This document shows, in pieces, positions 1-64,000 of a stretch of DNA of 64,000 nt (position 1 is its first letter; each line of letters opens with the position of its first letter). The stretch comes from Gillisia sp. CAL575 (GTDB taxonomy: Bacteria > Bacteroidota > Bacteroidia > Flavobacteriales > Flavobacteriaceae): contig NZ_APHJ01000054.1 of the NCBI RefSeq assembly GCF_000403785.1, positions 124,001-188,000 of the forward strand, given 5' to 3'. A model generated the notes under the pieces. The model saw nothing but the letters and a program-made list of their open reading frames with translations, was not told the origin of the DNA and searched no databases. Made by a program: the position numbers and the translations under genes.

Positions 1-784
1 CTACCGCGGCAATAGCATCAAGTTCCCAAGCCATTCCCATATTTGGGGAACCCAAGTTGGTTCTGGATGCCACAATTATTGCTGCAGTTGCAGCTAAAGC
101 ACCAGAAATAGCATATACCAAAAACTTGTATTTATTTACTTTTATTCCCGATAATCGTGAGGCTTCTTCATTACTTCCAATAGCTATTATTAATCTTCCA
201 AATACGTTATAACGCAGCATAACCATAGTCATGATCACAATAATAAAAAACACAATCGCAATATTTGGAATTCCTAAAGTTGAATTATTAGCAAAATTAG
301 ACATGAATTCTCCTCCTGGTGTTTTAAAGGTAATAGGAGATCCTTTGGAATAAATAAAACCTAAACCTCGCGCAATAGTCATTAAGGCTAATGTGGCTAC
401 AAAAGGCGCCATTTTTTGATAGGCAACTAGATACCCAGAGACGCTTCCTAAACTGAAGCCAATTATAATAGTTAGTAAAATAGCAACTGGTAGGATCACC
501 ATATTTACCAAAAGAGCAAAGATTACAGCGAGTAACGCAACCATAGACCCTACAGATAAATCTATACCCCCAGTTAGAATTACTATTAACATACCGATGC
601 TAATAATACCTAATCCGGAGACTTGTTTTAATAAATTTGAAAGGTTAACTGAAGTTAGAAATACATCAGAAATTAATGCTGAAAATATAACCAGTACAAT
701 AAAAATAAATATAGTATTATACTTTACTAAGAACTTAAGAATTCCACCAGGACTACTAAGTTGTTGTTTTAAGGTTAAAGCCAT
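1..784 (-). CDS. Sugar ABC transporter permease (RbsC-like), partial
   Basis: Inner-membrane permease of a ribose/sugar-type ABC importer. The frame runs from an ATG at 784 to the window edge, so the C-terminus is missing. The translation is strongly hydrophobic. It contains segments typical of the RbsC/XylH/AraH family, including a GGIDLSVGSMVAL stretch and a later GRLIIAIGSNEEASRLSGI cytoplasmic loop. It lies 21 bp downstream of the ATPase gene and belongs to the operon beginning near 4318. The transported sugar cannot be read from this sequence. Further genes of the operon probably lie beyond the left edge. Confidence 0.9.
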   Translation of the reverse strand, partial: MALTLKQQLSSPGGILKFLVKYNTIFIFIVLVIFSALISDVFLTSVNLSNLLKQVSGLGIISIGMLIVILTGGIDLSVGSMVALLAVIFALLVNMVILPVAILLTIIIGFSLGSVSGYLVAYQKMAPFVATLALMTIARGLGFIYSKGSPITFKTPGGEFMSNFANNSTLGIPNIAIVFFIIVIMTMVMLRYNVFGRLIIAIGSNEEASRLSGIKVNKYKFLVYAISGALAATAAIIVASRTNLGSPNMGMAWELDAIAAV

Positions 785-805
785 AACGTGATTTTTAAAT
801 TAATT

Positions 806-2323
806 TTATTGTTTTAAAGGTTCCCCAATAGAGTACCGTAATATATTTTCTTCGGAAAATTGATCTTTTTGTAACTCTCCATAAAAAGTTCCTTTGTGCA
901 TAACAAGAATGCGATCTGAAATTCCCATTATCTCTGGCATATCTGAAGATATTACTACTACTCCAACACCTTTTTTAGCAACTTCATTGATCAACTTATA
1001 AATTTCGATTTTAGCGCCTACATCTACTCCTCTTGTTGGCTCATCAATAAAAATAACTTTACTATCTATGCTTAACCATTTTGCTAGAGCAACTTTTTGC
1101 TGATTTCCTCCACTTAGGTTTTTGACATTGATCTCAGAATTTGGGGTCTTAATATTTAATTTTTCAATTAAACCCAAAACTTTTTTATACTCGTTATCTA
1201 CATTAATAAAACCCAGTTTGCTGGATATAGAATCGAAATTAGTTACGCTTATATTTCGTCTTATAGATAATGGCAAAAACACGCCTTCTTCTTTTCTGTC
1301 TTCAGAAACAAAACCTATTTGATGACCCGCAGCATCTACAGGAGATTTCGTTTTAATTTCTTTACCATTTAAAATTAAAGTTCCAGATTTCTTTTTATCT
1401 GCTCCAAAAATAAGCTTCGCAGTTTCTGTTCTACCGCTTCCTCCCAAACCAGCGATCCCTAAAACCTCTCCTGGTCTTACCGAAAATGAAACATCATGTA
1501 CTAAAGTGTTTTTAGCTGTGAGATTTTTAACTTCTAAAATAGGTACCTCGCCAATTTTAACATCTCGTACTGGAAATAGATCTTTTAGCTCTCTACCAAT
1601 CATCAACCGTATTACTCCATCTTTATTTGTGTCTGAAACAGCCATACTACCAGTATCTACTCCATCTCTAAGTACGGTTACAGAGTCTGCTATTTTAAAA
1701 ATTTCATCTAGGTGATGCGAGATATAGATTATAGAGATCCCTTTCTCTTTTAATTTGAAAAGATTCTCGAATAATTTTTTAATATCTGTAGGATCAAAAA
1801 CGGTAGTAGGCTCATCTAAAACTAAAACTTTTGTGTCTTCAGATAATGCCTTTGCTATTTCTACAACTTGCTTTTGAACAATACTTAGACTTCTTACTTT
1901 TGCTGAGGCATCAATTTTAAAACCTAAAGAATCAATAAGTTCTTGTGCATCCTGGGTGATTTTTTTCCAATTCATCCAGAATTTTCTCGAACCTAATTTG
2001 TGCAAATAAATATTCTCTGCAACAGACAGATCGTTTACTAAGGATAATTCCTGATACACCACACTAATTCCCAAAACCTGACCCTCATGTGGGTTTTTAG
2101 GATTGATTTCTTTACCATTTAGAACTATCTTTCCAGAATCTTTTGGATGTACACCACTTAATATTTTTATTAGAGTAGATTTTCCAGCTCCATTTTCACC
2201 AAGTAACGCGTGAATCTCTCCAGGCTTCACTTTTATATTTACATTCTCGAGCACTTTAACAACACCAAAACATTTGGATATTCCGGTCATTTCAACTCTA
2301 TATTCACTCTCCGAAGTTTTCAT
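806..2323 (-). CDS. Sugar ABC transporter ATP-binding protein, duplicated ATPase (RbsA/XylG/MglA-like)
   Basis: Cytoplasmic ATPase that powers import of a monosaccharide. Two nucleotide-binding domains are fused, as in RbsA (505 aa, the usual length). Domain 1 has Walker A GENGAGKST at residues 42-50 and Walker B VLVLDEPT. Domain 2 has a degenerate Walker A (GLGGSGRTE), an intact LSGGNQQKV signature and FIDEPTRGVD. This asymmetry, with one weak site, is normal for the family. The gene sits 18 bp after the binding-protein gene and 21 bp before the permease, so the three are co-transcribed. Family assignment is secure; the sugar is not. Confidence 0.93.
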   Translation of the reverse strand: MKTSESEYRVEMTGISKCFGVVKVLENVNIKVKPGEIHALLGENGAGKSTLIKILSGVHPKDSGKIVLNGKEINPKNPHEGQVLGISVVYQELSLVNDLSVAENIYLHKLGSRKFWMNWKKITQDAQELIDSLGFKIDASAKVRSLSIVQKQVVEIAKALSEDTKVLVLDEPTTVFDPTDIKKLFENLFKLKEKGISIIYISHHLDEIFKIADSVTVLRDGVDTGSMAVSDTNKDGVIRLMIGRELKDLFPVRDVKIGEVPILEVKNLTAKNTLVHDVSFSVRPGEVLGIAGLGGSGRTETAKLIFGADKKKSGTLILNGKEIKTKSPVDAAGHQIGFVSEDRKEEGVFLPLSIRRNISVTNFDSISSKLGFINVDNEYKKVLGLIEKLNIKTPNSEINVKNLSGGNQQKVALAKWLSIDSKVIFIDEPTRGVDVGAKIEIYKLINEVAKKGVGVVVISSDMPEIMGISDRILVMHKGTFYGELQKDQFSEENILRYSIGEPLKQ

Positions 2324-2341
2324 ATCAATGAAATTTAAAGA

Positions 2342-3406
2342 TTAAAATAATGCTTTAGGGTCATAATATTTTGCGGCATTCTCTTTTGTAATTAATAACG
2401 GTGCTGTAAAGGATGTTTTAGCAAAATCTCTTTTCCCATTCATGTATTGTACAGCATATTCTACCGCATTTTTACCAATTTGTACTGGACTATTCATCGC
2501 GGTACAGCCATAAAATTCGGTATCCATAATATATTTTATGGCTTCCTTTTGTCCATCTGCAGCAGCAACAATTAAGATATCATCAGTTTTTCCAGCTTGC
2601 TTAATCGCTTTAATAGCACCTAGAACACAAACATCAGACTCGGTAATTACTACATTTATATCTGGATGAGCTACTAAAATATCTTCCATAGCTTTTAAAC
2701 CTCCCGCATAAGACCATTCTGTATATGCTTGGGTTTTAACATTCAAATTAATTTTACCTTGTGTTCTTAATTGCTCTTCTGTTATTCCTTGCAATAAGCC
2801 CTGTTTACGGGTCATACCAACTGGGTTACCTGCATTTCCACTTAATAAAGCAATGTTCATTTCTTTATTACCCATTTTTTTAACTAACCACTCCCCTGCT
2901 AAAGCTCCATTTGCTAAATTGTTAGATTGAATTGTAGTGACATACTCTGCTGAAGGATCTATAGAGCTATCTATAATAAAAACAGGGATTCCAGCCTCTT
3001 TGGCAAGTTTAGTAACCCCAACCAAAGCATCTGGATCTTTGGGATTTAATAATAAAACATCAACTCCTTTGGTAATTAAATCTTCAACAGCTGCTATTTG
3101 TTTGTTGATATCGTCTTGACCATCTGCAGAGAAAAATATCATTCCATTTTTTTCTGTGCTAGACTGTATACTTTGTAATAATGCTTGATAGTACGGTGCA
3201 TTTAATGAAGGGGAACAATAACCAATCTTTTTACCTGTAAGATCCATATCGCTTTGAAAAAGATCTCCTTTTTCATCGGCACTATTTACTGTTGCTTTTG
3301 TAGTGTTAGTTTCTTCTACACAACTGGACAAATTAAAAGTTAATGCAATTACCAGTATTGGTAAAAACATCTTCTTTAAAACGGGTTTTAAGTTTTGAGT
3401 CTTCAT
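2342..3406 (-). CDS. Sugar ABC transporter substrate-binding lipoprotein (RbsB-like, periplasmic-binding type 1)
   Basis: Periplasmic receptor that captures the sugar for the neighbouring ABC importer. The first 30 residues form a signal peptide ending in a lipobox (LSSC), so in this diderm it is a lipoprotein. The mature part has the two-lobed PBP1 fold pattern: KIGYCSPSLNAPYYQAL early, then GVDVLLLNPKD, PVFIIDSSID and AADGQKEAI near the end. It is first of the three importer genes, 39 bp after the outer-membrane barrel gene. The binding-site residues resemble the ribose/polyol-type receptors but do not identify the ligand. Confidence 0.9.
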   Translation of the reverse strand: MKTQNLKPVLKKMFLPILVIALTFNLSSCVEETNTTKATVNSADEKGDLFQSDMDLTGKKIGYCSPSLNAPYYQALLQSIQSSTEKNGMIFFSADGQDDINKQIAAVEDLITKGVDVLLLNPKDPDALVGVTKLAKEAGIPVFIIDSSIDPSAEYVTTIQSNNLANGALAGEWLVKKMGNKEMNIALLSGNAGNPVGMTRKQGLLQGITEEQLRTQGKINLNVKTQAYTEWSYAGGLKAMEDILVAHPDINVVITESDVCVLGAIKAIKQAGKTDDILIVAAADGQKEAIKYIMDTEFYGCTAMNSPVQIGKNAVEYAVQYMNGKRDFAKTSFTAPLLITKENAAKYYDPKALF

Positions 3407-3445
3407 AATTGTTCGTATTTATTAAATTTAATCTGTATTGTTTTT

Positions 3446-4318
3446 TTAAAATAAAGTAATATCTAATTGTAGCACTGTTTTTTCCTTTTCAGGATTCCAC
3501 ATCGCAGTTACATCTACTGGTAATACATAACTTTTTATGGAAATCTGTTTATTAAAGGTAACACCTACATTAATAATATTTCCTTTCCCTTCGGTATAAA
3601 AAGTTTTATCGGTTATAAAAGACCACGCACCACCAGCAAAAAGAGATAGGCTAGAATCTTCGTTCTTCCAAACTTTACTGCTAATTTCAAAATAATGAGT
3701 CCAGGAATCTTTAAAAGTGCCATCTTCTTGCAATTCATAATCTCCAGAGCCACCGCCAACAATTGTGGCTAGATATAATGAGGTGTTGGGAGATATATTA
3801 TATCCTAAATTTACATCTACAAAATTATAGCCTTGAGTTTTATCATAACTCCAGTACTTTAATTTATCCCCTCTTTCCTCTACTCCAGTGTAATTATTGT
3901 GAGATACTGCCTCGATGAAAAATTTATCTGAAAAACGATATTTTGAATAGATTGAAAACTCTTGGTAATAAGCACTCTCTTTTTCTCCTGTGTTTTTATT
4001 TTCAACATCTACTGTAGAAAAACTGGCGCCTCCCCAAAAACCGAATGTGAATTTTTTATTTCGGGAGTTATATTCAATGTTGGTAGCGAGCATAGCTCCA
4101 GGATGAACTACAAATCCATGCCAGGTATGCATATTTTTTAAATGAGCTCCAACACTAAAGGGTTTATAATCTTTAACTTTTTCTTGTTGGTCTTGTGCTG
4201 AAATCAAATTGAATGTGAAAAATAGAAATATGTAGAGTGATATTGAAAGTATGTTATTCGATTTATAACTTATCACATTTGAACTTTTATCTAGTTGGGA
4301 TTTCATTTGATTTTCCAT
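3446..4318 (-). CDS. Putative outer-membrane beta-barrel protein linked to a sugar ABC importer
   Basis: Secreted protein with a signal peptide ending in LISAQ, followed by about 230 residues of alternating hydrophobic strands rich in aromatic residues. It ends in VLQLDITLF, a terminal strand with the C-terminal Phe typical of BAM substrates. It probably forms a pore for the sugar taken up by the following ABC genes; this is inference from operon position. An in-frame TTG at 4372 extends the frame, but that TTG lies inside a TAnnTTTG promoter box (4370-4377). I therefore place the start at the ATG at 4318, with 4306 as an alternative. No family name is recognised. Confidence 0.7.
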   Translation of the reverse strand: MENQMKSQLDKSSNVISYKSNNILSISLYIFLFFTFNLISAQDQQEKVKDYKPFSVGAHLKNMHTWHGFVVHPGAMLATNIEYNSRNKKFTFGFWGGASFSTVDVENKNTGEKESAYYQEFSIYSKYRFSDKFFIEAVSHNNYTGVEERGDKLKYWSYDKTQGYNFVDVNLGYNISPNTSLYLATIVGGGSGDYELQEDGTFKDSWTHYFEISSKVWKNEDSSLSLFAGGAWSFITDKTFYTEGKGNIINVGVTFNKQISIKSYVLPVDVTAMWNPEKEKTVLQLDITLF

Positions 4319-4369
4319 TTCTATAATATTTGCGAATAAATTATAAACGTCATAAATACGTTTCTTTTT

Positions 4370-4377
4370 CAAATGTA
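4370..4377 (-). promoter_or_regulatory. Bacteroidota -7 promoter box for the sugar importer operon
   Basis: TACATTTG on the minus strand fits the Bacteroidota -7 consensus TAnnTTTG. It lies about 50 bp before the chosen start of the barrel gene and excludes the upstream TTG as a start codon. No clear -33 TTG was found. Confidence 0.5.
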
Positions 4378-4551
4378 TTATAAAAATTTTAAAAAGTGCT
4401 AATAAAATTGATATAAATGTAATTTTAACTATTATTAATTGCTAACTAGGTAATTATATAGGTGATTATTTACTATAATATCTTTATCTTAATAATGTAT
4501 TACTGACGTTTAATAAGTTTATGTATATTAGCTGTAATTAAAACAAACACC

Positions 4552-4559
4552 TATTTTTG
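4552..4559 (+). promoter_or_regulatory. Bacteroidota -7 promoter box for the Nudix-type regulator
   Basis: TATTTTTG fits TAnnTTTG and ends 15 bp before the ATG at 4575, which predicts a very short leader. The divergent box for the importer operon is at 4370-4377, so operators for both directions should lie in the AT-rich 4373-4574 interval. No convincing palindrome could be picked by eye. Confidence 0.5.
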
Positions 4560-4574
4560 TAATTAAATTCGCTT

Positions 4575-5312
4575 ATGGAACCTAAAGAAATATTAAATAT
4601 ATCTGTAGATTGTGTGGTTTTTGGATATGATATAAATACTAAACTCTTAAATGTTTTATTGATAAAACGTTTCTTAGAATCTAAGGATACCAACGAAATT
4701 CTGGTCGATGATTATGTGTTGACTGGTTTTCATGTTTATGAAAATGAAACCTTAGATGAGTCTGCTTCGCGAGTTTTAAAAGAACTAACAGGTTTGACCA
4801 ATATCTATCAAAAACAATTTAAAGCCTTTGGTAGACCTGATAGATTGTTGAATGAAAAGGATCTTATTTGGATCAAGGATAGAAAATTTAGTTCAAGAAC
4901 AATCACTATCGCTTACTACTTTTTACTAAAAACCGATAGTGTTGATATAAAAAACAACAAATATCAAGCAAAATGGTTCCCTGTTGAAGAATTGCCGGAA
5001 CTAGGATTTGATCATAAAGAAATAATACTGGAAGCCCATGAGGATTTAAAAACCAAATGTCTTTCTGAACCTATAATTTTTGAATTACTCCCAGATAAAT
5101 TTACAATAAATGACGTCCAAGATTTATATATCTCTATTCTGGGAATAGAAATAGACAACCGTAACTTTAGAAGGAAATTAATCAATAAAAAATATATTAT
5201 TCCATTAGATGAAAAACAAGTTGGCGTTTCAAAAAAACCAGCACAGCTATATATGTTTAGTAAAGATGTTTATGAAAAGATGTTTGAAAAAAATTATTTA
5301 ATAAGTATTTAA
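4575..5312 (+). CDS. Nudix-like transcriptional regulator (NrtR/AraR type) with winged-helix C-terminus
   Basis: Probable DNA-binding regulator of the divergent sugar importer. Residues 1-150 are a Nudix fold, with VDCVVFGYD at the start and KWFPVEELPEL later. The Nudix box around residues 51-74 is degenerate: where a hydrolase has REuxEE, this protein has RVLKEL, so metal-binding glutamates are lost. The C-terminal 85 residues (FTINDVQDLY, RNFRRKL, KPAQLYMF) match the winged-helix domain of NrtR-family repressors. In Bacteroidota such proteins (for example AraR of Bacteroides) respond to sugars. Length and order fit the family; the effector is unknown. Confidence 0.85.
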   Translation: MEPKEILNISVDCVVFGYDINTKLLNVLLIKRFLESKDTNEILVDDYVLTGFHVYENETLDESASRVLKELTGLTNIYQKQFKAFGRPDRLLNEKDLIWIKDRKFSSRTITIAYYFLLKTDSVDIKNNKYQAKWFPVEELPELGFDHKEIILEAHEDLKTKCLSEPIIFELLPDKFTINDVQDLYISILGIEIDNRNFRRKLINKKYIIPLDEKQVGVSKKPAQLYMFSKDVYEKMFEKNYLISI

Positions 5313-5791
5313 TTCATAAATATCACTTTCATTAAATCGGCTCGTAGCTATGCTATTCCAAACACATTACTACTTCTCTCCTATCCATCGGCAATTATAG
5401 GATTGCAACTCGAAAGACATATTTACTCGCCCCTCTCCAGTTTTTATAAATAATAGCTCGTGAACTGCTATGGATATTATTACTCACTATTTGATTAAGC
5501 TGTATTCGTGAATATGATTAATCTAACTTCACTTTTACCCAATATTCTTACAAGTACATTTGCCTCTACTTCCGATAGCTTTCTGGATTTGATTGTTAAA
5601 TTAAAATATAATTTAAATACAATCATTTTTTAAACACTCTTTAAACTTCGCGACCAATCCCTTTGCCAACCTGGCAATACCAAAAGCTACGTTCAGACGG
5701 GTGCCATAAAATACTAAGCCTTTTAAATCAGATAATTTATTCTGGTATTTGGCTTAACTTTTTTGATTTTTAAAAAAAAACCTTAACTGCT
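5313..5791. other. Gene-poor gap with a possible gene remnant
   Basis: No complete gene is visible. On the minus strand at about 5596-5745 an open stretch without a start codon reads AKYQNKLSDLKGLVFYGTRL and continues with NVAFGIARLAKGLVAKFKE. It is richer in GC than its surroundings and protein-like, but is bounded by stops, which suggests a decayed gene fragment. No family was recognised. Confidence 0.3.
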
Positions 5792-6760
5792 TTACTTCAA
5801 AATCAAAGCACGGGCCATCTCTAAAAGCAACTTTTTTTCTTGAATAGATCTTTGCAAAGGAAGTTGAGCTAAACCTATTAACCTGCGCATCATCTCTATT
5901 CCCGCCACTTGAGCGAGTAATTGTTCGTTCAGCCTGCCTGGATACCTACTTTTTATTGTTTGGAGACAATCTATTTTCATCGTAATCATAATACTATGTG
6001 CCGCCAATACTCCAATGTCAAATTCAGCAAATCCCATAAAACTGAATTCTGGATCTATTACGTAGATGTGGTCTTCTTTGGTCATCCAACTCCCGGGATA
6101 ATAATCCCCGTGCAAAAGAGTATTGCCTTGAGTCAAGTATTGTTGTCCCACCTTTGAAATCTCTTTTTTTAATGTTTCATCAAGTTTATATTTAAGAGCG
6201 ATTTCCTGAAGTCCTTCCTGAATGGCATTCAGGGAGAAATCACTTTCCTCAAGAAAAGGTAGTATAAATATGTGTTGATGATTAAGCAATCGCAATTCCA
6301 TATTTTCAGGGTATTCTAAAGGTTTGGATTTATGGATTTGGGTAGCAATATCTATAAGCTGAAGGAGTTGGGAAGTTCTAATATATCTATCATCATACAG
6401 GTATGACATATCCTTACAATCCCCTAAGTCTTCCAGTATTAATAAATAGTTGTCTGCATTATAAGCTAGTATCTTAGGGATATGTGACTCAATAGCTTTA
6501 TTTGTAACTGCTTTGTAAAATTGATATTCTACATCAATACGCTCAATGGGCGCAATTATCTGTGGGTATTTTTGAACAAAAGGACGCGATTGCTTTACAA
6601 TAAAAGAACGCTTATTAGTACGGATTCTAAGGACAACGTTCATGTTTCCCTCACCAGGCTTTTCGACAGAGAGAATCTGTTCGTGTTTTGGATCAAAAAA
6701 ACTAATCTTATTTAAACAAATCTCAAAATCTGAAATTGAAGTAGTAGCATCTACGTACAT
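5792..6760 (-). CDS. Methylthioribose kinase-like phosphotransferase (APH fold)
   Basis: Small-molecule kinase of the aminoglycoside-phosphotransferase fold. The glycine-rich loop GEGNMNVV (residues 37-44) and K56 form the ATP site. HGDYYPGSW (217-225) is the catalytic loop, and DPEFSFMGFAEFDIG (236-250) is the metal-binding segment. These closely resemble 5-methylthioribose kinase (GDGNLN, HGDLHTGS, DPEFAFYG) rather than antibiotic kinases, which have HGDxxxxN. At 322 aa it is shorter than MtnK (about 400). It follows a secreted nucleoside hydrolase by 10 bp, so the substrate may be a nucleoside-derived ribose. Exact substrate uncertain. Confidence 0.75.
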   Translation of the reverse strand: MYVDATTSISDFEICLNKISFFDPKHEQILSVEKPGEGNMNVVLRIRTNKRSFIVKQSRPFVQKYPQIIAPIERIDVEYQFYKAVTNKAIESHIPKILAYNADNYLLILEDLGDCKDMSYLYDDRYIRTSQLLQLIDIATQIHKSKPLEYPENMELRLLNHQHIFILPFLEESDFSLNAIQEGLQEIALKYKLDETLKKEISKVGQQYLTQGNTLLHGDYYPGSWMTKEDHIYVIDPEFSFMGFAEFDIGVLAAHSIMITMKIDCLQTIKSRYPGRLNEQLLAQVAGIEMMRRLIGLAQLPLQRSIQEKKLLLEMARALILK

Positions 6761-6770
6761 ACTGTATTTT

Positions 6771-7754
6771 TTATATTTTTTTTAAGCTTTGCCAGAAATC
6801 TGTTTTCATAGTTTCTACATCTATTTCTGTATGGATGTTTATTAAGCGTTGCGTATTTTCTACAGGAGTTAAAAAGGCATCAGTTTTTGATAATTCGGGA
6901 TGAGCGAGTGCTTCTATGATAGCGACATCCCACATAATCCAGGTTTTCTTTTCCGGATCTTCTTTGGTCCACCAGCGTTCATAGGTTTCCCATCGGTTTA
7001 TCAGATAATCGGAGATACCTCCTTTATTTTTTAAATTGACATCTACTTCTGCTTTTTTAAACACAAGGTGCTGGCTGGTAGTTGCTGTCATTATATTAAG
7101 ATCAAGACCTTCGGTATTTAGAAGAATCTCTACCGCTTTAGGGTCATTTCCTGTATTGAATTCCTTTTTGTCATAAGTATTGGTTTCCACATTATGCCAA
7201 AAACCGAGATAGTGTACTTTCAATTTTTGTATAATGGATGGATCCTCCAAAATTGCACTGGCAACATTGGTACTGGAACCTAATACAACTACATTCAATT
7301 TTTGACCGACAGGCAATTTATGCGCCATATCAACTATAAAATTCGAAGCAGGAGAACTAGCTGGTTCTGCACTATTCTTTATGGGTACATTACTCCCCAA
7401 AGGAAGCGGAATAGTATTCTGACCCATTAACCGAAGTATTCTTTCATTAATTCTTTGGCTTTCATAAACACTACTATCTGTTGCCAATGGTGACGTATGA
7501 AACTGCGCTGAAGTTATGCCCAGAATATTGAATTTGGGCTCTGAAATTGCCCGTACAATGGCATAAAGATCATCTATTTCATTTGCCGTATCAGCATCAA
7601 TAATGATGGGTAAACGCAGTTCTTTAACCTGTGCTTCTACAGTTATATGTACGAAAAGGCATACTGGAATTATAAATTGAAGCAAAGAGATTTGAATAGC
7701 TTTATGAAAATTCTGGGTTCTAAATATCCGGAGTTTATTATTTTGCTTCTGCAT
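6771..7754 (-). CDS. Secreted nucleoside hydrolase (inosine/uridine-preferring family)
   Basis: Hydrolyses the N-glycosidic bond of nucleosides, releasing ribose or a ribose derivative and a base. A hydrophobic signal segment covers about residues 19-41, ending near EAQ, so the enzyme acts in the periplasm. The calcium-binding motif is DADTANEIDD (53-62), matching the family DxDxxxxxDD. A late MWDVAIIEAL segment matches the catalytic His/Asp region, though with Trp where many members have His. It lies upstream of the MTR-kinase-like gene with a 10-bp gap. Family is clear; nucleoside preference is not. Confidence 0.87.
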   Translation of the reverse strand: MQKQNNKLRIFRTQNFHKAIQISLLQFIIPVCLFVHITVEAQVKELRLPIIIDADTANEIDDLYAIVRAISEPKFNILGITSAQFHTSPLATDSSVYESQRINERILRLMGQNTIPLPLGSNVPIKNSAEPASSPASNFIVDMAHKLPVGQKLNVVVLGSSTNVASAILEDPSIIQKLKVHYLGFWHNVETNTYDKKEFNTGNDPKAVEILLNTEGLDLNIMTATTSQHLVFKKAEVDVNLKNKGGISDYLINRWETYERWWTKEDPEKKTWIMWDVAIIEALAHPELSKTDAFLTPVENTQRLINIHTEIDVETMKTDFWQSLKKI

Positions 7755-8253
7755 TTATTCTTTCTTTCTATAATTGTTGTAATAGTTGGTATTTACAATA
7801 TACAGGATAAAAATGTGCTTAATTTAATGGTGTCTATTTTTATTATGTACATCTATTTTGGTCAAAAACAAATGTATAGCACAAATTGAAACTGTCCGGT
7901 TGACCCTGCGTTAGGTCGTACAAATTGATGGAACATTACTTATCCTAAAATTGAAACATATATTTTTTATAGGTCTTTCTGGATTCCCATAAATATAGAG
8001 GCGAATTGCGCCTTTTGTTTTGACCACCCCGAAGCTTTAGGGTAGGATGCCCAATTTTAGCCTTTGAATTAACAGGTTAGATTGGTAGCAATAAAAATTG
8101 CAGGTCGATAAAAAGAATAAGAATACTAATTAGGTGTTGCTCTGAATTTAAAAATTGGGAAGAAAAGATTAGTGCAAGATTAAATAATATTAAGTTGGTA
8201 ATTTGAAATTTAATAGAAAGTAGAATTATAATTCTATTAAAAGATTCTTATTG
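7755..8253. other. Intergenic region with degenerate sequence
   Basis: No gene with a plausible start is visible. Minus-strand frames around 7975-8060 read as short protein-like pieces broken by stops. A short inverted repeat, ACCCCGAAGCTTTAGGGT, sits near 8023-8043 (plus-strand sense). A plus-strand frame at 7647-7889 overlaps the nucleoside hydrolase start and is judged spurious. Confidence 0.3.
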
Positions 8254-8423
8254 AATCAAACCCCAACCTCTTCATTCCTATTTAAAGAAACTCGAGATTG
8301 GGGTTGAAAACATTTTGGCTAATCCGCTATTTTTTAGACCATTTAGTAAGATCTAGCAAATAGACTTTTTTTCTTCATAGACGCTTATTCTATTTTTAAA
8401 GTTTGTATATCGGCAATTAGTTG
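8254..8423. repeat. 170-bp direct repeat, copy 1 (contains the tail of a SCO1-like gene)
   Basis: Aligned base for base with 10355-10524 at a constant offset of 2101, with 8 mismatches counted by eye and no gaps. On the minus strand the first 37 bases encode QLIADIQTLKIE and a stop, the C-terminus of the SCO1-like protein encoded at 10486-11151. The rest is the sequence downstream of that gene, including an AACCCCAA...TTGGGGTT hairpin. It marks an old duplication. Confidence 0.9.
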
Positions 8424-8469
8424 ATTTTAAAATTCAACTTTTAGTATTTATCTAATCCTTTAATTCATT

Positions 8470-9102
8470 TCAGATTTTAGAAAACAGATGTTTATTTATT
8501 TTTTTTAAAATTAATATGCCACATGACATTACTATTAAAATGCCCATCACAGCTAATAGAATTCTTGAGAAAGAAAAGGTGGTTTTATTACCAACTATTT
8601 CTACAAATTCATTTTTTCCTACCTCTAAACTTAAGCTATGCTCATTAGATTTATTTAGTACAAAATGCTCTTTATTAAAACCATCTTTCAATAATACTAA
8701 GGCACTTTGATTTTTATAGATCTCTTTAAAAGCAGTGTTTTTTACATATACTGAATTTATATTTGTAGGTACCCCAAACACCTCGAATATAACTTTGGTT
8801 TCATGACCTAACTTTACAATTCCCGCACTCAAAGTGATTTCTTGCTCTTTATTAAATCGTATTGTAAGATTCTTTTTTATGTGTTCTAATACCATTTGCC
8901 GAAACTCATCCGGTGTTTTATAAGGTGTTTCAGAATAATGTGTCCTAATTTCCTGCTGAAAAGCAGTTAAAGAAGCACTTATTTGTAAGATCCAAACGTT
9001 ATTTTCCTTTTCTACCAACATCGTTGTAGATACATTTGGTTGATGGGCTTTTGCCGTAATGGAGGTTAGGAAAAAAAATAAAAAAAAGATTGTTTTAAAC
9101 AT
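8470..9102 (-). CDS. Secreted, C-terminally membrane-anchored protein of unknown function
   Basis: No family recognised. From the ATG at 9102 the protein has a signal peptide (MFKTIFFLFFFLTSITAKA) and starts the mature chain with HQPNVS. About 160 residues of periplasmic domain follow, and one C-terminal transmembrane helix (ILLAVMGILIVMSCGILIL) precedes a short basic tail. A longer frame from 9135 would overlap the preceding gene and spoil the signal peptide, so 9102 is preferred. It follows the YHYH lipoprotein gene by 13 bp and shares its LytTR-type promoter. The His directly after the predicted cleavage site could bind a metal, which is speculation. Confidence 0.75.
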   Translation of the reverse strand: MFKTIFFLFFFLTSITAKAHQPNVSTTMLVEKENNVWILQISASLTAFQQEIRTHYSETPYKTPDEFRQMVLEHIKKNLTIRFNKEQEITLSAGIVKLGHETKVIFEVFGVPTNINSVYVKNTAFKEIYKNQSALVLLKDGFNKEHFVLNKSNEHSLSLEVGKNEFVEIVGNKTTFSFSRILLAVMGILIVMSCGILILKKINKHLFSKI

Positions 9103-9115
9103 GATTTTTATATTT

Positions 9116-10120
9116 TTAGTTGGCGTATGCGCCATATAAACAGTTTATAAAGTTGTTATTTCCTGGTGCATCTGCATGATAGTGATATCCTCGGGTTTCA
9201 TCATAATGACCTCTACAATCATCCAAATCTGTTGGTTCATTAGCATTAGCATCCAATTGTGCAAACAACCCATGACCATCTAGAGCATAACCAATCATTG
9301 CTGCGTGATTATCTATTTGACTAATTTTAGTAGATACGCCTGTTGCAGCATGATAATGATATCCAGCATTTAAATTGATATGTCCTCCAGCATCATCAAA
9401 AGGTGCCAAAGTATAGGCTCCTAAAATAGCATCTGTTGGCGCAGGAGCATCAAATACAACTCCGTTAAAAGCTATTCCTCTTTGCGATGGTCCTTGTTCT
9501 CCCATACCTGGAAATCCTCCTGGTCCTCCAAAGGCAACAGAACTAGATAATTTAACAGGTGTAATTGGTATAAGGTAGGTTTGTGTTAGATCTGCAACAT
9601 ATGATGGTAAACACTCTACGCAAAAATTCTCATACTCGGCTCCCACATTAGGATTTGCAGCATTTGCACAGTCATCTTCGGTTGACGTTTTATAAATATC
9701 TCCATTAGCATCATACATTTGCCAAGTCGTATCGTTGTAAAATGTTGCCATATTTTCAATAAACGCGCCATCTACATCATATACTTGTCCGTTTTCTAAC
9801 CAAATTCCACCGGCAGTTGCATCATCAGAAATATTATCTGGACACCAAGGACCCATTTCATGATCTGAAGGGGTGCTGTTTGCAACTATCTGATAGCAAT
9901 CTGTTACAGTTCCATCAGATAGTGTACATGGAACTGTTGTGATTTTTACTGCTGAAGTGTTTGTTAAAAATAATGATGAATCTACATCTAGAACAAGACC
10001 TTCAGCTGGATCTATAGTTATATCATTATTGTCGCTCTCACAACCACATGCAACACAAACTAGAAGAGCGAAAACTATCGCGGAAAATTTTATTGGGATT
10101 TTAATCATTTTACTTTTCAT
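9116..10120 (-). CDS. YHYH domain-containing lipoprotein
   Basis: Secreted lipoprotein (signal residues 1-26 with a VACGC lipobox region) carrying a YHYH domain. YHYH motifs lie at residues 254-257 and 312-315, with nearby GGHIN, GHGLF and GHYDE. The His-rich pattern suggests metal binding, but no biochemical function is established for the domain. Several Cys pairs and a Gly-rich loop near residue 200 are also present. It is the first gene of an operon with the membrane-anchored protein at 8470-9102, behind a LytTR-like operator at 10236-10262. A second YHYH protein is encoded at 11700-12458. Confidence 0.85.
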   Translation of the reverse strand: MKSKMIKIPIKFSAIVFALLVCVACGCESDNNDITIDPAEGLVLDVDSSLFLTNTSAVKITTVPCTLSDGTVTDCYQIVANSTPSDHEMGPWCPDNISDDATAGGIWLENGQVYDVDGAFIENMATFYNDTTWQMYDANGDIYKTSTEDDCANAANPNVGAEYENFCVECLPSYVADLTQTYLIPITPVKLSSSVAFGGPGGFPGMGEQGPSQRGIAFNGVVFDAPAPTDAILGAYTLAPFDDAGGHINLNAGYHYHAATGVSTKISQIDNHAAMIGYALDGHGLFAQLDANANEPTDLDDCRGHYDETRGYHYHADAPGNNNFINCLYGAYAN

Positions 10121-10195
10121 TTTTTTACTGTTTATTTTGATTATTTAGAGGTTAAGTTTTATAATAAAGTGCGCTTTAACCCAACCAATTCTTAT

Positions 10196-10203
10196 CAAAG
10201 ATG
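10196..10203 (-). promoter_or_regulatory. -7 box (CATCTTTG) of the YHYH operon
   Basis: Minus-strand CATCTTTG deviates from TAnnTTTG at the first base, as do the two other boxes placed at the same distance from a LytTR-like operator. A weak core promoter is what an activator-dependent gene would show. The operator edge lies exactly 33 bp upstream. Confidence 0.5.
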
Positions 10204-10235
10204 TGGATTTGTTTAAGAGGAATTTTGAGATTTCT

Positions 10236-10262
10236 GTGAATCATCCAAACTTTTAAGTGAAT
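10236..10262 (-). promoter_or_regulatory. Putative LytTR operator, direct repeat with 21-bp period (YHYH operon)
   Basis: On the minus strand two ATTCAC half-sites (plus strand GTGAAT at 10236 and 10257) are spaced 21 bp apart. The distal one is extended to ATTCACTTAAAA. The same arrangement occurs at 14582-14608 and 17397-17423. Direct repeats two helical turns apart are the classic LytTR layout. The response regulator at 18545-19216 is the obvious candidate. Confidence 0.65.
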
Positions 10263-10354
10263 CTGTGATTGTACTCAATTAAAAAAAAAATAGCCATTAA
10301 AATCATCTTAGTTTCAATGCTTGTTTCAAATATGTCTACCACATTGTTAATAAA

Positions 10355-10524
10355 AATCAAACCCCAACCTCTTCGCTCCTATTTAAAGAAACTCGAGATT
10401 GGGGTTGAAAATATTTTGGCTAATCCGCTATTTTTTAGACCATTTAGCAAGGTCTAGCAAATAGACTTTTTTTCTTCATAGGCGCTTATTCTTTTTTTAA
10501 GGTTTGTATATCGGCAATTAGTTG
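10355..10524. repeat. 170-bp direct repeat, copy 2 (overlaps the SCO1-like gene end)
   Basis: Matches 8254-8423 with 8 mismatches. The right-hand 39 bases are the last codons and stop of the SCO1-like gene; the rest is its downstream region. A hairpin of AACCCCAACCTC against GAGATTGGGGTT (one mismatch) is kept in both copies and may act as a terminator or RNA element. Confidence 0.9.
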
Positions 10525-11151
10525 CTGAATTGCTGTTTTATTTAATCCATTATAAATTCCTCTTATGTGTTTGTTTTTATCTATTAACACAAAGTTTTCG
10601 GTGTGTAAAAAATCTTCCTCGGTTTTGGTTTCTCCTAGATCTTCTTCTACAAAATAGGAGTTTCGGCCCAAATCATAGATTTCACTTCTTTCCCCAATTA
10701 CCAAATGCCATTTTTCAGAAATCACCTCATTCTCAACGGCATACTTCTTAAGGATTGCTACCGAATCATAATCTGGTGTAACCGAATGTGACAGTAATAA
10801 AACTTCATTATCTTTTTTAAACTCCTCTTGCAACACGCTCATATTATCTGTCATCTTCAAGCAAATTCCCGGGCAAGTGGTAAAGAAAAAATCGGCTACA
10901 TAGATCTTACCATCAAATGATTCATTGGTAATAGTAGCTCCTTCCTGATCTATTAAACTAAAATCTGGAATCTTATGGAATGCTTCAACCTGTATACTGT
11001 TCGGTTTTAACCATTGTGGAGTAAAACTAGCTTCGTTATAATAAGGAAGTGATTCTACCCTACTTGTTTGCTCTTCTGTATTTTCACAACTTACTACGAG
11101 AATAAGCAAGCTTAGCATTCCGAAAATTTTATTGATATTGTACATTTTCAT
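10486..11151 (-). CDS. SCO1/SenC family lipoprotein (copper chaperone-type thioredoxin fold)
   Basis: Membrane-anchored thioredoxin-fold protein of the SCO family, which delivers copper to or maintains thiols of CuA-type oxidases. The signal peptide ends in a lipobox (LVVSC, C22). The copper-binding CPGIC motif has C93 and C97, and the third ligand is H183 in FLHTENFVLID. The start at 11151 overlaps the preceding gene by 23 bp, and a later Met at 11118 would avoid this. It is the last gene of an operon running from 12458 (YHYH, YwqK-like, SCO). Its final codons are duplicated at 8387-8423. Family is secure; the metal partner is unproven. Confidence 0.9.
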   Translation of the reverse strand: MKMYNINKIFGMLSLLILVVSCENTEEQTSRVESLPYYNEASFTPQWLKPNSIQVEAFHKIPDFSLIDQEGATITNESFDGKIYVADFFFTTCPGICLKMTDNMSVLQEEFKKDNEVLLLSHSVTPDYDSVAILKKYAVENEVISEKWHLVIGERSEIYDLGRNSYFVEEDLGETKTEEDFLHTENFVLIDKNKHIRGIYNGLNKTAIQQLIADIQTLKKE

Positions 11152-11704
11152 CTTTTAATTGATAACATAAATTCGTTCTTTTCATTCCAAAAACACGTCC
11201 GTTCTTAGCTTCGTAATTCACATAGATTTTCCCGTTTTCTAACCAAGCTTGTTGCAAGCCATTCTCTTTACCATCTAGATAAGTAGTTTTCCTTGCAAGC
11301 TGCCCGTTAGAGAACCATTTTTTTTGTATTCCATGGCGAGCTCTATTCTTATAATTGGATTCTGCACTAAGCGTTCCATCGGGCCACCAACTTTTAAGCG
11401 AACCTTCTAGTTGGTTTTCGTTATAAAGTGATTGCTTAGCAAGAGTTCCATCTATATACCAAGCCTCGGCAAGTCCTTGTTTTTTGCCATCAAAATAACC
11501 CATCCTTGACTCTAATTGACCTGAAGTATAGTGACTTATTGCATATCCATTAAAGACTTTACCATCGTAGTACCACCTTCCCTCCAGAGGATTTAGTTTT
11601 AGCTCTGCCTTATCGATTTGAAAATCGCTAATTGTAAGCATATTATCTTTTTGTTTCTGGCAAGCAGAAAGCAGCACTAAACCAATGATCAGTAAGAACT
11701 TAAT
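11129..11704 (-). CDS. YwqK-family/MORN-like repeat lipoprotein, probable ATT start
   Basis: Repeat protein of the 'YwqK antitoxin' family. At least six copies of a WxxDGxL/WxxNGxL type motif occur (WYYDGKVFNGYAI, WYIDGTLAKQ, WWPDGTLSAE, WFSNGQLARK, WLENGKIYVN). Reading from an ATT at 11704 gives KFLLIIGLVLLSAC, a perfect lipoprotein signal. That ATT overlaps the TAA stop of the YHYH gene by one base, implying coupled translation. The nearest in-frame ATG is at 11773, which forces a 74-bp overlap and 23 extra residues before the signal peptide. The toxin-antitoxin label of the family has weak support; here it is a surface protein. Confidence 0.75.
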   Translation of the reverse strand: MKFLLIIGLVLLSACQKQKDNMLTISDFQIDKAELKLNPLEGRWYYDGKVFNGYAISHYTSGQLESRMGYFDGKKQGLAEAWYIDGTLAKQSLYNENQLEGSLKSWWPDGTLSAESNYKNRARHGIQKKWFSNGQLARKTTYLDGKENGLQQAWLENGKIYVNYEAKNGRVFGMKRTNLCYQLKDENVQYQ

Positions 11705-12458
11705 TAATAGAACTTGGTGTCCCTTGATATGCTCCCGGAAAAATAATGTAATACTGGTTGTTGTATAATTCATTTTCTATGTGATAATGGTATTCAGTTT
11801 CTGTGTTATGTTGTGTAATGCTCGTATGTCCTCCTGAAGCATCTAAATCTGTTGGATAAGTTCCTGTAGAATTACATTTTCTTCCGTAGATAAAAAAACC
11901 ATCTGCCAGGATCCCTACCAATTTATCGTCATCTTCTGTCCAAGCTTTCGGTTCTAAATGATAATGATACTCTTGTGGCCCAATATGCCCACCGGTATAA
12001 TCTAAACTTGCAGCAGCCTGATCTAAGGCTCCATTTCCTTCCTGATCATTAAAAATAGCGGCACCACTTATTGCAATTCCAATTGCTCCCAAACTTGTTG
12101 AAGTTGGGGAACTCGCTTTTTGAGGATCTTGTGAAACCGTTAAAGTTGCAGATGCATCGTAATTTGGGATAATACTCGGTGTTAATGCAACATTAGGTTC
12201 TTCTATATATAATGCATTTCCTTCTCCCCAATAAACGCTGGTATGATTTGGATTTCCGGTGGTCTCAATAACTACATTACTTCCACTTAAATAGATAGAA
12301 GTTTCATCGGTATCAAATTCTGCAAATGCAGCATGTAGTTCTCCTGTTGTAGTAACTTCATCGATGCTTTCATCATCATTACTGCAAGCAATAAAGGCGA
12401 AAACGATCATTGTAATTGTGCTTAAAACGGCTAGTCTGGTTTTGTTTTTCTTAATCAT
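11700..12458 (-). CDS. YHYH domain-containing lipoprotein (second copy)
   Basis: Secreted lipoprotein with lipobox FIAC (C25) and a YHYH domain with motifs at residues 164-167 and 223-226, plus GGHIG and GGHTS. It is shorter (252 aa) than the other YHYH protein at 9116-10120 and the two diverge outside the domain. It heads the operon leading to the YwqK-like and SCO1-like genes. No LytTR-type site was found in its short upstream region (12459-12543). The domain is probably metal-binding, inferred from the His clusters and the SCO1 neighbour. Confidence 0.85.
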   Translation of the reverse strand: MIKKNKTRLAVLSTITMIVFAFIACSNDDESIDEVTTTGELHAAFAEFDTDETSIYLSGSNVVIETTGNPNHTSVYWGEGNALYIEEPNVALTPSIIPNYDASATLTVSQDPQKASSPTSTSLGAIGIAISGAAIFNDQEGNGALDQAAASLDYTGGHIGPQEYHYHLEPKAWTEDDDKLVGILADGFFIYGRKCNSTGTYPTDLDASGGHTSITQHNTETEYHYHIENELYNNQYYIIFPGAYQGTPSSIN

Positions 12459-12543
12459 GATTTCTATTATTAAATTTTAGTTTACTTTTTAATTATTTGT
12501 TATATATCTTAAGTTATAATGACTTATTTGTATAATGCTCTTG

Positions 12544-13293
12544 TTAATTATCTAATTCTTTATTTAGTTTGAATGCTATCATTTGAGTTTTTTCTCTTAA
12601 ACTATTACTTATAATCAATTGATTTTCTGTTTGTAATAATCTATCCACTAGGATATTTTGAAATTTTCGGCTATTCAACAATTCCTTATAATCAGATTCA
12701 TTTGAAACGAACTTAACCTCTGTGTTTTTTTTATCTCTTATTAAAAGAATATCTAATAGTGAAATATGGGTTTCCAATACAGGTTGCAAACGGTTAACAA
12801 TTAGATTATTAATTTTTGCCTCCTGAATTTCGAAATTGTCTAGTTCGTTTGGGTAGGCTGCAATTAGATCTCGTAACGAGTCACTTTCAATAAATTCAAA
12901 TTTGTTAGTACTATTAATGGAACTCATGGATCCACTGTGCAATTTTGTGGGTGTATAATTCACTCTAATAATTCCATCTTTTATTTCTTCGGTTAATTTC
13001 TGGGGCTGAGAACGAATACTGTTGATCGTGTTTTGAATAGTTTGTATATTTTCTGCATATCTGAAAATGGAAGAATCGAGAAGGCTTAAATTAGAATTCA
13101 ATTCATCATTGAGACTTTGGTAGATTTTTACTTCTACAATTCTATTTTTATTTATTTCATTTAAATCATTGATTTTCCAGGCAATTAATATCCCCACAAC
13201 TATCAAAAAAATTTCTCCAAAAGCATAGATCAAGTAACTTTTGGTTTTCCCTGAAATCAATAAGTTTTTTCTGATTTTTCTGAATAATTTCAT
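12544..13293 (-). CDS. DUF6090 family protein
   Basis: Membrane-anchored protein of the DUF6090 family, widespread in Flavobacteriia and of unknown function. A short basic N-terminus (MKLFRKIRKNLL) is followed by one transmembrane helix in YAFGEIFLIVVGILIAWKIN, the hallmark of the family. About 200 mostly helical residues with coiled-coil character then extend into the periplasm. It lies downstream of the truncated CotH gene but behind that gene's terminator (13336-13373), so it probably has its own promoter. A degenerate second copy is at 14820-15363, in the same relative position to the second CotH gene. Confidence 0.8.
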   Translation of the reverse strand: MKLFRKIRKNLLISGKTKSYLIYAFGEIFLIVVGILIAWKINDLNEINKNRIVEVKIYQSLNDELNSNLSLLDSSIFRYAENIQTIQNTINSIRSQPQKLTEEIKDGIIRVNYTPTKLHSGSMSSINSTNKFEFIESDSLRDLIAAYPNELDNFEIQEAKINNLIVNRLQPVLETHISLLDILLIRDKKNTEVKFVSNESDYKELLNSRKFQNILVDRLLQTENQLIISNSLREKTQMIAFKLNKELDN

Positions 13294-13335
13294 AATTAGA
13301 CCTCCGAATTAGACTTTTATATTCTTAACTATTTT

Positions 13336-13373
13336 TAAAAAAGGCTCCACGAGTTCAACATCGTGAAGCCTTT
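13336..13373 (-). terminator. Intrinsic terminator after the truncated CotH gene
   Basis: The stem AGGCTTCACGA/TCGTGGAGCCT (one mismatch) with an 8-base loop is followed on the minus strand by TTTTTT. The same hairpin design follows the full-length CotH gene at 15406-15445. Confidence 0.8.
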
Positions 13374-13458
13374 AACCACTAACCACAAAAATCATTTTAA
13401 CCTTTAACTTATAACCACTCAAAATCACTTAAACGTATTATTTCTGTCTTGCGTTTTC

Positions 13459-14187
13459 TTATAAAACTTGTTCGGCTGGCATAGTTTCATCAACTTCTTC
13501 CACCATGGTATATACTCCAAAATACTGTGCCCCTTCCCCATGGTCTACATAAACAGTATAAAATGCCTTGTGAGAAGTTTCTAAAACTTCATCGCTAAGT
13601 TCACTGGTTGCTGTTTTATCTTTCAAAATTAATTTATCACTAAAATTATTTTTCAGAATTAGTTTATTAAAGCCATAAAACCGCTGATTTTCAATTTGGG
13701 GATAATCCTCTTCAAACTCATCAAAATCTAATTTGTAGGCTAATTTTAAAATTCCGCTTTGCCAACTTTTTTGTAAATCTGAAGTTTCCTTAAAACCTAC
13801 CCCAACACGATACCATTCCAGTCCATTATAAAATACCTCTGCAGGCATAGAAATGGGATCTATGTCCCCACCACTTGGACTGCTTGGTACTCCAAAAGCA
13901 CCATAGATCGCTGTCATATCATCTAGCATATTTTGCCAACGCGCTTCAGTAATAACTATATCTAATCTTTTTACAGCATTATCTCCGAAAACTTCCTCAA
14001 AATCTGGACTTACACCATCACTATGTGTTTCTACTGTCCAGTCTGTTGTCTCAAAATCTGTGTCATCTACTTCTCCTAGTTCGTTGATTATACTATCATC
14101 GCTACTACATGAGTTAAGACTTATTAGCAGTGCACCAAAGCTTAAGACTTTAAAGAATAGGCTTATATTCTTTTTTATTTTTTTCAT
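13459..14187 (-). CDS. Truncated CotH-kinase-like lipoprotein (N-terminal half only)
   Basis: Paralogue of the CotH protein encoded at 15569-16996, cut to 242 aa. It keeps the lipobox (C27), the GEVDDTDFE linker and the N-lobe up to YTMVEEVDETMP. It then ends before the segments holding the catalytic residues (GNIYKPDG, NWDTYG, WIPWDNNEA in the full copy). The conserved RFKGNSS motif has also changed to GFKETSD. It cannot be an active kinase. It follows the EF-hand gene by 34 bp. It is either a decaying duplicate or a domain reused without catalysis. Confidence 0.8.
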   Translation of the reverse strand: MKKIKKNISLFFKVLSFGALLISLNSCSSDDSIINELGEVDDTDFETTDWTVETHSDGVSPDFEEVFGDNAVKRLDIVITEARWQNMLDDMTAIYGAFGVPSSPSGGDIDPISMPAEVFYNGLEWYRVGVGFKETSDLQKSWQSGILKLAYKLDFDEFEEDYPQIENQRFYGFNKLILKNNFSDKLILKDKTATSELSDEVLETSHKAFYTVYVDHGEGAQYFGVYTMVEEVDETMPAEQVL

Positions 14188-14221
14188 ATACTGAGGGCTC
14201 CAATTTTTTCTAAAATTTTAT

Positions 14222-14509
14222 TTACTTTTTCTCTTTTCTTTTTGGTTTCGGCGCTTTTTCTAATTCCTTGATAGTTAAAAAGCCATCCTCATTAGTATCT
14301 ATCTTTTTAAAATCGTCTTTTAAGGGTCCTTTTACTTCTGCTTTAGAAAGTTTTCCGTCTTCATTTTTATCCATTTGTTTGATAAGTTCCTTAGCCGTAG
14401 GAGGCGTTTTAGGTTGTTTGTTATCTTTAGATTGTGCATTGGTGGAAACTATTCCAAAAACCATTAATAGTGTACTAAAAATCAGTTTATTTATTGTTTT
14501 ACTTTTCAT
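14222..14509 (-). CDS. Secreted EF-hand calcium-binding protein
   Basis: Small exported protein (95 aa) with a signal peptide ending near STNAQ and two canonical EF-hand loops. Loop 1 is DKNEDGKLSKAE (residues 47-58) and loop 2 is DTNEDGFLTIKE (71-82); both have Asp/Asn at 1, 3 and 5, Gly at 6 and Glu at 12. A Lys-rich tail (KPKRKEKK) follows. It probably binds calcium in the periplasm or at the surface. It heads an operon with the CotH-like gene, behind a LytTR-like operator 73 bp upstream of its start. Confidence 0.88.
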   Translation of the reverse strand: MKSKTINKLIFSTLLMVFGIVSTNAQSKDNKQPKTPPTAKELIKQMDKNEDGKLSKAEVKGPLKDDFKKIDTNEDGFLTIKELEKAPKPKRKEKK

Positions 14510-14541
14510 GATAAAATATTTATTGTTATTGTTTTACACTT

Positions 14542-14549
14542 CAAATATC
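14542..14549 (-). promoter_or_regulatory. -7 box (GATATTTG) of the first EF-hand/CotH operon
   Basis: Minus-strand GATATTTG is one base from TAnnTTTG. It lies 33 bp downstream of the operator at 14582-14608, the same distance as at the other two LytTR-type promoters. Confidence 0.5.
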
Positions 14550-14581
14550 ATAAATAAAGACATACACTTTCTAGGCTTTCA

Positions 14582-14608
14582 GTGGATAGCCATAGGTTTT
14601 AAGTGAAT
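14582..14608 (-). promoter_or_regulatory. Putative LytTR operator, direct repeat with 21-bp period (first EF-hand operon)
   Basis: Plus-strand GTGGAT at 14582 and GTGAAT at 14603 are 21 bp apart, the distal one within TTTTAAGTGAAT. A possible weaker third half-site (GTTAAC) follows at 14624, again 21 bp on. The arrangement matches that upstream of the second EF-hand gene almost base for base. Confidence 0.65.
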
Positions 14609-14819
14609 GGGCAAAAGCATTCAGTTAACATTAATCCGGAATGTCTTAAAAGCCCGATTCTTTATGTTTTTCGGCTTATTCTCTTATCTTTCATATATCT
14701 AAAAAACTTTAAAATAGTATTATCCCCTGGCCATTACTTGACTAAAATTATATGTTATAGCAGATTGAAATCTCAATATTCTTCCTTAATAGTTTCCTAT
14801 TAGATCTAGAAACTATGGA

Positions 14820-15363
14820 TTGAATTTTATCTCTCAAACTATTTCCGATTTTTAACTGGTTTCCTATTTGAAATGACCAACCTATTAAAATGTTTTTTGA
14901 TTGTTCGCAAAGTATCCTAAACTGAAAAAAGACGTTATTCTGAACTAGTTTCAGAATCTCATTTTATTGTAAATCAATAGAATATTGAGACCCTAAAATA
15001 AATTCAGGCTGACCAAAGAATTGTTAGGACAAAAAACGGATATGCCTAAATGTTTTCTGCTATTCAATAATGCAGTAATTCCAGAATCAGTTGAAAAAAT
15101 TTTGATCTTATTTACTTTTATATCACTATTTAAATGAATATTGATAAATGATATAATCGCTTTTAGTTCTAGTTTAAATCGGTTAATGATATGGTTATTG
15201 ATTTTGAATTCCTGATCTTCGGAAATATCTAATTCATTCTGGTACGCAGCAATTAGATCACTTTATATAAATTCGAATTAATTTATGCTATCACATAATC
15301 CAAGTAGCTTTTAAATTCTCCTGAAGCCATTAGTTCCCTTCTTATTTTTATAAATTTTTTCAA
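14820..15363 (-). pseudogene. Degenerate DUF6090 gene copy
   Basis: Minus-strand pieces match the intact DUF6090 protein at 12544-13293. KFIKIRRELMASGEFKSYL corresponds to its N-terminus, LIAAYQNELDISEDQEFKIN to its middle, and ILIGWSFQIGNQLKIGNSLR to its C-terminal part. The start codon, transmembrane helix and much of the centre are gone, and stops interrupt the frame. A repeat element (14936-15020) sits between the middle and C-terminal pieces. It shows that the whole EF-hand/CotH/DUF6090 block was once duplicated. Confidence 0.85.
14936..15020. repeat. Intergenic repeat element inside the DUF6090 remnant
   Basis: Contains TTCTGAACTAGTTTCAGAAT, a palindrome of the type also seen near 20700-20870 and at 32625-32663, followed by CTCATTTTATT. 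It interrupts the homology between the remnant and the intact DUF6090 gene, so it may have been inserted there. Confidence 0.5.
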
Positions 15364-15405
15364 GTCAAGGAATTCTTTTTTTATATTCAAAATTTTAATT
15401 TTATA

Positions 15406-15445
15406 TAGAAAAAGGCTCCATGAATTTTACTTCATGAAGCCTTCA
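15406..15445 (-). terminator. Intrinsic terminator after the full-length CotH gene
   Basis: The stem AAGGCTTCATGAA/TTCATGGAGCCTT (one mismatch) is followed on the minus strand by TTTTTC. It is homologous in position and sequence to the terminator at 13336-13373, again showing block duplication. Confidence 0.75.
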
Positions 15446-15568
15446 ACTTCTAACCAAAAAAAACTTATAAAAAATAAAGAAGCTCAGGGCTAGCCCACGA
15501 GCTATTCTTTGAAAGATATTTTTTAAAATTCGAGGCAAGCCTCGGGGAATTAAATCCTCAATCAGGGA

Positions 15569-16996
15569 TTAATCTAAATAATTACTTACCACAGTAGTTC
15601 GGGATGTTACATGGGAGTTTAATTGATCTACCGCTATTTGAAAATCTGAGCTATTATATAGAAATGTATATCCAGGTATTTCTGATGTTGCATAAGGTTC
15701 TATTAAAGCAGCGTATTTAGAGTATTGAGCTTGAATAGATGTTACATTAAATGCATCTTCAACAACTTCTTTTACATAAGTGTCATATTTTTCTTTATAC
15801 ACTGGATCTTGGTATAGATATCCAATTAAAGGCCATTCTGATGTAGTTACATTGGAAAAATCTAATGTTGCGGCACTTTCTCTCTTCCCATCCTGTAAGG
15901 CTTCGTTATTATCCCAAGGAATCCAGGTTAGTTTATTGGTATCTGGATTGTTATATAAAAAATAATTATGTGTCATTTTTCCATAAGTATCCCAGTTTTG
16001 AATGACTGTGTTTGCTGCCAAGTATTTTAGAAAGACATCTGTGTCAAATATGGGTTCAAGGTTCGCTCTCCATGTCGCTGCATCGGTGGTTCTTGAGTCA
16101 TCATGTAACGCATCTAATAAGCTCTGAACATCAGAAAAATCAGCTTCGTCTTCATTATTTTTCTTTACATATTCTTCTTCGTTATAACTCCCAATTGCAA
16201 AACTTGCAGCTTCACCATCTGGTTTGTATATATTTCCATCATCATCAGAAAATTGTGTATCCAAAACAGTATCATCAACTTCTTCAACCATAGTATATAC
16301 ACCAAAATATTGTGGTCCATCTCCGTGATCTACATATAAGGTGTAAAATGCAGTATGAGAACCAACTAAGCCTGCATTTCTAAAAACATCTCCAGCTACT
16401 TTTTCCCTTAGCATAGACTTGTCATCATAATTATTTTTAAGGCTTAACTTTTTAAATCCATAAAAGCGTTGATTGTCTATTTGTGGGTAATCATCTTCAT
16501 ATTCATCAAAATCCAGTTTGAATGATAATTTTAAAATACCGTTTTGCCAGCTGGTTTGTAAACTAGAGTTTCCCTTAAAACGAACTCCAACACGATACCA
16601 TTCCAATCCATTATAAAACACCTCTGCCGGTACAAAAATAGGATTCTCGTCAGTGTCAGATAATCCTCCCCCTGGACCTCCGCCTCCAGCTCCAAATGTT
16701 CCATAAGTTTCAGTCATGTTATCTAACATTTTTTGCCAACGCACTTCACTGATTACAATATCTAGTCGTTTTACTGCATTGTCTTGAAATACTTCATCAA
16801 AATTTGGATCTGCATCTTTACTGTGTGTTTCTGTTGTCCAATCTGTAGCTTCAAAATCTGTATCGTCCACTTCCCCTAATACTTCCACTACCTCGGTTGT
16901 AGCATCATCGCTGGTACATGCATTAAAAGTCATTAATATTGTGCTAAATAGCAATGCTATAAATAATTGGTTTAAGCTCTTTTTAAATTTTCTCAT
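15569..16996 (-). CDS. CotH kinase family lipoprotein
   Basis: Exported member of the CotH family, atypical protein kinases first known from spore coats. The signal peptide ends in a lipobox (FNAC; C27 counted from the ATG). The N-lobe has VRFKGNSSLQ, and GNIYKPDG lies near residue 255. The catalytic C-lobe has QNWDTYGKMTHNYFLYN and TWIPWDNNEAL, matching the family's DWD-type active-site region. A Gly-rich insertion lies near residue 105. The start is the ATG at 16996; a TTG directly before it is ignored. It is predicted to phosphorylate secreted or surface substrates. It follows the broken second EF-hand gene by 38 bp. Confidence 0.87.
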   Translation of the reverse strand: MRKFKKSLNQLFIALLFSTILMTFNACTSDDATTEVVEVLGEVDDTDFEATDWTTETHSKDADPNFDEVFQDNAVKRLDIVISEVRWQKMLDNMTETYGTFGAGGGGPGGGLSDTDENPIFVPAEVFYNGLEWYRVGVRFKGNSSLQTSWQNGILKLSFKLDFDEYEDDYPQIDNQRFYGFKKLSLKNNYDDKSMLREKVAGDVFRNAGLVGSHTAFYTLYVDHGDGPQYFGVYTMVEEVDDTVLDTQFSDDDGNIYKPDGEAASFAIGSYNEEEYVKKNNEDEADFSDVQSLLDALHDDSRTTDAATWRANLEPIFDTDVFLKYLAANTVIQNWDTYGKMTHNYFLYNNPDTNKLTWIPWDNNEALQDGKRESAATLDFSNVTTSEWPLIGYLYQDPVYKEKYDTYVKEVVEDAFNVTSIQAQYSKYAALIEPYATSEIPGYTFLYNSSDFQIAVDQLNSHVTSRTTVVSNYLD

Positions 16997-17034
16997 CAAT
17001 TTTATTTTATTAAATTTTTAGAATTTTTAACTAT

Positions 17035-17323
17035 TTAGTTTCGCTCTTTTCTTTTTAGTTTTGAGGCTTTTTCTAGTTCTTTTTTCGAAATAAAACCATC
17101 CTCATCTGGATCTATCTTCTTGAAATCCTTCTTTAATTGCCCTCTCACTTCTTCTTTAGATAGTTTTCCATCCTTACTGGTATCTAATTCTTTTAAAATT
17201 TCTTTAGCCCTTGGTGGGGTTTTAGGCTTTTCATTATTCCTTAATAGTGCATGGGAGGTTCCTATTCCTAAAATCAGTAGTGAGGTACTAGGTAGGAGTC
17301 ATTTTATTGTTTTTACTTTTCAT
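17035..17323 (-). pseudogene. Secreted EF-hand protein, second copy, frameshifted in the signal peptide
   Basis: Homologue of the EF-hand gene at 14222-14509. The ATG at 17323 opens MKSKNNKMTPT and then a stop. After a one-base shift the frame continues as STSLLILGIGTSHALLRNNE and KPKTPPRAKEILKELD, with EF-hand loops DTSKDGKLSKEE and DPDEDGFISKKE, ending at 17035. An extra A in an early A-run together with local rearrangement explains the shift. The calcium loops are intact, so this may be a recent mutation or an assembly error. It would head the operon of the full-length CotH gene. Confidence 0.8.
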
Positions 17324-17356
17324 GATTAAAATTTTAATTTTTCTTGATTTCCACTT

Positions 17357-17364
17357 CAAAGGTC
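17357..17364 (-). promoter_or_regulatory. -7 box (GACCTTTG) of the second EF-hand/CotH operon
   Basis: Minus-strand GACCTTTG, one base from TAnnTTTG, is 33 bp downstream of the operator at 17397-17423, as at the two other promoters of this set. Confidence 0.5.
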
Positions 17365-17396
17365 ATTAAATGAAACATGCACAATTTTTGTTTTCT

Positions 17397-17423
17397 GTGA
17401 ATAGGCGAAGCTTTTAAGTGAAT
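17397..17423 (-). promoter_or_regulatory. Putative LytTR operator, direct repeat with 21-bp period (second EF-hand operon; divergent to the two-component genes)
   Basis: Plus-strand GTGAAT at 17397 and 17418 are 21 bp apart, the distal one within CTTTTAAGTGAATGGG. A third related GTAAAC lies at 17439, again 21 bp on. The site lies between the EF-hand/CotH operon and the histidine-kinase gene starting at 17515, so it could also give autoregulation. Confidence 0.65.
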
Positions 17424-17514
17424 GGGTTAAAGCCTTCAGTAAACATCTATTCAGAAGCTCTTAAATGCCCTCCATTTTAGAATATGCTGATTTTTAATTC
17501 CCTTTATTTGTACT

Positions 17515-18552
17515 ATGAACAAAACTATAAGACTCCTATTTCAAGTTATAATCTGGATATTTATTTGGCTTGCATTATGGTTTGCAGCAGATAAGAACCC
17601 AAGGTTTTTCCAAAGCAATGTCGTGGCATTTGGTTTTCAAATTCTATTAATTACAGGTTTAATATTCTATGCAGCTCCGACCCTGTTATTCAAGAAAAAA
17701 TATTGGCTTTTTGTGCTAGTTTCTGTTTTGGCACTTGGAGTAAGTTTGTATTTTGCTACCAGTTTTTCCCAATCCCCTCCAATTCCAAAACCTGAAAATT
17801 TTCCTGATCTACCCAGAAATGGAATTAATGAGCCTATAAATAGACCACCTCCTGGCGGTGGATTTTTAATTCATCTTTTATTGCTTACAATATCTTATAG
17901 TATTGCAACCTTTTTAGAGACTTTTATATTCGCACAAAAGAAAGAAGAGGAAATAATTATAAATAAGAATGAAGGTCTGCAAACCGAACTTAAATTTTTA
18001 AAATCGCAGATCAATCCTCATTTCTTATTTAATTCTTTAAATAATATTTATGCGCTTTCTGCGATAGATACCACCAAAACTCAACAAAGCATTAGCTATT
18101 TATCAGATATGTTACGCTATGTACTTTATGAATGTGATAAAGCCTTGGTTTCAATTAAAAAGGAAATTTTGTACATAGAAAATTACATCAGCTTATTCAG
18201 CCTTAAAAGCAGTAAACCCTATCCCATAGCAATCGATCTTCAATTAGAAAATCCAAATGTCTCGATAGCTCCTATGTTGCTAATTCCTTTTGTGGAAAAT
18301 GCCTTTAAGCATAGTAATATTGAAAAGCGAACCGGATCATTTATCAATATTTCAATAGTTTCTAATAGCAAAGAGATCATTTTCAAAATTGAAAATTCGA
18401 AACCGGAACAAACTATGAACAAGGATGATGTTGGCGGAATAGGCATAATTAATGTAAAAAAAAGATTGTCTATATTATATCCTGAAACCCACAATTTATT
18501 AATTACAGATACTACCGAAATTTATAAAGTAGAATTAAAACTGAATGTCTAG
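17515..18552 (+). CDS. LytS-type sensor histidine kinase
   Basis: Inner-membrane sensor kinase of the His_kinase (PF06580-type) family. Four transmembrane helices cover residues 1-140, with a Pro-rich extracytoplasmic loop (about 87-115) that could sense a ligand. A short coiled segment leads to the phospho-acceptor box KSQINPHFLFNSLNN (H169). The ATPase part has PMLLIPFVENAFKHS (253-267) and GGIGIINVKKRL (307-318). The stop overlaps the response-regulator start by 8 bp. A TTTATTTG just before the ATG suggests a nearly leaderless mRNA. The signal is unknown; calcium or envelope metal stress is a guess from the regulon. Confidence 0.92.
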   Translation: MNKTIRLLFQVIIWIFIWLALWFAADKNPRFFQSNVVAFGFQILLITGLIFYAAPTLLFKKKYWLFVLVSVLALGVSLYFATSFSQSPPIPKPENFPDLPRNGINEPINRPPPGGGFLIHLLLLTISYSIATFLETFIFAQKKEEEIIINKNEGLQTELKFLKSQINPHFLFNSLNNIYALSAIDTTKTQQSISYLSDMLRYVLYECDKALVSIKKEILYIENYISLFSLKSSKPYPIAIDLQLENPNVSIAPMLLIPFVENAFKHSNIEKRTGSFINISIVSNSKEIIFKIENSKPEQTMNKDDVGGIGIINVKKRLSILYPETHNLLITDTTEIYKVELKLNV

Positions 18553-19216
18553 AACAAAATGTTTAATAATCGACGATGAGGAGTTAGCAAGAGGCTTACT
18601 TAAAACTTATGTAGCGAAAATAGATTCTTTAGAATTGGTTGGTTCTTTTGAAAGCGCTCTAGATGCTTTGCAGATCATAAAAACTGAAACTATAGATCTT
18701 ATTTTTTTAGACATACAGATGCCGGATCTTAAAGGAACCGATTTTGCCAAGCTAGTGGATGCTAAAACTAAAATAATCTTTACTACGGCATATTCTGAAT
18801 ATGCTCTAGATGGTTTTGAATTGAATGCCTTGGATTATCTTTTAAAACCGATCACATTCGAACGTTTTTTAACTGCTGTAAACAAATTAGAAGCCAATAA
18901 TTCTAACGAATCACAAACTACCATAACTGTAAAGTCTGGGTACGACTTACATAAACTTAATTTAGAAGAAATTACACATATAGAAAGTGATAGCGAATAT
19001 GTGATTTTTTATACCGGCAATAACAAAGTGATGAGCAATCAATCTCTAAAATCTTTAGAGCGAACATTACCGAATAATTTTATGCGAGTGCATCGATCTT
19101 ATATAGTAAACAAGAACAAGGTAACTGGTTTAAAAAGCCGGGATCTTCTGCTTTCTGATCTTAGGATCCCGGTAAGTGATTCTTATTTTGAACTGGTAAA
19201 AAAAGAATTGTTTTAA
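18545..19216 (+). CDS. LytTR-family response regulator
   Basis: Partner of the histidine kinase. The receiver domain (1-120) has the acidic pair in LIIDDEE, phospho-acceptor D56 in FLDIQMP, the Thr in FTTAYSEYAL and the Lys in YLLKPI. The C-terminal 100 residues are a LytTR DNA-binding domain (HIESDSEYVIFYT, TLPNNFMRVHRSYIVNK). LytTR domains bind tandem direct repeats about 21 bp apart, exactly the arrangement found upstream of three operons in this region. It is therefore the likely activator of the YHYH and EF-hand/CotH operons. Confidence 0.93.
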   Translation: MSRTKCLIIDDEELARGLLKTYVAKIDSLELVGSFESALDALQIIKTETIDLIFLDIQMPDLKGTDFAKLVDAKTKIIFTTAYSEYALDGFELNALDYLLKPITFERFLTAVNKLEANNSNESQTTITVKSGYDLHKLNLEEITHIESDSEYVIFYTGNNKVMSNQSLKSLERTLPNNFMRVHRSYIVNKNKVTGLKSRDLLLSDLRIPVSDSYFELVKKELF

Positions 19217-19264
19217 TCCATCAATTAGGGTGTAATTTCAAATCCCAACCTAATATTTTAATAA

Positions 19265-19612
19265 ATGAATTTACTAACCTTCTTAGTGATAATTTCATTA
19301 CTATCATTTTTATTCTTTGGAATAAGTTGTTTTTTCACTGAACAAATGCGAAAGGAATTCATTAGATACGGTCTCAGTGAGTATTTGAAACTGACAGGAG
19401 CATTACAAATTTTGGGAGCCCTTGGGCTGGGTTTTGGATATTTATATATGCCATATTTGAGTGTTGTGTCTGCCGCTAGTTTATCTCTTCTAATGTTATT
19501 TGGATTCGGGGTTAGGCTGAGAATCAAGGATAGCTTTATTCAATCTGCACCTTCAATAATTTACGCTATAATGAATGCCTATATAGCTATAGCGATATTA
19601 TTAAGCTTATAA
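19265..19612 (+). CDS. DoxX-like small membrane protein
   Basis: Small integral membrane protein (115 aa) with four predicted helices and the DoxX-like pattern YLKLTGALQILGALGLG in helix 2 and MLFGFGVRLRIKDSF in the loop before helix 4. The function of DoxX-like proteins is poorly defined; some support quinone or thiosulfate metabolism. It follows the response regulator by 48 bp but is probably a separate unit. A second DoxX-like gene converges on it from 19990. Confidence 0.75.
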   Translation: MNLLTFLVIISLLSFLFFGISCFFTEQMRKEFIRYGLSEYLKLTGALQILGALGLGFGYLYMPYLSVVSAASLSLLMLFGFGVRLRIKDSFIQSAPSIIYAIMNAYIAIAILLSL

Positions 19613-19624
19613 TTATAAAAACTT

Positions 19625-19990
19625 TTATAATATAAAAACCAGTACTAAGCAAAGAACTAAAAATAGTAATGCTGGAAAAGATTTTTTAAATGGATCCTTA
19701 ATCTTAATATGCATCAGGACAGAGCCTGCAAGAAGAAAAGCAAGTCCAATTGCTGCCGGCTTTATAAGTTCTGGAAACCATATACCGCAAATAAGCGCAA
19801 TAGCCAGTGTCACTTTTAAAAATCCAATTACATATAGACTCCACGACGGTAAGCCGTATACGGAAAATTCCTCTTTAATTGTTGTTGCACTGCCCCCCCG
19901 CCATTGCGTGTCTTTATTATACTGAATAAGCCACACATTTAGGATACTAAGACCTATAATAAGTTGTAACGCTATAGACACATATTCCAT
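19625..19990 (-). CDS. DoxX family membrane protein
   Basis: Four-helix membrane protein of the DoxX family (121 aa). It shows the typical ordering: helix 1 with LNVWLIQYNK, a polar loop (WRGGSATTIKEEFSVYGLP), helix 2 with VIGFLKVTLAIALICGIWFPEL, and a KIKDPFKKSFP loop before the last helix. It converges with the DoxX-like gene ending at 19612, only 12 bp apart. The two proteins share the R/KIKDxFxxSxP loop, so they are distant paralogues. Function unknown. Confidence 0.75.
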   Translation of the reverse strand: MEYVSIALQLIIGLSILNVWLIQYNKDTQWRGGSATTIKEEFSVYGLPSWSLYVIGFLKVTLAIALICGIWFPELIKPAAIGLAFLLAGSVLMHIKIKDPFKKSFPALLFLVLCLVLVFIL

Positions 19991-20165
19991 TTTTAAGATT
20001 TTAATTTTACTGGAAATTAAAACAGATACTCTAATCTACTAAGATTATTTTAATTTTTAAGATTTGTTCCCATCTCAATTGTCTGACTTGGAATATTTTA
20101 ATCGATAGGCCTTTGAAGATTTTGCTTCTAACTGTAATTCCATCAATAAGAACTCAGTATAAAAC

Positions 20166-20609
20166 TTAATTTATAATTGAACCGTCTTCTCTAAATTCAA
20201 CATCCATATTTTTACCTTTTTGCTTAAACTCCACATCGTAGAAAATTCCTTTTTTTGCACTATCTACACGTTCTACTTCAGTGATCTCATAATTTGAATA
20301 TTTTTCGGCAATTACGTTTTTAACGGCTTCGGGTAATTCGCCATCTTTTATGCTATTCTCGGTTTCAACCCAAGAACCATTTGCATTAAAATCGGCGCGG
20401 TATTTTTCTCCATCTTTTTTAAAATGAGATTCCCAGTAGCCGTGTTCATCCTGTTTCCAGTCCGGGTCGGTCTCCCCCGGATATTTCTTTTGAAAGGTAA
20501 TTTGTACTGCTTCCGGTACCTTGTTCTTTTCCACATCCTTCTTCTTATTCTCCTGACAGCTTACAACTCCAATAGTTAAAAAGCTAAGCAGTACCAAATA
20601 TCGTTTCAT
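20166..20609 (-). CDS. PepSY-like domain lipoprotein
   Basis: Secreted lipoprotein with signal MKRYLVLLSFLTIGVVSC and two tandem PepSY-like (PF11396-type) repeats. The first is about residues 25-85 (VPEAVQITFQKKYPG, HGYWESHFKKDGEKYRADFN). The second is about 90-147 (LPEAVKNVIAEKYSNYEI, FYDVEFKQKGKNMDVEF). These small beta-rich proteins are common in Bacteroidota; their role is unclear. The start is the ATG at 20609; an upstream TTG at 20639 would add ten residues before a good signal peptide. Confidence 0.85.
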   Translation of the reverse strand: MKRYLVLLSFLTIGVVSCQENKKKDVEKNKVPEAVQITFQKKYPGETDPDWKQDEHGYWESHFKKDGEKYRADFNANGSWVETENSIKDGELPEAVKNVIAEKYSNYEITEVERVDSAKKGIFYDVEFKQKGKNMDVEFREDGSIIN

Positions 20610-20639
20610 ATCTATTTGTTTAGATAGTAAAACTAGCAA

Positions 20640-21066
20640 GACCAGTTAGAAAATTCACTTAAGAAATTCATAAAATCTTGTGAGATACTCAATGTGTCAT
20701 GCTCAACTTGTTTCAGCATCTCAGTAGTAATAGAGAAGATCCTGAAACTAGTTCATGGTGACGAAGTGGTGAGACGTCAAGCTGTCCCGACGCATCGGGA
20801 GTTTCAGCATCTTAGTAATAATAAAATAGACACTTAGACAAGCTCAGTGTGACAGAGTGGTGAGGCGTCATGCTAAACTAGTTACCACTCTGACTATTGC
20901 CACGAATTCACGAATAATTTTCCTGTTTTTAATAAACCAATAATTCGTGCATTCGTGGCTAAAGATTTTATTTATTGCAAATAAGACTTTCTTAAGATGA
21001 TATATCTGCCAGGGCTTATTTCAGAGATACTTAATAGGAAGCTTGCTATCAACATTCAGTAAAAAA
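20640..21066. repeat. Intergenic repeat cluster, including a 21-bp-stem palindrome
   Basis: Tandem related pieces lie at about 20690-20890. Variants of CTCAACTTGTTTCAGCATCTCAGTA and GTGACGAAGTGGTGAGACGTC recur twice, partly inverted. At 20899-20959 a large hairpin pairs GCCACGAATTCACGAATAATT with its near-complement ending ATTCGTGGC, a motif common between Bacteroidota genes. No coding frame. These are probably non-autonomous REP/MITE-like elements and may also terminate the SDR gene that ends at 21067. Confidence 0.65.
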
Positions 21067-22617
21067 CTACCAGCTAATAGGCCTGTAATCTTTCAGGAAT
21101 TTACCACACCAATGTTTCCCGGTATTGATGCCATCGAATAAAGGATCCATTACTCTTGCAGCTCCATCTACGATATCTAAAGGTGGCTGAAAATCGTCTC
21201 GTTCTTGTTTCAGCTTTGCCAAGGCTGCCGGATCTTCATCTGTAACCCAACCGGTATCTACCGCATTCATAAAGATTCCATCCTTAGCTAAGGTACCCGA
21301 AGAGGTGTGTGTAAGCATATTTAAAGCTGCTTTAGCCATATTGGTATGTGGATGACGATCTTCTTTGAAACCTGGATAAAACTTCCCTTCCATCGCCGAA
21401 ACATTAATAATATGTTTTTTTCCTGTGTTGTCCTTTTTCATTATTTCGGAAAGTCTATTGCATAAAACAAACGGCGCTACTGAATTTACCAATTGTACCT
21501 CTATCATCTCTGTAGTTTCAATTTCACCTAATTTTAAGCGCCAGGAATTAGTTTTTCTAAGGTCAACTTGCTGCAAATCGGCATCCAATTCTCCTTCCGG
21601 AAATACTTCTTTGGCAACCAGGGTATTGTCGAAACTATAAGGGATCTGGGATAATTTTGCTGAAGCCCGCAATCCAATTCCGGGTTCAGGGCCATGCCAA
21701 GTAACCGGCATGTTAGTATTGGATGATGCTCCCGTAGTTAGCACCTTTAATTCTTGCAAACAATCACCATGATCTGCTAATAGATCTCTAGCATATTCTG
21801 GCAAGGAAGCAATGGATCGTTCTTCATTTGGCATAAGGTGCTGATAAAAGCCAGAAGGTCGACGCACTGTTTGTGCTGCATTATTAATGAGGATATCCAA
21901 TCGCTCATATTTGTTCTCGATAAAATTGCAGAAGATCTCTACACTTGGAATATGTCGTAAATCGAGTCCGTGAATTTTTAAGCGGTGTCCCCATTCGGTA
22001 AAATCTTCTTCTTTAGAAAATCTCAAGGCAGAATCTACCGGAAAACGAGTAGTCGCGATCACGGTTGCTCCGCCACGCAAAAGCATTAAACTAATATGAT
22101 ATCCTATTTTTAATCGGGAGCCGGTAATTACGGCCACTTGTCCTTTTACATCCGCATTCTGAAAACGCTTGGCATAATTAAAATCGCCACAGCTAGTACA
22201 CATAGAATCGTAAAAATGATGCATTTTGGTGAATTCTGTACTGCAGACATAGCATTTTCTGGGAGTTTCTAATTCCAGTTCCGTTTTATTTGCCAAATGA
22301 GCCATGGGAAGCAATTTGGGAGCTACAAATACCGAAGCTTCCCTAGCATTTCTAATTCCGGTTTCTTTACGTGCAGTTTTATCCTTGGCTTCCTGTTTGC
22401 GCTTTGCTGCTTTTTTTCCATCCTTTTTTCGTCTGGAAAATTCATCGCGATCTGGTCTCGAGAACATTCCAGCTACTTTTAAAAGTTCAGTTCTTTGTTC
22501 TTTTGGGATATCGAAGATCTGATCGGTATCTTCAACTAATTTCGCCAATACCGCAATACAGTTTTCAATTTGTGTTGAAGTGATCGCATTTATAACTTCT
22601 GTTTCATTCTCCTTCAT
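21067..22617 (-). CDS. Zinc-finger SDR-family protein with a replaced catalytic Tyr (copy 1)
   Basis: Short-chain-dehydrogenase-fold protein of 516 aa, twice the usual SDR length. Residues 1-100 are a helical, Lys/Arg-rich region. C122, C125, C140 and C143 form a CxxC...CxxC zinc site. The Rossmann part has TGSRLKIG (165-172), NNAAQ (245-249) and catalytic-type Ser in NVSAMEG (S407). The YxxxK position reads TNMAK (T425, K429), so the usual catalytic Tyr is absent. An insertion of about 100 residues follows NNAAQ. A close paralogue is at 48204-49751 with the same features. Substrate unknown; it may be a non-canonical enzyme. Confidence 0.82.
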
Positions 22618-22693
22618 AACCTTTTAGCTAAGCTTAATTCAGCAGAAGATCGAGCAAAATGCTACAGAAACCAGTGCTGAGTTTCTCGAAGCG

Positions 22694-22701
22694 CAAATGT
22701 A
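22694..22701 (-). promoter_or_regulatory. -7 box for zinc-finger SDR copy 1
   Basis: Minus-strand TACATTTG matches TAnnTTTG and lies about 77 bp upstream of the ATG at 22617. A similar box (TATATTTG) precedes the paralogue. Confidence 0.45.
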
Positions 22702-22768
22702 GTTTTTAAAAAGCAAACCCACTTTAAACAATTTTCAAGATAACTATCTAGTTCCTTAATAATACACT

Positions 22769-25195
22769 CTACTTTTTAAATATTCCTGCAATCTGATTAT
22801 AATCTAAAAAGTATTGAAGTTTCAATGAGAACACATTATTTATAGGTTGTTTAAATAAGGTATCTATACTTTGTGTGTAAGAATCTCGAGCGGCAGTATC
22901 AAAGTTAAATAACTGATTACGATACAGCGCAGTCACAAAACTACCCGGTGCAAACTGCCAAGAATAGCTAAGATCGAAATTCCAGGTTGAGAAATTGATA
23001 TCTGGATTATCTGGAATGCTCGTTGTGGTATATCCTGTAGTATTAGTAACTCGCCCATCTTTTTGCAAGCTGAATAATTGATCCTCATACTTTACAGTTC
23101 CCCAGTAATTTCTTAGAGTAAGTGACAAAGTATGATTTGGATTAAAGTTATAACTCGCATTAAAAGTTTGTTCTATTTCTTCTCTATCCCGATCTCCAAA
23201 AATCACATCGTCATCTACTTGAGTTACATATCCTCTGTCTCCCAAGTAATGATCTCGGTAGAAAAAATAGGAGATCATGAATTTATCATTAAATCGTATT
23301 TGAGGACCAAGGCCAAACCAATAATCAAAATAATCACGTCCGTCTTCAAGTAAGGTTTCAGCTCCTATATTAACACTTAATGAAATCTTTTTATTATTAT
23401 TAGAATTCCACCATCCATTAAGATTCACTCCATTTTCTCGAATAAAAAAACTTCCTTCTTTTCGAGGTTCAAAATAATCATATTGTTTTCCAGGAAGTAG
23501 ATTGATATTCCCACCTATGTCATTCAATTTTTTTGTAGTTCCGTTAGCACTTAGTCCCAATCCAAATCCTGTGAAGGTGTTTGGTTCTGCCAGCATAGTA
23601 TAATTCACATAAAAGTTTGCGAAATAGCGATTCCAGATTCCAGATGGCTCAAAAGTTCTATAATTGATATCTATCCCCAAATTATTATAATTGTTCCTGA
23701 ACTGCAGACCTAGATCATTTGGGTCAAATTTAGTATCGGCATAATTGTGATCTATACTATATCTAAAATTTCCATGTGCTTTACGAGCGGCTACAAAGGA
23801 GCTAAATCCTGTTAATGTTCCAGTTTCCAGATTAATATTACTCATCTTAATATCCCCACGAATTTGGTATGTGTTTCTTTTGTTGGTAATATCTGAGGTA
23901 ATCGCCGTGACATTGGCATCTCTAAAAGATCCTTTTCTGGTAACATTTGTATTGATAATCCCGATGGAGGAGTTACCGTTAAATTGCTGGTCCACTACTA
24001 TAATATTATAATTGGTAAATGGCTCTACGACTTCTTTCCTTCTATCTCCAGTATCTATATTCTCTATAGTAGCTTCTGATTTTTCTGTAAATGAATTAAA
24101 AAATCCCAATCCAAGTCCACCCTTAGTTCTTCCTGAAACTTTTATAGCATTTAGCACTTTCACAGATTCTGGAAAATCTACTACCTCTTCGTTCGCTGAA
24201 GTTACAGGATCTGTAATAGGTGCGCTACCTACTCGTCTAGAAAAGAACAAATCTCCTTTAGAGAAAAGATCTACTCCTTCAGTAAAAAATTGTCTTTGTT
24301 CAGAAAAAGTTTGTTCGAATGGTCCAAGATTCAAGGTGATATTATCGAATCCTGCTTGCGAGAAATCTGGAATAAGTGTAGCATCTAATGTGAAGTTTTC
24401 TGTAATACCATATTTTACATCTAAACCTGCATTGAAATTAGATTCATAAACGCCATCAAAATCATTTTGAACAGTGGAAACAAAAGGATATAAGGAAAGT
24501 CTTGTTGGAGGATCTAAATCACTCAAGCCCTTTAATTCTCCATGGTACAATCCAAAATTCCCTTTAGAGACATCTATAGGGTTCCAAGTATATTGTGACT
24601 CATCTCTTCTAAAACGCCTATGAAATTGAATTCCCCAGGTTTCTATATTGTTATTATCAAATCTAAGGCAGCGATATGGAATTTTCATCTCTACGATCCA
24701 ACCGTCTGCCACGATTTGTACAGCACTACTCCATACGCTGTTCCATCCAAAATCTTCCCCGACACTGGGGCTAGATATTGCATCTGCTTGAGTTCCCGAA
24801 GCTAAAACGAAAAATTCGGTATCATTTTGAGCATCATTATTTGGGTTTACAATAAATCCGAAGAAATCTGCATTTCCAAAATTATCCCGACTAGAAAGTT
24901 GTTTGGCGATTTTTGTAGGATCATCGTATAAATGAGCCGAGACGTACAAGGCAGAGTTATCATAAGCTAACTTAACTACAGTTTTATTAACTTCAGTCTC
25001 CTTCACGTTAATATTGGGACGAAACTGGATAAAGTCCCCTGCTTCTTGAGCATTGGCCCATATAGCATCATCTAAAACTCCATCTATTTTTGGAGCTACT
25101 TCTGCTCTTTCAATTTTGAGTTGTTTTTTAGAAGTTTGTGCGGTTGCACAAATGCATAACGAAAACATGATAAAGCTAAGGTGGAATAATTTCAT
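22769..25195 (-). CDS. DUF5916 family outer-membrane protein with CBM9-like domain
   Basis: Large exported protein (808 aa) of the DUF5916 family. The signal peptide (to about 20) is followed by a carbohydrate-binding-module-9-like domain at about 25-210 (PKIDGVLDDAIWANA, VVKLAYDNSALYVSAHLYD, GWIVEMKIPYRCLRFD, WGIQFHRRFRRD). The remaining 550 residues are the DUF5916 domain with alternating strands typical of an outer-membrane barrel, ending LKLQYFLDYNQIAGIFKK. The family is common in Bacteroidota and its substrate is not defined. It stands alone, about 570 bp from the next gene family. Confidence 0.87.
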   Translation of the reverse strand: MKLFHLSFIMFSLCICATAQTSKKQLKIERAEVAPKIDGVLDDAIWANAQEAGDFIQFRPNINVKETEVNKTVVKLAYDNSALYVSAHLYDDPTKIAKQLSSRDNFGNADFFGFIVNPNNDAQNDTEFFVLASGTQADAISSPSVGEDFGWNSVWSSAVQIVADGWIVEMKIPYRCLRFDNNNIETWGIQFHRRFRRDESQYTWNPIDVSKGNFGLYHGELKGLSDLDPPTRLSLYPFVSTVQNDFDGVYESNFNAGLDVKYGITENFTLDATLIPDFSQAGFDNITLNLGPFEQTFSEQRQFFTEGVDLFSKGDLFFSRRVGSAPITDPVTSANEEVVDFPESVKVLNAIKVSGRTKGGLGLGFFNSFTEKSEATIENIDTGDRRKEVVEPFTNYNIIVVDQQFNGNSSIGIINTNVTRKGSFRDANVTAITSDITNKRNTYQIRGDIKMSNINLETGTLTGFSSFVAARKAHGNFRYSIDHNYADTKFDPNDLGLQFRNNYNNLGIDINYRTFEPSGIWNRYFANFYVNYTMLAEPNTFTGFGLGLSANGTTKKLNDIGGNINLLPGKQYDYFEPRKEGSFFIRENGVNLNGWWNSNNNKKISLSVNIGAETLLEDGRDYFDYWFGLGPQIRFNDKFMISYFFYRDHYLGDRGYVTQVDDDVIFGDRDREEIEQTFNASYNFNPNHTLSLTLRNYWGTVKYEDQLFSLQKDGRVTNTTGYTTTSIPDNPDINFSTWNFDLSYSWQFAPGSFVTALYRNQLFNFDTAARDSYTQSIDTLFKQPINNVFSLKLQYFLDYNQIAGIFKK

Positions 25196-25475
25196 TTGAT
25201 GGTATTTGATTGATGTACCTAAAAGACCACCTATATCACTAAATGTTACAAGAAATTAAAAAAAAGAATCAAATTTTTTCTAATATCCTTGGAAATCAAT
25301 CTATAATAGTTGAAAAAATTATGGAATGTATATTATAAAAGAAGTGAAGAATCAATCCTCATTGTTGAATAATTAAAATTTGTGTCAGCATTAAATGCTC
25401 TATAATCTAAATTTGGTTATCGAGGTAATGAAAAAAACTTACAAGTCCTCTTTCTTCACTTCTCTTTTTTGTTTA

Positions 25476-25637
25476 TTAGGCATTAACCCAGAAACCTTTT
25501 TCGGGATTAAACTGTGTTTTCTTGCCCTTTTTATCGTTGACCATCTCATGCTCTCTAGTCACCAAATTTTTCCTTACCAAAATAAAAGTGACTACAGCGA
25601 CAACAATTCCAATAACTATATAAATGGCAATATCCAT
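25476..25637 (-). CDS. Small single-pass membrane protein (53 aa)
   Basis: Short frame on the minus strand starting MDIAIYIVIGIVVAVVTFIL. One N-terminal transmembrane helix is followed by a charged cytoplasmic tail, VRKNLVTREHEMVNDKKGKK, ending NPEKGFWVNA. The clean helix-then-basic-tail layout and the absence of internal stops favour a real protein over the overlapping plus-strand frame at 25395-25688. No family recognised; it resembles the many short membrane proteins of Flavobacteria. Confidence 0.65.
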   Translation of the reverse strand: MDIAIYIVIGIVVAVVTFILVRKNLVTREHEMVNDKKGKKTQFNPEKGFWVNA

Positions 25638-25840
25638 GAGTGTTATTTTAAGATTGATTATTATTTCAATACTCAGATAGAATATTGACTTATTTATTTA
25701 AATCAGCCAAGAGCTACCTGCCTAACAGAACAGTATAAATTTAATCTTTAAGCTTAAAGAAGCCATTGTATTAAGAGTTTTTTAAATTTATATATCTAGA
25801 ATTTGTTTCTTTATCTAGTCTAACTCACTTAGAAAAGAGT

Positions 25841-26518
25841 TTACGAACCATCATCAGTAATAACTTCGGTAAAAAAATTATTAAGAGGCTGCATAGTTTT
25901 CCAATAGTCCATTACTACCGAATCTAAATTATTAATGGTAATCATTTCTGGTGGTAAGGTAGTACCATAATAAAACTGTTTATTGGCAATAAGTGGTTCA
26001 ACTTTATACGCTTCCTGAAACTCTTTTGGAATCCGCTTATTAACCGCTCCCTTCACTGTACCCAATTTCTCTTTGAAATCTTCATTCTCTATCAAAGCTC
26101 GAAATGCCTTTGGATCTGCACTTATTTTAGATCTTATTTTACGAAGCTGTACTATAGATGGTTTATAACAGCGGCCCATAATAGTAATATTCTCTGGTGA
26201 TAATCTTAAATATACGCCAGGTAGACTTTTATCTTTTCTTCCATTTTTAGTTATTGCTGCAGAAGAAAATAATTTATAAGAAGATTTGTCTTTAGAGAAC
26301 CTAACATCTCTATGTAGCCTAAAAATACACTCTTTTGTAGTAGTTCTATAGTTAGGATCCAATTGGCTGATTTCTGATATTATTTTGCCTATGAAAGATA
26401 CAAATGGTTCTTTTACACTATTCTCATAGCGTGACTTGTTAGCATGGAACCATTCCGTGTTATTATTTATCGCCAGCTCCTTAAAAAACTGCGAAAAGTC
26501 TTCAGTAAAATACTTCAT
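25841..26518 (-). CDS. DUF2461 family protein
   Basis: Cytosolic protein of the DUF2461 family (225 aa, usual length). The signature segments are present: DFSQFFKELAINNNTEWFHANKSRYE at the start, then RLHRDVRFSKDKSSYK (about 68-83), GVYLRLSPEN and MGRCYKPSIVQLRKIR. It ends with DYWKTMQPLNNFF. The family is widespread in bacteria and some fungi without a known reaction. Monocistronic; the gap up to the divergent SDR gene is about 430 bp. Confidence 0.88.
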   Translation of the reverse strand: MKYFTEDFSQFFKELAINNNTEWFHANKSRYENSVKEPFVSFIGKIISEISQLDPNYRTTTKECIFRLHRDVRFSKDKSSYKLFSSAAITKNGRKDKSLPGVYLRLSPENITIMGRCYKPSIVQLRKIRSKISADPKAFRALIENEDFKEKLGTVKGAVNKRIPKEFQEAYKVEPLIANKQFYYGTTLPPEMITINNLDSVVMDYWKTMQPLNNFFTEVITDDGS

Positions 26519-26944
26519 ATTATAAATTAAGATTTTTGAGAAAATCGTTTCTTAGCTGATTAGTAATAAATCGATTGAGGATTATTAAATTAATCACTAC
26601 GTGTCAATTCAAAAAAGTGCAACCTATCTATCTGAATAGCTCATCGATAATAGACCAATGGAACCAACCTCCGATTCATTTCTCTCGCTCCTTTTGAAAG
26701 TGTCAATTATAAATTCCCCATTTTCAAAGCTAGCTGAAAATTCATCTAATAATTTGTGTAAACTTAATTAGATAAAACATTAAGTAAAAACTGCTGATGA
26801 TTTTAAGTTGAATTTAAGAGTATAAATTGACGTAGATCAATCAAACGGGTTAAACTAATCCTAATCTCTAATACCACTACTTTAAAGCCTTTAATAAGCC
26901 ATAAATTTGCATAGAATTAAAAATTAAATTAAAAACATACAGAT
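26519..26944. promoter_or_regulatory. Divergent intergenic region with an SDR promoter
   Basis: No gene is visible. A TAAATTTG box at 26902-26909 fits the Bacteroidota -7 consensus and lies 36 bp before the ATG at 26945. The rest is AT-rich with no obvious repeats. Confidence 0.5.
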
Positions 26945-27688
26945 ATGGAAAATAATATAAAAGGAAAAGTTGTTGTAATTACTGGAGCAAGTAGTGGTTT
27001 GGGAGAGACAACAGCAAGACATTTAGCAAGCAAAGGAGCCTCTGTAGTTTTAGGAGCTCGTAGAATAGAGAATTTAGAAAAAATCGCAAAAGAAATCCGA
27101 GAGAATGGCGGTAAAGTTGAAGTTCTAAAAACCGATGTTACAAAACCTGAGGATGTAAAAGCTTTAGTTGACAAAGCTGTTTCTGCTTTTGGTAAAATAG
27201 ATGTATTAATTAATAATGCTGGATTAATGGCAATTGCTCCTCTTTCTGAAACTAAAGTTGAAGAATGGGATAAAATGATTGACATTAATATTAAAGGAGT
27301 GCTTTACGGAATTGCGGCCGTATTACCTATATTCCAAAATCAATCTTCTGGACATATAATAAATTTATCTTCTGTTGCAGGAATTAAAGTTTTTAGCCCA
27401 GGTGGAACTGTTTATAGCGGAACAAAATATGCTGTTAGAGCAATAACCGAAGGACTAAGACATGAAGTAGGTGGAGCTATTAGAACTACTTCTATAGAAC
27501 CGGGAGCTATTGATTCTGAATTAAAACATGGAAGTTCTCATGAAGAAAGTTCTGAACATGTTAAAGAATTTTACAAACAAGCTATTCCTTCTGATTCTAT
27601 TGCTCGTGCAATTGCATATGCAATTGAGCAACCAGATGATGTAGATGTAAATGAAATTGTAATTAGACCTACTGTACAAGAATTCTAG
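26945..27688 (+). CDS. Classical SDR-family NAD(P)-dependent oxidoreductase (YdfG-like)
   Basis: Cytosolic short-chain dehydrogenase of 247 aa. The cofactor motif TGASSGLG lies near residue 13, NNAG near 92, the catalytic Ser in NLSSVAG, and the YSGTK motif supplies Tyr and Lys. An Arg right after the second strand (GARRIENL) suggests NADP(H). C-terminal RATAYAIEQPDDVDVNEI-type sequence resembles the serine/3-hydroxy acid dehydrogenase group (YdfG). It has its own promoter and is closed by a very strong hairpin at 27698-27756. Substrate unresolved. Confidence 0.88.
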   Translation: MENNIKGKVVVITGASSGLGETTARHLASKGASVVLGARRIENLEKIAKEIRENGGKVEVLKTDVTKPEDVKALVDKAVSAFGKIDVLINNAGLMAIAPLSETKVEEWDKMIDINIKGVLYGIAAVLPIFQNQSSGHIINLSSVAGIKVFSPGGTVYSGTKYAVRAITEGLRHEVGGAIRTTSIEPGAIDSELKHGSSHEESSEHVKEFYKQAIPSDSIARAIAYAIEQPDDVDVNEIVIRPTVQEF

Positions 27689-27697
27689 ATAGCAATT

Positions 27698-27756
27698 ATA
27701 TTAAAAGTAAAAGGGTTTAAGGAACTTAGTTCTTTAAACCCTTTTACTTTTAATAT
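27698..27756. terminator. Bidirectional terminator with a 23-bp perfect stem
   Basis: 27698-27720 is the exact reverse complement of 27734-27756, with GAAC/GTTC extending the stem into the loop. The A-rich and T-rich flanks serve both the SDR gene (plus) and msrA (minus), which converge here. Confidence 0.9.
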
Positions 27757-27776
27757 AGGATAGATCTTTCGGATCT

Positions 27777-28283
27777 TTAATTTTTACAAGTGGATTTAAT
27801 GTTTTCAGAAAATTGCTCCAGTAAGACATTTAGTTTTGGAGCTATAAATGTTTTACAAAAAGGTTTTTGAGGATCTTTGAGGTAGTAGTTATGAAGTTCT
27901 TCTCTAGAGGCTTTAAATTCTCTAAAGGAAAAAATTTGTGTTATTAACTGATTATTAAATTCTGGCTGAAAATTCTCTAAGATCTTCTTAGCTTCTGCTT
28001 TTTGAATTTCGGAATAGGTGTACACTGCAGATCTATATTTTTCCCGCATGCTATGCATGGATTTACTTTGATGGGTATAAAGATGAATTTCTATAAGTCG
28101 TTTTAGAGGTATGACATCTGAATTAAAGTGAACTATTACAGCTTCAGAAAAACTTGAATTATCAGCATGAGATGCGACATAGCCCTGCTCTACTTTTTTC
28201 ACCCCTAGTAAGGATTGAAATACTGCTTCAGTACACCAATGGCATCCGCCACCTAATGCAATTTTTTTAAAGTTATTTAACAT
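27777..28283 (-). CDS. msrA: Peptide-methionine (S)-S-oxide reductase
   Basis: Repairs oxidised methionine in proteins. From the ATG at 28283 the protein is 168 aa, normal for MsrA. The catalytic Cys lies in ALGGGCHWCTEAVF (C14; the family usually has GCFWC). MREKYRSAVYT is the other signature, and C-terminal Cys residues (FCKTF, STCKN) may resolve the sulfenic acid. A TTG at 28352 opens a longer frame that overlaps the transporter gene and lacks homology to the family, so it is rejected. It follows the EamA gene on the same strand. Confidence 0.92.
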   Translation of the reverse strand: MLNNFKKIALGGGCHWCTEAVFQSLLGVKKVEQGYVASHADNSSFSEAVIVHFNSDVIPLKRLIEIHLYTHQSKSMHSMREKYRSAVYTYSEIQKAEAKKILENFQPEFNNQLITQIFSFREFKASREELHNYYLKDPQKPFCKTFIAPKLNVLLEQFSENIKSTCKN

Positions 28284-28338
28284 ATAAAATAAGCTAATAG
28301 ATTCAAGAAAAATAAACAAATTTATTAGAATGCTTATC

Positions 28339-29286
28339 TTATTCAATCTCAACTTTCTTCGGCCTTAACCTCCCTTTGAATCTGGATAAAAGAATTAATT
28401 TCTTCTTAGTATTTATAAAATAGACTCCGGTTAAAAGAACAATGGCAGCGATTGATGATTGCATGGTAATTTGTTCATTCAAAAAATACCAGCCTAAACT
28501 CATCGCAATGATTGGGTTCACATAAGTAGAGGTTGCAACTTTCTCTGGAGATACTGCTTTTAATAAATAGTTGAAAGAGGTAAAAGCAACAATACTTCCA
28601 AATAATATTAAAAGGATCATAGAAATCTGTACTTCTCCGCTCCAGGTTGTAGGAAGAGACCAAGATTCTCCAAAAGCGAAGCTTCCAAGCATCAGCATAA
28701 TACCACCAGAAATCATTTGATAGCCGGTATTCACAAAATAATTAGCTGGCAGATCGGCCTTACTAACAAAAATGCTTCCATAGGCCCAGCTTACCAAACA
28801 AATAAAGATCATTCCCATTCCAATAATAGAATCCGAATCACTTATTATTTGCTTCTGACTTACTAAAAGATACATTCCTATAATGCCTAGGCCTACCCCA
28901 ATTAGAGACATAGTCTTTATTTTTTTACCATCTATTACACGTAAGAGGAACAACACTATTAGAGGTTGAGCGGAAATCTCCAATGCTGCAAATCCGCTGT
29001 CTACAAATCTTAGAGCCCATACCACGATCCCATTTCCAAAAGTAAGGAATAGAAAGCCTGCAATAATAGTATTTTTAAGCTGCGTTTTGGTAATGGAAAT
29101 TTTTATTCCTAAGAACTTACAAAGTATAAAAATTAAAACACCAGCAGTTATAAACCGTATAGCTGCGAGCATAAATGGAGCTAACTCACTCACGGCAATT
29201 TTATTTAAAAGATATGTAGAGCCCCAGATTACATAAATGGAGAAAAATGCGAGTACAATTAGTAATTTATTTGGAGTTTTCTCCAT
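28339..29286 (-). CDS. EamA/DMT-family transporter
   Basis: Inner-membrane drug/metabolite-type transporter with ten predicted helices in two EamA repeats (315 aa). IYVIWGSTYLLNKIAV and PFMLAAIRFITAGVLIF mark repeat 1; ISMILLILFGSIVAFTSFNYLLK and VSPEKVATSTYVNPIIAMSLGWYFLNE mark repeat 2. The latter is the usual family signature. Substrate unknown. A TAATTTTG promoter box lies 25 bp upstream at 29311-29318. The msrA gene follows on the same strand after 55 bp and may be co-transcribed. Confidence 0.9.
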   Translation of the reverse strand: MEKTPNKLLIVLAFFSIYVIWGSTYLLNKIAVSELAPFMLAAIRFITAGVLIFILCKFLGIKISITKTQLKNTIIAGFLFLTFGNGIVVWALRFVDSGFAALEISAQPLIVLFLLRVIDGKKIKTMSLIGVGLGIIGMYLLVSQKQIISDSDSIIGMGMIFICLVSWAYGSIFVSKADLPANYFVNTGYQMISGGIMLMLGSFAFGESWSLPTTWSGEVQISMILLILFGSIVAFTSFNYLLKAVSPEKVATSTYVNPIIAMSLGWYFLNEQITMQSSIAAIVLLTGVYFINTKKKLILLSRFKGRLRPKKVEIE

Positions 29287-29310
29287 GGATTTCCTTTTTT
29301 AAATAAAGTT

Positions 29311-29318
29311 CAAAATTA
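29311..29318 (-). promoter_or_regulatory. -7 box for the EamA transporter
   Basis: Minus-strand TAATTTTG matches TAnnTTTG and lies 25 bp upstream of the ATG at 29286. Confidence 0.45.
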
Positions 29319-29534
29319 AGCAATAACTGCATCTCGGCATTTAAATTAATCTTTGATTTTAGAGCGATTATTTAGTTATACTCATTATTCATTAATCAGT
29401 TTTATTTTCAATGATTTATCACCAACTGTTCTTAAGCTGTTAAGGCTTAATTAACAATACTTTATATGAACTTTATTAAAATTAAAAATTTATCTCTTTA
29501 ATTTTATTAATCTAATAATCAATCAGAATATATT

Positions 29535-29747
29535 ATGGCTGAAATAAAGATCACCAAAAAATCACCTGTATGGCCTTGGATTCTTCTTGTGTTAATTATA
29601 ATTGGAGGACTATTTTTCTTATTCTTTTATGGAAATACAGATGAAGATGAATTTACAGACGATAATGAAACAGAGTTTGAAGAAGTAACTTCTACTAATC
29701 TTCAGTATAATAACTTAGTTTCTTTAGAAATTTCCGAAGAGGCTTAG
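29535..29747 (+). CDS. Small membrane protein with an acidic tail
   Basis: Seventy-residue protein. A short basic N-terminus (MAEIKITKKSPVWP) leads into one transmembrane helix (WILLVLIIIGGLFFLFFYG), then a strongly acidic segment (DEDEFTDDNETEFEEV). The polarity suggests the tail faces outward. No family recognised. It lies 157 bp before the PRC-barrel gene on the same strand, a pairing reminiscent of envelope stress genes in Flavobacteria, though this is only suggestive. Confidence 0.7.
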   Translation: MAEIKITKKSPVWPWILLVLIIIGGLFFLFFYGNTDEDEFTDDNETEFEEVTSTNLQYNNLVSLEISEEA

Positions 29748-29904
29748 ATATTATTTAGAGTATTAACTCTAATATATGGGCAATTATTAAAGCTATTCTA
29801 GTTTTTATTCAAATCTAAATTGAATAGTTATATAGTATCATCATTAGATTAAAATTTCCTACTGACAACTTAAAAAGTATTCATTACTATAAAAAATTTA
29901 TATT

Positions 29905-30720
29905 ATGAAAGAACATAAAAAACATTTGTATTACCTCAATGAATTATCAGATTATAAAGTAGACAGTCATTACGCAGATGTCCGCGGATGGCCAGTGAAA
30001 GACAATGATAACAGAGTTATTGGAAAGGTTGACAACCTTTTGGTAAATAAAAACTCAATGAAGGTTGTCTATCTGGATGTAGAAGTAGATAACACAATTA
30101 TAGATGCAAATTACGATCCATACAGTAAATCTCCAAATTCAGATGTTCGTGAGTTTGTGAATAAGGAAGGAGAAAATCACATAATTGTGCCAATTGGAAT
30201 GGTACACATTCATGAAGACAAAAAATATGTACATACCCAAAGTATAGATCATCAAACTTTTGCAGAAACAAAACGCTTTAGAACAGGAGATAATGTAGAT
30301 AGGGATTATGAAGTAGCCGTTATGGATAGTTATAATCGGGACAGAGATAGACATGGAGTTCAGCATACCAGCGAGGATACCCATAACCACAAAGAATCTC
30401 CATATCGTGCAGATAGGGAAGCAGATCCTGTTCAAAAAGACATGAACACAGATGCAGAATGGAGTGAGGAACGCCGCAAATTAGAATTGGAGCGTCATAA
30501 ACTAAAAGAGGAAAGATTAAAATTAGAAGAGGAACGTCGAAAACTCGAAACTGAAAGAAATAAAAGAGAAAATCTTGATCATAACAGGGACAACAGTAAT
30601 GATGCTTCTATTTTTGATACCGATGGTGCTAGAAGATACTCATCTGATAATGACTACCCATCTGATGACAGCTTTTATGACCGGGGAGAATTTGATGGAG
30701 TAAATTATAGAAACAGTTAA
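29905..30720 (+). CDS. PRC-barrel domain protein with charged coiled-coil C-terminus
   Basis: Soluble protein of 271 aa. Residues about 26-115 are a PRC-barrel (VRGWPVKDNDNRVIGKVDNL, KVVYLDVEVDN, IIVPIGMVHIHEDKK). The middle is low-complexity, rich in Asp, Arg and His. Residues about 190-225 form an (E/K/R/L)-rich heptad coil built on a repeated ERRKLE/ERLKLEEE unit. PRC-barrels occur in RNA-processing and stress proteins; similar YsnF/stress-type proteins occur in Bacteroidota and Deinococcus. No signal peptide. Function inferred only at domain level. Confidence 0.8.
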   Translation: MKEHKKHLYYLNELSDYKVDSHYADVRGWPVKDNDNRVIGKVDNLLVNKNSMKVVYLDVEVDNTIIDANYDPYSKSPNSDVREFVNKEGENHIIVPIGMVHIHEDKKYVHTQSIDHQTFAETKRFRTGDNVDRDYEVAVMDSYNRDRDRHGVQHTSEDTHNHKESPYRADREADPVQKDMNTDAEWSEERRKLELERHKLKEERLKLEEERRKLETERNKRENLDHNRDNSNDASIFDTDGARRYSSDNDYPSDDSFYDRGEFDGVNYRNS

Positions 30721-30808
30721 AATTTAATGATTTAGAGATAGTTAACTTATTGAAATATTTATGAATAGGTTTCAATTTATTTCGAATTAAATAATTTATG
30801 ATATAATC

Positions 30809-30858
30809 CAAAAAGGGAAATAACTACCAATTAATATTGATAGTCATTTCCCTTTTTA
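30809..30858. terminator. Bidirectional terminator between the PRC-barrel and ArsC-like genes
   Basis: AAAAAGGGAAAT pairs perfectly with ATTTCCCTTTTT, with ACT/AGT extending the stem across one mismatch. It lies between two convergent genes ending at 30720 and 30875. Confidence 0.85.
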
Positions 30859-30874
30859 TGCTACTTGAGCAAAC

Positions 30875-31483
30875 TTATATTTCAGAAAAAACATACTTCA
30901 TTTCAGTTGCAATTTGCAAACTTCTTTGCATATAAATCCTTTGCTTTTCCAAAGTCCCATCTGAAGATTTTGGGTCTTCATAGGTGATTGGAATCCGTGT
31001 TTCTGCTCCCTCAATAAATGGACAATTCTCATCGGCATCAGAGCATGTGAGAATAGCAGCAAAATTAGATATCGGATTTATTTCAGAATCAAAAGTCTTT
31101 GAGAATCCCGTAATTGGTGGCGCATTATCTGAATACTTAATACTGTATATTGGATTTGTATCGTTAGAAGTTGCTTTTACAATAAAACCAGATCGCTTTA
31201 AGGTTTCAACAACCATAGGATAAAGCGCAGTAGCCTCTGTCCCACCCGAATAACAAAATACATTATCTACGTTAAAAAATTTCGCAATTGCCTGCGCCCA
31301 AACTTGAGAAAAATGACTTCTTCTAGAATTATGAGTACAAATGAAATTTAAACTAATCTCACTTTCTTTATTTTCCTTGGATCGTATATAATTTATCAAA
31401 GGTTTTAATACTTGCTTACGATCCTGAGTGATAGATGTAGTATCCAAGGAATTAATAACAGATTCAATTTTGGGTAGTATCAT
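30875..31483 (-). CDS. Arsenate reductase-like low-molecular-weight phosphatase (thioredoxin-linked ArsC type)
   Basis: Cytosolic protein of the LMW-phosphatase/ArsC family. The P-loop CTHNSRRS (C49-S56) is the anion-binding nucleophile loop. Two further Cys in TCSDADENCPF (C147, C154) match the CxxxxxxC redox pair of thioredoxin-coupled ArsC. The 40-residue N-terminal extension is usual for the Bacteroidota form. It is third in an operon after an ArsR regulator (32050-32382) and a DUF6428 gene (31531-32004), the standard flavobacterial ars order. The Acr3 pump normally found with it is not in this window. Confidence 0.88.
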   Translation of the reverse strand: MILPKIESVINSLDTTSITQDRKQVLKPLINYIRSKENKESEISLNFICTHNSRRSHFSQVWAQAIAKFFNVDNVFCYSGGTEATALYPMVVETLKRSGFIVKATSNDTNPIYSIKYSDNAPPITGFSKTFDSEINPISNFAAILTCSDADENCPFIEGAETRIPITYEDPKSSDGTLEKQRIYMQRSLQIATEMKYVFSEI

Positions 31484-31530
31484 TTTATTATTTAAATAAG
31501 TAGTAAGGCATGTAAATATCTAGTGACAGG

Positions 31531-32004
31531 CTAACAACAACCAGATCCTGGGGCACATGAATTTCCTTCTTCTTTATTTATAAAAGATAAATTTACCTTA
31601 GTTTTTTCAGCAGGAATTCCGCATTTATCCTTAGCAAGGCAGTCGGTTAATTTATTGGTTAGTAGAAAGCTTTCACCTTTAAAATCCAAACCGTATTTTC
31701 CAATTGTCTCACCTTGGTACTCCACTTCAATCTCCAGATCTTCCATCTCAAGTATTTTTTCTGAAAGCTCAATAATACTCACTAATTTTTCTGGATTTAG
31801 TCTGTGATCGTAATCATCTGCCTCCCAAAGCTGAAAATTAGCCACCTCTTCTTTTCTTAAAGTTCCGCCGCAGTCAATAAAGTGTTTAGAAACTTTTCCA
31901 ACTTCTGTAACATGAAAATGACGAGGTACTAATGAGCCATCTGGTAGTTCAAAGGCTATAGTTTCTAAACTGTTAAGTAATTTTTTTATTTCTGATAGTT
32001 TCAT
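31531..32004 (-). CDS. DUF6428 family protein
   Basis: Soluble protein of 157 aa typical of arsenic-type operons of Bacteroidota. Recognisable segments are LPDGSLVPRHFHVTEVGKV, HFIDCGGTLR and FQLWEADDYDHRLNPEKL. The C-terminus is Cys-rich (CLAKDKCGIP and NSCAPGSGCC), suggesting metal or metalloid binding. It lies 45 bp downstream of the arsR-like gene and 47 bp upstream of the arsC-like gene. Function unknown; arsenic handling is inferred from the neighbours. Confidence 0.85.
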   Translation of the reverse strand: MKLSEIKKLLNSLETIAFELPDGSLVPRHFHVTEVGKVSKHFIDCGGTLRKEEVANFQLWEADDYDHRLNPEKLVSIIELSEKILEMEDLEIEVEYQGETIGKYGLDFKGESFLLTNKLTDCLAKDKCGIPAEKTKVNLSFINKEEGNSCAPGSGCC

Positions 32005-32049
32005 TATTCTAATATTTTAAATTCTTAATTCATCAAGCAGTTGACTTTA

Positions 32050-32382
32050 CTATTTACAGGTATTATTACTATTTGGTTGTAGCTCCAAAAAATCTCTAAA
32101 TAATTGTAGAGACTCATTCCATTTATCTTCATTAATGCAATAACATACACTTGTTCCTTCTACATTTCCTTTTATAAGTCCTAAGTTTTTAAGCTCTTTT
32201 AAATGTTGAGAAATCGTAGGTTGTGCTAGGCCAATTTCCTGAACAAGATCTCCACAAATACATTTTTGGATTTTAAATAGATGTTGTAAAATAGCAACTC
32301 TAGCAGGATGTCCAAAAGCCTTAGCAATTAAGGCGACCTTGTTTTGTTGTTCTGTAAAGATTTCTGTTTTAGTAATTCCCAT
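32050..32382 (-). CDS. ArsR/SmtB-family metalloregulator
   Basis: Winged-helix repressor of 110 aa with FGHPARVAILQHL and the recognition helix AQPTISQHLKELKNLGLIKG. A CICGDLV segment (C41, C43) occupies the helix where ArsR proteins bind As(III)/Sb(III), and other Cys lie at C89-C91 and near the C-terminus. It is first gene of the ars-like operon, so release by metalloid would induce all three genes. An imperfect inverted repeat for self-binding is at 32399-32414. Confidence 0.9.
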   Translation of the reverse strand: MGITKTEIFTEQQNKVALIAKAFGHPARVAILQHLFKIQKCICGDLVQEIGLAQPTISQHLKELKNLGLIKGNVEGTSVCYCINEDKWNESLQLFRDFLELQPNSNNTCK

Positions 32383-32398
32383 ATAACTTTATAAGTAT

Positions 32399-32414
32399 AT
32401 AGCAATATTACGAT
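32399..32414. promoter_or_regulatory. Possible ArsR-family operator
   Basis: ATAGCAATATTACGAT is an imperfect inverted repeat centred on AATATT, 17 bp upstream of the arsR-like ATG. Position and AT-rich dyad fit ArsR/SmtB operators, but two positions of each arm mismatch. Confidence 0.4.
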
Positions 32415-32455
32415 TAATATATTTAAATGTTCCTCATTATAACAAAAAATTAAAT

Positions 32456-32824
32456 GCCTCCTATTCTCGGGATGACAATCAATAATCTAAGTAGTTATTC
32501 TGAAAGGAGTATAACGTACTGAAGAATCTCCATTCCAAAACAGATTTCTCGACTTCGCTCGAAATGACATTAGCTCATGATTTTTTTTATCTAAATCGAT
32601 TTGGAAGCTCACTACTTAGGTCAATCTGAACTTGTTTCAGATTCTAATTTTATTACTAGTTCAGATAATTATAACCCAAAATATTCGATAATATCGAGAC
32701 TCCCGAAAAATCGCCGAGATCCCTCCTATTACGGGATAACAACGTAGTCATTCTGAAAAGAGTAAACGTACTGAAGAATCTTCATGCCAAAACAGATTTC
32801 TCGACTTCGCTCGAAATGGCATTA
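32456..32824. repeat. Paired REP-like intergenic elements
   Basis: 32491-32573 and 32744-32824 are near-identical direct copies (TCTGAAARGAGTA...TTTCTCGACTTCGCTCGAAATG). Each is preceded by CCTCCTATT-CGGGAT. Each copy ends in the hairpin TCGACTTCGCTCGA. Between them (32625-32663) lies another element with TCTGAACTTGTTTCAGATTC. No coding frame was found. The layout suggests a composite of non-autonomous palindromic elements. Confidence 0.7.
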
Positions 32825-32951
32825 CTACATTATAATGATCGGATATTTATTTTATTAATCTGTGACTATAAAATTACCTCCGCCTTATATAAAACAATGC
32901 TAAATCTTTATATATCGAAATTGAAACTTATTAAAATGTACTTAAAATTAA

Positions 32952-32978
32952 AATAGCGACTCTAAATGAGTCGCTATT
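32952..32978 (-). terminator. Terminator after the fasciclin gene
   Basis: A perfect 11-bp stem, AATAGCGACTC/GAGTCGCTATT, with a 5-base loop is followed by a T-rich run on the minus strand, 20 bp beyond the stop at 32999. Confidence 0.85.
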
Positions 32979-32998
32979 AATTTATTTAAAAAATATAA

Positions 32999-33598
32999 TT
33001 AGGCTTTAGGTAACATTACTGAATTTACTACGTGTATCACTCCGTTAGATTGATTAACATCTGCAATAGTTACCATAGAAGTTCCTCCATTAGCATCTGT
33101 AATAATTACATTACTTCCTTTCATCATTGCAGTTAACATTCCACCATTAACGGTAGTAAATGTTGCTTTCCCATTTCCTTTTTTTATAGCATTTACAATA
33201 TCCTTAGAAGAATATTTGCCAGCTACTACATGGTAAGTAAGTACATTTTGCAATTTCATTTTATTTTCAGGCTCTAAAAGAGTTGCTACCGTTCCTGCTG
33301 GTAATTTATCGAAAGCTGCATTTGTTGGAGCGAATACAGTAAAAGGACCATCACCTTGTAAAGTGCTTACTAGGTCTGCAGCTTTTACAGCAGCAACCAA
33401 TGTGGTATGATCTTTAGAATTCACAGCATTTTCTACGATATTTTTAGTTGGATACATTGCTGCACCCCCAACCATCACTGTCATATCTTTAGACATATTC
33501 ATATCATCTTTCATAACTTTATCTTTAGAAGACGAACATGCTCCTAATGATAGGATAGAAACGAATAAAAAGGCTTTAAAAATGTTTGTAGTTTTCAT
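32999..33598 (-). CDS. Fasciclin-domain lipoprotein
   Basis: Secreted lipoprotein (lipobox SLGAC) with one fasciclin (FAS1) domain at about residues 55-198. H1-box-like segments are DHTTLVAAVKAADLVSTLQG and PFTVFAPTNAAFDKLPAGT; the H2-like YHVVAGKYSSKDI and the final NGVIHVVNSVMLP are also clear. FAS1 proteins mediate adhesion or matrix association. A Met-rich linker (KDKVMKDDMNMSKDMTVM) follows the lipid anchor. Monocistronic with its own terminator. Confidence 0.92.
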   Translation of the reverse strand: MKTTNIFKAFLFVSILSLGACSSSKDKVMKDDMNMSKDMTVMVGGAAMYPTKNIVENAVNSKDHTTLVAAVKAADLVSTLQGDGPFTVFAPTNAAFDKLPAGTVATLLEPENKMKLQNVLTYHVVAGKYSSKDIVNAIKKGNGKATFTTVNGGMLTAMMKGSNVIITDANGGTSMVTIADVNQSNGVIHVVNSVMLPKA

Positions 33599-33868
33599 AA
33601 TTGTTGATTTGTTATTGTTATATGTGTCTAGATAAACGCATATAAGATTGAGGCGGTTTTAAATAGGTGTCTATTTAGCCTTTCTTTAACAATCATGAAA
33701 ATTGTAATAGTCATTTATAACTGACTATCAATTTTTTATGTGATTTTATTATAGTTTGGCTTTCTCGAATTTTTTGAATATTTAAAAACGAAAGCAACTT
33801 GTAATAAATACCAACCACCTAAATTTTCTTTTAAGGTGATTTTAGGGTATAGGATGTTATATAAAATT

Positions 33869-34717
33869 TTATTTCTTTTTATTTAATCTAGAAATTAAAT
33901 AACTACTAGTTACAATAAAGGCTCCTCCTAAAAGAATGTTCCAGGTAATTGCTTCATCCAGAACAAAATATCCTAACAGAATAGCACTAACCACTTCTAA
34001 ATACATCAAAGTCGTTGCAGTAGCAGCAGTTAATTCTTTGAGTCCGTAGAAGAAAAGTTTAAAAACCACGATTCCTATCAGAAATCCGTAGAAAACACCT
34101 ATACCTAAATCTGGCAAAGTAGCTGAAGGAATGGCAGATAGAAAAGGTATAAAAACGATTGCTCCTACTATATTCTGATAAAAGACCATTTGGTTCTGGC
34201 TATATCTAGAATTTTCTGCCTTAAAAAGTACAACCGTTATAGCGTATCCTATGGAAGCTCCAACGGCTGCAAGCATTCCTATAAAATCGTTTGATTGAAA
34301 ACTAAATGGCTTACCAATATAAGTGATCACAATTCCCGTGAATGCTAGTAAAAGTAGTAAGGTTTGTTTACGCTCTATTTTTTGTTTGAAAGCAATAACT
34401 TCTATTATGGTAACGAAAATGGGATATGTATAAAAAAGCACCACTGTATTTCCTATGGATGTATAGATATAAGCAAGTAAATAGAGATACATTCTCGCAG
34501 CATTTATCAAGGAGGCAAGTAACATCTTCTTATTATTTCCTCTAAAATGTAGCTCTCCATCTTTCCACAGAAAAGGGATTAATATCAAGACTGGAATTCC
34601 AGTTCTAAACCACGCAATAGTTCCAGTGCTCAAACTTGTCATAGATTTTATGAGCAAGCCATTTGCACCTGCAAGAATAGCACATATTATAATTGCATAG
34701 ATCGCCTTTCTATTCAT
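33869..34717 (-). CDS. EamA/DMT-family transporter
   Basis: Ten-helix membrane transporter of 282 aa with two EamA repeats: ILAGANGLLIKSMTSLSTGTIAWFRTG in repeat 1, and YGFLIGIVVFKLFFYGLKEL with LTAATATTLMYLEVVSAILLGYFVLDE in repeat 2. It differs clearly from the other EamA protein in the window (28339-29286), lacking the STYVNP signature. Substrate unknown. It is the only gene of its unit; a hairpin at 34799-34832 separates it from the upstream J-domain gene. Confidence 0.88.
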   Translation of the reverse strand: MNRKAIYAIIICAILAGANGLLIKSMTSLSTGTIAWFRTGIPVLILIPFLWKDGELHFRGNNKKMLLASLINAARMYLYLLAYIYTSIGNTVVLFYTYPIFVTIIEVIAFKQKIERKQTLLLLLAFTGIVITYIGKPFSFQSNDFIGMLAAVGASIGYAITVVLFKAENSRYSQNQMVFYQNIVGAIVFIPFLSAIPSATLPDLGIGVFYGFLIGIVVFKLFFYGLKELTAATATTLMYLEVVSAILLGYFVLDEAITWNILLGGAFIVTSSYLISRLNKKK

Positions 34718-34798
34718 GCTGAAAATTTAATTAGAGTAATTAGGAATGCTAAGTTTCTAAACTAGTAATTAGGTTGTTGTATAAATTGATTTAATAGA

Positions 34799-34832
34799 AA
34801 AATTCCAAAAACAGCAAGTGCTTCTGGAATTT
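34799..34832 (-). terminator. Probable terminator of the J-domain gene
   Basis: AATTCCA...TGGAATT with an inner AAGCA/TGCTG pairing forms a hairpin downstream of the gene ending at 34889. A T-tract (GTTTTTGG) lies inside the stem, so strength is uncertain. Confidence 0.5.
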
Positions 34833-34888
34833 ATAATATTGTCTTATTTTAAGAACCTTAGGGCATTAAACCTTATGAGCTATAAAAC

Positions 34889-35344
34889 TTATGCTGGCTG
34901 TAGCTCTTGATCTTTTTTAGACTTTCTGTAAAGGAAAGAATTAAAAATGTTTCTTTTTGCAAATCTAAACTGTCTGTCAGAGTTTACAAGCTTAACAAAT
35001 AATGGTTTGTTTACTCCAAAATATTCGTAAGTAGTTCCATCGGTAAAAGATATTTCTAATAGATTACCTTTATGTTGGAAATCGGCAATTCCAGCTTCAG
35101 AGGTTGTTTTATTATATTCTTCAAGATTAGCTGCTTTAGTCTCTGGAGCTATACTCACTAAAAAGTGGTAACCATCGATTATCTGCTTGCTTTTCATTTC
35201 AGCTTCTGCGTGCTTTTCATCACTCTCCTGAAATTTATCTGGATGCCATTCTTTTACCAGATTTCTGTAAGAAGTCTTTAATTGTTTAAGATCGTAACCT
35301 TTTTCAACATTAAATAATTTCTTGTATTCGTTAACACGCTTCAT
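34889..35344 (-). CDS. J-domain protein with C-terminal KTSC-like domain
   Basis: Soluble 151-aa protein. The first 70 residues are a DnaJ J-domain with the diagnostic HPD at residues 34-36 (NLVKEWHPDKF), so it should stimulate a DnaK-type chaperone. Residues about 95-145 (LLEISFTDGTTYEYFGVNKPL, RFAKRNIFNSFLYRKS) resemble a KTSC domain, named for its lysyl-tRNA-synthetase C-terminal location. The combination suggests a specialised co-chaperone acting on an RNA-linked client. No DnaJ zinc domain. Stands alone. Confidence 0.82.
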   Translation of the reverse strand: MKRVNEYKKLFNVEKGYDLKQLKTSYRNLVKEWHPDKFQESDEKHAEAEMKSKQIIDGYHFLVSIAPETKAANLEEYNKTTSEAGIADFQHKGNLLEISFTDGTTYEYFGVNKPLFVKLVNSDRQFRFAKRNIFNSFLYRKSKKDQELQPA

Positions 35345-35427
35345 AAATGCCTCATTTTAAATAAGGCGCGAAATTACAGCTTTTTATCTAATTATAAGAA
35401 ACTATTTTTAAATCCTGTAAAATCAAC

Positions 35428-36138
35428 TTATTCCATAGGAAGTTCCATTAAAAGTACTTTCGCATTTGTATCTGTAGTCACGGTTAAACTCTCTATTCCC
35501 CAAATTCCAAATCCATCTCTTTTTTCGAGTTTATGGTTGTCAATTTTCACAGAACCCTCGAGAACAAATATATAGACTCCATTATTTTTTTCGTGAAGTG
35601 AATATTCCATAGATACACCCCTCTCGAATTCTCCTATTGAAAACCATGTATTCTGATTGATCCATACTCCATCATCATCTGGATTTGGTGAAAGTACTTG
35701 ATAGAATTCATTCTTTTTCTGAAGATCTCTTATCGAAATTTGGTCATAACGAGGAGCAAGATCTTTACTGCTTGGAAAAATCCAAATCTGTAAGAACTCA
35801 ACCTGCTCATCTTTATTTCTGTTGTATTCAGAATGCGCAATACCGGTTCCAGCGCTTAAGATCTGAATATCGCCCTCGCGGATCACGCTTAAATTCCCCA
35901 AGCTGTCTTTATGTTCTAAATCACCTTTTAGCGGAATAGAAATAATCTCCATATTCTCATGTGGATGAGTTCCGAAACCCTTTCCTCCACTTACTACATC
36001 ATCATTTAAGACTCTCAACACCCCAAAATTCATTCTCTCAGGATTATGATAATTAGCAAAACTGAAACTATGATGGCTATCTAACCAGCCGTGATTTGCA
36101 TGTCCCCTTGTATCTGCTTTATGAATTACGTATTTCAT
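35428..36138 (-). CDS. Pirin family protein (YhhW-like bicupin)
   Basis: Bicupin of the pirin family (236 aa). The metal-binding N-terminal cupin shows HANHGWLDSHHSFSF, FGTHPHENMEIISI and the downstream GTGIAHSEYN, with the His/Glu ligands in place. The length and C-terminal domain without ligands match E. coli YhhW, a quercetin-2,3-dioxygenase in vitro. The physiological substrate is unknown. Two other pirin genes form a tandem pair at 42147-44057, belonging to longer subfamilies. Confidence 0.92.
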   Translation of the reverse strand: MKYVIHKADTRGHANHGWLDSHHSFSFANYHNPERMNFGVLRVLNDDVVSGGKGFGTHPHENMEIISIPLKGDLEHKDSLGNLSVIREGDIQILSAGTGIAHSEYNRNKDEQVEFLQIWIFPSSKDLAPRYDQISIRDLQKKNEFYQVLSPNPDDDGVWINQNTWFSIGEFERGVSMEYSLHEKNNGVYIFVLEGSVKIDNHKLEKRDGFGIWGIESLTVTTDTNAKVLLMELPME

Positions 36139-36324
36139 AGCCCTGTATTTACTTGTGAAAATTTAAATTTGGTTTGCCTATTTATAATTAATGATCTCAG
36201 AAAAAACAAGAAAAATGGATTCTAGCTTGTAACAATATTCGATTTAAGTTCATTCCTTCTTATATATAGAACCACATATCTTAAGTTTTAAAATTCATTT
36301 TTCAGAACTAAAATCATAGATTAT

Positions 36325-37665
36325 CTACCTGTGCTTCTTCTTATTCGACTCTTCTATAGGAGCGCTATCATTTTTATTTTGAATCATATAAGAGGCAAGC
36401 ATTTTCTCTATTAATTCATCTTTAGTTAAGTGATGAAAAATGGTTTTTATATTCTCTTTTAATTCTGAAGAAAGATTGTGATTGGGCTTGGTTTTAAAGA
36501 TCTGCTTCGCCCATAATAGAGTGTTATTATCTTCAACACTTTGTGCATCAGGTTTAGAATATTCTTTGAATACAATTCCTAACTCATCCTGAAATTCAGC
36601 AATATCTGGAATTTCCTCATTTTGGATCACAGTTAAAGAAAGGCCTTTCGCTCCTGCCCTAGCGGTTCTTCCACTTCTATGCACATAAACTTCATAAACA
36701 TCTGGTAAATGATAATTTACTACATAAGAGATTTCTTTAACATCTATTCCCCGAGCAGCAAGATCTGTAGCAACAAGAATATTAATGTGCCCTTCTCTAA
36801 ATTGCTTCATAATGCGATCCCGAATTGGCTGGGATAAACTACCATGTAAAGCTCCCGAAGAAAATTTATTAATTGCCAAATTCTTAGCTAATTTATTAAC
36901 TGCAGCTTTGGTCTTACAAAATATAATTCCGCGTTCTCCTTCTTTAGAGGATAAGAAATGCATTAAAACCTCCAATTTCTCGATAGGTTCTACTACCACA
37001 AATTGGTGATCTATTTCTTGATTTCCAATAGTCTCCATATTAGCGCTTATTTGGATTACATGTTTAGACATATAATTCTGAATAAGTTGCTTAATTGTTC
37101 CAGGAAGAGTTGCAGAGAATAATAAGGTTCTTCTTTTCTTAGGAAGTTCTGCCACGATCTCATCTAGGCCATCTTTTAATGAAGTCACCATTTCATCGGC
37201 TTCATCTAATATCAAATAGTTTACTTTAGAAAGATCTATAGCCTCGCGTTTAATAAGATCTATAAGCCTCCCAGGAGTTGCAATTACAATATGCGTAGGC
37301 TTAGTTAATCTTTCAATTTGTGGTTTTATAGGAATTCCTCCACAGGTAGCAGTAACCGAAATATCCGGTAAGTTCGTAGCATAACTTTCTATATTACTCA
37401 AGATCTGGTGACCTAATTCTCTTGTTGGAACTAGAATTACCGCTTGAATATGAGAGTCTTCGGCATTTATAAGCTGAAGTAGTGGTAAGCCGAATGCCGC
37501 AGTTTTACCAGTTCCAGTTTTTGCCAGACCAACAAAGTCCTCAGTTTTTGTTAGCAGAATAGGAATGGTTTTCTCTTGTATCTCTGTGGGAACGGAGATA
37601 TTTAGCTGATCTAAACTTTTAATGATTTCTGCTGATATTCCTAAACTGGAAAACTGATTTGACAT
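36325..37665 (-). CDS. DEAD-box RNA helicase
   Basis: ATP-dependent RNA helicase, cytosolic. All core motifs are present: Q-motif F..LGIS, AKTGTGKT (I), PTRELG (Ia), TPGR (Ib), LDEADEM (II), FSATLP (III), IFCKTKAAV (IV), VATDLAARGID (V) and HRSGRTARAG (VI). A short charged C-terminal extension ends in SNKKKHR. The start is the ATG at 37665; a TTG six codons earlier lies in the promoter box. RhlE/CshA-like; likely helps ribosome assembly or mRNA decay, especially in the cold. Confidence 0.93.
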   Translation of the reverse strand: MSNQFSSLGISAEIIKSLDQLNISVPTEIQEKTIPILLTKTEDFVGLAKTGTGKTAAFGLPLLQLINAEDSHIQAVILVPTRELGHQILSNIESYATNLPDISVTATCGGIPIKPQIERLTKPTHIVIATPGRLIDLIKREAIDLSKVNYLILDEADEMVTSLKDGLDEIVAELPKKRRTLLFSATLPGTIKQLIQNYMSKHVIQISANMETIGNQEIDHQFVVVEPIEKLEVLMHFLSSKEGERGIIFCKTKAAVNKLAKNLAINKFSSGALHGSLSQPIRDRIMKQFREGHINILVATDLAARGIDVKEISYVVNYHLPDVYEVYVHRSGRTARAGAKGLSLTVIQNEEIPDIAEFQDELGIVFKEYSKPDAQSVEDNNTLLWAKQIFKTKPNHNLSSELKENIKTIFHHLTKDELIEKMLASYMIQNKNDSAPIEESNKKKHR

Positions 37666-37680
37666 AAAAATTATTTTTGA

Positions 37681-37688
37681 CAAAGGTA
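37681..37688 (-). promoter_or_regulatory. -7 box for the DEAD-box helicase
   Basis: Minus-strand TACCTTTG matches TAnnTTTG and overlaps an in-frame TTG at 37683, which argues for the ATG at 37665 as start and a leader of about 10 bases. Confidence 0.5.
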
Positions 37689-37784
37689 AGCACTCTTTTC
37701 ACTTTTAAGCATTGAAAAAACCTCCATTATTTTCAACGAAAATTTAGCTGAAGGTTATTTCTTTAAAATGATGTTTTAAGATTC

Positions 37785-38777
37785 TTAGTGTTTGGCAAGG
37801 TTTCTAAGAGCAATCCATTGCTTAAGCATATCCTTAGAATCACATGCTGGATAACCCAAAACAGTTTTTCCTGCAGCAACATCGCTCATTACTCCAGATC
37901 CTCCGCCTACAACAGCACCAGAATGTACTGTTATATGATCTTTTATAGATGCACTACCTCCAATAATCACTCCATCTCCTAAAGTTACAGAACCTGCAAG
38001 ACCACTTCCTCCAGCCATAATACATGAACGACCCATAACTGAGTTATGCCCAATTTGAACCAAATTATCAATTTTACAACCATCTCCAATGATCGTAGAA
38101 CTGAATTTTCCACGATCTACACAAGAGTTCGCTCCAATTTCTACTTGATGTCCAATAACAACATTTCCAATTTGTGGAATTTTCACCAATCCGCGGCCAT
38201 CATCACTTGGTCTATAACCAAAACCATCAGATCCTATACTCACGTTACTGTGAAAAATACAATAGCTTCCAATTTCAGTTCTTTCTCTGATTACCGTTCC
38301 AGACCAGATGGTTGTGTTGTTTCCAATAGTTGTTTCATCTAGAATAGTCACATTGGGATATAAGAAAACATGATCGCCCAAGACAACATTTTTCCCGACA
38401 TAACATCCTGCTCCTACTACACAATTTGCTCCTAAAGTTGCAGTTGGATGAATAGTTGCAGTAACATGGATACCAGATTCTAATTGCGGCTGCCCCGGGT
38501 TAAAAGCTTCTAATATTTTAACCATTGCCAGATCTGCATTTTTAACCCGTATTAAAGCTTTTCCAGTTTCAGGTTCAAGTTCTATATTATCGTTAATTAT
38601 AGCAGCCATTGCCTTAGAAGCATTCCAAGCCTTTATATATTTTCTATTTCCAATAAATGAAATATGACTGTTTTGTGCTCTTTCTAATTGTTCTGGCCCT
38701 GAAATAAGCAAAGTAGAATCTCCTATTAATTCTCCATTAACTAATTCGCTTAATTCGGTGATTTTTATTGTTTTCAT
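37785..38777 (-). CDS. lpxD: UDP-3-O-acylglucosamine N-acyltransferase (LpxD-type), isolated copy
   Basis: Third enzyme of lipid A synthesis: it transfers a 3-hydroxyacyl chain from ACP to UDP-3-O-acylglucosamine. The N-terminal uridine-binding domain (ISFIGNRKYIKAW) is followed by about ten hexapeptide repeats forming a left-handed beta helix (ATIHPTATLGANCVVGAGCYVG onward). The catalytic His is in LVQIGHNSVMG, with the family's AGGSGLAGSVTLGDG after it. Here it stands alone, away from fabZ, lpxA or lpxB, so it may be a second copy with its own role in O-antigen or lipid A variation. Confidence 0.88.
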   Translation of the reverse strand: MKTIKITELSELVNGELIGDSTLLISGPEQLERAQNSHISFIGNRKYIKAWNASKAMAAIINDNIELEPETGKALIRVKNADLAMVKILEAFNPGQPQLESGIHVTATIHPTATLGANCVVGAGCYVGKNVVLGDHVFLYPNVTILDETTIGNNTTIWSGTVIRERTEIGSYCIFHSNVSIGSDGFGYRPSDDGRGLVKIPQIGNVVIGHQVEIGANSCVDRGKFSSTIIGDGCKIDNLVQIGHNSVMGRSCIMAGGSGLAGSVTLGDGVIIGGSASIKDHITVHSGAVVGGGSGVMSDVAAGKTVLGYPACDSKDMLKQWIALRNLAKH

Positions 38778-38908
38778 TTTAAGGTAATTATGTGTGTAAG
38801 TATTGATTGGAAATTATTAAAATGTATCCAATTGATGATGACCAAAGGTAATTTCTATAATCAAGTAATAATGCACTAAATCATTTTAATACTTTAACTC
38901 GAAAATTA

Positions 38909-40756
38909 TTACAATTTAATAACACGCACTCCATGAGGAATTGGTGGAACAAAGTTTTTTTTCTCTTTATTTCCCTTCTTTATAATTTCGTAGTAATCAT
39001 CATCTGGTAATTTTTTATCGAAATCTAATTCTAAGTAATGTTGCTCCAATTGATCGCTGGACTGATTGTAGATAAATGTATGAATCTTTGTTTTTTCATT
39101 TTCATCAAATTCGATAGCTCCAAAATTTTGAGCTACAATAGATTTTCTCACCATTGGGTACAAACTTGCCCGATTCCCCTCGTATTGAAAATCTATAAAA
39201 CCATCTCCAATATTCTGACTTTCCAGTAAACGAAATATAGATTTAGAAAGACCTGTTTTTATAAACTCATGAGAAATCCCACTAGCTACTACTTCATAGC
39301 CTAAAATCATTGTTTCTGCAATGTCATGTTTGCTATTTCTTTTAACATGGGTATCCACCCAAATTTCAATTAATGCAGATTTATGTACATCTCCACTTAC
39401 AAAAATGGGTTTAATATCCCTCTCCATCCTGTGTTTTACCAGTAAGGATATTAGTCTATTTCTCTCGGCGACATTGTTTTTAGAGGACCAGCCATCGCGA
39501 ACATCATCGCGTAATTCTGGTTTAAATAATTTGGCGAAGTCTTCAAAGAATTTTAATGGTCTTAGAGTAAGTGGAATAGAGGTAATTAAAATTATTTCTT
39601 GATCTCTTTCTAATTTATTGAGCCAGCCTTCGAAATCTTCCCACTGCTTCTCACCTAAAACTTGGTTGTTATTTATATTTCTAGCGCTCCGTAGATCGAA
39701 AACATACCCTTTTTTACCATTTACTTCGAAAGAGTATTCCATAGACTTATTCTCTTCTAGCAAGTCCCTAACTTCTTCAGAAGATTTATTTGAAAGCAAT
39801 AATTGATGCTCTAAAAAGGCTTGCTTTCCTAAGTTGTAATGATCTTCTAAAATCGGATTCATTTTTCCATTTTCATATTCATCTTTTTGGGATCCCCAAC
39901 CATCTCTTAGCTCATGATCGTCTATAGTACTTAAAGTTGGTAATTTACTATGTGCCGCTTCAATCTCATTAAAAGAATATGATGCATTATAAAGCTTATT
40001 TAAATACTCAATATAATGAGTTTCAGAATTATTAAAAGGTAAAGGTCGCCTCTTAGTTTCCCATGCAGACAAAGGGTGAATAATATCTTTTTTCATCTTC
40101 TCGCCATAACCAGCATCTACATATACCTGGTCTCCTGTAGTTATTATGAGTTTTGGAGCACCTTTTAATAGACTTGTATCTTTATCACCCATATGTTGAT
40201 ATTCCTGCTTTACCTTAACTGAATCCTCAAATTTCATTGATTGCTCCATGGCGACATTCTTGAAGAGACTGCGCAGTTGAAAACTCGAATTTTTTTCGCC
40301 TTCATAAATTTCGGTAATTGGGGTTCCATCATCTTTATAAGCAATATGGAAGGGTTCCATACAGCCATATAATAAAATTGAAAAATTGTCCTTAGCAATA
40401 GCATTATAAGTGCCAGGATGTAATTTACCATATCCGATACATTTTTCACTATAACCGCAAAACTCCACATTAACTATATTAGATTGAACAGCAATTACTG
40501 AAGTATAAAAAGGAGGTTGTAAGGTAGTTTCTTGAATAATAACATTAGAAGTATCCGAGATTTTTACATTAGGGTATGTAGCAGAACCTTTTATCCATAT
40601 TCTATTGCTACCCTCAGATGGGTAAGCAACCCGAGCATGAACCTCCTTATATTCATATCCTTTCGTAGGATCGCTTTCTGGGAAATTGATCTGAGAAAAT
40701 CCAACCTCAGCAAAGAATAAAGAAATGACTGAAAATATTATTAGGGGGTTTTTCAT
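38909..40756 (-). CDS. PhoD-like alkaline phosphatase-type metallophosphoesterase
   Basis: Exported enzyme (signal to about residue 21, ending GFSQ) of the PhoD-like group (615 aa). Metal-binding segments are IITTGDQVYVDAGYG, LSTIDDHELRDGWG, YVFDLRSARN and FVSGDVHKSALIEIWVD, in family order. An N-terminal beta domain of about 150 residues precedes the catalytic part, as in animal/fungal-type PhoD-like proteins. It probably hydrolyses phosphodiesters outside the cytoplasm; no Tat twin-arginine is visible, unlike Bacillus PhoD. Single gene. Confidence 0.85.
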   Translation of the reverse strand: MKNPLIIFSVISLFFAEVGFSQINFPESDPTKGYEYKEVHARVAYPSEGSNRIWIKGSATYPNVKISDTSNVIIQETTLQPPFYTSVIAVQSNIVNVEFCGYSEKCIGYGKLHPGTYNAIAKDNFSILLYGCMEPFHIAYKDDGTPITEIYEGEKNSSFQLRSLFKNVAMEQSMKFEDSVKVKQEYQHMGDKDTSLLKGAPKLIITTGDQVYVDAGYGEKMKKDIIHPLSAWETKRRPLPFNNSETHYIEYLNKLYNASYSFNEIEAAHSKLPTLSTIDDHELRDGWGSQKDEYENGKMNPILEDHYNLGKQAFLEHQLLLSNKSSEEVRDLLEENKSMEYSFEVNGKKGYVFDLRSARNINNNQVLGEKQWEDFEGWLNKLERDQEIILITSIPLTLRPLKFFEDFAKLFKPELRDDVRDGWSSKNNVAERNRLISLLVKHRMERDIKPIFVSGDVHKSALIEIWVDTHVKRNSKHDIAETMILGYEVVASGISHEFIKTGLSKSIFRLLESQNIGDGFIDFQYEGNRASLYPMVRKSIVAQNFGAIEFDENEKTKIHTFIYNQSSDQLEQHYLELDFDKKLPDDDYYEIIKKGNKEKKNFVPPIPHGVRVIKL

Positions 40757-40862
40757 CTTAAGAAATAATATAAAAAGATTTATTCAATTTAATAAAGCAT
40801 TTTAAAAATGCAACTTCAGGAATTCTATGTAGATTTTAAGATTGTAAATATCTCAATTAATA

Positions 40863-41390
40863 TTAATCTAAACCTTCTAAAATAAAATTAGAACTATGAG
40901 CTTTTTGTAATTCTTGATAATATTGATCTATAGAGGATTTTAATATGGCCTCAATAATCAAAATTCCACTAAAAAGCAGGCTAATTATTATACAAACTCC
41001 AGATATGTACGGGATTTTAAACGAGATAATAACTCCAATAGCCAAAATAATTATTAGGGTGAAAATGGTCTGAAAGGAAGAGAAATTATCCAGTACTTTC
41101 TCCATTCTTAATGTTTCCTTATTTAAGAATATTACTCTATCATTCAGGTAATCATTTTCAACCGAAAGAAAAATTTTAGTGTTGGAATTTCTATAAGTTA
41201 TTCCTAATAAAATTATTAAAATTCCAAATGTCAAGCTTCCGAAGAATAGACCTTGAAATAATGAATCATTATAATTATAAAATCTACAAATCGCAGAAAT
41301 AAGGAGCAAAAATATACCTAAGAATATATAATAGGAACTAATAGTCTTCTTTGAAATAATATAATTTTGAAGTGAGGTATAAGGATTCAT
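40863..41390 (-). CDS. Four-helix membrane protein of unknown function
   Basis: Integral membrane protein of 175 aa. Two helices (YIFLGIFLLLISAICRFYN and LFFGSLTFGILIILLGITY) are followed by a soluble loop of about 45 residues (SVENDYLNDRVIFLNKETLRMEKV), then two more helices. A short C-terminal helical tail ends SSNFILEGLD. No family recognised. It lies 106 bp upstream of the PhoD-like gene on the same strand, so co-transcription is possible. The layout resembles small regulatory membrane proteins common in Flavobacteria. Confidence 0.7.
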   Translation of the reverse strand: MNPYTSLQNYIISKKTISSYYIFLGIFLLLISAICRFYNYNDSLFQGLFFGSLTFGILIILLGITYRNSNTKIFLSVENDYLNDRVIFLNKETLRMEKVLDNFSSFQTIFTLIIILAIGVIISFKIPYISGVCIIISLLFSGILIIEAILKSSIDQYYQELQKAHSSNFILEGLD

Positions 41391-42146
41391 GAGGGCTTTA
41401 TAAAGGCGAAAATTTAAATTTAGTTGAAATATAAATGATTTTTAGGTTTTAAAGCAAAAGTAGTCTGTTAAGACTGCTTTTTAAACTACTTTTTAAAAGT
41501 CTTATAGAAAATTCCCATAGTTTTCCAACATGATCAATTAATTACCATGCTTTTCAATCTCAGCTAATTGGGTCGCATTATCTTCAACCACCACATTAAT
41601 TAATTTTTTATTCTTCCCCGAAATCCATTTACATAATTTTTAACCCTTATAATTTTGATATAATAATACTAAGGTTGCATTAGCTCGTATGCTTGAGGAA
41701 ACATAAGATAGAGAAGACTTATAGATAAAAACTTATTCAAATTTATCTTTGCTCAAAAGAATCCTAGAAGGTTTTAATTCTTTAATATTAAAAACTACTT
41801 GGCTCAAAATCATAGCTGTTATTAAAGGAGCGAAAAAGTTTTTTGCTTCAGAAAGCCAAGGATTAAAAATAATTGGAAAGAATTATTTCAGTAGAATATA
41901 ATAGTACTTCTTTTTATTATTCATTCGGTTAGCAATCAATTGAGATCATTTAAATCTCTTAAATGTTTTAGCATTTTATATAACAGAAATCTAAAAGCAT
42001 CCTATGAAATTAAAATTTTTGTGCTGTTTAGAAACTTTCAGATTATATTTTTATAAATTAATCAGGCTAATTAAACTTAAATAAAGGCTTATCAAAGATT
42101 TTTTAAGACATATTTTGGTAATAATAATTACTTTAATTTTAAAGAT
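41391..42146. other. 756-bp gap with a short coding remnant
   Basis: No complete gene. On the minus strand at about 41552-41637 a frame without a start reads KWISGKNKKLINVVVEDNAT and continues to EIEKHGN and a stop. It looks like the end of a lost gene. A hairpin with AGTCT/AGACT near 41468-41485 has a following T-run in the plus direction but serves no gene. Confidence 0.35.
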
Positions 42147-43025
42147 TTAATCCTCGATAAGAATTCCCATTTTACCCATTTGATAATCTCTCATAGCTTC
42201 TAAAACCTCTGTTTGCGTATTCATTACGTAAGGCCCATGTTGGGTAACTTTTTCTTCTATAGGTTTTCCTGAAAGCAATAAAAATTGAGAATCCTGCTTT
42301 AGTGTAACTTCAATACCATTTCCATTAATTTCGTAAACTACAAGTTGTTCTGCTTCTACAATTCCGTATCCTTTTATAAATAGGCTGCCTTTTATTAGAT
42401 ATAGTATACAATTAAAATCATTAGGAATTTCAAATTGCTCAAATCCAGTATCTTTTCCGCTTACCCAGAGAACTAATAATTCACTTTTTGGAGTTACTTT
42501 TCCTCGCTGATCCTTATAAGTTCCTGCTATTAGTTTTGTCTCTATTTTTTTGTCTTCAGAAACTATTAAAGGCATGGCTTCTTTAGAAAGGAAGGTATAT
42601 TCTGGCGGTAACATTTTAGCCGAACTTGGACTGTTTATCCAAAGCTGAATAATCTCTTGTCTAGCTGAATCCTGCAACAGATCTTCTGAAGGTCTTTCGC
42701 TATGTACTATTCCCGCTCCTGCATTCATCCACTGCACTTCCCCTTTCTTAGCGACTTGGTCGTGACCCCAACTATCCCTATGTCTAACTTCTCCATCAAC
42801 TATAAACGTTACTGGTGAAAATCCTCGATGTGGATGTGGACCTACTCCTTGATGTCTTGCTTCTCTATTCTTATTAAATTTTACCGAAGCATGATGCAAC
42901 AATAAAAAAGGATCTACCTGCTGAATTTTATGAGTTGGTAATGCCTGCTTAACCGGAAAACCATCCATATCAATTTTCTCTGCAGGTAATACATATTCAA
43001 CATCTTTTAAAATTACCTCACTCAT
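42147..43025 (-). CDS. Pirin family protein
   Basis: Bicupin of 292 aa with the pirin signatures LLLHHASVKF, GPHPHRGFSPVTFIVDGEV, VQWMNAGAGIVHSE and the later ESLLILGKPIEEKV-like segment (LSGKPIEEKVTQHGPYVMNT). It contains a complete His/His/His/Glu metal site in the first cupin. It is second of two adjacent pirin genes (gap 12 bp), so the two products may form a heteromer or act on the same compound. Pirins are iron-binding proteins with redox-sensor or dioxygenase roles; the substrate is unknown here. Confidence 0.92.
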   Translation of the reverse strand: MSEVILKDVEYVLPAEKIDMDGFPVKQALPTHKIQQVDPFLLLHHASVKFNKNREARHQGVGPHPHRGFSPVTFIVDGEVRHRDSWGHDQVAKKGEVQWMNAGAGIVHSERPSEDLLQDSARQEIIQLWINSPSSAKMLPPEYTFLSKEAMPLIVSEDKKIETKLIAGTYKDQRGKVTPKSELLVLWVSGKDTGFEQFEIPNDFNCILYLIKGSLFIKGYGIVEAEQLVVYEINGNGIEVTLKQDSQFLLLSGKPIEEKVTQHGPYVMNTQTEVLEAMRDYQMGKMGILIED

Positions 43026-43037
43026 AGCAATTTGTTT

Positions 43038-44057
43038 TTAATCTTTTAATTCTTCTGTTCCGTCTGCATACAATGCAAACCTACCTTTATCACGGGGATG
43101 TGCTTGCTCTGTTTCGGGCCATGGCCATCCTCCAAATTGAGTTTGTCGAAAATCTTGTAATGCCTGCTGTATTTCACTCTGAGAATTCATTACAAATGGA
43201 CCATATTGAGCAACTGGTTCATTAATTGGTTTTCCTTGAAGCACCAAAAGATATCCATCAGTTATGCCATTTTTTAATTCCAAATCTTCTGTAGAAACCA
43301 CATTGATAACATGAGCTTCAGAGATCTCTTTTCCTTCAACAGTTATACTATTTCCTTTGTAAAAATACAGTCTTCTATTAATATCTTCATTGCATGCAGG
43401 TAGTGTATATACCGCATTCGCTTCCATCTTAATGGTAAGCACCATAACCGCATTTTTAGGATTGGCAGCCCAAGAGTCTGGAGTTGGGGAAAGTGCAGAA
43501 AATTCTCCTAGCTTTCCAGCTATTAGGTTGATCTCTACTTTATTGCCATCTGAATCCTCCATTATAATAAGTGGAATGTCCTCTGCCCATAACATTTTAA
43601 AATGAGGAGCTACCATTTTATTTGCTTTAGGAAGATTTAACCATATCTGAAAGATCTCAAGGGGGTTTCCTTCATTTTCCTTAATAAGTGGGAACATTTC
43701 TGAATGTTGTACTCCTTTCCCTGCTGTCATCCATTGTACATCCCCTGCTCCAAATCTTCCTGCTGCACCTAATGAATCTGTATGATCTACAAAACCTTCT
43801 TTATTTATGGTAATGGTTTCAAATCCACGGTGTGGGTGAATAGGAAAACCTGGTATTGTATTACCATGATACATTCTCCAACCATCTCTTATAGAAAAAT
43901 CTTGTCCTATATTTCTACCATCCAAAGAAACCCCTGGTCCCATTTTATTATTACCCTTAGGATATTCATCTCTGTGGTGAGCACAAAATAAAAATGGATC
44001 ATTAGTTTCCCATGGAAAGCCAAGAGGTTTTATATTTTTGATCCTAGTATTGTTCAT
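43038..44057 (-). CDS. Pirin family protein (long form)
   Basis: Bicupin of 339 aa with FLFCAHHRDEYPKG, FPIHPHRGFETITI and VQWMTAGKGVQHSEMFP. It carries 40-50 more residues than its neighbour, mostly at both ends (a SWAANPKNAVMVLT insertion and a WPWPETEQAHPRDKGRF tail). It lies first in the two-gene unit. The tail with WPWPE is typical of the long pirins of Bacteroidota. Metal ligands of cupin 1 are all present. Function as for the neighbour, unproven. Confidence 0.92.
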   Translation of the reverse strand: MNNTRIKNIKPLGFPWETNDPFLFCAHHRDEYPKGNNKMGPGVSLDGRNIGQDFSIRDGWRMYHGNTIPGFPIHPHRGFETITINKEGFVDHTDSLGAAGRFGAGDVQWMTAGKGVQHSEMFPLIKENEGNPLEIFQIWLNLPKANKMVAPHFKMLWAEDIPLIIMEDSDGNKVEINLIAGKLGEFSALSPTPDSWAANPKNAVMVLTIKMEANAVYTLPACNEDINRRLYFYKGNSITVEGKEISEAHVINVVSTEDLELKNGITDGYLLVLQGKPINEPVAQYGPFVMNSQSEIQQALQDFRQTQFGGWPWPETEQAHPRDKGRFALYADGTEELKD

Positions 44058-44166
44058 ATATGTAAAGTATAAATTCTAAAAACAACAATAAAGTTACATT
44101 TTTATAGCTTTATTGTCGTCAAATTTGATATTACTATACAATTTCATTTTATGAAAAAAGGATGTT

Positions 44167-45522
44167 CTATTCTGTCAATCCATCTTCAAAAAATAACTCC
44201 CTTTCTTTTAAAGGTTTTAGTGGCGTTTTTTTTGATGAGATCTGAATATAAATGAGCGTTCCTATTAACAAAAACCAAAGATACCATACGTTGCTTACTA
44301 AGTCCAAGTAGTTTATTTTTCCTCCAGCTAAGCTCAAAATTATTAGAGATTGTGCTCCATATGGCAATAAACCTTGTACAATGCATGCAAAAATATCTAA
44401 AACCGAGGCTACTTTTTTTGGATTCAATTTGAATTGATCATTCAGCCGTTTAGCGATGGGACCGATTATTATAATTGAAACTGTATTATTGGCTATGGCC
44501 ATATTAGTAACACCTACCAAACCTGAGATTCCAAAATAAGCACTTTTAGAATTCATCTTAGTTGTAATAAAATTAATTAGAAATGTAATTCCTCCTGCTC
44601 TAGTCACTAATGCCGCTAAACCACCGGTTAATAAAGAAAGCAGAAAAATCTCTGTCATACTTGTAAAACCTTCATAAGAGAGTTTGGCAAATTCCAATAA
44701 TCCGAAATCTCCATAATAAATCCCCAAAATACCTGCGGCTAGTATTCCTATAAAAAGTACTACAAAGACATTCAATCCTACAACAGCGAGGGTTAACACT
44801 AATAAATAAGGAATTATTTTAATAATTTCTATAGTATCAGAGGTGTCTAATTTAATGCTATCATTTAAAGAGAATCCTTGAAATAATAAGACTCCAATAG
44901 TTATTAAGGCTACTGGTCCCGCAATAAGAATATTTTGCTTGAATTTGTCCTTCATATTTACTTGTAAAGATTGGGTAGCAGCGATCGTGGTATCTGATAT
45001 AATAGACAAGTTATCACCAAACATTGCTCCTCCTAAGAGTGAGGCGCTTAAAATAGCTAGAGAAACCTCTGCAGTATCAGCAAAACCAATGACTACAGCT
45101 CCTAAAGCTACAATTGCTCCTACAGAAGTTCCTGTGGCTATAGACAGAAATGCTGCTATAATAAATACCCCAGCGTATAACCAATGGATGGATATATATT
45201 GTAATCCAAGTTGCACAATTGCATCTACACTTCCTGTTGCCTTACAAACAACAGTAAAAGCACCTGCTAATAAATAGATAAGGCACATGGTTAATATTTT
45301 GTCATCTCCGCAGCCTCTTAAGAGAGTAGCTATTTTAATGTTCATTGAGTCTTTGAACATAATTAAAGCTAATACGATCCCTAGTAAAACTGCAATTGGA
45401 GATGGCAAGGCATAGAAATCATTAAGATAAATACCAGCACCTAAAAAAGTTAAAACAAATAAAAATAAAGGGAGTAATGCATAAAAGTTCCCTTTGTTTT
45501 CTGTCTCAATATTATTATTCAT
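44167..45522 (-). CDS. NhaC-family Na+/H+ antiporter, candidate methionine transporter (MetT-like)
   Basis: Integral membrane protein with about 11 helices of the NhaC family (451 aa from the ATG at 45522). Segments include GIVLALIMFKDSMNIKIATL, SIATGTSVGAIVALGAVVIG, LLGGAMFGDNLSIISDTTIAAT and GVTNMAIANNTVSIIIIGPIA. Longer frames from 45624 translate leader RNA, so they are rejected. NhaC-family members regulated by SAM riboswitches have been proposed as methionine transporters (MetT). The S-box-like leader at 45606-45676 points the same way. Transport of methionine is inference; sodium/proton exchange remains possible. Confidence 0.8.
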   Translation of the reverse strand: MNNNIETENKGNFYALLPLFLFVLTFLGAGIYLNDFYALPSPIAVLLGIVLALIMFKDSMNIKIATLLRGCGDDKILTMCLIYLLAGAFTVVCKATGSVDAIVQLGLQYISIHWLYAGVFIIAAFLSIATGTSVGAIVALGAVVIGFADTAEVSLAILSASLLGGAMFGDNLSIISDTTIAATQSLQVNMKDKFKQNILIAGPVALITIGVLLFQGFSLNDSIKLDTSDTIEIIKIIPYLLVLTLAVVGLNVFVVLFIGILAAGILGIYYGDFGLLEFAKLSYEGFTSMTEIFLLSLLTGGLAALVTRAGGITFLINFITTKMNSKSAYFGISGLVGVTNMAIANNTVSIIIIGPIAKRLNDQFKLNPKKVASVLDIFACIVQGLLPYGAQSLIILSLAGGKINYLDLVSNVWYLWFLLIGTLIYIQISSKKTPLKPLKERELFFEDGLTE

Positions 45523-45537
45523 AAAATAAATATTTAT

Positions 45538-45552
45538 GAATCTCAAAAAAAA
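45538..45552 (-). promoter_or_regulatory. Anti-aptamer sequence before the NhaC-family start codon
   Basis: Minus-strand TTTTGAGATTC is the exact complement of GAATCTCAAAA in the S-box-like leader (45653-45663). It sits 16 bases upstream of the ATG at 45522, so an alternative RNA pairing could control translation initiation. The direction of control cannot be told from sequence. Confidence 0.45.
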
Positions 45553-45605
45553 GGAATTTAAAGCAATAAAAAGGAAGTAGTGATTAACATTTGTTCCAAA
45601 GAAAT

Positions 45606-45676
45606 GGCTTATCATATTTAGCACCTTGCTTGTTATTGCAGGTTGCTATCTCTTTTGAGATTCTTGATAATTAGCC
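45606..45676 (-). ncRNA. Compact S-box (SAM-I)-like riboswitch candidate
   Basis: RNA on the minus strand shows TTATCAAGA, then the hairpin ATCTCAAAAGAGAT, AGCAACCTGC, AAGGTGCTAAAT and TGATAAG. P1 is TTATCA with TGATAA, and P3 is ACCT/AGGT with GC/GC. TATCAAGA, AGCAACC and GGTGCTAAAT are the conserved S-box core. The usual P2 kink-turn (GGAGGGA...GATGAA) and P4 are missing, so it is either a minimal variant or a decayed riboswitch. A promoter box lies directly upstream. Confidence 0.6.
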
Positions 45677-45677
45677 G

Positions 45678-45685
45678 CAAATATA
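45678..45685 (-). promoter_or_regulatory. -7 box for the NhaC-family gene and its leader RNA
   Basis: Minus-strand TATATTTG matches TAnnTTTG. A start site about 6 bases on would begin the transcript right at the P1 strand of the S-box-like element, leaving a leader of about 150 bases. Confidence 0.6.
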
Positions 45686-45883
45686 TAATTTTATTAAATT
45701 ATGAGTTCTTAAAAGAAGATTAATTTTTTCTTTAAAATTTAAAGAGATTAATACGTCTCCATATTCTATAAGCTTAAAATTTATAAGGCTTTTTCTTCAA
45801 TATGCTAATCAATAAACTTAAACCCAATTATATGTTAGTTAGATTTCTATTACATTTATAGAACTAATAAAAAATTCGAAGTT

Positions 45884-47680
45884 ATGTTCAAAAAATTAAT
45901 GTTAACAAGCTGTTTAGCTATGCTATTGATTGGCTGTAAGGATGAAGTTAAAACTGAAGATAAGTTAGAAAGCAACAAAGAAATGAGTGCCAATTTTAAT
46001 TCTCTTCTTGAGAACTATTATGAAGATGGCTTAAAGTTGAATCCGTTAAGCGCAACAGCGGCAGGAGATAATAGGTATAATGATCAATTTCCTAATACCC
46101 TATCTGATGCATATGGAGATTCCTTAGAGAATTATTATACTGCCTATAAAGATTCACTTTCCAATTATAAGGACACTGAACTGAACGAAACAGAACAAAT
46201 GAGTAAAGCTATTTTACTATGGGAGTGTGATATGAATCTGGAAACTTTGACTTTTAAAAATTACAAGTTTTTTCCAATAGATCAAATGTGGTCTGTGAAT
46301 CTTAATATGGGCCAATTGGCAAGCGGGATGAGTTCTCAACCTTTTAAGACTGTAGAAGATTATGAAAATTGGGAAAAGCGAGTGGATGGTTATTTAGTTT
46401 GGATGTCTTCTGTAGAGGAGAAAATGAAAGAGGGAATGAATGAAGGGTATGTTTTACCAAAATCCCTAATTGTGAAGGTTATTCCACAACTGGCGGCAAT
46501 GACTGAACAGGATTTGAATAAACATTTGTTCTATACTCCAATCACTAATTTTCCTGAAGGTTTTTCTGCTGAAGAGAAATCAAGATTAAAAGACGAATAT
46601 TCTAAAATGATTGAAGAAGAAGTAATTCCAGCTTATCAAAAATTACATGACTTTGTTAAGAATGATTATTTACCGGCAGGAAGAACTTCAAGCGGTATTG
46701 CCGATGTTCCAAATGGTGAGGCTTATTATAAGCATCAGATAAAGTTGTATACCACTACAGATATGACGGCTGAAGAGATCCATCAATTAGGACTGGATGA
46801 AGTTGCCCGCATTTCTTCAGAAATGAAAAAGGTAAAAGAACAAATTGGTTATAAAGGAGATCTAAAATCCTTCTTTAACAATGTTAGAGAGAATAAGGAA
46901 TTAATGCCATACAAAACTCCGGAAGAGGTCATTGCTAACTTTGAGGCGATCCATGAAACGATGAAACCTCAGTTGGAAAAGTTATTTGATATGACTCCAA
47001 AGACTGCTTTTGAAGTTAGAAGAACAGAAGAATTCAGGGAAAATTCTGCTAGCGCTGAATATAACCAAGGTTCTTTAGACGGAACTAGACCAGGGATTTT
47101 TTATGTGCCAATTCCAGATGCTTCGAATTACAACATATATTCAGATGAATCTCTATTCTTGCATGAAGCAATTCCGGGACATCACTATCAGATCTCTTTG
47201 ACTCAGGAAAGTAATGTATTGCCAGATTTCAGAAAAACATTATGGTATAGTGGTTATGGGGAAGGTTGGGCATTATATTCAGAATCTTTAGGAAAAGAAT
47301 TAGGTCTTTATACAGATCCTTATCAATATTTTGGAACTTTAGGTGCAGAAATGCATCGAGCAGTAAGATTGGTTGTAGATACGGGCTTACATTCTAAAGG
47401 ATGGACTAGAGAGCAAGCAATACAGTATTCATTAAATAATGAAGCTGAATCTGAAGCAGGAATCACTTCTGAAATTGAAAGATACATGGCCAATCCAGGG
47501 CAGGCGCTTTCTTATAAGATCGGGCAATTGAAAATAATCGAATTACGAGAAAAAGCTAAAAAAGACCTTGGTGATAAATTTGATATTAGAAAGTATCACA
47601 ATCAGGTTCTAGAAACTGGATGTGTGCCTTTAGAATTGTTAGAGAATAAAATTGACAGATGGATCGTAGAAAGTAAATAA
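45884..47680 (+). CDS. DUF885 family lipoprotein (putative metallopeptidase)
   Basis: Secreted lipoprotein (lipobox LIGC, C18) of the DUF885 family, 598 aa as usual. The zinc-site motif HEAIPGHH (from H427) replaces HExxH, and a downstream GYGEGWALYSESLGKELG supplies the third ligand, as in thermolysin-like DUF885 members. It probably degrades peptides in the periplasm. It stands alone, with a strong terminator at 47699-47741. Confidence 0.9.
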   Translation: MFKKLMLTSCLAMLLIGCKDEVKTEDKLESNKEMSANFNSLLENYYEDGLKLNPLSATAAGDNRYNDQFPNTLSDAYGDSLENYYTAYKDSLSNYKDTELNETEQMSKAILLWECDMNLETLTFKNYKFFPIDQMWSVNLNMGQLASGMSSQPFKTVEDYENWEKRVDGYLVWMSSVEEKMKEGMNEGYVLPKSLIVKVIPQLAAMTEQDLNKHLFYTPITNFPEGFSAEEKSRLKDEYSKMIEEEVIPAYQKLHDFVKNDYLPAGRTSSGIADVPNGEAYYKHQIKLYTTTDMTAEEIHQLGLDEVARISSEMKKVKEQIGYKGDLKSFFNNVRENKELMPYKTPEEVIANFEAIHETMKPQLEKLFDMTPKTAFEVRRTEEFRENSASAEYNQGSLDGTRPGIFYVPIPDASNYNIYSDESLFLHEAIPGHHYQISLTQESNVLPDFRKTLWYSGYGEGWALYSESLGKELGLYTDPYQYFGTLGAEMHRAVRLVVDTGLHSKGWTREQAIQYSLNNEAESEAGITSEIERYMANPGQALSYKIGQLKIIELREKAKKDLGDKFDIRKYHNQVLETGCVPLELLENKIDRWIVESK

Positions 47681-47698
47681 TGCAGCTCAATAACTTAA

Positions 47699-47741
47699 TA
47701 AAAAATGTCCCGATGCTCAATAGAGTATCGGGACATTTTTT
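47699..47741 (+). terminator. Terminator after the DUF885 gene
   Basis: AAAAATGTCCCGAT...ATCGGGACATTTTTT forms a 14-bp stem with a short extension and a T-tract, 19 bp after the stop. Confidence 0.9.
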
Positions 47742-47745
47742 GTTT

Positions 47746-47938
47746 GTCATTCCGACAAAGGAGGAATCTCTTATAATAATTCCCTCATAGCTATAGAGAT
47801 TCTTCAATCCGATATGCTACCTTCAGAATGACAATTACAAGGCTTTTGTCATTCCGACATTAGGAGGAATCCCTTATGAAATAGACATCATAATCAATTG
47901 ATAGTCTTCAGTTCACTTAGCTGCCTTCAGAATGACAA
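47746..47938. repeat. Two tandem GTCATTCCGA...TCAGAATGAC palindromic elements
   Basis: Units 47746-47834 and 47848-47938 both start with GTCATTCCGACA, have AGGAGGAATC near the left end and finish with CTTCAGAATGACAA. Each unit can fold end to end. The second ends exactly at the stop codon of the VF530 gene. Their AGGAGGAATCTC/GTCATTC motif is a common dispersed repeat of Flavobacteria. Confidence 0.75.
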
Positions 47939-48175
47939 CTATTGTTTTTGTAAATCCTGCATATAGATCTTCTCCACCTTATCTCTTGCCCAAGGTGTTT
48001 TTCTTAAGAACTTTAAGCTAGATTTCACTGAAGGATCGTGAGTGAAACATCTAATAGGAAGCATTTCTCCCATCTTTTCCCATCCATGCTTTTCTACCAA
48101 ACGCTCAATAATATCTACCAATTTCACTCCGTGTAACTGATTGTTATGTTGTTTTTGAGGTATCTTATTATCCAT
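47939..48175 (-). CDS. VF530 family protein (DUF2132)
   Basis: Small basic cytosolic protein (78 aa) of the VF530/DUF2132 family. The conserved run QLHGVKLVDIIERLVEKHGW is followed by IRCFTHDPSVKSSLKFLRKTPWARDKVE, matching the family's five-helix fold, which resembles DNA-binding proteins. Function unknown. It lies 28 bp downstream of the second zinc-finger SDR gene on the same strand, so they may share a transcript. The first zinc-finger SDR lacks this partner. Confidence 0.9.
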   Translation of the reverse strand: MDNKIPQKQHNNQLHGVKLVDIIERLVEKHGWEKMGEMLPIRCFTHDPSVKSSLKFLRKTPWARDKVEKIYMQDLQKQ

Positions 48176-48203
48176 AAATTTTCAATTTTAACTTTCTTAT
48201 GTT

Positions 48204-49751
48204 TTACCAATCTATTGGTCTATAATCTTTAAGGAATTTTCCGCACCAATGTTTGCCTGTATTAATTCCATCGAATAATGGATCCATCACTCTTGCAGCA
48301 CCATCAACAATATCCAAAGGAGGTTGGAAATCATGGACTTCCACTTTTTTCTTAGACAATTCTGCAGGATCTTCATCTGTAACCCAACCAGTATCAACCG
48401 CATTCATAAAAATTCCATCTTTTGCAAATGTTCCTGCAGAAGTATGCGTCATCATATTCAATGCAGCCTTCGCCATATTGGTATGTGGATGTCTATCTTC
48501 TTTTTTGAATCTATGAAATTTTCCTTCCATAGCAGAAACGTTAATAATATGTTTTTTACCTGTATTGTCCTTTTTCATTAAGTCTGAAAGCCGATTACAT
48601 AGAACAAATGGAGCAACCGAATTCACCAATTGAACCTCGATCATTTCTGTAGTTTCTATCTCCCCTAGTCTTAATCTCCAACTATTGGTCTTTCTAAGAT
48701 CTACTTGCTGCAAATCTGCATCTAGTTCTCCTTCTGGAAACACCTCTTTTGTAGAAAGTGAATTATCAAAACTATATGGAATCTGAGATAATTTAGCTGA
48801 TGCTCTTAATCCTATTCCAGGTTCGGGTCCATGCCATGTCACTGGCAAAACATTATTTTGATTATTGGAAGAGCCTTCTGTTAAGGATTTTAATTCTTGT
48901 AAGGAATTAAAATGATCTGTTAATAGGTCTTTCGCAAATTGCGGTAAAGAATCATATGGTAACTCTTCCTTTTCCATTAAATGTGCAAAGAACCCTGAAG
49001 GTCTACGTACAGTTTGAGCTGCATTATTTATAAGAATATCTAAACGTTCATATCGCTGCTCTATAAAATTACAGAAGATTTCTACACTAGGAATATGCCT
49101 TAGATCTAATCCGTGAATTTTTAAACGATCTCCCCATTCTTGAAAGTCATGTTCTTTGGAAAATCGCAATGCGGAATCTACAGGGAACCTGGTGGTTGCA
49201 ACTACTGTTGCTCCTGCCCTTAATAACATTACGGTAATATGATAACCTATTTTAAGCCTCGAGCCCGTTACCACGGCAACTTGTCCAGTGAGATCTGCAG
49301 TTTGATAACGCTTTGCATAGTTGAAATCACCACATTCTGTACACATGGTATCATAAAAATGATGCAATTTAGTGTACATAGTCTTACAAACATAACAGTT
49401 ACGCGGGGATTCTAATTCTGGGCGTTCATCTGCTGGAATGTCAACAATACTAGGTGCAATAAAAATAGTCGCTTCTCTGGCACTTCTAATTCCGGTTTCT
49501 TTTCGGGCATGCTTATCTCGCTCTATCATCTTCCTTTTCGCAGCCTTTTTAGAATCTTTTTTCCTCTTAACAAATTCGTCTCTACTTGGGCGTGTTAATG
49601 CTCCAGCGGCCTTCATTAAGGCGATTCTTTTTTCTTCAGAAAGATCGAAAATCTGATTAGAATCTTCAACTAAAGACTCTAACATAGCAATGCACAAATT
49701 GATATCTGCTTCACTTAAATTTTCTTTTATTTCATCTTTAACAGAACTCAT
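48204..49751 (-). CDS. Zinc-finger SDR-family protein with a replaced catalytic Tyr (copy 2)
   Basis: Paralogue of the protein at 21067-22617, colinear along its whole length. The basic helical N-terminus, the CYVC...CTEC zinc site, [21 protein letters not shown] and the long central insertion are all kept. The Ser/Lys pair in NVSAMEG and TNMAK is also kept, again with Thr where the SDR Tyr belongs. The start is the ATG at 49751 (a GTG codon precedes it). The VF530 gene follows. Retention of the same unusual residues in two copies argues for a working but non-classical activity. Confidence 0.82.
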
Positions 49752-49771
49752 CACATAAAATTTTCAGTCTG

Positions 49772-49779
49772 CAAATATA
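49772..49779 (-). promoter_or_regulatory. -7 box for zinc-finger SDR copy 2
   Basis: Minus-strand TATATTTG matches TAnnTTTG and lies about 21 bp upstream of the ATG at 49751. Confidence 0.5.
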
Positions 49780-49979
49780 ATTTTATTATCTACCATTAAG
49801 TATAGGCATACTTTAAAATGTTTATCTCTAAGTTAAACCCTAAATATCTGGGTGTTTCCACATAAGTGTATTAATAAAATTTTCACGGTATTATCCGGTT
49901 TCGGACACTATTTTAAGTTGACATTAATAAAAAGAAAATATCTAAACTTTATCTTTATACAGAATTAAAAAACATAACT

Positions 49980-50771
49980 ATGAATAATTTTGAAAATAAG
50001 AATATACTAATAACAGGAGGTTCTAGTGGAATTGGGAAGGCACTAATTGCGGAATTTCATAAAAACGGCGCTAACACTTTTGCCGTTGTTGGTAGAAACG
50101 TTGATAAAATGAAGAAACTCCAGTCAGAATTTCCAGACGTAAAATTTAGTTTTATTCAAGCAGATGTTTCAAAATTAGCAGATATTAAAGAAATCATTAA
50201 TTCGGTAAAAAAGGAATGGAAACAAATTGATATTCTTATAAACAATGCCGGTGTGGTAAGTGCTGGTGCTTTAGAGGAAACTTCAGATGAGGATATAATT
50301 GCTCAACAAAACATAAATACCACAGGACTTATACTGCTCACCAAATATGCACTTCCTCTACTTAAGAAAAGTGAAGATTCTGCCATTATCAATATATCTT
50401 CAGGTTTAGGATTAATAGGAATGCCATTTTACGCAACCTATGCTGCAACTAAAGCCGCAGTAAAACAATTTTCTGAAGCATTGAGGAGAGAATTGAAAGA
50501 TTTTCCAATTCATGTAATGACGGTTTATCCAACTGCAACAGATACTCCAATGATGGAAAGTGCCTCATCTAAAAACATGGATACTCCTAAAATGGTTGCA
50601 GAAGACACTGTTAAAGGTTTAAAGAATACGGAAATAGATGTTATTATGGGAGGTAAAGAGCGCAAAGAAAACAATATAGAGAACTTTGAGAACCCTTTAG
50701 AGTTTGATAAAAAAGTGAGTTCTATGTTTGATTCTATGAAGGAAAGAGCTTCAAAACATAGATCTATGTAA
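49980..50771 (+). CDS. SDR-family oxidoreductase (DltE-like)
   Basis: Classical short-chain dehydrogenase of 263 aa. Cofactor motif TGGSSGIG (about 12-19), NNAG, NISSGLG and the YAATK active site are all intact. GRNVDKM after the second strand favours NADP(H). The C-terminal extension (VIMGGKERKENN, FDKKVSSMFDSMKERASKHRSM) is Lys-rich and unlike the SDR at 26945. DltE-like by overall pattern; substrate unknown. Monocistronic, closed by a strong hairpin. Confidence 0.88.
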   Translation: MNNFENKNILITGGSSGIGKALIAEFHKNGANTFAVVGRNVDKMKKLQSEFPDVKFSFIQADVSKLADIKEIINSVKKEWKQIDILINNAGVVSAGALEETSDEDIIAQQNINTTGLILLTKYALPLLKKSEDSAIINISSGLGLIGMPFYATYAATKAAVKQFSEALRRELKDFPIHVMTVYPTATDTPMMESASSKNMDTPKMVAEDTVKGLKNTEIDVIMGGKERKENNIENFENPLEFDKKVSSMFDSMKERASKHRSM

Positions 50772-50793
50772 ACTGATTTTTGTAGAGAATGTA

Positions 50794-50842
50794 AAAAAAA
50801 GACGAATGCATTAAAAATCTTTTTAATGCATTCGTCTTTTTA
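50794..50842 (+). terminator. Terminator after the DltE-like SDR gene
   Basis: AAAAAGACGAATGCATTAAAAA pairs with its exact complement ending TTCGTCTTTTT, with a T-tract after the stem, 22 bp after the stop. Confidence 0.9.
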
Positions 50843-50972
50843 ATAGTATAATATTTCCTGCTTAATAATTATCTGAAGGTATCAGAATAGAATATTTAAA
50901 GAGTTTAATTCTAGATCCTCGTAAAATTTTTCGAGAACTTATCCAACTTTAGATTTTTAGTTAAATATAGAA

Positions 50973-52286
50973 CTAAACCATTTTTATTCTTACTTTCTTC
51001 TTTTTCAGTTTAGTATTGTTAAGCTTGGAGATAAGTTCATTTGCCTTAGATGCGGGTACAGATACAAAACAACAATCCTGTTTCAATTCAATCGCCCCTA
51101 ATTCCTCTTTTTCTAATTTACCTTGTTTCAGAAATAAACCAGCAATATCACCTTTGGAGATCTTATCTTTTCTTCCGCCAGAAACAAATAAGGTTTCCCA
51201 TATTGTATTGTTAGATGATTGACTTGTTTTTAAATTTTTGAGTTCATCCATTTCTATAAAATCAGGAAGGTCTTCCTTTTCCCATTTTATAACATACGCA
51301 TTACCACTCGAATTCATTCTCGCTGTGCGGCCATTTCTGTGTGTAAATTCTTCTTCTTTAAGTGGGAGTTGATAATGAATAATAAAATTTAATTCAGGAA
51401 TATCCAATCCTCTTGCTGCAAGATCTGTAGCCACAATTATGTTATGAGTTCCATTTCTAAATTTAATTAATGATCGTTCTCTGTCCTGTTGCTCCATTCC
51501 TCCATGAAAACAACCGTGGCCAATGTTATTAGCAGTTAAATAATCACTTACCCTTTGAATGCTATCTCTAAAATTACAAAAAACAATACCTGGCTTATTT
51601 CCAATATGATCTAAAACTTCTTTTAAAGATTCCAGTTTATCTTTGGAAGCAGAATTTATGGTTTTTACCTGTAGCTGGGACTTCTTTTTGCTATCCAGAT
51701 AATTAATATGTGCAGCATCCTCAAGTTCTACAAAGCGAGGAATTTCTATTTGTTGGGTAGCAGACGTTAAAATACGTTTTTCAATATTTGGTAGAGCATT
51801 AATGATCTCTTTCATTTGTTCTTCAAATCCAACTTCCAAAGATTTATCAAATTCATCTAAAACCAAGGTTTTTATTGAATTCACAGAAAAAGTTTCTCTT
51901 CTTAAATGATCTGAAATTCTACCTGGAGTTCCAATTAAAATTGCAGGCTCATGCTTTAACTCAATTTTATCTTTAGAAAATGCTCTGCCTCCATAAACGG
52001 CGTTGGTTTTATAACCTGTCCCCATTTCTCTAACCACTTGTTCAATCTGGATGGCAAGTTCTCTAGAAGGAACCAATATCATAGCTTGAACTTCCTTAGA
52101 ATTCATATCCAACTGGTCTATAATTGGTAATAAGAATGCTAAGGTTTTTCCTGTTCCAGTTGGAGATAACAAAACTACATTAGCATTTGTGCTTATAACT
52201 TCGCAAGCCTCTTCCTGCATAGGATTAAGTTTTGCTATCCCCATCTTTTTCAGGATTTCGCTCTGATCTTTTATTGTGTTTGCCAT
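50973..52286 (-). CDS. DbpA-like DEAD-box RNA helicase with DEFD motif
   Basis: ATP-dependent RNA helicase (437 aa) with SPTGTGKT (I), PSRELA (Ia), TPGR (Ib), SAT (III), VATDLAARGLD (V) and HRNGRTARM (VI). Motif II reads LDEFDKS, not DEAD. The C-terminal 75 residues (KGDIAGLFLKQGKLEKEELG, FVSVPASKANELISKLN) match the DbpA RNA-binding domain, which recognises 23S rRNA hairpin 92. It is therefore probably a 50S assembly factor. A promoter box (TACTTTTG) is 5 bp upstream. RlmF, another 23S rRNA enzyme, is encoded divergently next door. Confidence 0.88.
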   Translation of the reverse strand: MANTIKDQSEILKKMGIAKLNPMQEEACEVISTNANVVLLSPTGTGKTLAFLLPIIDQLDMNSKEVQAMILVPSRELAIQIEQVVREMGTGYKTNAVYGGRAFSKDKIELKHEPAILIGTPGRISDHLRRETFSVNSIKTLVLDEFDKSLEVGFEEQMKEIINALPNIEKRILTSATQQIEIPRFVELEDAAHINYLDSKKKSQLQVKTINSASKDKLESLKEVLDHIGNKPGIVFCNFRDSIQRVSDYLTANNIGHGCFHGGMEQQDRERSLIKFRNGTHNIIVATDLAARGLDIPELNFIIHYQLPLKEEEFTHRNGRTARMNSSGNAYVIKWEKEDLPDFIEMDELKNLKTSQSSNNTIWETLFVSGGRKDKISKGDIAGLFLKQGKLEKEELGAIELKQDCCFVSVPASKANELISKLNNTKLKKKKVRIKMV

Positions 52287-52290
52287 TTGG

Positions 52291-52298
52291 CAAAAGTA
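52291..52298 (-). promoter_or_regulatory. -7 box for the DbpA-like helicase
   Basis: Minus-strand TACTTTTG matches TAnnTTTG and lies only 5 bp from the ATG, predicting a leaderless or nearly leaderless mRNA. Confidence 0.5.
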
Positions 52299-52400
52299 CA
52301 GCTAAATCCTAAACTTCTAGAGGTTTCTGAAGTTGTGGTAGGTAAGTTATTTCATCCATAATAAAGGTCGTATCTTTGCCCTTCAATTAATCTCACACAT

Positions 52401-53255
52401 TTGCATCCAAATAATAAACATAACGAAGCATATAATTTTGACGAACTTGAGAAAGTTCAGCCAGAATTATCAAAATACATAATAGCCAATCAAAACGATG
52501 AAAAAACCATTGATTTTGGTAATAATCAAGCGGTTCTTCATTTGAATAAGGCACTCTTAAAGCATCATTATAAGGTGACGGACTGGAATATTCCACCGAA
52601 ATACCTAATTCCGCCAATACCAGGAAGGGCAGATTATATTCATCACCTAGCCGATCTATTAGCTGAAGAGAAATTAACTCCAGAAGTTAAAGGACTTGAT
52701 ATTGGGGTTGGTGCTAATTGTATTTACCCTATTTTGGGGAACAGTATTTATCACTGGAAAATGGTTGGTGCAGATATAGATGAAAATGCTGTGGCAGCCG
52801 CACAACATAATATAAATACCACTAAGAAACTGAGCCAGAATATTGAAATAAGATACCAAGATGATCATTCTAATATGTTTAAAGGAGTGATCAAAGAAGG
52901 GGAATATTTCAATTTTAGCATGTGTAATCCTCCTTTTCATTCTTCAAAAGAGGAAGCAGCAAAAACGAGTAGAAGAAAAACTAAGAATTTAGGAAGGGAA
53001 ATTGGAAGTCCGTTAAATTTTGGTGGCGAGTCAAATGAATTATGGTGTAATGGTGGGGAAGCTTTGTTTTTAAAGAGAATGATCAAGGAAAGTGCCGATT
53101 TCAAGACTCAAGTAGGTTGGTTTACGTCTCTTATTTCTAAAAAGGAAAGTCTTTCAAAAATATACAAGCAATTGGATAAATTAAAAGCTACTTATAAGGT
53201 AATTCCAATGAGTCAGGGGAACAAAAAGAGCAGATTTATCGCTTGGAAATTTTAA
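52401..53255 (+). CDS. rlmF: 23S rRNA (adenine(1618)-N6)-methyltransferase
   Basis: Methylates A1618 of 23S rRNA using SAM. The N-terminus HPNNKHNEAYNFDEL, then PIPGRADYIHHLADLL (about 70-85), the SAM site LDIGVGANCIYPILG, and the catalytic NPPFH (about 176-180) are characteristic of RlmF. The family starts just before the HPxNxH motif, and the only start codon available is TTG at 52401 (no in-frame ATG nearby). Divergent from the DbpA-like helicase, both rRNA-related. Length 284 aa fits. Confidence 0.92.
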   Translation: MHPNNKHNEAYNFDELEKVQPELSKYIIANQNDEKTIDFGNNQAVLHLNKALLKHHYKVTDWNIPPKYLIPPIPGRADYIHHLADLLAEEKLTPEVKGLDIGVGANCIYPILGNSIYHWKMVGADIDENAVAAAQHNINTTKKLSQNIEIRYQDDHSNMFKGVIKEGEYFNFSMCNPPFHSSKEEAAKTSRRKTKNLGREIGSPLNFGGESNELWCNGGEALFLKRMIKESADFKTQVGWFTSLISKKESLSKIYKQLDKLKATYKVIPMSQGNKKSRFIAWKF

Positions 53256-53349
53256 TGTCGTATTGAGGTTTTAAGTATTCCCAGCCTGTCTCAATTAAAA
53301 AAATATTCAACACATTCAACTTCGAAAATTCTATATTTGAAGTAATTAT

Positions 53350-53388
53350 AAAAAAAAGCTCTTCAAAGTTAATTGAAGAGCTTTTTTC
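53350..53388. terminator. Bidirectional terminator between rlmF and the OYE-like gene
   Basis: AAAAAAAGCTCTTCAA pairs with TTGAAGAGCTTTTTT (6-base loop) between two convergent genes ending at 53255 and 53405. Confidence 0.9.
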
Positions 53389-53404
53389 TATTTTAAAGAG
53401 ATTG

Positions 53405-54523
53405 TTATTGTAGAACTGCTTCTCTTTCTGTCTTTACTTTATAATCTATATACCCTTCTGGGCCTCCACTATAGAAAGTATCAGAATCCCATTCATCTAC
53501 AGCAACATCTTGTTCAAATCTTTCAACAAGATCTGGATTGGAAATAAACAATTTTCCAAAAGCCACAAGATCTGCATTTCCTTCTTCAATCACTTTATTC
53601 CCTTTTTCCTGATCAAAACCGCCGTTAATCATTAATGTACCATTATATATTGGTCTATAACGTTTAGCGATATTTGGCTCTGCAAAAGGAACTTCTGAAA
53701 CATCTGTAAAAGGTTCAGACAAATGTAAATATGCCAGATCGTAGCTATTCAACTTTTCGATAATGTAATCGAAAGTAGGGATAGTTTCTTCATCTACGGT
53801 TATTCCAAACAGATTGTGCAAAGAGGGGTTTAGCCTCACTCCTATTTTATTAGATGGAATTACTTCTTTAACAGCATCCAATACTTCAAAAAGAAGCTTG
53901 GCCTTATTTTTAATACTTCCTCCATATTCATCTGTCCTATGGTTCGAACAATTACTAAAGAATTGGTGAAATAGATACCCGTTAGAAGAATGAATTTCAA
54001 CTCCATCAAATCCAGCTTCCACTGCATTCTTGGCTGCGTTCTTAAAGTCTTGAACCGTAGATTTAATATCTTCGATGGTCATTTCCCTTGGGGCAACAGT
54101 ATCTTTAAATCCTTCTGGAGTAAAAGATTGTGCATGAGGATTTATAGCTGAAGCCGATACAGGTAATTCACCATTATGGAAGTCTGGATGGGACATTCTT
54201 CCCACATGCCATAGTTGAATAAATATTCTTCCGTTTGCCTCATGAACTGCCTTCGTTACTTTCTTCCATCCTTCCACTTGCGCTTGAGAATGAATACCAG
54301 CTGTATTAACATAACCTACAGCTTGTTTAGACACCTGAGATCCTTCAGTAATTATAAGACCAGCACTTGCTCGTTCTTTATAGTATTGAAGATGTAAATC
54401 TTCTGTAGGTTTATTCTCAGAGTTATTTGCTCTACTCCTAGTAAGGGGAGCCATCACTAACCTATTCGGCAGTTCTAGATTCCCCATTTTATAGGATTGT
54501 AATAATGCTTGCTTACTAACCAT
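53405..54523 (-). CDS. Alkene reductase, Old Yellow Enzyme family (NemA-like)
   Basis: FMN-dependent reductase of electrophilic alkenes and nitro compounds (372 aa). Typical segments are NRLVMAPLTRSRA, WHVGRMSHPDF, HSSNGYLFHQFFSNCSNHRTDEYGG, and a C-terminal GGFDQEKGN followed by ADLVAFGKLFISNPDL. The catalytic YGG/HxxN pattern for substrate binding is intact. It lies 3 bp downstream of a DJ-1/PfpI-like gene and near a Crp-type regulator, which suggests detoxification of reactive electrophiles. NAD(P)H preference is not visible. Confidence 0.93.
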   Translation of the reverse strand: MVSKQALLQSYKMGNLELPNRLVMAPLTRSRANNSENKPTEDLHLQYYKERASAGLIITEGSQVSKQAVGYVNTAGIHSQAQVEGWKKVTKAVHEANGRIFIQLWHVGRMSHPDFHNGELPVSASAINPHAQSFTPEGFKDTVAPREMTIEDIKSTVQDFKNAAKNAVEAGFDGVEIHSSNGYLFHQFFSNCSNHRTDEYGGSIKNKAKLLFEVLDAVKEVIPSNKIGVRLNPSLHNLFGITVDEETIPTFDYIIEKLNSYDLAYLHLSEPFTDVSEVPFAEPNIAKRYRPIYNGTLMINGGFDQEKGNKVIEEGNADLVAFGKLFISNPDLVERFEQDVAVDEWDSDTFYSGGPEGYIDYKVKTEREAVLQ

Positions 54524-54526
54524 ATT

Positions 54527-55207
54527 CTATTTTAATCTATTCATTAATAATTTTGCAACCTTCGTTGAAGATGCTGGGTTTTGACCTGTGATTAAAAGAC
54601 CATCTTCTAATGCATAAGGTTCCCAATCTCCAATTTTACTATAATCTGCTCCTTTTTCTTTCATCATATCTTCAATTAAGAAAGGAACAACATCAGTCAA
54701 TTGAACTGCTTCCTCTTCCCCATTAGTGAATCCAGTAACTTTTTTTCCTTTTACCAAGGCATTACCTTCAGTATCTTGAATATTCTTTAAAATTGCAGGA
54801 GCATGGCATACAAAAGAAACTGGTTTGTCATTAGCTATAAACGATTCTATCAATTTTTTTGAAGTTTCACTCTCAACTAAATCCCAAAGAAGTCCATGAC
54901 CACCTGGATAGAATACAGCATCAAAATCTTCTTGATTTACATCCTCTAATCTTTTAGTATTTGCTAAAACTTCCTGAGTTTTCTTATCCTTATCAAAACG
55001 TTTTGTGTCTTCAGTAGCAGCATCTTCTGTATCACTATTAGGATCTATTGGTGGTTGACCTCCTTTTGGTGAAGCCAAAGTTACATTGTATCCCGCATCA
55101 GTTAAAATATAATATGGTGCAGCAAACTCTTCCACCCAAAATCCGGTTTTCTTACCGCTATTTCCCATCTCATCATTGCTGGTCAATACAAAAAGTACAT
55201 TTTTCAT
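54527..55207 (-). CDS. DJ-1/PfpI superfamily protein (Hsp31/glyoxalase III-like)
   Basis: Class I glutamine amidotransferase-fold protein (226 aa). The nucleophile elbow VCHAP has C134 and H135, and the acidic partner is E26/E27 in GFWVEEFAAPY. The family members of this size detoxify methylglyoxal to lactate without glutathione or act as chaperones. It precedes the alkene reductase by 3 bp, so both are co-transcribed and plausibly handle reactive carbonyls. The Crp-type regulator upstream is a likely controller. Confidence 0.9.
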   Translation of the reverse strand: MKNVLFVLTSNDEMGNSGKKTGFWVEEFAAPYYILTDAGYNVTLASPKGGQPPIDPNSDTEDAATEDTKRFDKDKKTQEVLANTKRLEDVNQEDFDAVFYPGGHGLLWDLVESETSKKLIESFIANDKPVSFVCHAPAILKNIQDTEGNALVKGKKVTGFTNGEEEAVQLTDVVPFLIEDMMKEKGADYSKIGDWEPYALEDGLLITGQNPASSTKVAKLLMNRLK

Positions 55208-55304
55208 AATATTTTAATTTTGTTGATTAATGAGAACAAAATTACGGCGGAGGCTTATGGATATACTTGATGTAAGTTAGGAGGTAGTGTTAAAAAAAGT
55301 TAAG

Positions 55305-55892
55305 CTAGACTACGTCTTTTCTAATTCTACTTAGGCTTTCAGGTTTTAAGCCGAGATAGTTAGCTATATGATAATTTGGTACGCGTTGTTCTATTTTTGG
55401 ATAAGATTCGCAAAACTCCAAATATCGCTCTTTTCCACTTTTTTGAAGTGTAGATAATATTCTTGTGCGTAGAGAAACAAAAGCATTGGTAGTTTTAATT
55501 CTAAAAAAACGCTCGAACTTAGGAATTCTACTATATAGAACTTCTAATGCTTCTCGATTAATAGCTAGAAGAACAGAATCCTCTATAGTTTCTACATATA
55601 ATTTTGCAGGAACTTTATTAAAAAATGATTCAAAATCTGAGATCCACCAATCCTCTACTGCAAACTGAATAATATGTTTATCTCCTGTTTCATCCAAATA
55701 ATAAGCCTCCATGCAACCAGAGACCACGTAATATTCGGAATTTACCAGATCTCCAGGTTCTATTAAAAAGCTCTTTTTAGAAATCCTTACTTCTTCTAAG
55801 ATGCTGGTAAATTCTTGTTGCTCACTTTCTGTAAGGCTTATCACCTTAGTTAGATGAATTAAAATATTCCTATGTATATTCTCTGCCTTCAT
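55305..55892 (-). CDS. Crp/Fnr-family transcriptional regulator
   Basis: Cytosolic regulator (195 aa) with a cyclic-nucleotide-binding-type sensor (about 25-115: IEPGDLVNSEYYVVSGCMEAYYLDETG) and a C-terminal helix-turn-helix ending in YHIANYLGLKPESLSRIRKD. The sensor lacks obvious cAMP-contacting RxE residues, as in many Bacteroidota members. It lies 97 bp upstream of the DJ-1-like/OYE pair on the same strand, so it may regulate them. Inducer unknown. Confidence 0.9.
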   Translation of the reverse strand: MKAENIHRNILIHLTKVISLTESEQQEFTSILEEVRISKKSFLIEPGDLVNSEYYVVSGCMEAYYLDETGDKHIIQFAVEDWWISDFESFFNKVPAKLYVETIEDSVLLAINREALEVLYSRIPKFERFFRIKTTNAFVSLRTRILSTLQKSGKERYLEFCESYPKIEQRVPNYHIANYLGLKPESLSRIRKDVV

Positions 55893-55917
55893 TTATCTCT
55901 TCAATAATTAAGAAGTA

Positions 55918-56619
55918 CTAATCTTCCTCTACTATTTCTGCATCATTATGAGTTGTCCCTTCAAAGCCTTCAGTATATTTTAAATCTATGAAGAAATATT
56001 TAGAGGAAATTATGCTAACCAATACCATATCGTCAGATTGTATAGTAGTATCCATTTGCCAAATAATGTTTTCTGCCTCTTCAAAGGATTCAGAACTTAA
56101 CTTTTCAGTAAATAATCTATTGATCAACGTGTTCTTTGGCATTCCTTGAGCTAGTAATCTTATTATAGCTGCTTCAGAAATTTTATTATCTATTAACAGA
56201 TCTTTTAATTTATCTGAAGTTATTTTCACCTCAAACTTTACTGCTTCGGGATGTGGGAATTTTCCGTTAAACGCATCATATAGAATTTGTCCTGTATTAA
56301 AAAAGTCTTCATGGTAGCCTATTTCAGCATATTCTTCCCACATTTTCTCTTCTCTCATTTCATTCGAAAGATTATCAATCTGTCCAGAATTCAATCTATC
56401 ATTAAAAACATAACCCAAAATAAGTCTAGCGGCTTCTTCTGGTTCATTTTCAGTAATAGACATATAACACATGTCTTTTAGTTCAGCATCGGCAATTTCA
56501 GAAATATCGCCATATTCCATCACTCCAAGCAATTCTTTATATTTTTGCTTATCCCAATAATTGGGTAATGCTAAAATAGTTTCGAAGTTTATTATCTCTG
56601 CTTTATATATTGTATTCAT
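55918..56619 (-). CDS. Hypothetical acidic protein
   Basis: Cytosolic 233-aa acidic protein without recognised domain or membrane segment. It is predicted mainly helical, with repeated Glu-rich stretches (NEPEEAARLILGYV, LSNEMREEKMWEEYAE). Its gene follows the antiporter operon by 96 bp on the same strand and ends 26 bp before the Crp-type regulator gene begins. It may be the last gene of the AAA/MscS/antiporter unit, which I cannot decide from sequence. No signal peptide. Confidence 0.75.
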   Translation of the reverse strand: MNTIYKAEIINFETILALPNYWDKQKYKELLGVMEYGDISEIADAELKDMCYMSITENEPEEAARLILGYVFNDRLNSGQIDNLSNEMREEKMWEEYAEIGYHEDFFNTGQILYDAFNGKFPHPEAVKFEVKITSDKLKDLLIDNKISEAAIIRLLAQGMPKNTLINRLFTEKLSSESFEEAENIIWQMDTTIQSDDMVLVSIISSKYFFIDLKYTEGFEGTTHNDAEIVEED

Positions 56620-56715
56620 CTGTCTTTAAAATTTTAATGTTGTAATTATCCAAATTTTTTAGATCTGCCAAAAGTGACTAATTACAAGTGATTTCTATCA
56701 CAATACAAGGTTAAT

Positions 56716-57984
56716 TTACCTAGTAGTCTCCTCTAAAACTGGAGCTTTCCATTTAGTTGTTCCTACTTTTATACTATTGGCTTCTTTTAGTGCTTTAGAT
56801 GATCTTCGTTTATCGTAGATCATAGCGAATGTCATAATTAGACTAGTTCCTATAATTACAAATAATAAGATTCCAGGTTCAAAACTTTCAATTTGAGCCT
56901 CCACCGGAATTGCATAAAATAAGAGAACAGTGATTAATCCTCTTGGCGCTATAAATAACTGCGGAAGAATATCTGCACCAATGAAAATTCTGAGTAATAC
57001 AAACCTAATTCCATATATAGAAGCAATAATCATCAAACTTATTAGTGCCACATCTAGATTCCAAAGAGAAGTGATAGCAATGGTTAAACCAAAGATCACA
57101 AAAAAGAATGTTCTTACTACAAAGGCAGTTTCTGCAGTGATAGTATGCAATTCATGATAAATATGGTGGGCTTTTTCAAAATGGAGATATTTTGAAAGTT
57201 TGCCTTTAAAGAACAATTTCATATTTGCTATTACCAATCCAAAGATCAAAATAATGATTAAAGATGATAAGTGCATTTTCTTTCCTAATGCGTATAATAA
57301 TAACAATACTCCAATTAAAAGAAATAATTTTACCTGACTTTTAATACGTTGAAATATTAAGATAATACCATAACTGGCAACTAAGGATATCACAATTGTC
57401 AAAATTAAATTCCCACTAAAACCTGCTATTCCTCCATCTTCTGCCGGATTTAATTTTCCCGTTAAAAAATAGAACATCATAATACCCATAATATCAGAGA
57501 AGGTACTCTCGTAAATATGAAATTCTCTCTTTGCTCCCGTTAATCCTAGTACGCTAGGAATAATAATGGCACTAGATAGGATGGATAATGGCGTAGCATA
57601 CAACCAAGCAGATTGCATGGTCATTTCTGGGATAAAATTATATAGAATAAGTGCAGCAGCCCATGCCGAGGCCAATAAACCAATTAGAGCTATTCCCATT
57701 GCCTTTAATATGGGGAAAAGTTTTTCTCGTTTCAACTCTAGCTCCAATGCTGCTTCAAGAACGATCATAATAAGTCCTACGATTCCTAAAACTTCCAGAA
57801 CAGGAAAAAAGTTAACATTCCCAGCATCCCAATAATCCAATAGATATTGAAGTCCGACCCCGAGAATAATTAACATTAAAACCGCAGGAATATTTGTTTT
57901 TTTAGATAACCCATTAAATAGGAAGGAAAGTATTATAATTACTGACACTCCAATTATTAAATTATAAGAGGATAAAATTTCCAT
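56716..57984 (-). CDS. Cation:proton antiporter (CPA family)
   Basis: Integral membrane protein of 422 aa with about 12 helices, of the monovalent cation:proton antiporter group. Segments include KKTNIPAVLMLIILGVGLQ, ESTFSDIMGIMMFYFLTG (the acidic ion-binding helix 5 type D) and PQLFIAPRGLITVLLFYAIP late. No C-terminal TrkA domain. It is third in an operon with the AAA ATPase and MscS-like genes (gap 3 bp). Whether K+ or Na+ moves is not predictable; close linkage to the other two suggests coupled control of ion flow. Confidence 0.85.
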   Translation of the reverse strand: MEILSSYNLIIGVSVIIILSFLFNGLSKKTNIPAVLMLIILGVGLQYLLDYWDAGNVNFFPVLEVLGIVGLIMIVLEAALELELKREKLFPILKAMGIALIGLLASAWAAALILYNFIPEMTMQSAWLYATPLSILSSAIIIPSVLGLTGAKREFHIYESTFSDIMGIMMFYFLTGKLNPAEDGGIAGFSGNLILTIVISLVASYGIILIFQRIKSQVKLFLLIGVLLLLYALGKKMHLSSLIIILIFGLVIANMKLFFKGKLSKYLHFEKAHHIYHELHTITAETAFVVRTFFFVIFGLTIAITSLWNLDVALISLMIIASIYGIRFVLLRIFIGADILPQLFIAPRGLITVLLFYAIPVEAQIESFEPGILLFVIIGTSLIMTFAMIYDKRRSSKALKEANSIKVGTTKWKAPVLEETTR

Positions 57985-57987
57985 ATA

Positions 57988-58701
57988 TTAATTCACTTTA
58001 CGGTTTAGGTTTGTTTCTATTTCTTTTGAATTTAGAAAAGAAATAAGGTCTTTAGTAGTAGCTCCAGATTCTAAGGTGTATTTTAAAATAAGATCTTCTG
58101 GTAGAACTCCACTTTTAAGCCTAGGTTTTTCTTCGAATTTGAGAATAGGATTATCAAACATAATATCTAAAACGGCATCTTGAGTAAGATTCGTTTTAAG
58201 ATAAAGAGTTTGTCTTAACGCACTACTTTTATTGGAATTAATGGTGAATCCAGATTCTTCAACTTTGATATAATTAAAATACTGCTCTCCATGTTCTGTG
58301 TTAACAATCATTCCTAAAACCATTAAGCGTTTAATCTCTCCTTCTAAATTAGGAGCTTTAATTAAGGCTCCTTCACTAACTATAGGATTAGACTTAAAGA
58401 TTATTCCACTTAGATAATTGCGGATAAATGGAAAGCCAAATACTCCAATTATAATTATTAGAATACTATGTGTAATATAATTAATAGATATAAATCCAAG
58501 TACAAAAACTATTACAGCCACTGGAACATAAAATAAAAGGCTATTCCTTAACCAGAATATAAATTGTTTATTAGCTAGATTTTTCTTTGCTGAATTTTCT
58601 ATAAGCTGAATTATTATTTTTATAACACCATATAAAGCTAGTAGGCCTATAAAAAGATAAAATAATCCTTTCCATGAATAAAAAGTTGTGATAGATTCCA
58701 T
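57988..58701 (-). CDS. MscS-like membrane protein
   Basis: Membrane protein of 237 aa with three hydrophobic helices followed by a soluble beta-type domain. RNYLSGIIFKSNPIVSEGAL and LEGEIKRLMVLGMIVNTEHG resemble the MscS pore-lining helix boundary and beta domain (RNxxxGI, VGDxI, GxVxxI, T.DG), with weakened Gly/Ala packing. It is therefore probably a mechanosensitive-channel relative that may gate on another signal. Its start directly abuts the stop of the AAA ATPase gene (no bases between), so translation is coupled. Confidence 0.75.
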   Translation of the reverse strand: MESITTFYSWKGLFYLFIGLLALYGVIKIIIQLIENSAKKNLANKQFIFWLRNSLLFYVPVAVIVFVLGFISINYITHSILIIIIGVFGFPFIRNYLSGIIFKSNPIVSEGALIKAPNLEGEIKRLMVLGMIVNTEHGEQYFNYIKVEESGFTINSNKSSALRQTLYLKTNLTQDAVLDIMFDNPILKFEEKPRLKSGVLPEDLILKYTLESGATTKDLISFLNSKEIETNLNRKVN

Positions 58702-61083
58702 TTAATTAATAATTCCTCTATATCTCAGAATTTCAAAAACATCTGAAGTTATTACTCGGTTTAAAATAAGATTACCTTTGGAGTTTCGCCATAAAACTTT
58801 TGTATTTACAAGCCTTTTAATCCCTAAATCAAAATTGATATTATAGCCTTTCCCTAAGAAATTCTTTAATAATACTTCATTTATATATTTATAGAGATAC
58901 ACATATTTAAGAATGATAAGTTCCTCTGAGCTGAAAAAATCTTCAAAACTACAGTCTGCTTCCTCAAATATCACCAGATTATTATCCATCATCTTTGTAC
59001 TATAAGCCCAGGCTTGGAGAACTTCACCAATGTTATTCTTAAAATTACTGGATAATTCCTGAACTTTTTGCTCAATTTGTTTTGGAGACATGAGATTCCT
59101 ATCCTTATTAACCAATTTTTTATGAGAAGCTCCATGTCTTATTAGAACAGCCTTGAATATTTCTTCAGGATTAGTTTTATTCAAATCTATACGAGTAGTA
59201 AATGCATTGGAAAATGGCAGCCTCTGATCTAAATGTTTTTGCATGGCTTTAGATATAGAAACCATTACAAAGATCCTGTCAGATTCTGAAAGCGCAAAAT
59301 TCACCAATGCTCTAACATTGTCTAAAAAGCTAATTTCATCTGACCTCCAAAATTCTAAATCGTCAATTAATAATACTGGTTTTGTATTATAAATATTCTT
59401 ACTCACCTCTTGTAAAGATTCTTTTAAGTTCTGGGTAGTTTTAAATTTTCTACCTTCAATGGTAATGGTACTATCTGTTTCTAAGAGAACTATATCTTTA
59501 CCAAAATGTTTTTTAGCGAAATCTTCCATTAAAGTGGATTTACCACTTAAATTATTTCCGGTAATTAGCACCGACTTATTAAAGCCTTTTTGCCAATTAT
59601 TAAAGGACACATCGAGTTTGTTCTCTTCTTCTATTCGAGGCACAAGAAATAGATCTCCAATAAAGTTCTTATTTAAGAATAAGGTGTCATAATGCGCATT
59701 CTCCTCCTTAACCATTCTAAAATTAATACAGTTAATCGATTTTTCAACTAAATTATCTGGAGATGTTGAAATAGTTTGCTCATAAGAAGAATTCAGGGAA
59801 TTAATGGTTGATTTAATCTTTTGAAAACTTCTCATTAAGAATCCACTACTTCCCGAAGTATATTGATTTAATGAAGATTGAAAAGATACTTCCAAAAATT
59901 CCTCTGTGCCATAAATATTTGTTGCCAAAAGTTGATTGAAAAGTTTATTCTCTATTTGAGAAATAATTTGCTGTTGCCTCTCAATATTTACTACAATGGT
60001 ATTTTGAATTTCCTTAAGCGTAGCTATTTGAGAGTGTACTGGAGATAAAGATTTATTGTTTCTAATTAATTTGAGACTGCTCTTTAAATTCAAAAGGCTA
60101 TGTTTATAGAAAGAAGCCAGATTATTCTGATTTTCCCATAGGTCAATTAGATATGGTAATAATTCATAGTCTAACCATTTTTTAACAGATCTATTAAAAT
60201 CAATTTTTTTAATAAGTAATAGGCCTTCATTTGTAGCTGTTGGAAAGTTTAAAGTGACCAAGGATTTAACTTTCTCTTCAACCAAATCTGCAAATCCTTC
60301 CAATTTTCTACCCGAAGTTTCAATCTTTTTTACTGCAAAATCAATTTCGGTTAAAACAATAGCGATATCTTCATTATCATCCATTTTCTCCAAAGACTGC
60401 GCAACGGCCGCAATGGATGCTTTAGAATTTTGAGCTTCTTCTAAACTACTTTCATAAGAATTTACAGTATAATTTTTAATAGAGTTAAAGATCTCTATTA
60501 CCTTTTGAAAGGTTAAACCTGCAGTTTCTATGAGCTGAAACTGTTCAAGAATATTTTCAAATTGAACCTTATACACGGGCCAAGGGTTTTGATGATGTTT
60601 CGTTTTATTACAGATATCCTTATTACCTTTTTCGAACCTAGCAATAGTTCTATACTCTTGCTCTATAGATTTATGAAATCCGTTTAGAGCTTGTAAAAGA
60701 ATAGATTTAGACTCTGTAAAATGTGCAGCAATAGATTCATTTTCAACAACATTCTCCTCTGCCTTATGTGATGCAATTTGGAGTTGAAGAAAAACATCTC
60801 GATGTATTAGCATGAGATCTTTAAAAGATTTGGCTAAGGCATAATGTAAAATGTAGCACTCCTTAGAATCCTCATTTTTAGAAGTGATTTCCTGAAAATG
60901 ATAAGCTGAAGTTGAAATATAGAAGTTAGCTAATTCTGAAAAGTTTAAAAGAATAGTTCTTCTTAACCTTTCAGAATTAGTAATAGTATCTAATGTATAT
61001 TTATATTCATCAAGTTCCGACTCGAACTTTTTTGAAGAGTAATCAGATGTAACCTCAGAAGTTTCTAAAACTTTTGTTTCCAT
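58702..61083 (-). CDS. Large coiled-coil AAA ATPase of unknown function
   Basis: Soluble protein of 793 aa. Residues 1-480 are helical with coiled-coil character and no recognised domain. A P-loop ATPase follows: Walker A GNNLSGKST (509-517), Walker B VLLIDDLEFW (570-579) and a sensor-like NIGEVLQAW. A winged-helix-like end is at about 718-793. The architecture (large sensor-like N-part, STAND/AAA core) resembles signal-controlled ATPases. It heads an operon with MscS-like and antiporter genes. The cargo or partner is unknown; control of the channel or the antiporter is an inference. Confidence 0.78.
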   Translation of the reverse strand: METKVLETSEVTSDYSSKKFESELDEYKYTLDTITNSERLRRTILLNFSELANFYISTSAYHFQEITSKNEDSKECYILHYALAKSFKDLMLIHRDVFLQLQIASHKAEENVVENESIAAHFTESKSILLQALNGFHKSIEQEYRTIARFEKGNKDICNKTKHHQNPWPVYKVQFENILEQFQLIETAGLTFQKVIEIFNSIKNYTVNSYESSLEEAQNSKASIAAVAQSLEKMDDNEDIAIVLTEIDFAVKKIETSGRKLEGFADLVEEKVKSLVTLNFPTATNEGLLLIKKIDFNRSVKKWLDYELLPYLIDLWENQNNLASFYKHSLLNLKSSLKLIRNNKSLSPVHSQIATLKEIQNTIVVNIERQQQIISQIENKLFNQLLATNIYGTEEFLEVSFQSSLNQYTSGSSGFLMRSFQKIKSTINSLNSSYEQTISTSPDNLVEKSINCINFRMVKEENAHYDTLFLNKNFIGDLFLVPRIEEENKLDVSFNNWQKGFNKSVLITGNNLSGKSTLMEDFAKKHFGKDIVLLETDSTITIEGRKFKTTQNLKESLQEVSKNIYNTKPVLLIDDLEFWRSDEISFLDNVRALVNFALSESDRIFVMVSISKAMQKHLDQRLPFSNAFTTRIDLNKTNPEEIFKAVLIRHGASHKKLVNKDRNLMSPKQIEQKVQELSSNFKNNIGEVLQAWAYSTKMMDNNLVIFEEADCSFEDFFSSEELIILKYVYLYKYINEVLLKNFLGKGYNINFDLGIKRLVNTKVLWRNSKGNLILNRVITSDVFEILRYRGIIN

Positions 61084-61279
61084 TTATTGATAAACAACTT
61101 AGATGTATTTAATAATTTAATATCATCTAAAGTTACATACATTTTATCTTAAATGACAATTAAAGCTTTATTCCAACATAAAAGATATAAAACTTAAATC
61201 AACTAATACATGATAGTGGTAAGTGCCAAATCAAATATTAATTTCTAAAAAATTTAAAATGATAGGTTTAAAAAAAGAA

Positions 61280-61729
61280 TTATCCTTTCTTAACTCTAAC
61301 GGCATTCATTCCTTTCATTCCACGTTCAATTTCAAAAATCACATTATCCCCTTCTTTTACTTCATCTACAAGTTCGCTAATGTGAACGAAATATTTTTCT
61401 TGAGAATCTAGATCATTTATAAATCCAAATCCTTTGGAATCGTTAAAGAATTCAACTTTTCCTTTATGGAAAGGATCTTCTTCTACATATTCTTTTTTAG
61501 GAACACCAATTATAATACTCTCTGCATCTATTTTTTCCTTCTTTTTATTAGGATCTGGTGGAGTATCAGTTAATTGTCCGTTTTCATCAACATAAACCAA
61601 CATATCTTCCAAGTCGCCGCTCTTCGCTGAAGATTTGCGCTCTTCTTTTTTACGTTGCTTTTCTTCACGTTTCTTTAAACGTTTTTTTTCTTTTTCTTTT
61701 TTACCAAAACTTTCTTGTGGTCTCGCCAT
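61280..61729 (-). CDS. Cold-shock-domain protein with Lys-rich N-terminal extension
   Basis: RNA-binding protein (149 aa). The cold-shock domain occupies about residues 84-148: KGKVEFFNDSKGFGFI (RNP1), YFVHISEL (RNP2), VKEGDNVIFEIERG and NAVRVKK. The preceding 80 residues begin with a Lys/Arg/Glu-rich helix (GKKEKEKKRLKKREEKQRKK) likely to bind nucleic acid or ribosomes. This two-part form is widespread in Bacteroidota. It lies about 200 bp upstream of the AAA operon on the same strand but has its own gap. Role inferred as RNA chaperone. Confidence 0.9.
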   Translation of the reverse strand: MARPQESFGKKEKEKKRLKKREEKQRKKEERKSSAKSGDLEDMLVYVDENGQLTDTPPDPNKKKEKIDAESIIIGVPKKEYVEEDPFHKGKVEFFNDSKGFGFINDLDSQEKYFVHISELVDEVKEGDNVIFEIERGMKGMNAVRVKKG

Positions 61730-62006
61730 TCTTACTTAAAATATTAATTATTATTTATCTGCTCTGCCTGAACAGTCTGGCAACACGTAAAAACACTCGA
61801 TTAGAAAGCAAAAAAGATCTCAAAAAAGATAAAATAAATCCTTATTGAGGGTATTAAAATTACTTGAAGGGCATTAATACGTTTACCGTGGTGTAAAAGT
61901 ACAATAATAATTGCATAAATCATTATTCATTTAACATCTGCTCCACTAAAATTTAATATATTCCTGTGATTATTTCCTTCAATAGTTCTTAAACTTCTTC
62001 TCGAAT

Positions 62007-62483
62007 TTATTTGTCTATAGGCATTGCATCTAAAGAATCCTCTAATGCAATAAAGAGCAAGCAAGGACCTGCATTTCCACATTTTCCGTAATGAGGTTTT
62101 TTGGCTGGACCATAAGCATAATTGCCCTGCTTCATTGTCTGTGTATTCTCTCCTTCATACGTAATTTCTAATTCTCCAGACAATAGAACCATTCGTTCTG
62201 GAGAATTATGCCAATGATTCGGAAAATCAGTGTTTGCAGGTAATCTAAATAGAATGTCAGCATTTTTTTTAGTTGGATCTCCATGTAAAATTGCAACTTC
62301 ACAACCCTCAGGCATAAACTCAGGACATGGTCCCCATATTATTTTGGAGCTACTAGGATTTATTACCACAGAATTTTCCAATATAGTTTCATCAGATTCT
62401 TGGGCATAGGTGATTACCGGAGAAAAAGCTATTATGAAAAAGTATAATCCAATATTGCTAAATAATTTAATTTCTCTTTTCAT
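62007..62483 (-). CDS. Secreted cupin-domain protein
   Basis: Exported small protein (158 aa): signal peptide to about residue 28 (ending TYAQ), then one cupin domain. The first metal motif is PNHWHNSPERMVLLSGE (H, H, E) and the second is GNYAYGPAKKPHYGKCG. Two Cys pairs (GPCPEFMPEGC and KCGNAGPC) could form disulfides. It lies 10 bp downstream of the flavoprotein gene, so both may act on one substrate. Substrate unknown. Confidence 0.85.
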   Translation of the reverse strand: MKREIKLFSNIGLYFFIIAFSPVITYAQESDETILENSVVINPSSSKIIWGPCPEFMPEGCEVAILHGDPTKKNADILFRLPANTDFPNHWHNSPERMVLLSGELEITYEGENTQTMKQGNYAYGPAKKPHYGKCGNAGPCLLFIALEDSLDAMPIDK

Positions 62484-62493
62484 TGTAATAGTA

Positions 62494-63876
62494 TTAAGGT
62501 TTAATATTCTGATTTACTCTAAATAAATTTTTAGGATCGTACTTTCTTTTAATTTCCACTAACCTATCGTAGTTCCCTTTATAACTAGCTTTTACTCGTT
62601 CTTCACCCTCATTCATTAAAAAATTAGAATATGCACCGCCTGCAGAATGTGGGTGAAGTGCTTCCCAGTAATCTTTACACCACTTAGTAATTTTAACAGC
62701 ATTGGCGGGATCAGGGTCTACTCCTACTATCACTCCAGCATATTTTGCATCTCGATAAGCCCAGGCAGTTTCAGCGTTCTTTTTTCTACTTGCGGCTCCA
62801 TTAATAGGGTATAGATGCATTTGAGATAAAGGAGTTGGAATTTGAGATCCGAATTTCTTATGCTGCTTTCTTAATTCTGGACCTAATTCATTAAAAAAGT
62901 CTGCTCTCCAATACCATTGCAATCCCGGTGGGAATAAGCCATCAAAAAGAGTTTGAATTGCAGGGTAAGGCATCTCTCCTAAGTGTTCAAAAATAGGTTT
63001 CATTTCTCTTATAGGCTTAAATACATCTTCCGCATTTTTTTTGTCACCTAAATAACACCAAACAATTCCGCAGAATTGTTTATTATGAAGGAATTCTGGA
63101 AAAGGTGGTCCTGGAATTATCATAGTTGCAATAAACCCATTTAGATCTTCTTCTGCAGTTTCGATAAATGCATCGTACCATTCCATTACTTCTTCCACTT
63201 GGTCTATAGGCCATAATGTAGGACCTCCAAAAACTGTTTTTACAGGATGCCCTTGAAATTTAAAAGAGGTGATAATTCCGAAATTTCCTCCACCCCCACG
63301 AATTCCCCAAAAAAGATCTGGGTATTGATGGTTATTCACAGTGAGATAAGTACCATCTGCCATAACTATATCTACTTCTAAAAGGCTATCTATAGTTAAA
63401 CCATACTTTCTTGCCAAATAACCAACACCACCGCCTAAGGTAAGACCAGCAACTCCAGTAGATGAAATTATTCCAGATGGAATGGCTAATCCAAAGGCAT
63501 GTGTGGCATGATCCACTTCTCCCCATAAATTACCTGCACCTACAATTACCGTATTATCTTCAGCATTAACACGTACAAATTTGATCTCAGAAAGATCTAT
63601 GACCATTCCCCCATCACATGACGCGAGCCCACCTCCATTATGACCGCCTCCTCTTATTGCAAGTAGTAATTTATTATCTCTCGCAAAATTCACAGCTGAA
63701 ATTACATCGGCGGTATCTATACATTTAATAATCACACCAGGATGCTTATTGATCATTCCATTGTATAGCTTTCTGGATTCCTCATAATCTTTATCATCTG
63801 GAAAAATAATTTGACCTTTAATCTCTTTTGATAATACCTCCTTCATACTGGTATTTACTGTTCCCGTTAACTCCAT
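62494..63876 (-). CDS. FAD-linked oxidase, berberine-bridge (BBE) type
   Basis: Flavoprotein oxidase of 460 aa without a signal peptide. The FAD-binding PCMH-type domain has the covalent His in RGGGHNGGG (H79), GVAGLTLGGGVGYLARKYGL and WGIRGGGGNFGI. The C-terminal BBE segment DRLVEIKRKYDPKNLFRVNQNI closes it. The position where bicovalent members have Cys reads STGVAG, so a single covalent His link is expected. The following cupin gene is only 10 bp away. It probably oxidises a sugar or alcohol; substrate unknown. Confidence 0.9.
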   Translation of the reverse strand: MELTGTVNTSMKEVLSKEIKGQIIFPDDKDYEESRKLYNGMINKHPGVIIKCIDTADVISAVNFARDNKLLLAIRGGGHNGGGLASCDGGMVIDLSEIKFVRVNAEDNTVIVGAGNLWGEVDHATHAFGLAIPSGIISSTGVAGLTLGGGVGYLARKYGLTIDSLLEVDIVMADGTYLTVNNHQYPDLFWGIRGGGGNFGIITSFKFQGHPVKTVFGGPTLWPIDQVEEVMEWYDAFIETAEEDLNGFIATMIIPGPPFPEFLHNKQFCGIVWCYLGDKKNAEDVFKPIREMKPIFEHLGEMPYPAIQTLFDGLFPPGLQWYWRADFFNELGPELRKQHKKFGSQIPTPLSQMHLYPINGAASRKKNAETAWAYRDAKYAGVIVGVDPDPANAVKITKWCKDYWEALHPHSAGGAYSNFLMNEGEERVKASYKGNYDRLVEIKRKYDPKNLFRVNQNIKP

Positions 63877-64000
63877 ATCTAAATTATTTATTAATAAAAT
63901 TGAATTTGATAAGCCTAACGTTCAAAATGATTGTTACTCATTATGAAAGTTCTAAATTGTGGGGAAATATATTCGTGAGGTTATGGAGGGAATTAGTTGA

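Follow-up and report, generated by a model that had tools for sequence, protein, structure and literature searches.

The window (the whole 64,000-nt stretch of DNA analysed) contains minus-strand genes for YHYH, DUF6702, EF-hand and CotH proteins, beside a plus-strand gene pair for a LytS-type membrane histidine kinase (HK) and a response regulator (RR) with a LytTR domain (Table 1). The regulator, whose presence was part of the original prediction, matches PF04397 at 68.6 bits (cut-off, 22.6) and PF00072 at 76.5 bits. Its neighbor matches the LytS-type kinase family PF06580 at 81.6 bits, and the HK and RR genes overlap. The whole genome yields nine LytTR matches, one of them with internal stops, and no VTC match; no AgrB- or AgrD-type Pfam match was found among the 19 window proteins searched, a set outside which short peptides fall. 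The DUF6090-YHYH2-MORN-SCO1 genes may share a transcript with the genes upstream of them, as synteny suggests.

Table 1. Genes, operators and promoter boxes of the locus
Feature	Position	Strand	Remarks
DUF6702 protein	8470..9135	-	Downstream of YHYH1
YHYH1 (YHYH protein)	9116..10120	-	Pfam YHYH
-7-like box CATCTTTG	10196..10203	-	YHYH1 promoter
Operator 1	10231..10262	+	Half-sites 10231-10241 and 10252-10262, weak third repeat 10273-10283; upstream of the minus-strand YHYH1-DUF6702 genes; exact genome-scan match
DUF6090, YHYH2, MORN, SCO1 (downstream genes)	10486..13293	-	Pfam, synteny
SCO1	10486..11151	-	
MORN	11129..11773	-	
YHYH2	11700..12458	-	
DUF6090	12544..13293	-	
Short CotH protein	13459..14187	-	Covers 85 of 322 Pfam positions
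EF-hand 1, 95 aa	14222..14509	-	Pfam EF-hand
-7-like box GATATTTG	14542..14549	-	EF-hand 1 promoter
Operator 2	14577..14629	+	Half-sites 14577, 14598, 14619; upstream of EF-hand 1/short CotH; genome scan
Full-length CotH protein	15569..16999	-	Pfam CotH, 3.1e-71
EF-hand 2	17041..17319	-	Relic, frameshift near its start
-7-like box GACCTTTG	17357..17364	-	EF-hand 2/CotH promoter
Operator 3	17392..17444	+	Half-sites 17392, 17413, 17434; between EF-hand 2 and HK; genome scan, relatives
TTTATTTG box	17503..17510	+	Ends 4 nt before HK ATG
LytS-type membrane histidine kinase (HK)	17515..18552	+	Pfam His_kinase
Response regulator with LytTR domain	18545..19216	+	Pfam Response_reg, LytTR; proposed operator-binding protein

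Direct reading confirmed the predicted GTGAAT/GTGGAT half-sites, at a 21-bp interval in each of the pairs 10236/10257, 14582/14603 and 17397/17418, with the extended distal half TTTTAAGTGAAT present in all three, and also the third repeats suggested at 14624 and 17439; at the YHYH promoter the third repeat is degenerate (ACTCAATTAAA). The repeats fit the definition of a LytTR operator, namely, 9- to 11-bp repeats with 11 to 13 bp between them (as given in the available excerpts of PMC4847170), and a period of 21 is clearly set apart from every other spacing. The 3.64-Mb genome has exactly three copies of GTGRAT-N9-TTTTAAGTGAAT, all inside the same 7.2 kb of the window. A degenerate scan (GTGRATN9TTTTAAGTGAAT, up to three mismatches) gave three matches in the window, all exact, while shuffled windows averaged 0.58 matches and reached three in 3 of 100 shuffles. 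Across the genome the same scan gave 32 matches, of which only the three window operators were exact; the other 29 carried two or three mismatches, and the reversed-pattern control gave 26, close to the total of 32. As counts at two to three mismatches approach this control, our claims rest on matches with at most two mismatches or on position. Over 208 bp the 14.5-kb and 17.4-kb promoters are 75% identical; being paralogous duplicates, they are not independent. The repeat geometry of the original prediction stands; what it had overlooked were this duplication, the regularity of the third half-site, a probable HK-RR promoter on operator 3 and the wider regulon.

The -7-like boxes lie 33 bp from the proximal half-site at all three promoters, as predicted, and their departure from consensus at the first base was also borne out, T being found there in 0 of 20 boxes versus 46 of 62 ordinary upstream regions. 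TTTG occurs at a gap of 16 to 17 from the -7 box in only 4 of 20 cases and at gaps of 18 to 24 in none of the 20. Repeat 1 and the end of the -7 box are 35 nt apart, which would place the repeat, relative to the predicted +1, just upstream of the -35/-33 region, as is typical of LytTR sites. In 20 of 27 HK-linked operators, and in 10 of 19 others, repeat 1 is preceded at exactly 35 nt by CAAA, complementary to the TTTG of the divergent -7 box. Of the 19, 2 come from the window and 17 were chosen by hand, for plausible targets, out of 45 places. At any different offset (20 to 59) CAAA is found in at most two HK-linked operators and at most one other, and the divergent box is missing or altered in 7 of the 27 and 9 of the 19.

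The adjacent HK/LytTR regulator pair has matches in 26 of 397 Flavobacteriaceae genomes. In relatives the 21-bp repeats are kept before the orthologous HK gene, contrary to the loss of conservation that the original prediction had named as a refutation. Upstream of the HK gene, TTTnAGTGAAT half-sites were scored for their best pair at each spacing from 12 to 35. At 21 bp this pair has at most four mismatches in 24 of 30 loci, and no other spacing reaches this in more than 3 of 30; mean mismatches are 3.23 at 21 bp versus 6.03 to 7.17 at the other spacings. (L120 and L230 are one Eudoraea locus, which was included as L230 alone.) Three tandem half-sites are the usual arrangement. In 18 of 30 loci the first repeat begins at exactly -123 relative to the HK ATG, the position at which operator 3 starts in the window, and in 4 more it begins one period later, at -102. 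Distances of 35 bp and 118 bp on either side of the operator are kept across Flavobacteriaceae genera. In an alignment anchored at HK start -123 (-122 for two loci and -120 for one, with the L241 start moved to an upstream ATG, and without L075, L240 and L244), T-T-n-n-T-T-T-G precedes the HK ATG in 25 of 25 loci; column counts also leave out the near-duplicates L069 and L070. A few HK loci are weak: at L231 the best pair does not exceed what shuffles give (P = 0.36), P is 0.19 at L235, and no repeat pair precedes the HK gene of L244 (G320), itself a weaker HK match. The distance between the operator and the HK start or box is thus fixed and, as that box directly precedes the HK ATG, leaderless autoregulation of the HK-RR message through operator 3 is likely.

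Among 30 listed of 41 CotH places, the operator (at most four mismatches) is present at 10 of 11 loci in genomes with an HK orthologue and at 0 of 19 in genomes without one (best, six to eight mismatches); a TTTG box occupies the fixed place in 9 of the 10 operator-bearing loci versus 0 of these 19. Relatedness ignored, the Fisher probability of the association between operator and orthologue, for the same 30 places, is 3.7e-7. The operator at CotH therefore tracks the HK-RR orthologue, and comparative genomics supports the LytTR-regulon reading of the original prediction. The association is weaker at YHYH1-like places (at most four mismatches in 7 of 20 with an orthologue and 0 of 10 without, among 30 listed of 38). 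A scan of 27 orthologue-bearing genomes gave 87 matches, those with three mismatches being inspected in part; all 30 with at most two mismatches were assigned, and 25 of these precede HK, EF-hand, CotH or YHYH genes, with rows that are linked to HK or from the same genus included partly by construction. Of the 15 matches outside the genus and away from HK, 10 are nevertheless found in front of EF-hand, CotH or YHYH genes. In relatives, unlinked copies stand upstream of CotH, EF-hand, YHYH and VTC-DUF4956 genes, and a counterpart of operator 1 was found in G008. Of 45 operator places, 17 fall within open reading frames of at least 150 aa, 16 of them being three-mismatch matches. In a 14-genome scan, matches with no or one mismatch occurred in 6 of the 8 orthologue-bearing genomes and in none of the other 6; the loose scan gave 35 matches versus 14 for the reversed control in the former and 10 versus 14 in the latter. 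Single-locus scores are weak alone, as within 1.5 kb the best pair at some different spacing can also reach three to four mismatches.

We consider it highly probable that these repeats serve the adjacent HK-RR pair as its operator, through which the pair would activate secreted-protein genes and its own promoter. The membrane kinase would sense a signal and phosphorylate the LytTR regulator, which may then bind head-to-tail TTTnAGTGAAt half-sites, usually three, placed every 21 bp. As this period is two helical turns, the half-sites would lie on the same face of the DNA. Bound to repeats 1 and 2, centered about 56 bp upstream of the predicted start, the regulator would activate sigma-A promoters that have a -7 box off at the first base (C/G-AnnTTTG) and no conserved -33 TTTG, driving the EF-hand/CotH, YHYH and, by synteny, DUF6090-YHYH2-MORN-SCO1 genes. 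The operator copy between EF-hand 2 and HK would also serve the HK-RR promoter, whose mRNA would begin at the ATG. Comparative evidence thus points to control of the secreted-protein set, and probably of HK-RR itself, by one sensor-regulator pair; binding, phosphorylation, activation in place of repression, autoregulation and the leaderless start are what we infer, from the observed sequence, spacing, positions, conservation and co-occurrence.

It is possible, if doubtful, that the operator serves the divergent EF-hand genes only and that its fixed distance from HK simply reflects conservation of a short intergenic region. The two genes share this region in most loci, no conserved -33 TTTG was found before the HK box, and the repeats, at about -76, -97 and -118 relative to the HK start, are beyond the usual LytTR range. 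However, in G029 (L075) the operator is 118 bp from the HK box although no EF-hand gene was found near HK, while unlinked EF-hand and CotH genes there carry operators; L240 keeps the 118 bp despite an HK start further downstream; and the third, HK-side repeat is conserved across the HK loci of the anchored alignment. Repression by the regulator is improbable. CoxC, a LytTR protein, acts as a repressor through three direct repeats that overlap the -35 box (available excerpts of PMC11347149), but the repeats here are upstream of the -33 region, and the poor promoter elements described above resemble those of activated promoters.

Quite improbable, too, is the view that the operator belongs to another LytTR regulator, or to several, and that the adjacent pair is merely a neighbor. 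The other LytTR matches in the genome would supply candidates, and a family-wide scan with a different form of the motif (at most one mismatch) found it in 9 of 26 genomes with the orthologue and also in 30 of 371 without, so that 30 of 39 matching genomes are without one. Many of these matches are of a TTTTAGTGAA class, also in 21-bp pairs; response-regulator homologues adjoin 12 of the 20 places picked, the LytTR domain being verified at one (L245), and a TTTTAGTGAA-type pair lies 45 bp from the HK gene of a G048 paralogue (L251) whose regulator is 45% identical. Because this class often adjoins other response regulators, the half-site is not exclusive. Against this view, the CotH operator follows the orthologue of the pair, and paralogous loci show no such enrichment: 77 paralogous kinase loci (1.43 Mb) gave no match with at most two mismatches, and 21 further loci (L047 to L068, the short L056 being omitted from the spacing test) showed no clear excess, with a mean lowest at 21 bp (6.57 versus 6.67 to 7.24) and at most four mismatches in 1 of 21. 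A general LytTR operator code, which the TTTTAGTGAA pairs had suggested, was dropped on account of these pattern-free LytS/LytTR loci. That the three promoters are simply copies of one another, by chance or duplication, is exceedingly improbable; promoters 2 and 3 are indeed duplicates, but the fixed-spacing repeats in relatives and the recurrence of unlinked copies beside genes of the same kinds contradict it.

The geometry of the operator resembles that of known LytTR activators such as AgrA, the nearest solved LytTR domain by profile (9.8e-8), and the regulon itself appears to be new. In Staphylococcus aureus, AgrA likewise has direct repeats upstream of divergent promoters (P2/P3), with a proximal pair centered near -60 and suboptimal core promoters. 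Its sites are separate, with SarA sites between them (available excerpts of PMC4227749), whereas here two promoters flank a single run of up to three repeats, with a Bacteroidota -7 box and different targets. LytTR Regulatory Systems, including LRS-like operons of Bacteroides, share autoregulation and 9- to 11-bp direct repeats spaced 11 to 13 bp just upstream of the promoter, but have a membrane inhibitor protein as partner, in place of a PF06580 histidine kinase and a regulator with a receiver domain, and the Bacteroides repeats (TCCGGTATTCA-11 bp-ACCGGAAATCA) have a 22-bp period (excerpts of PMC6193735). Triple repeats are found for RcoM1 (direct, with 12- to 13-bp gaps) and CoxC; both systems are CO responsive with a different half-site, and CoxC, a repressor, unites sensor and DNA-binding domain in one protein, according to excerpts of PMC11347149. 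YpdB of Escherichia coli belongs to a LytS/LytTR-type pair with 9- to 11-bp sites and 11- to 13-bp gaps, but has a half-site GGCATTTCAT, two sites and other targets (PMC4847170, in excerpt). No paper on a Flavobacteriaceae LytTR operator was among the open-access literature matches listed, so that one may have been missed; the only Bacteroidota case among them was the predicted Bacteroides LRS-like repeat in the excerpted PMC6193735.

Our results supply a usable code for the operator, covering its half-site, spacing, strand and distance from the promoter, and join EF-hand, CotH, YHYH and DUF6702 proteins and, in relatives, VTC-DUF4956 and Cthe_2159, families of unknown role, in one candidate co-regulated set, whose function is therefore testable by deletion of one regulator. 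Literature on YHYH/CotH/EF-hand and CotH/VTC/DUF4956 yielded, on regulon function, one paper only, in whose available excerpts CotH, polyphosphate polymerase and DUF4956 are already neighbors in Gram-positive Pel clusters (PMC7112168). More speculatively, and we rather doubt it, the three-repeat operator might be a single bidirectional switch, in which repeats 1 and 2 would fire EF-hand/CotH and repeats 2 and 3 the leaderless HK-RR, the shared middle repeat linking the two outputs or setting them in competition. Of the three repeats, the middle one is the best conserved.

Direct reading of the sequence found every position given in the original prediction to be correct, and a genome scan of the kind that it had proposed (GTGRATN9TTTTAAGTGAAT; 3.64 Mb, 53 contigs) returned exact matches at operators 1-3 and nowhere else. 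A further 29 matches each carried 2-3 mismatches, the total of 32 being close to the 26 of a reversed-pattern control (whole genome, ≤3 mismatches). Promoters 2 and 3 are duplicates of each other, and a block of EF-hand, CotH and DUF6090 genes seems to be doubled in the window; of two same-genus genomes, G002 has one copy of the block and G008 has two. EF-hand 2 is frameshifted near its start, with 58% identity to EF-hand 1, and its counterpart in G008 is likewise split (tblastn). Elsewhere in the window, two 516-aa short-chain-dehydrogenase-like proteins share 76% identity.

Coordinates and gene content of features in the window and in loci (L-numbers) taken from relatives
Feature	Position	Strand	Remark
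Genes divergent from the kinase (HK)			EF-hand, CotH, DUF6090, YHYH, MORN, SCO1; also YHYH1-DUF6702
Genes on the HK side		+	LytS-type kinase, then receiver-LytTR regulator
TTTATTTG box	17503-17517		4 nt before HK ATG; TT..TTTG in relatives
EF-hand 2	17041-17319	-	
DUF6090 gene relics	15035-15292 and 14790-14963	-	apparently leftovers of the duplicated block
Dehydrogenase-like proteins	21067-22617 and 48204-49754		
L238 gene set (G394)	10058-14930 of L238		divergent from HK; VTC, DUF4956, DUF2490, CotH, MauG-type di-haem cytochrome peroxidase
TTTTAGTGAA-class operators	near 4000		L245, L248, L250, L252-L254, L256-L258, L261, L262

Among 119 genomes (window genome included), HK orthologues were found in seven others at 53-95% identity, the next best kinase by score having 37%. 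Matches at E≤1e-70 occurred in 26 of 397 family genomes, again including that of the window, from 20 genera, with G320 much weaker than the rest. Orthologues with a species name come from Eudoraea chungangensis, Flavobacterium muglaense and Wenyingzhuangia aestuarii; the Eudoraea locus is also that of G166, which identifies the family of these genomes as Flavobacteriaceae. Phylogenetic footprinting, also proposed originally, bore out the repeats: in the 300 bp before HK, the best half-site pair at 21-bp spacing had ≤4 mismatches at 24 of 30 loci, and the best pair at any other one spacing at no more than 3 (loci including the window, two same-genus relatives and G320), with L231, L235 and L244 weak or negative. 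Counting overlapping pairs within triple repeats, the window together with the first seven orthologous regions contained 16 TTTnAGTGAA pairs (≤2 mismatches) spaced by 21 bp and none with another spacing between 13 and 35 bp. The best 21-bp pair starts exactly at -123 from the HK ATG in 18/30 loci and one period on, at -102, in 4/30. An alignment of 27 loci, its register imposed from the HK start, contains three half-sites, of which the middle is the most conserved and the third mostly reads C-n-GT-n-AA.

On the kinase side, all 25 loci counted have a T-T-n-n-T-T-T-G box that stops 4 nt short of the HK ATG, 118 bp from repeat 1; in L075 and L240 HK starts further downstream, yet this distance is still 118 bp. 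As the -7 box has been mapped at -12 to -5 in Flavobacterium (PMC9723704, PMC6847099), transcription would start on the HK ATG, except in L075 and L240, whose messages would not be leaderless because HK starts further down. A leaderless mRNA for the HK-regulator pair is therefore probable; in F. psychrophilum, leaderless messages are uncommon (5.5%; PMC9723704). Chiefly because of the L075 case, autoregulation is a likely second output of the operator.

On the divergent side, 20/27 HK-linked and 10/19 other operators have CAAA, the complement of TTTG in the -7 box, 35 nt ahead of repeat 1; no other offset between 20 and 59 has it in more than 2 and 1, respectively. The first two bases of the 20 HK-linked boxes are CA (14), GA (5) or AC (1), so that the departure from consensus at the first base, noted in the original prediction, is upheld: T comes first in 0/20, versus 46/62 such boxes in ordinary upstream regions of the window and of 20 fetched loci. 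A -33 TTTG was not conserved in 20 promoters (two at gap 16, two at gap 17, one at gap 10). Repeats 1-2 centre at about -56 from the inferred start, a position similar to that of AgrA repeats, which centre near -60 (PMC4227749); AgrA also has the nearest solved LytTR domain. In LRS, repeats are strongly biased towards a position 10 bp upstream of -35, and their gaps are mostly of 12 bp (PMC6193735). The regulator bound to repeats 1-2 would most likely act by activating the divergent promoter. In architecture and geometry the system matches known LytTR systems; its half-site, shared three-repeat operator, target set and taxon appear new as far as the literature matches listed show (in one case 20 of 61), among which there was no paper on a Flavobacteriaceae LytTR operator.

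Scanning 27 orthologue-bearing genomes with a fuller pattern gave 87 matches at ≤3 mismatches versus 22 for its reversed control. Thirty had ≤2 mismatches: 11 precede HK, 14 precede EF-hand, CotH or YHYH genes, one is of the TTTTAGTGAA class, and four precede other genes (PAP2 lipoprotein, Cthe_2159 lipoprotein, ferredoxin-ferric reductase genes and VTC-DUF4956). With HK-linked and same-genus rows excluded, EF-hand, CotH or YHYH genes lay downstream in 10/15 rows. Where CotH, EF-hand and YHYH1 targets are unlinked, the operator is mostly 63-71 bp away. Targets were sought on the divergent strand, and a check of the nearest gene on the opposite side found no EF-hand, CotH or YHYH gene there. 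An overlapping ORF caused the VTC place (L288) to be flagged as coding; support for this place comes from the VTC-DUF4956-DUF2490-CotH set divergent from HK in L238. Operator 1 (window 10231) has most spacer letters in common with an unlinked operator of G029 (L115:6171), which precedes a Cthe_2159 lipoprotein gene.

Among the CotH loci examined, the 1.5 kb upstream contained an operator (≤4 mismatches) in 10/11 with an HK orthologue in the genome versus 0/19 without (Fisher 3.7e-7, relatedness ignored); the best scores in the latter were 6-8 mismatches, and in the eleventh locus, from G394, CotH comes later in the VTC set, with the operator farther away. YHYH1-like places had operators in 7/20 versus 0/10, some misses being second copies or genes deep inside operons. 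Across 77 paralogous kinase loci (1.43 Mb) there were zero operator matches at ≤2 mismatches, and 21 more showed no clear excess at 21-bp spacing. Speaking against exclusiveness to this HK pair, a looser family pattern matched 30/371 genomes without the orthologue (9/26 with it), and in G048 a good repeat pair lies 45 bp from the HK gene of one paralogue. TTTTAGTGAA pairs with a 21-bp period form a second operator class near response-regulator homologues, mostly in genomes without the HK orthologue; a LytTR domain and HisKA_2 kinase were verified in L245 only. Several of these places are also next to large proteins whose starts resemble signal peptides.
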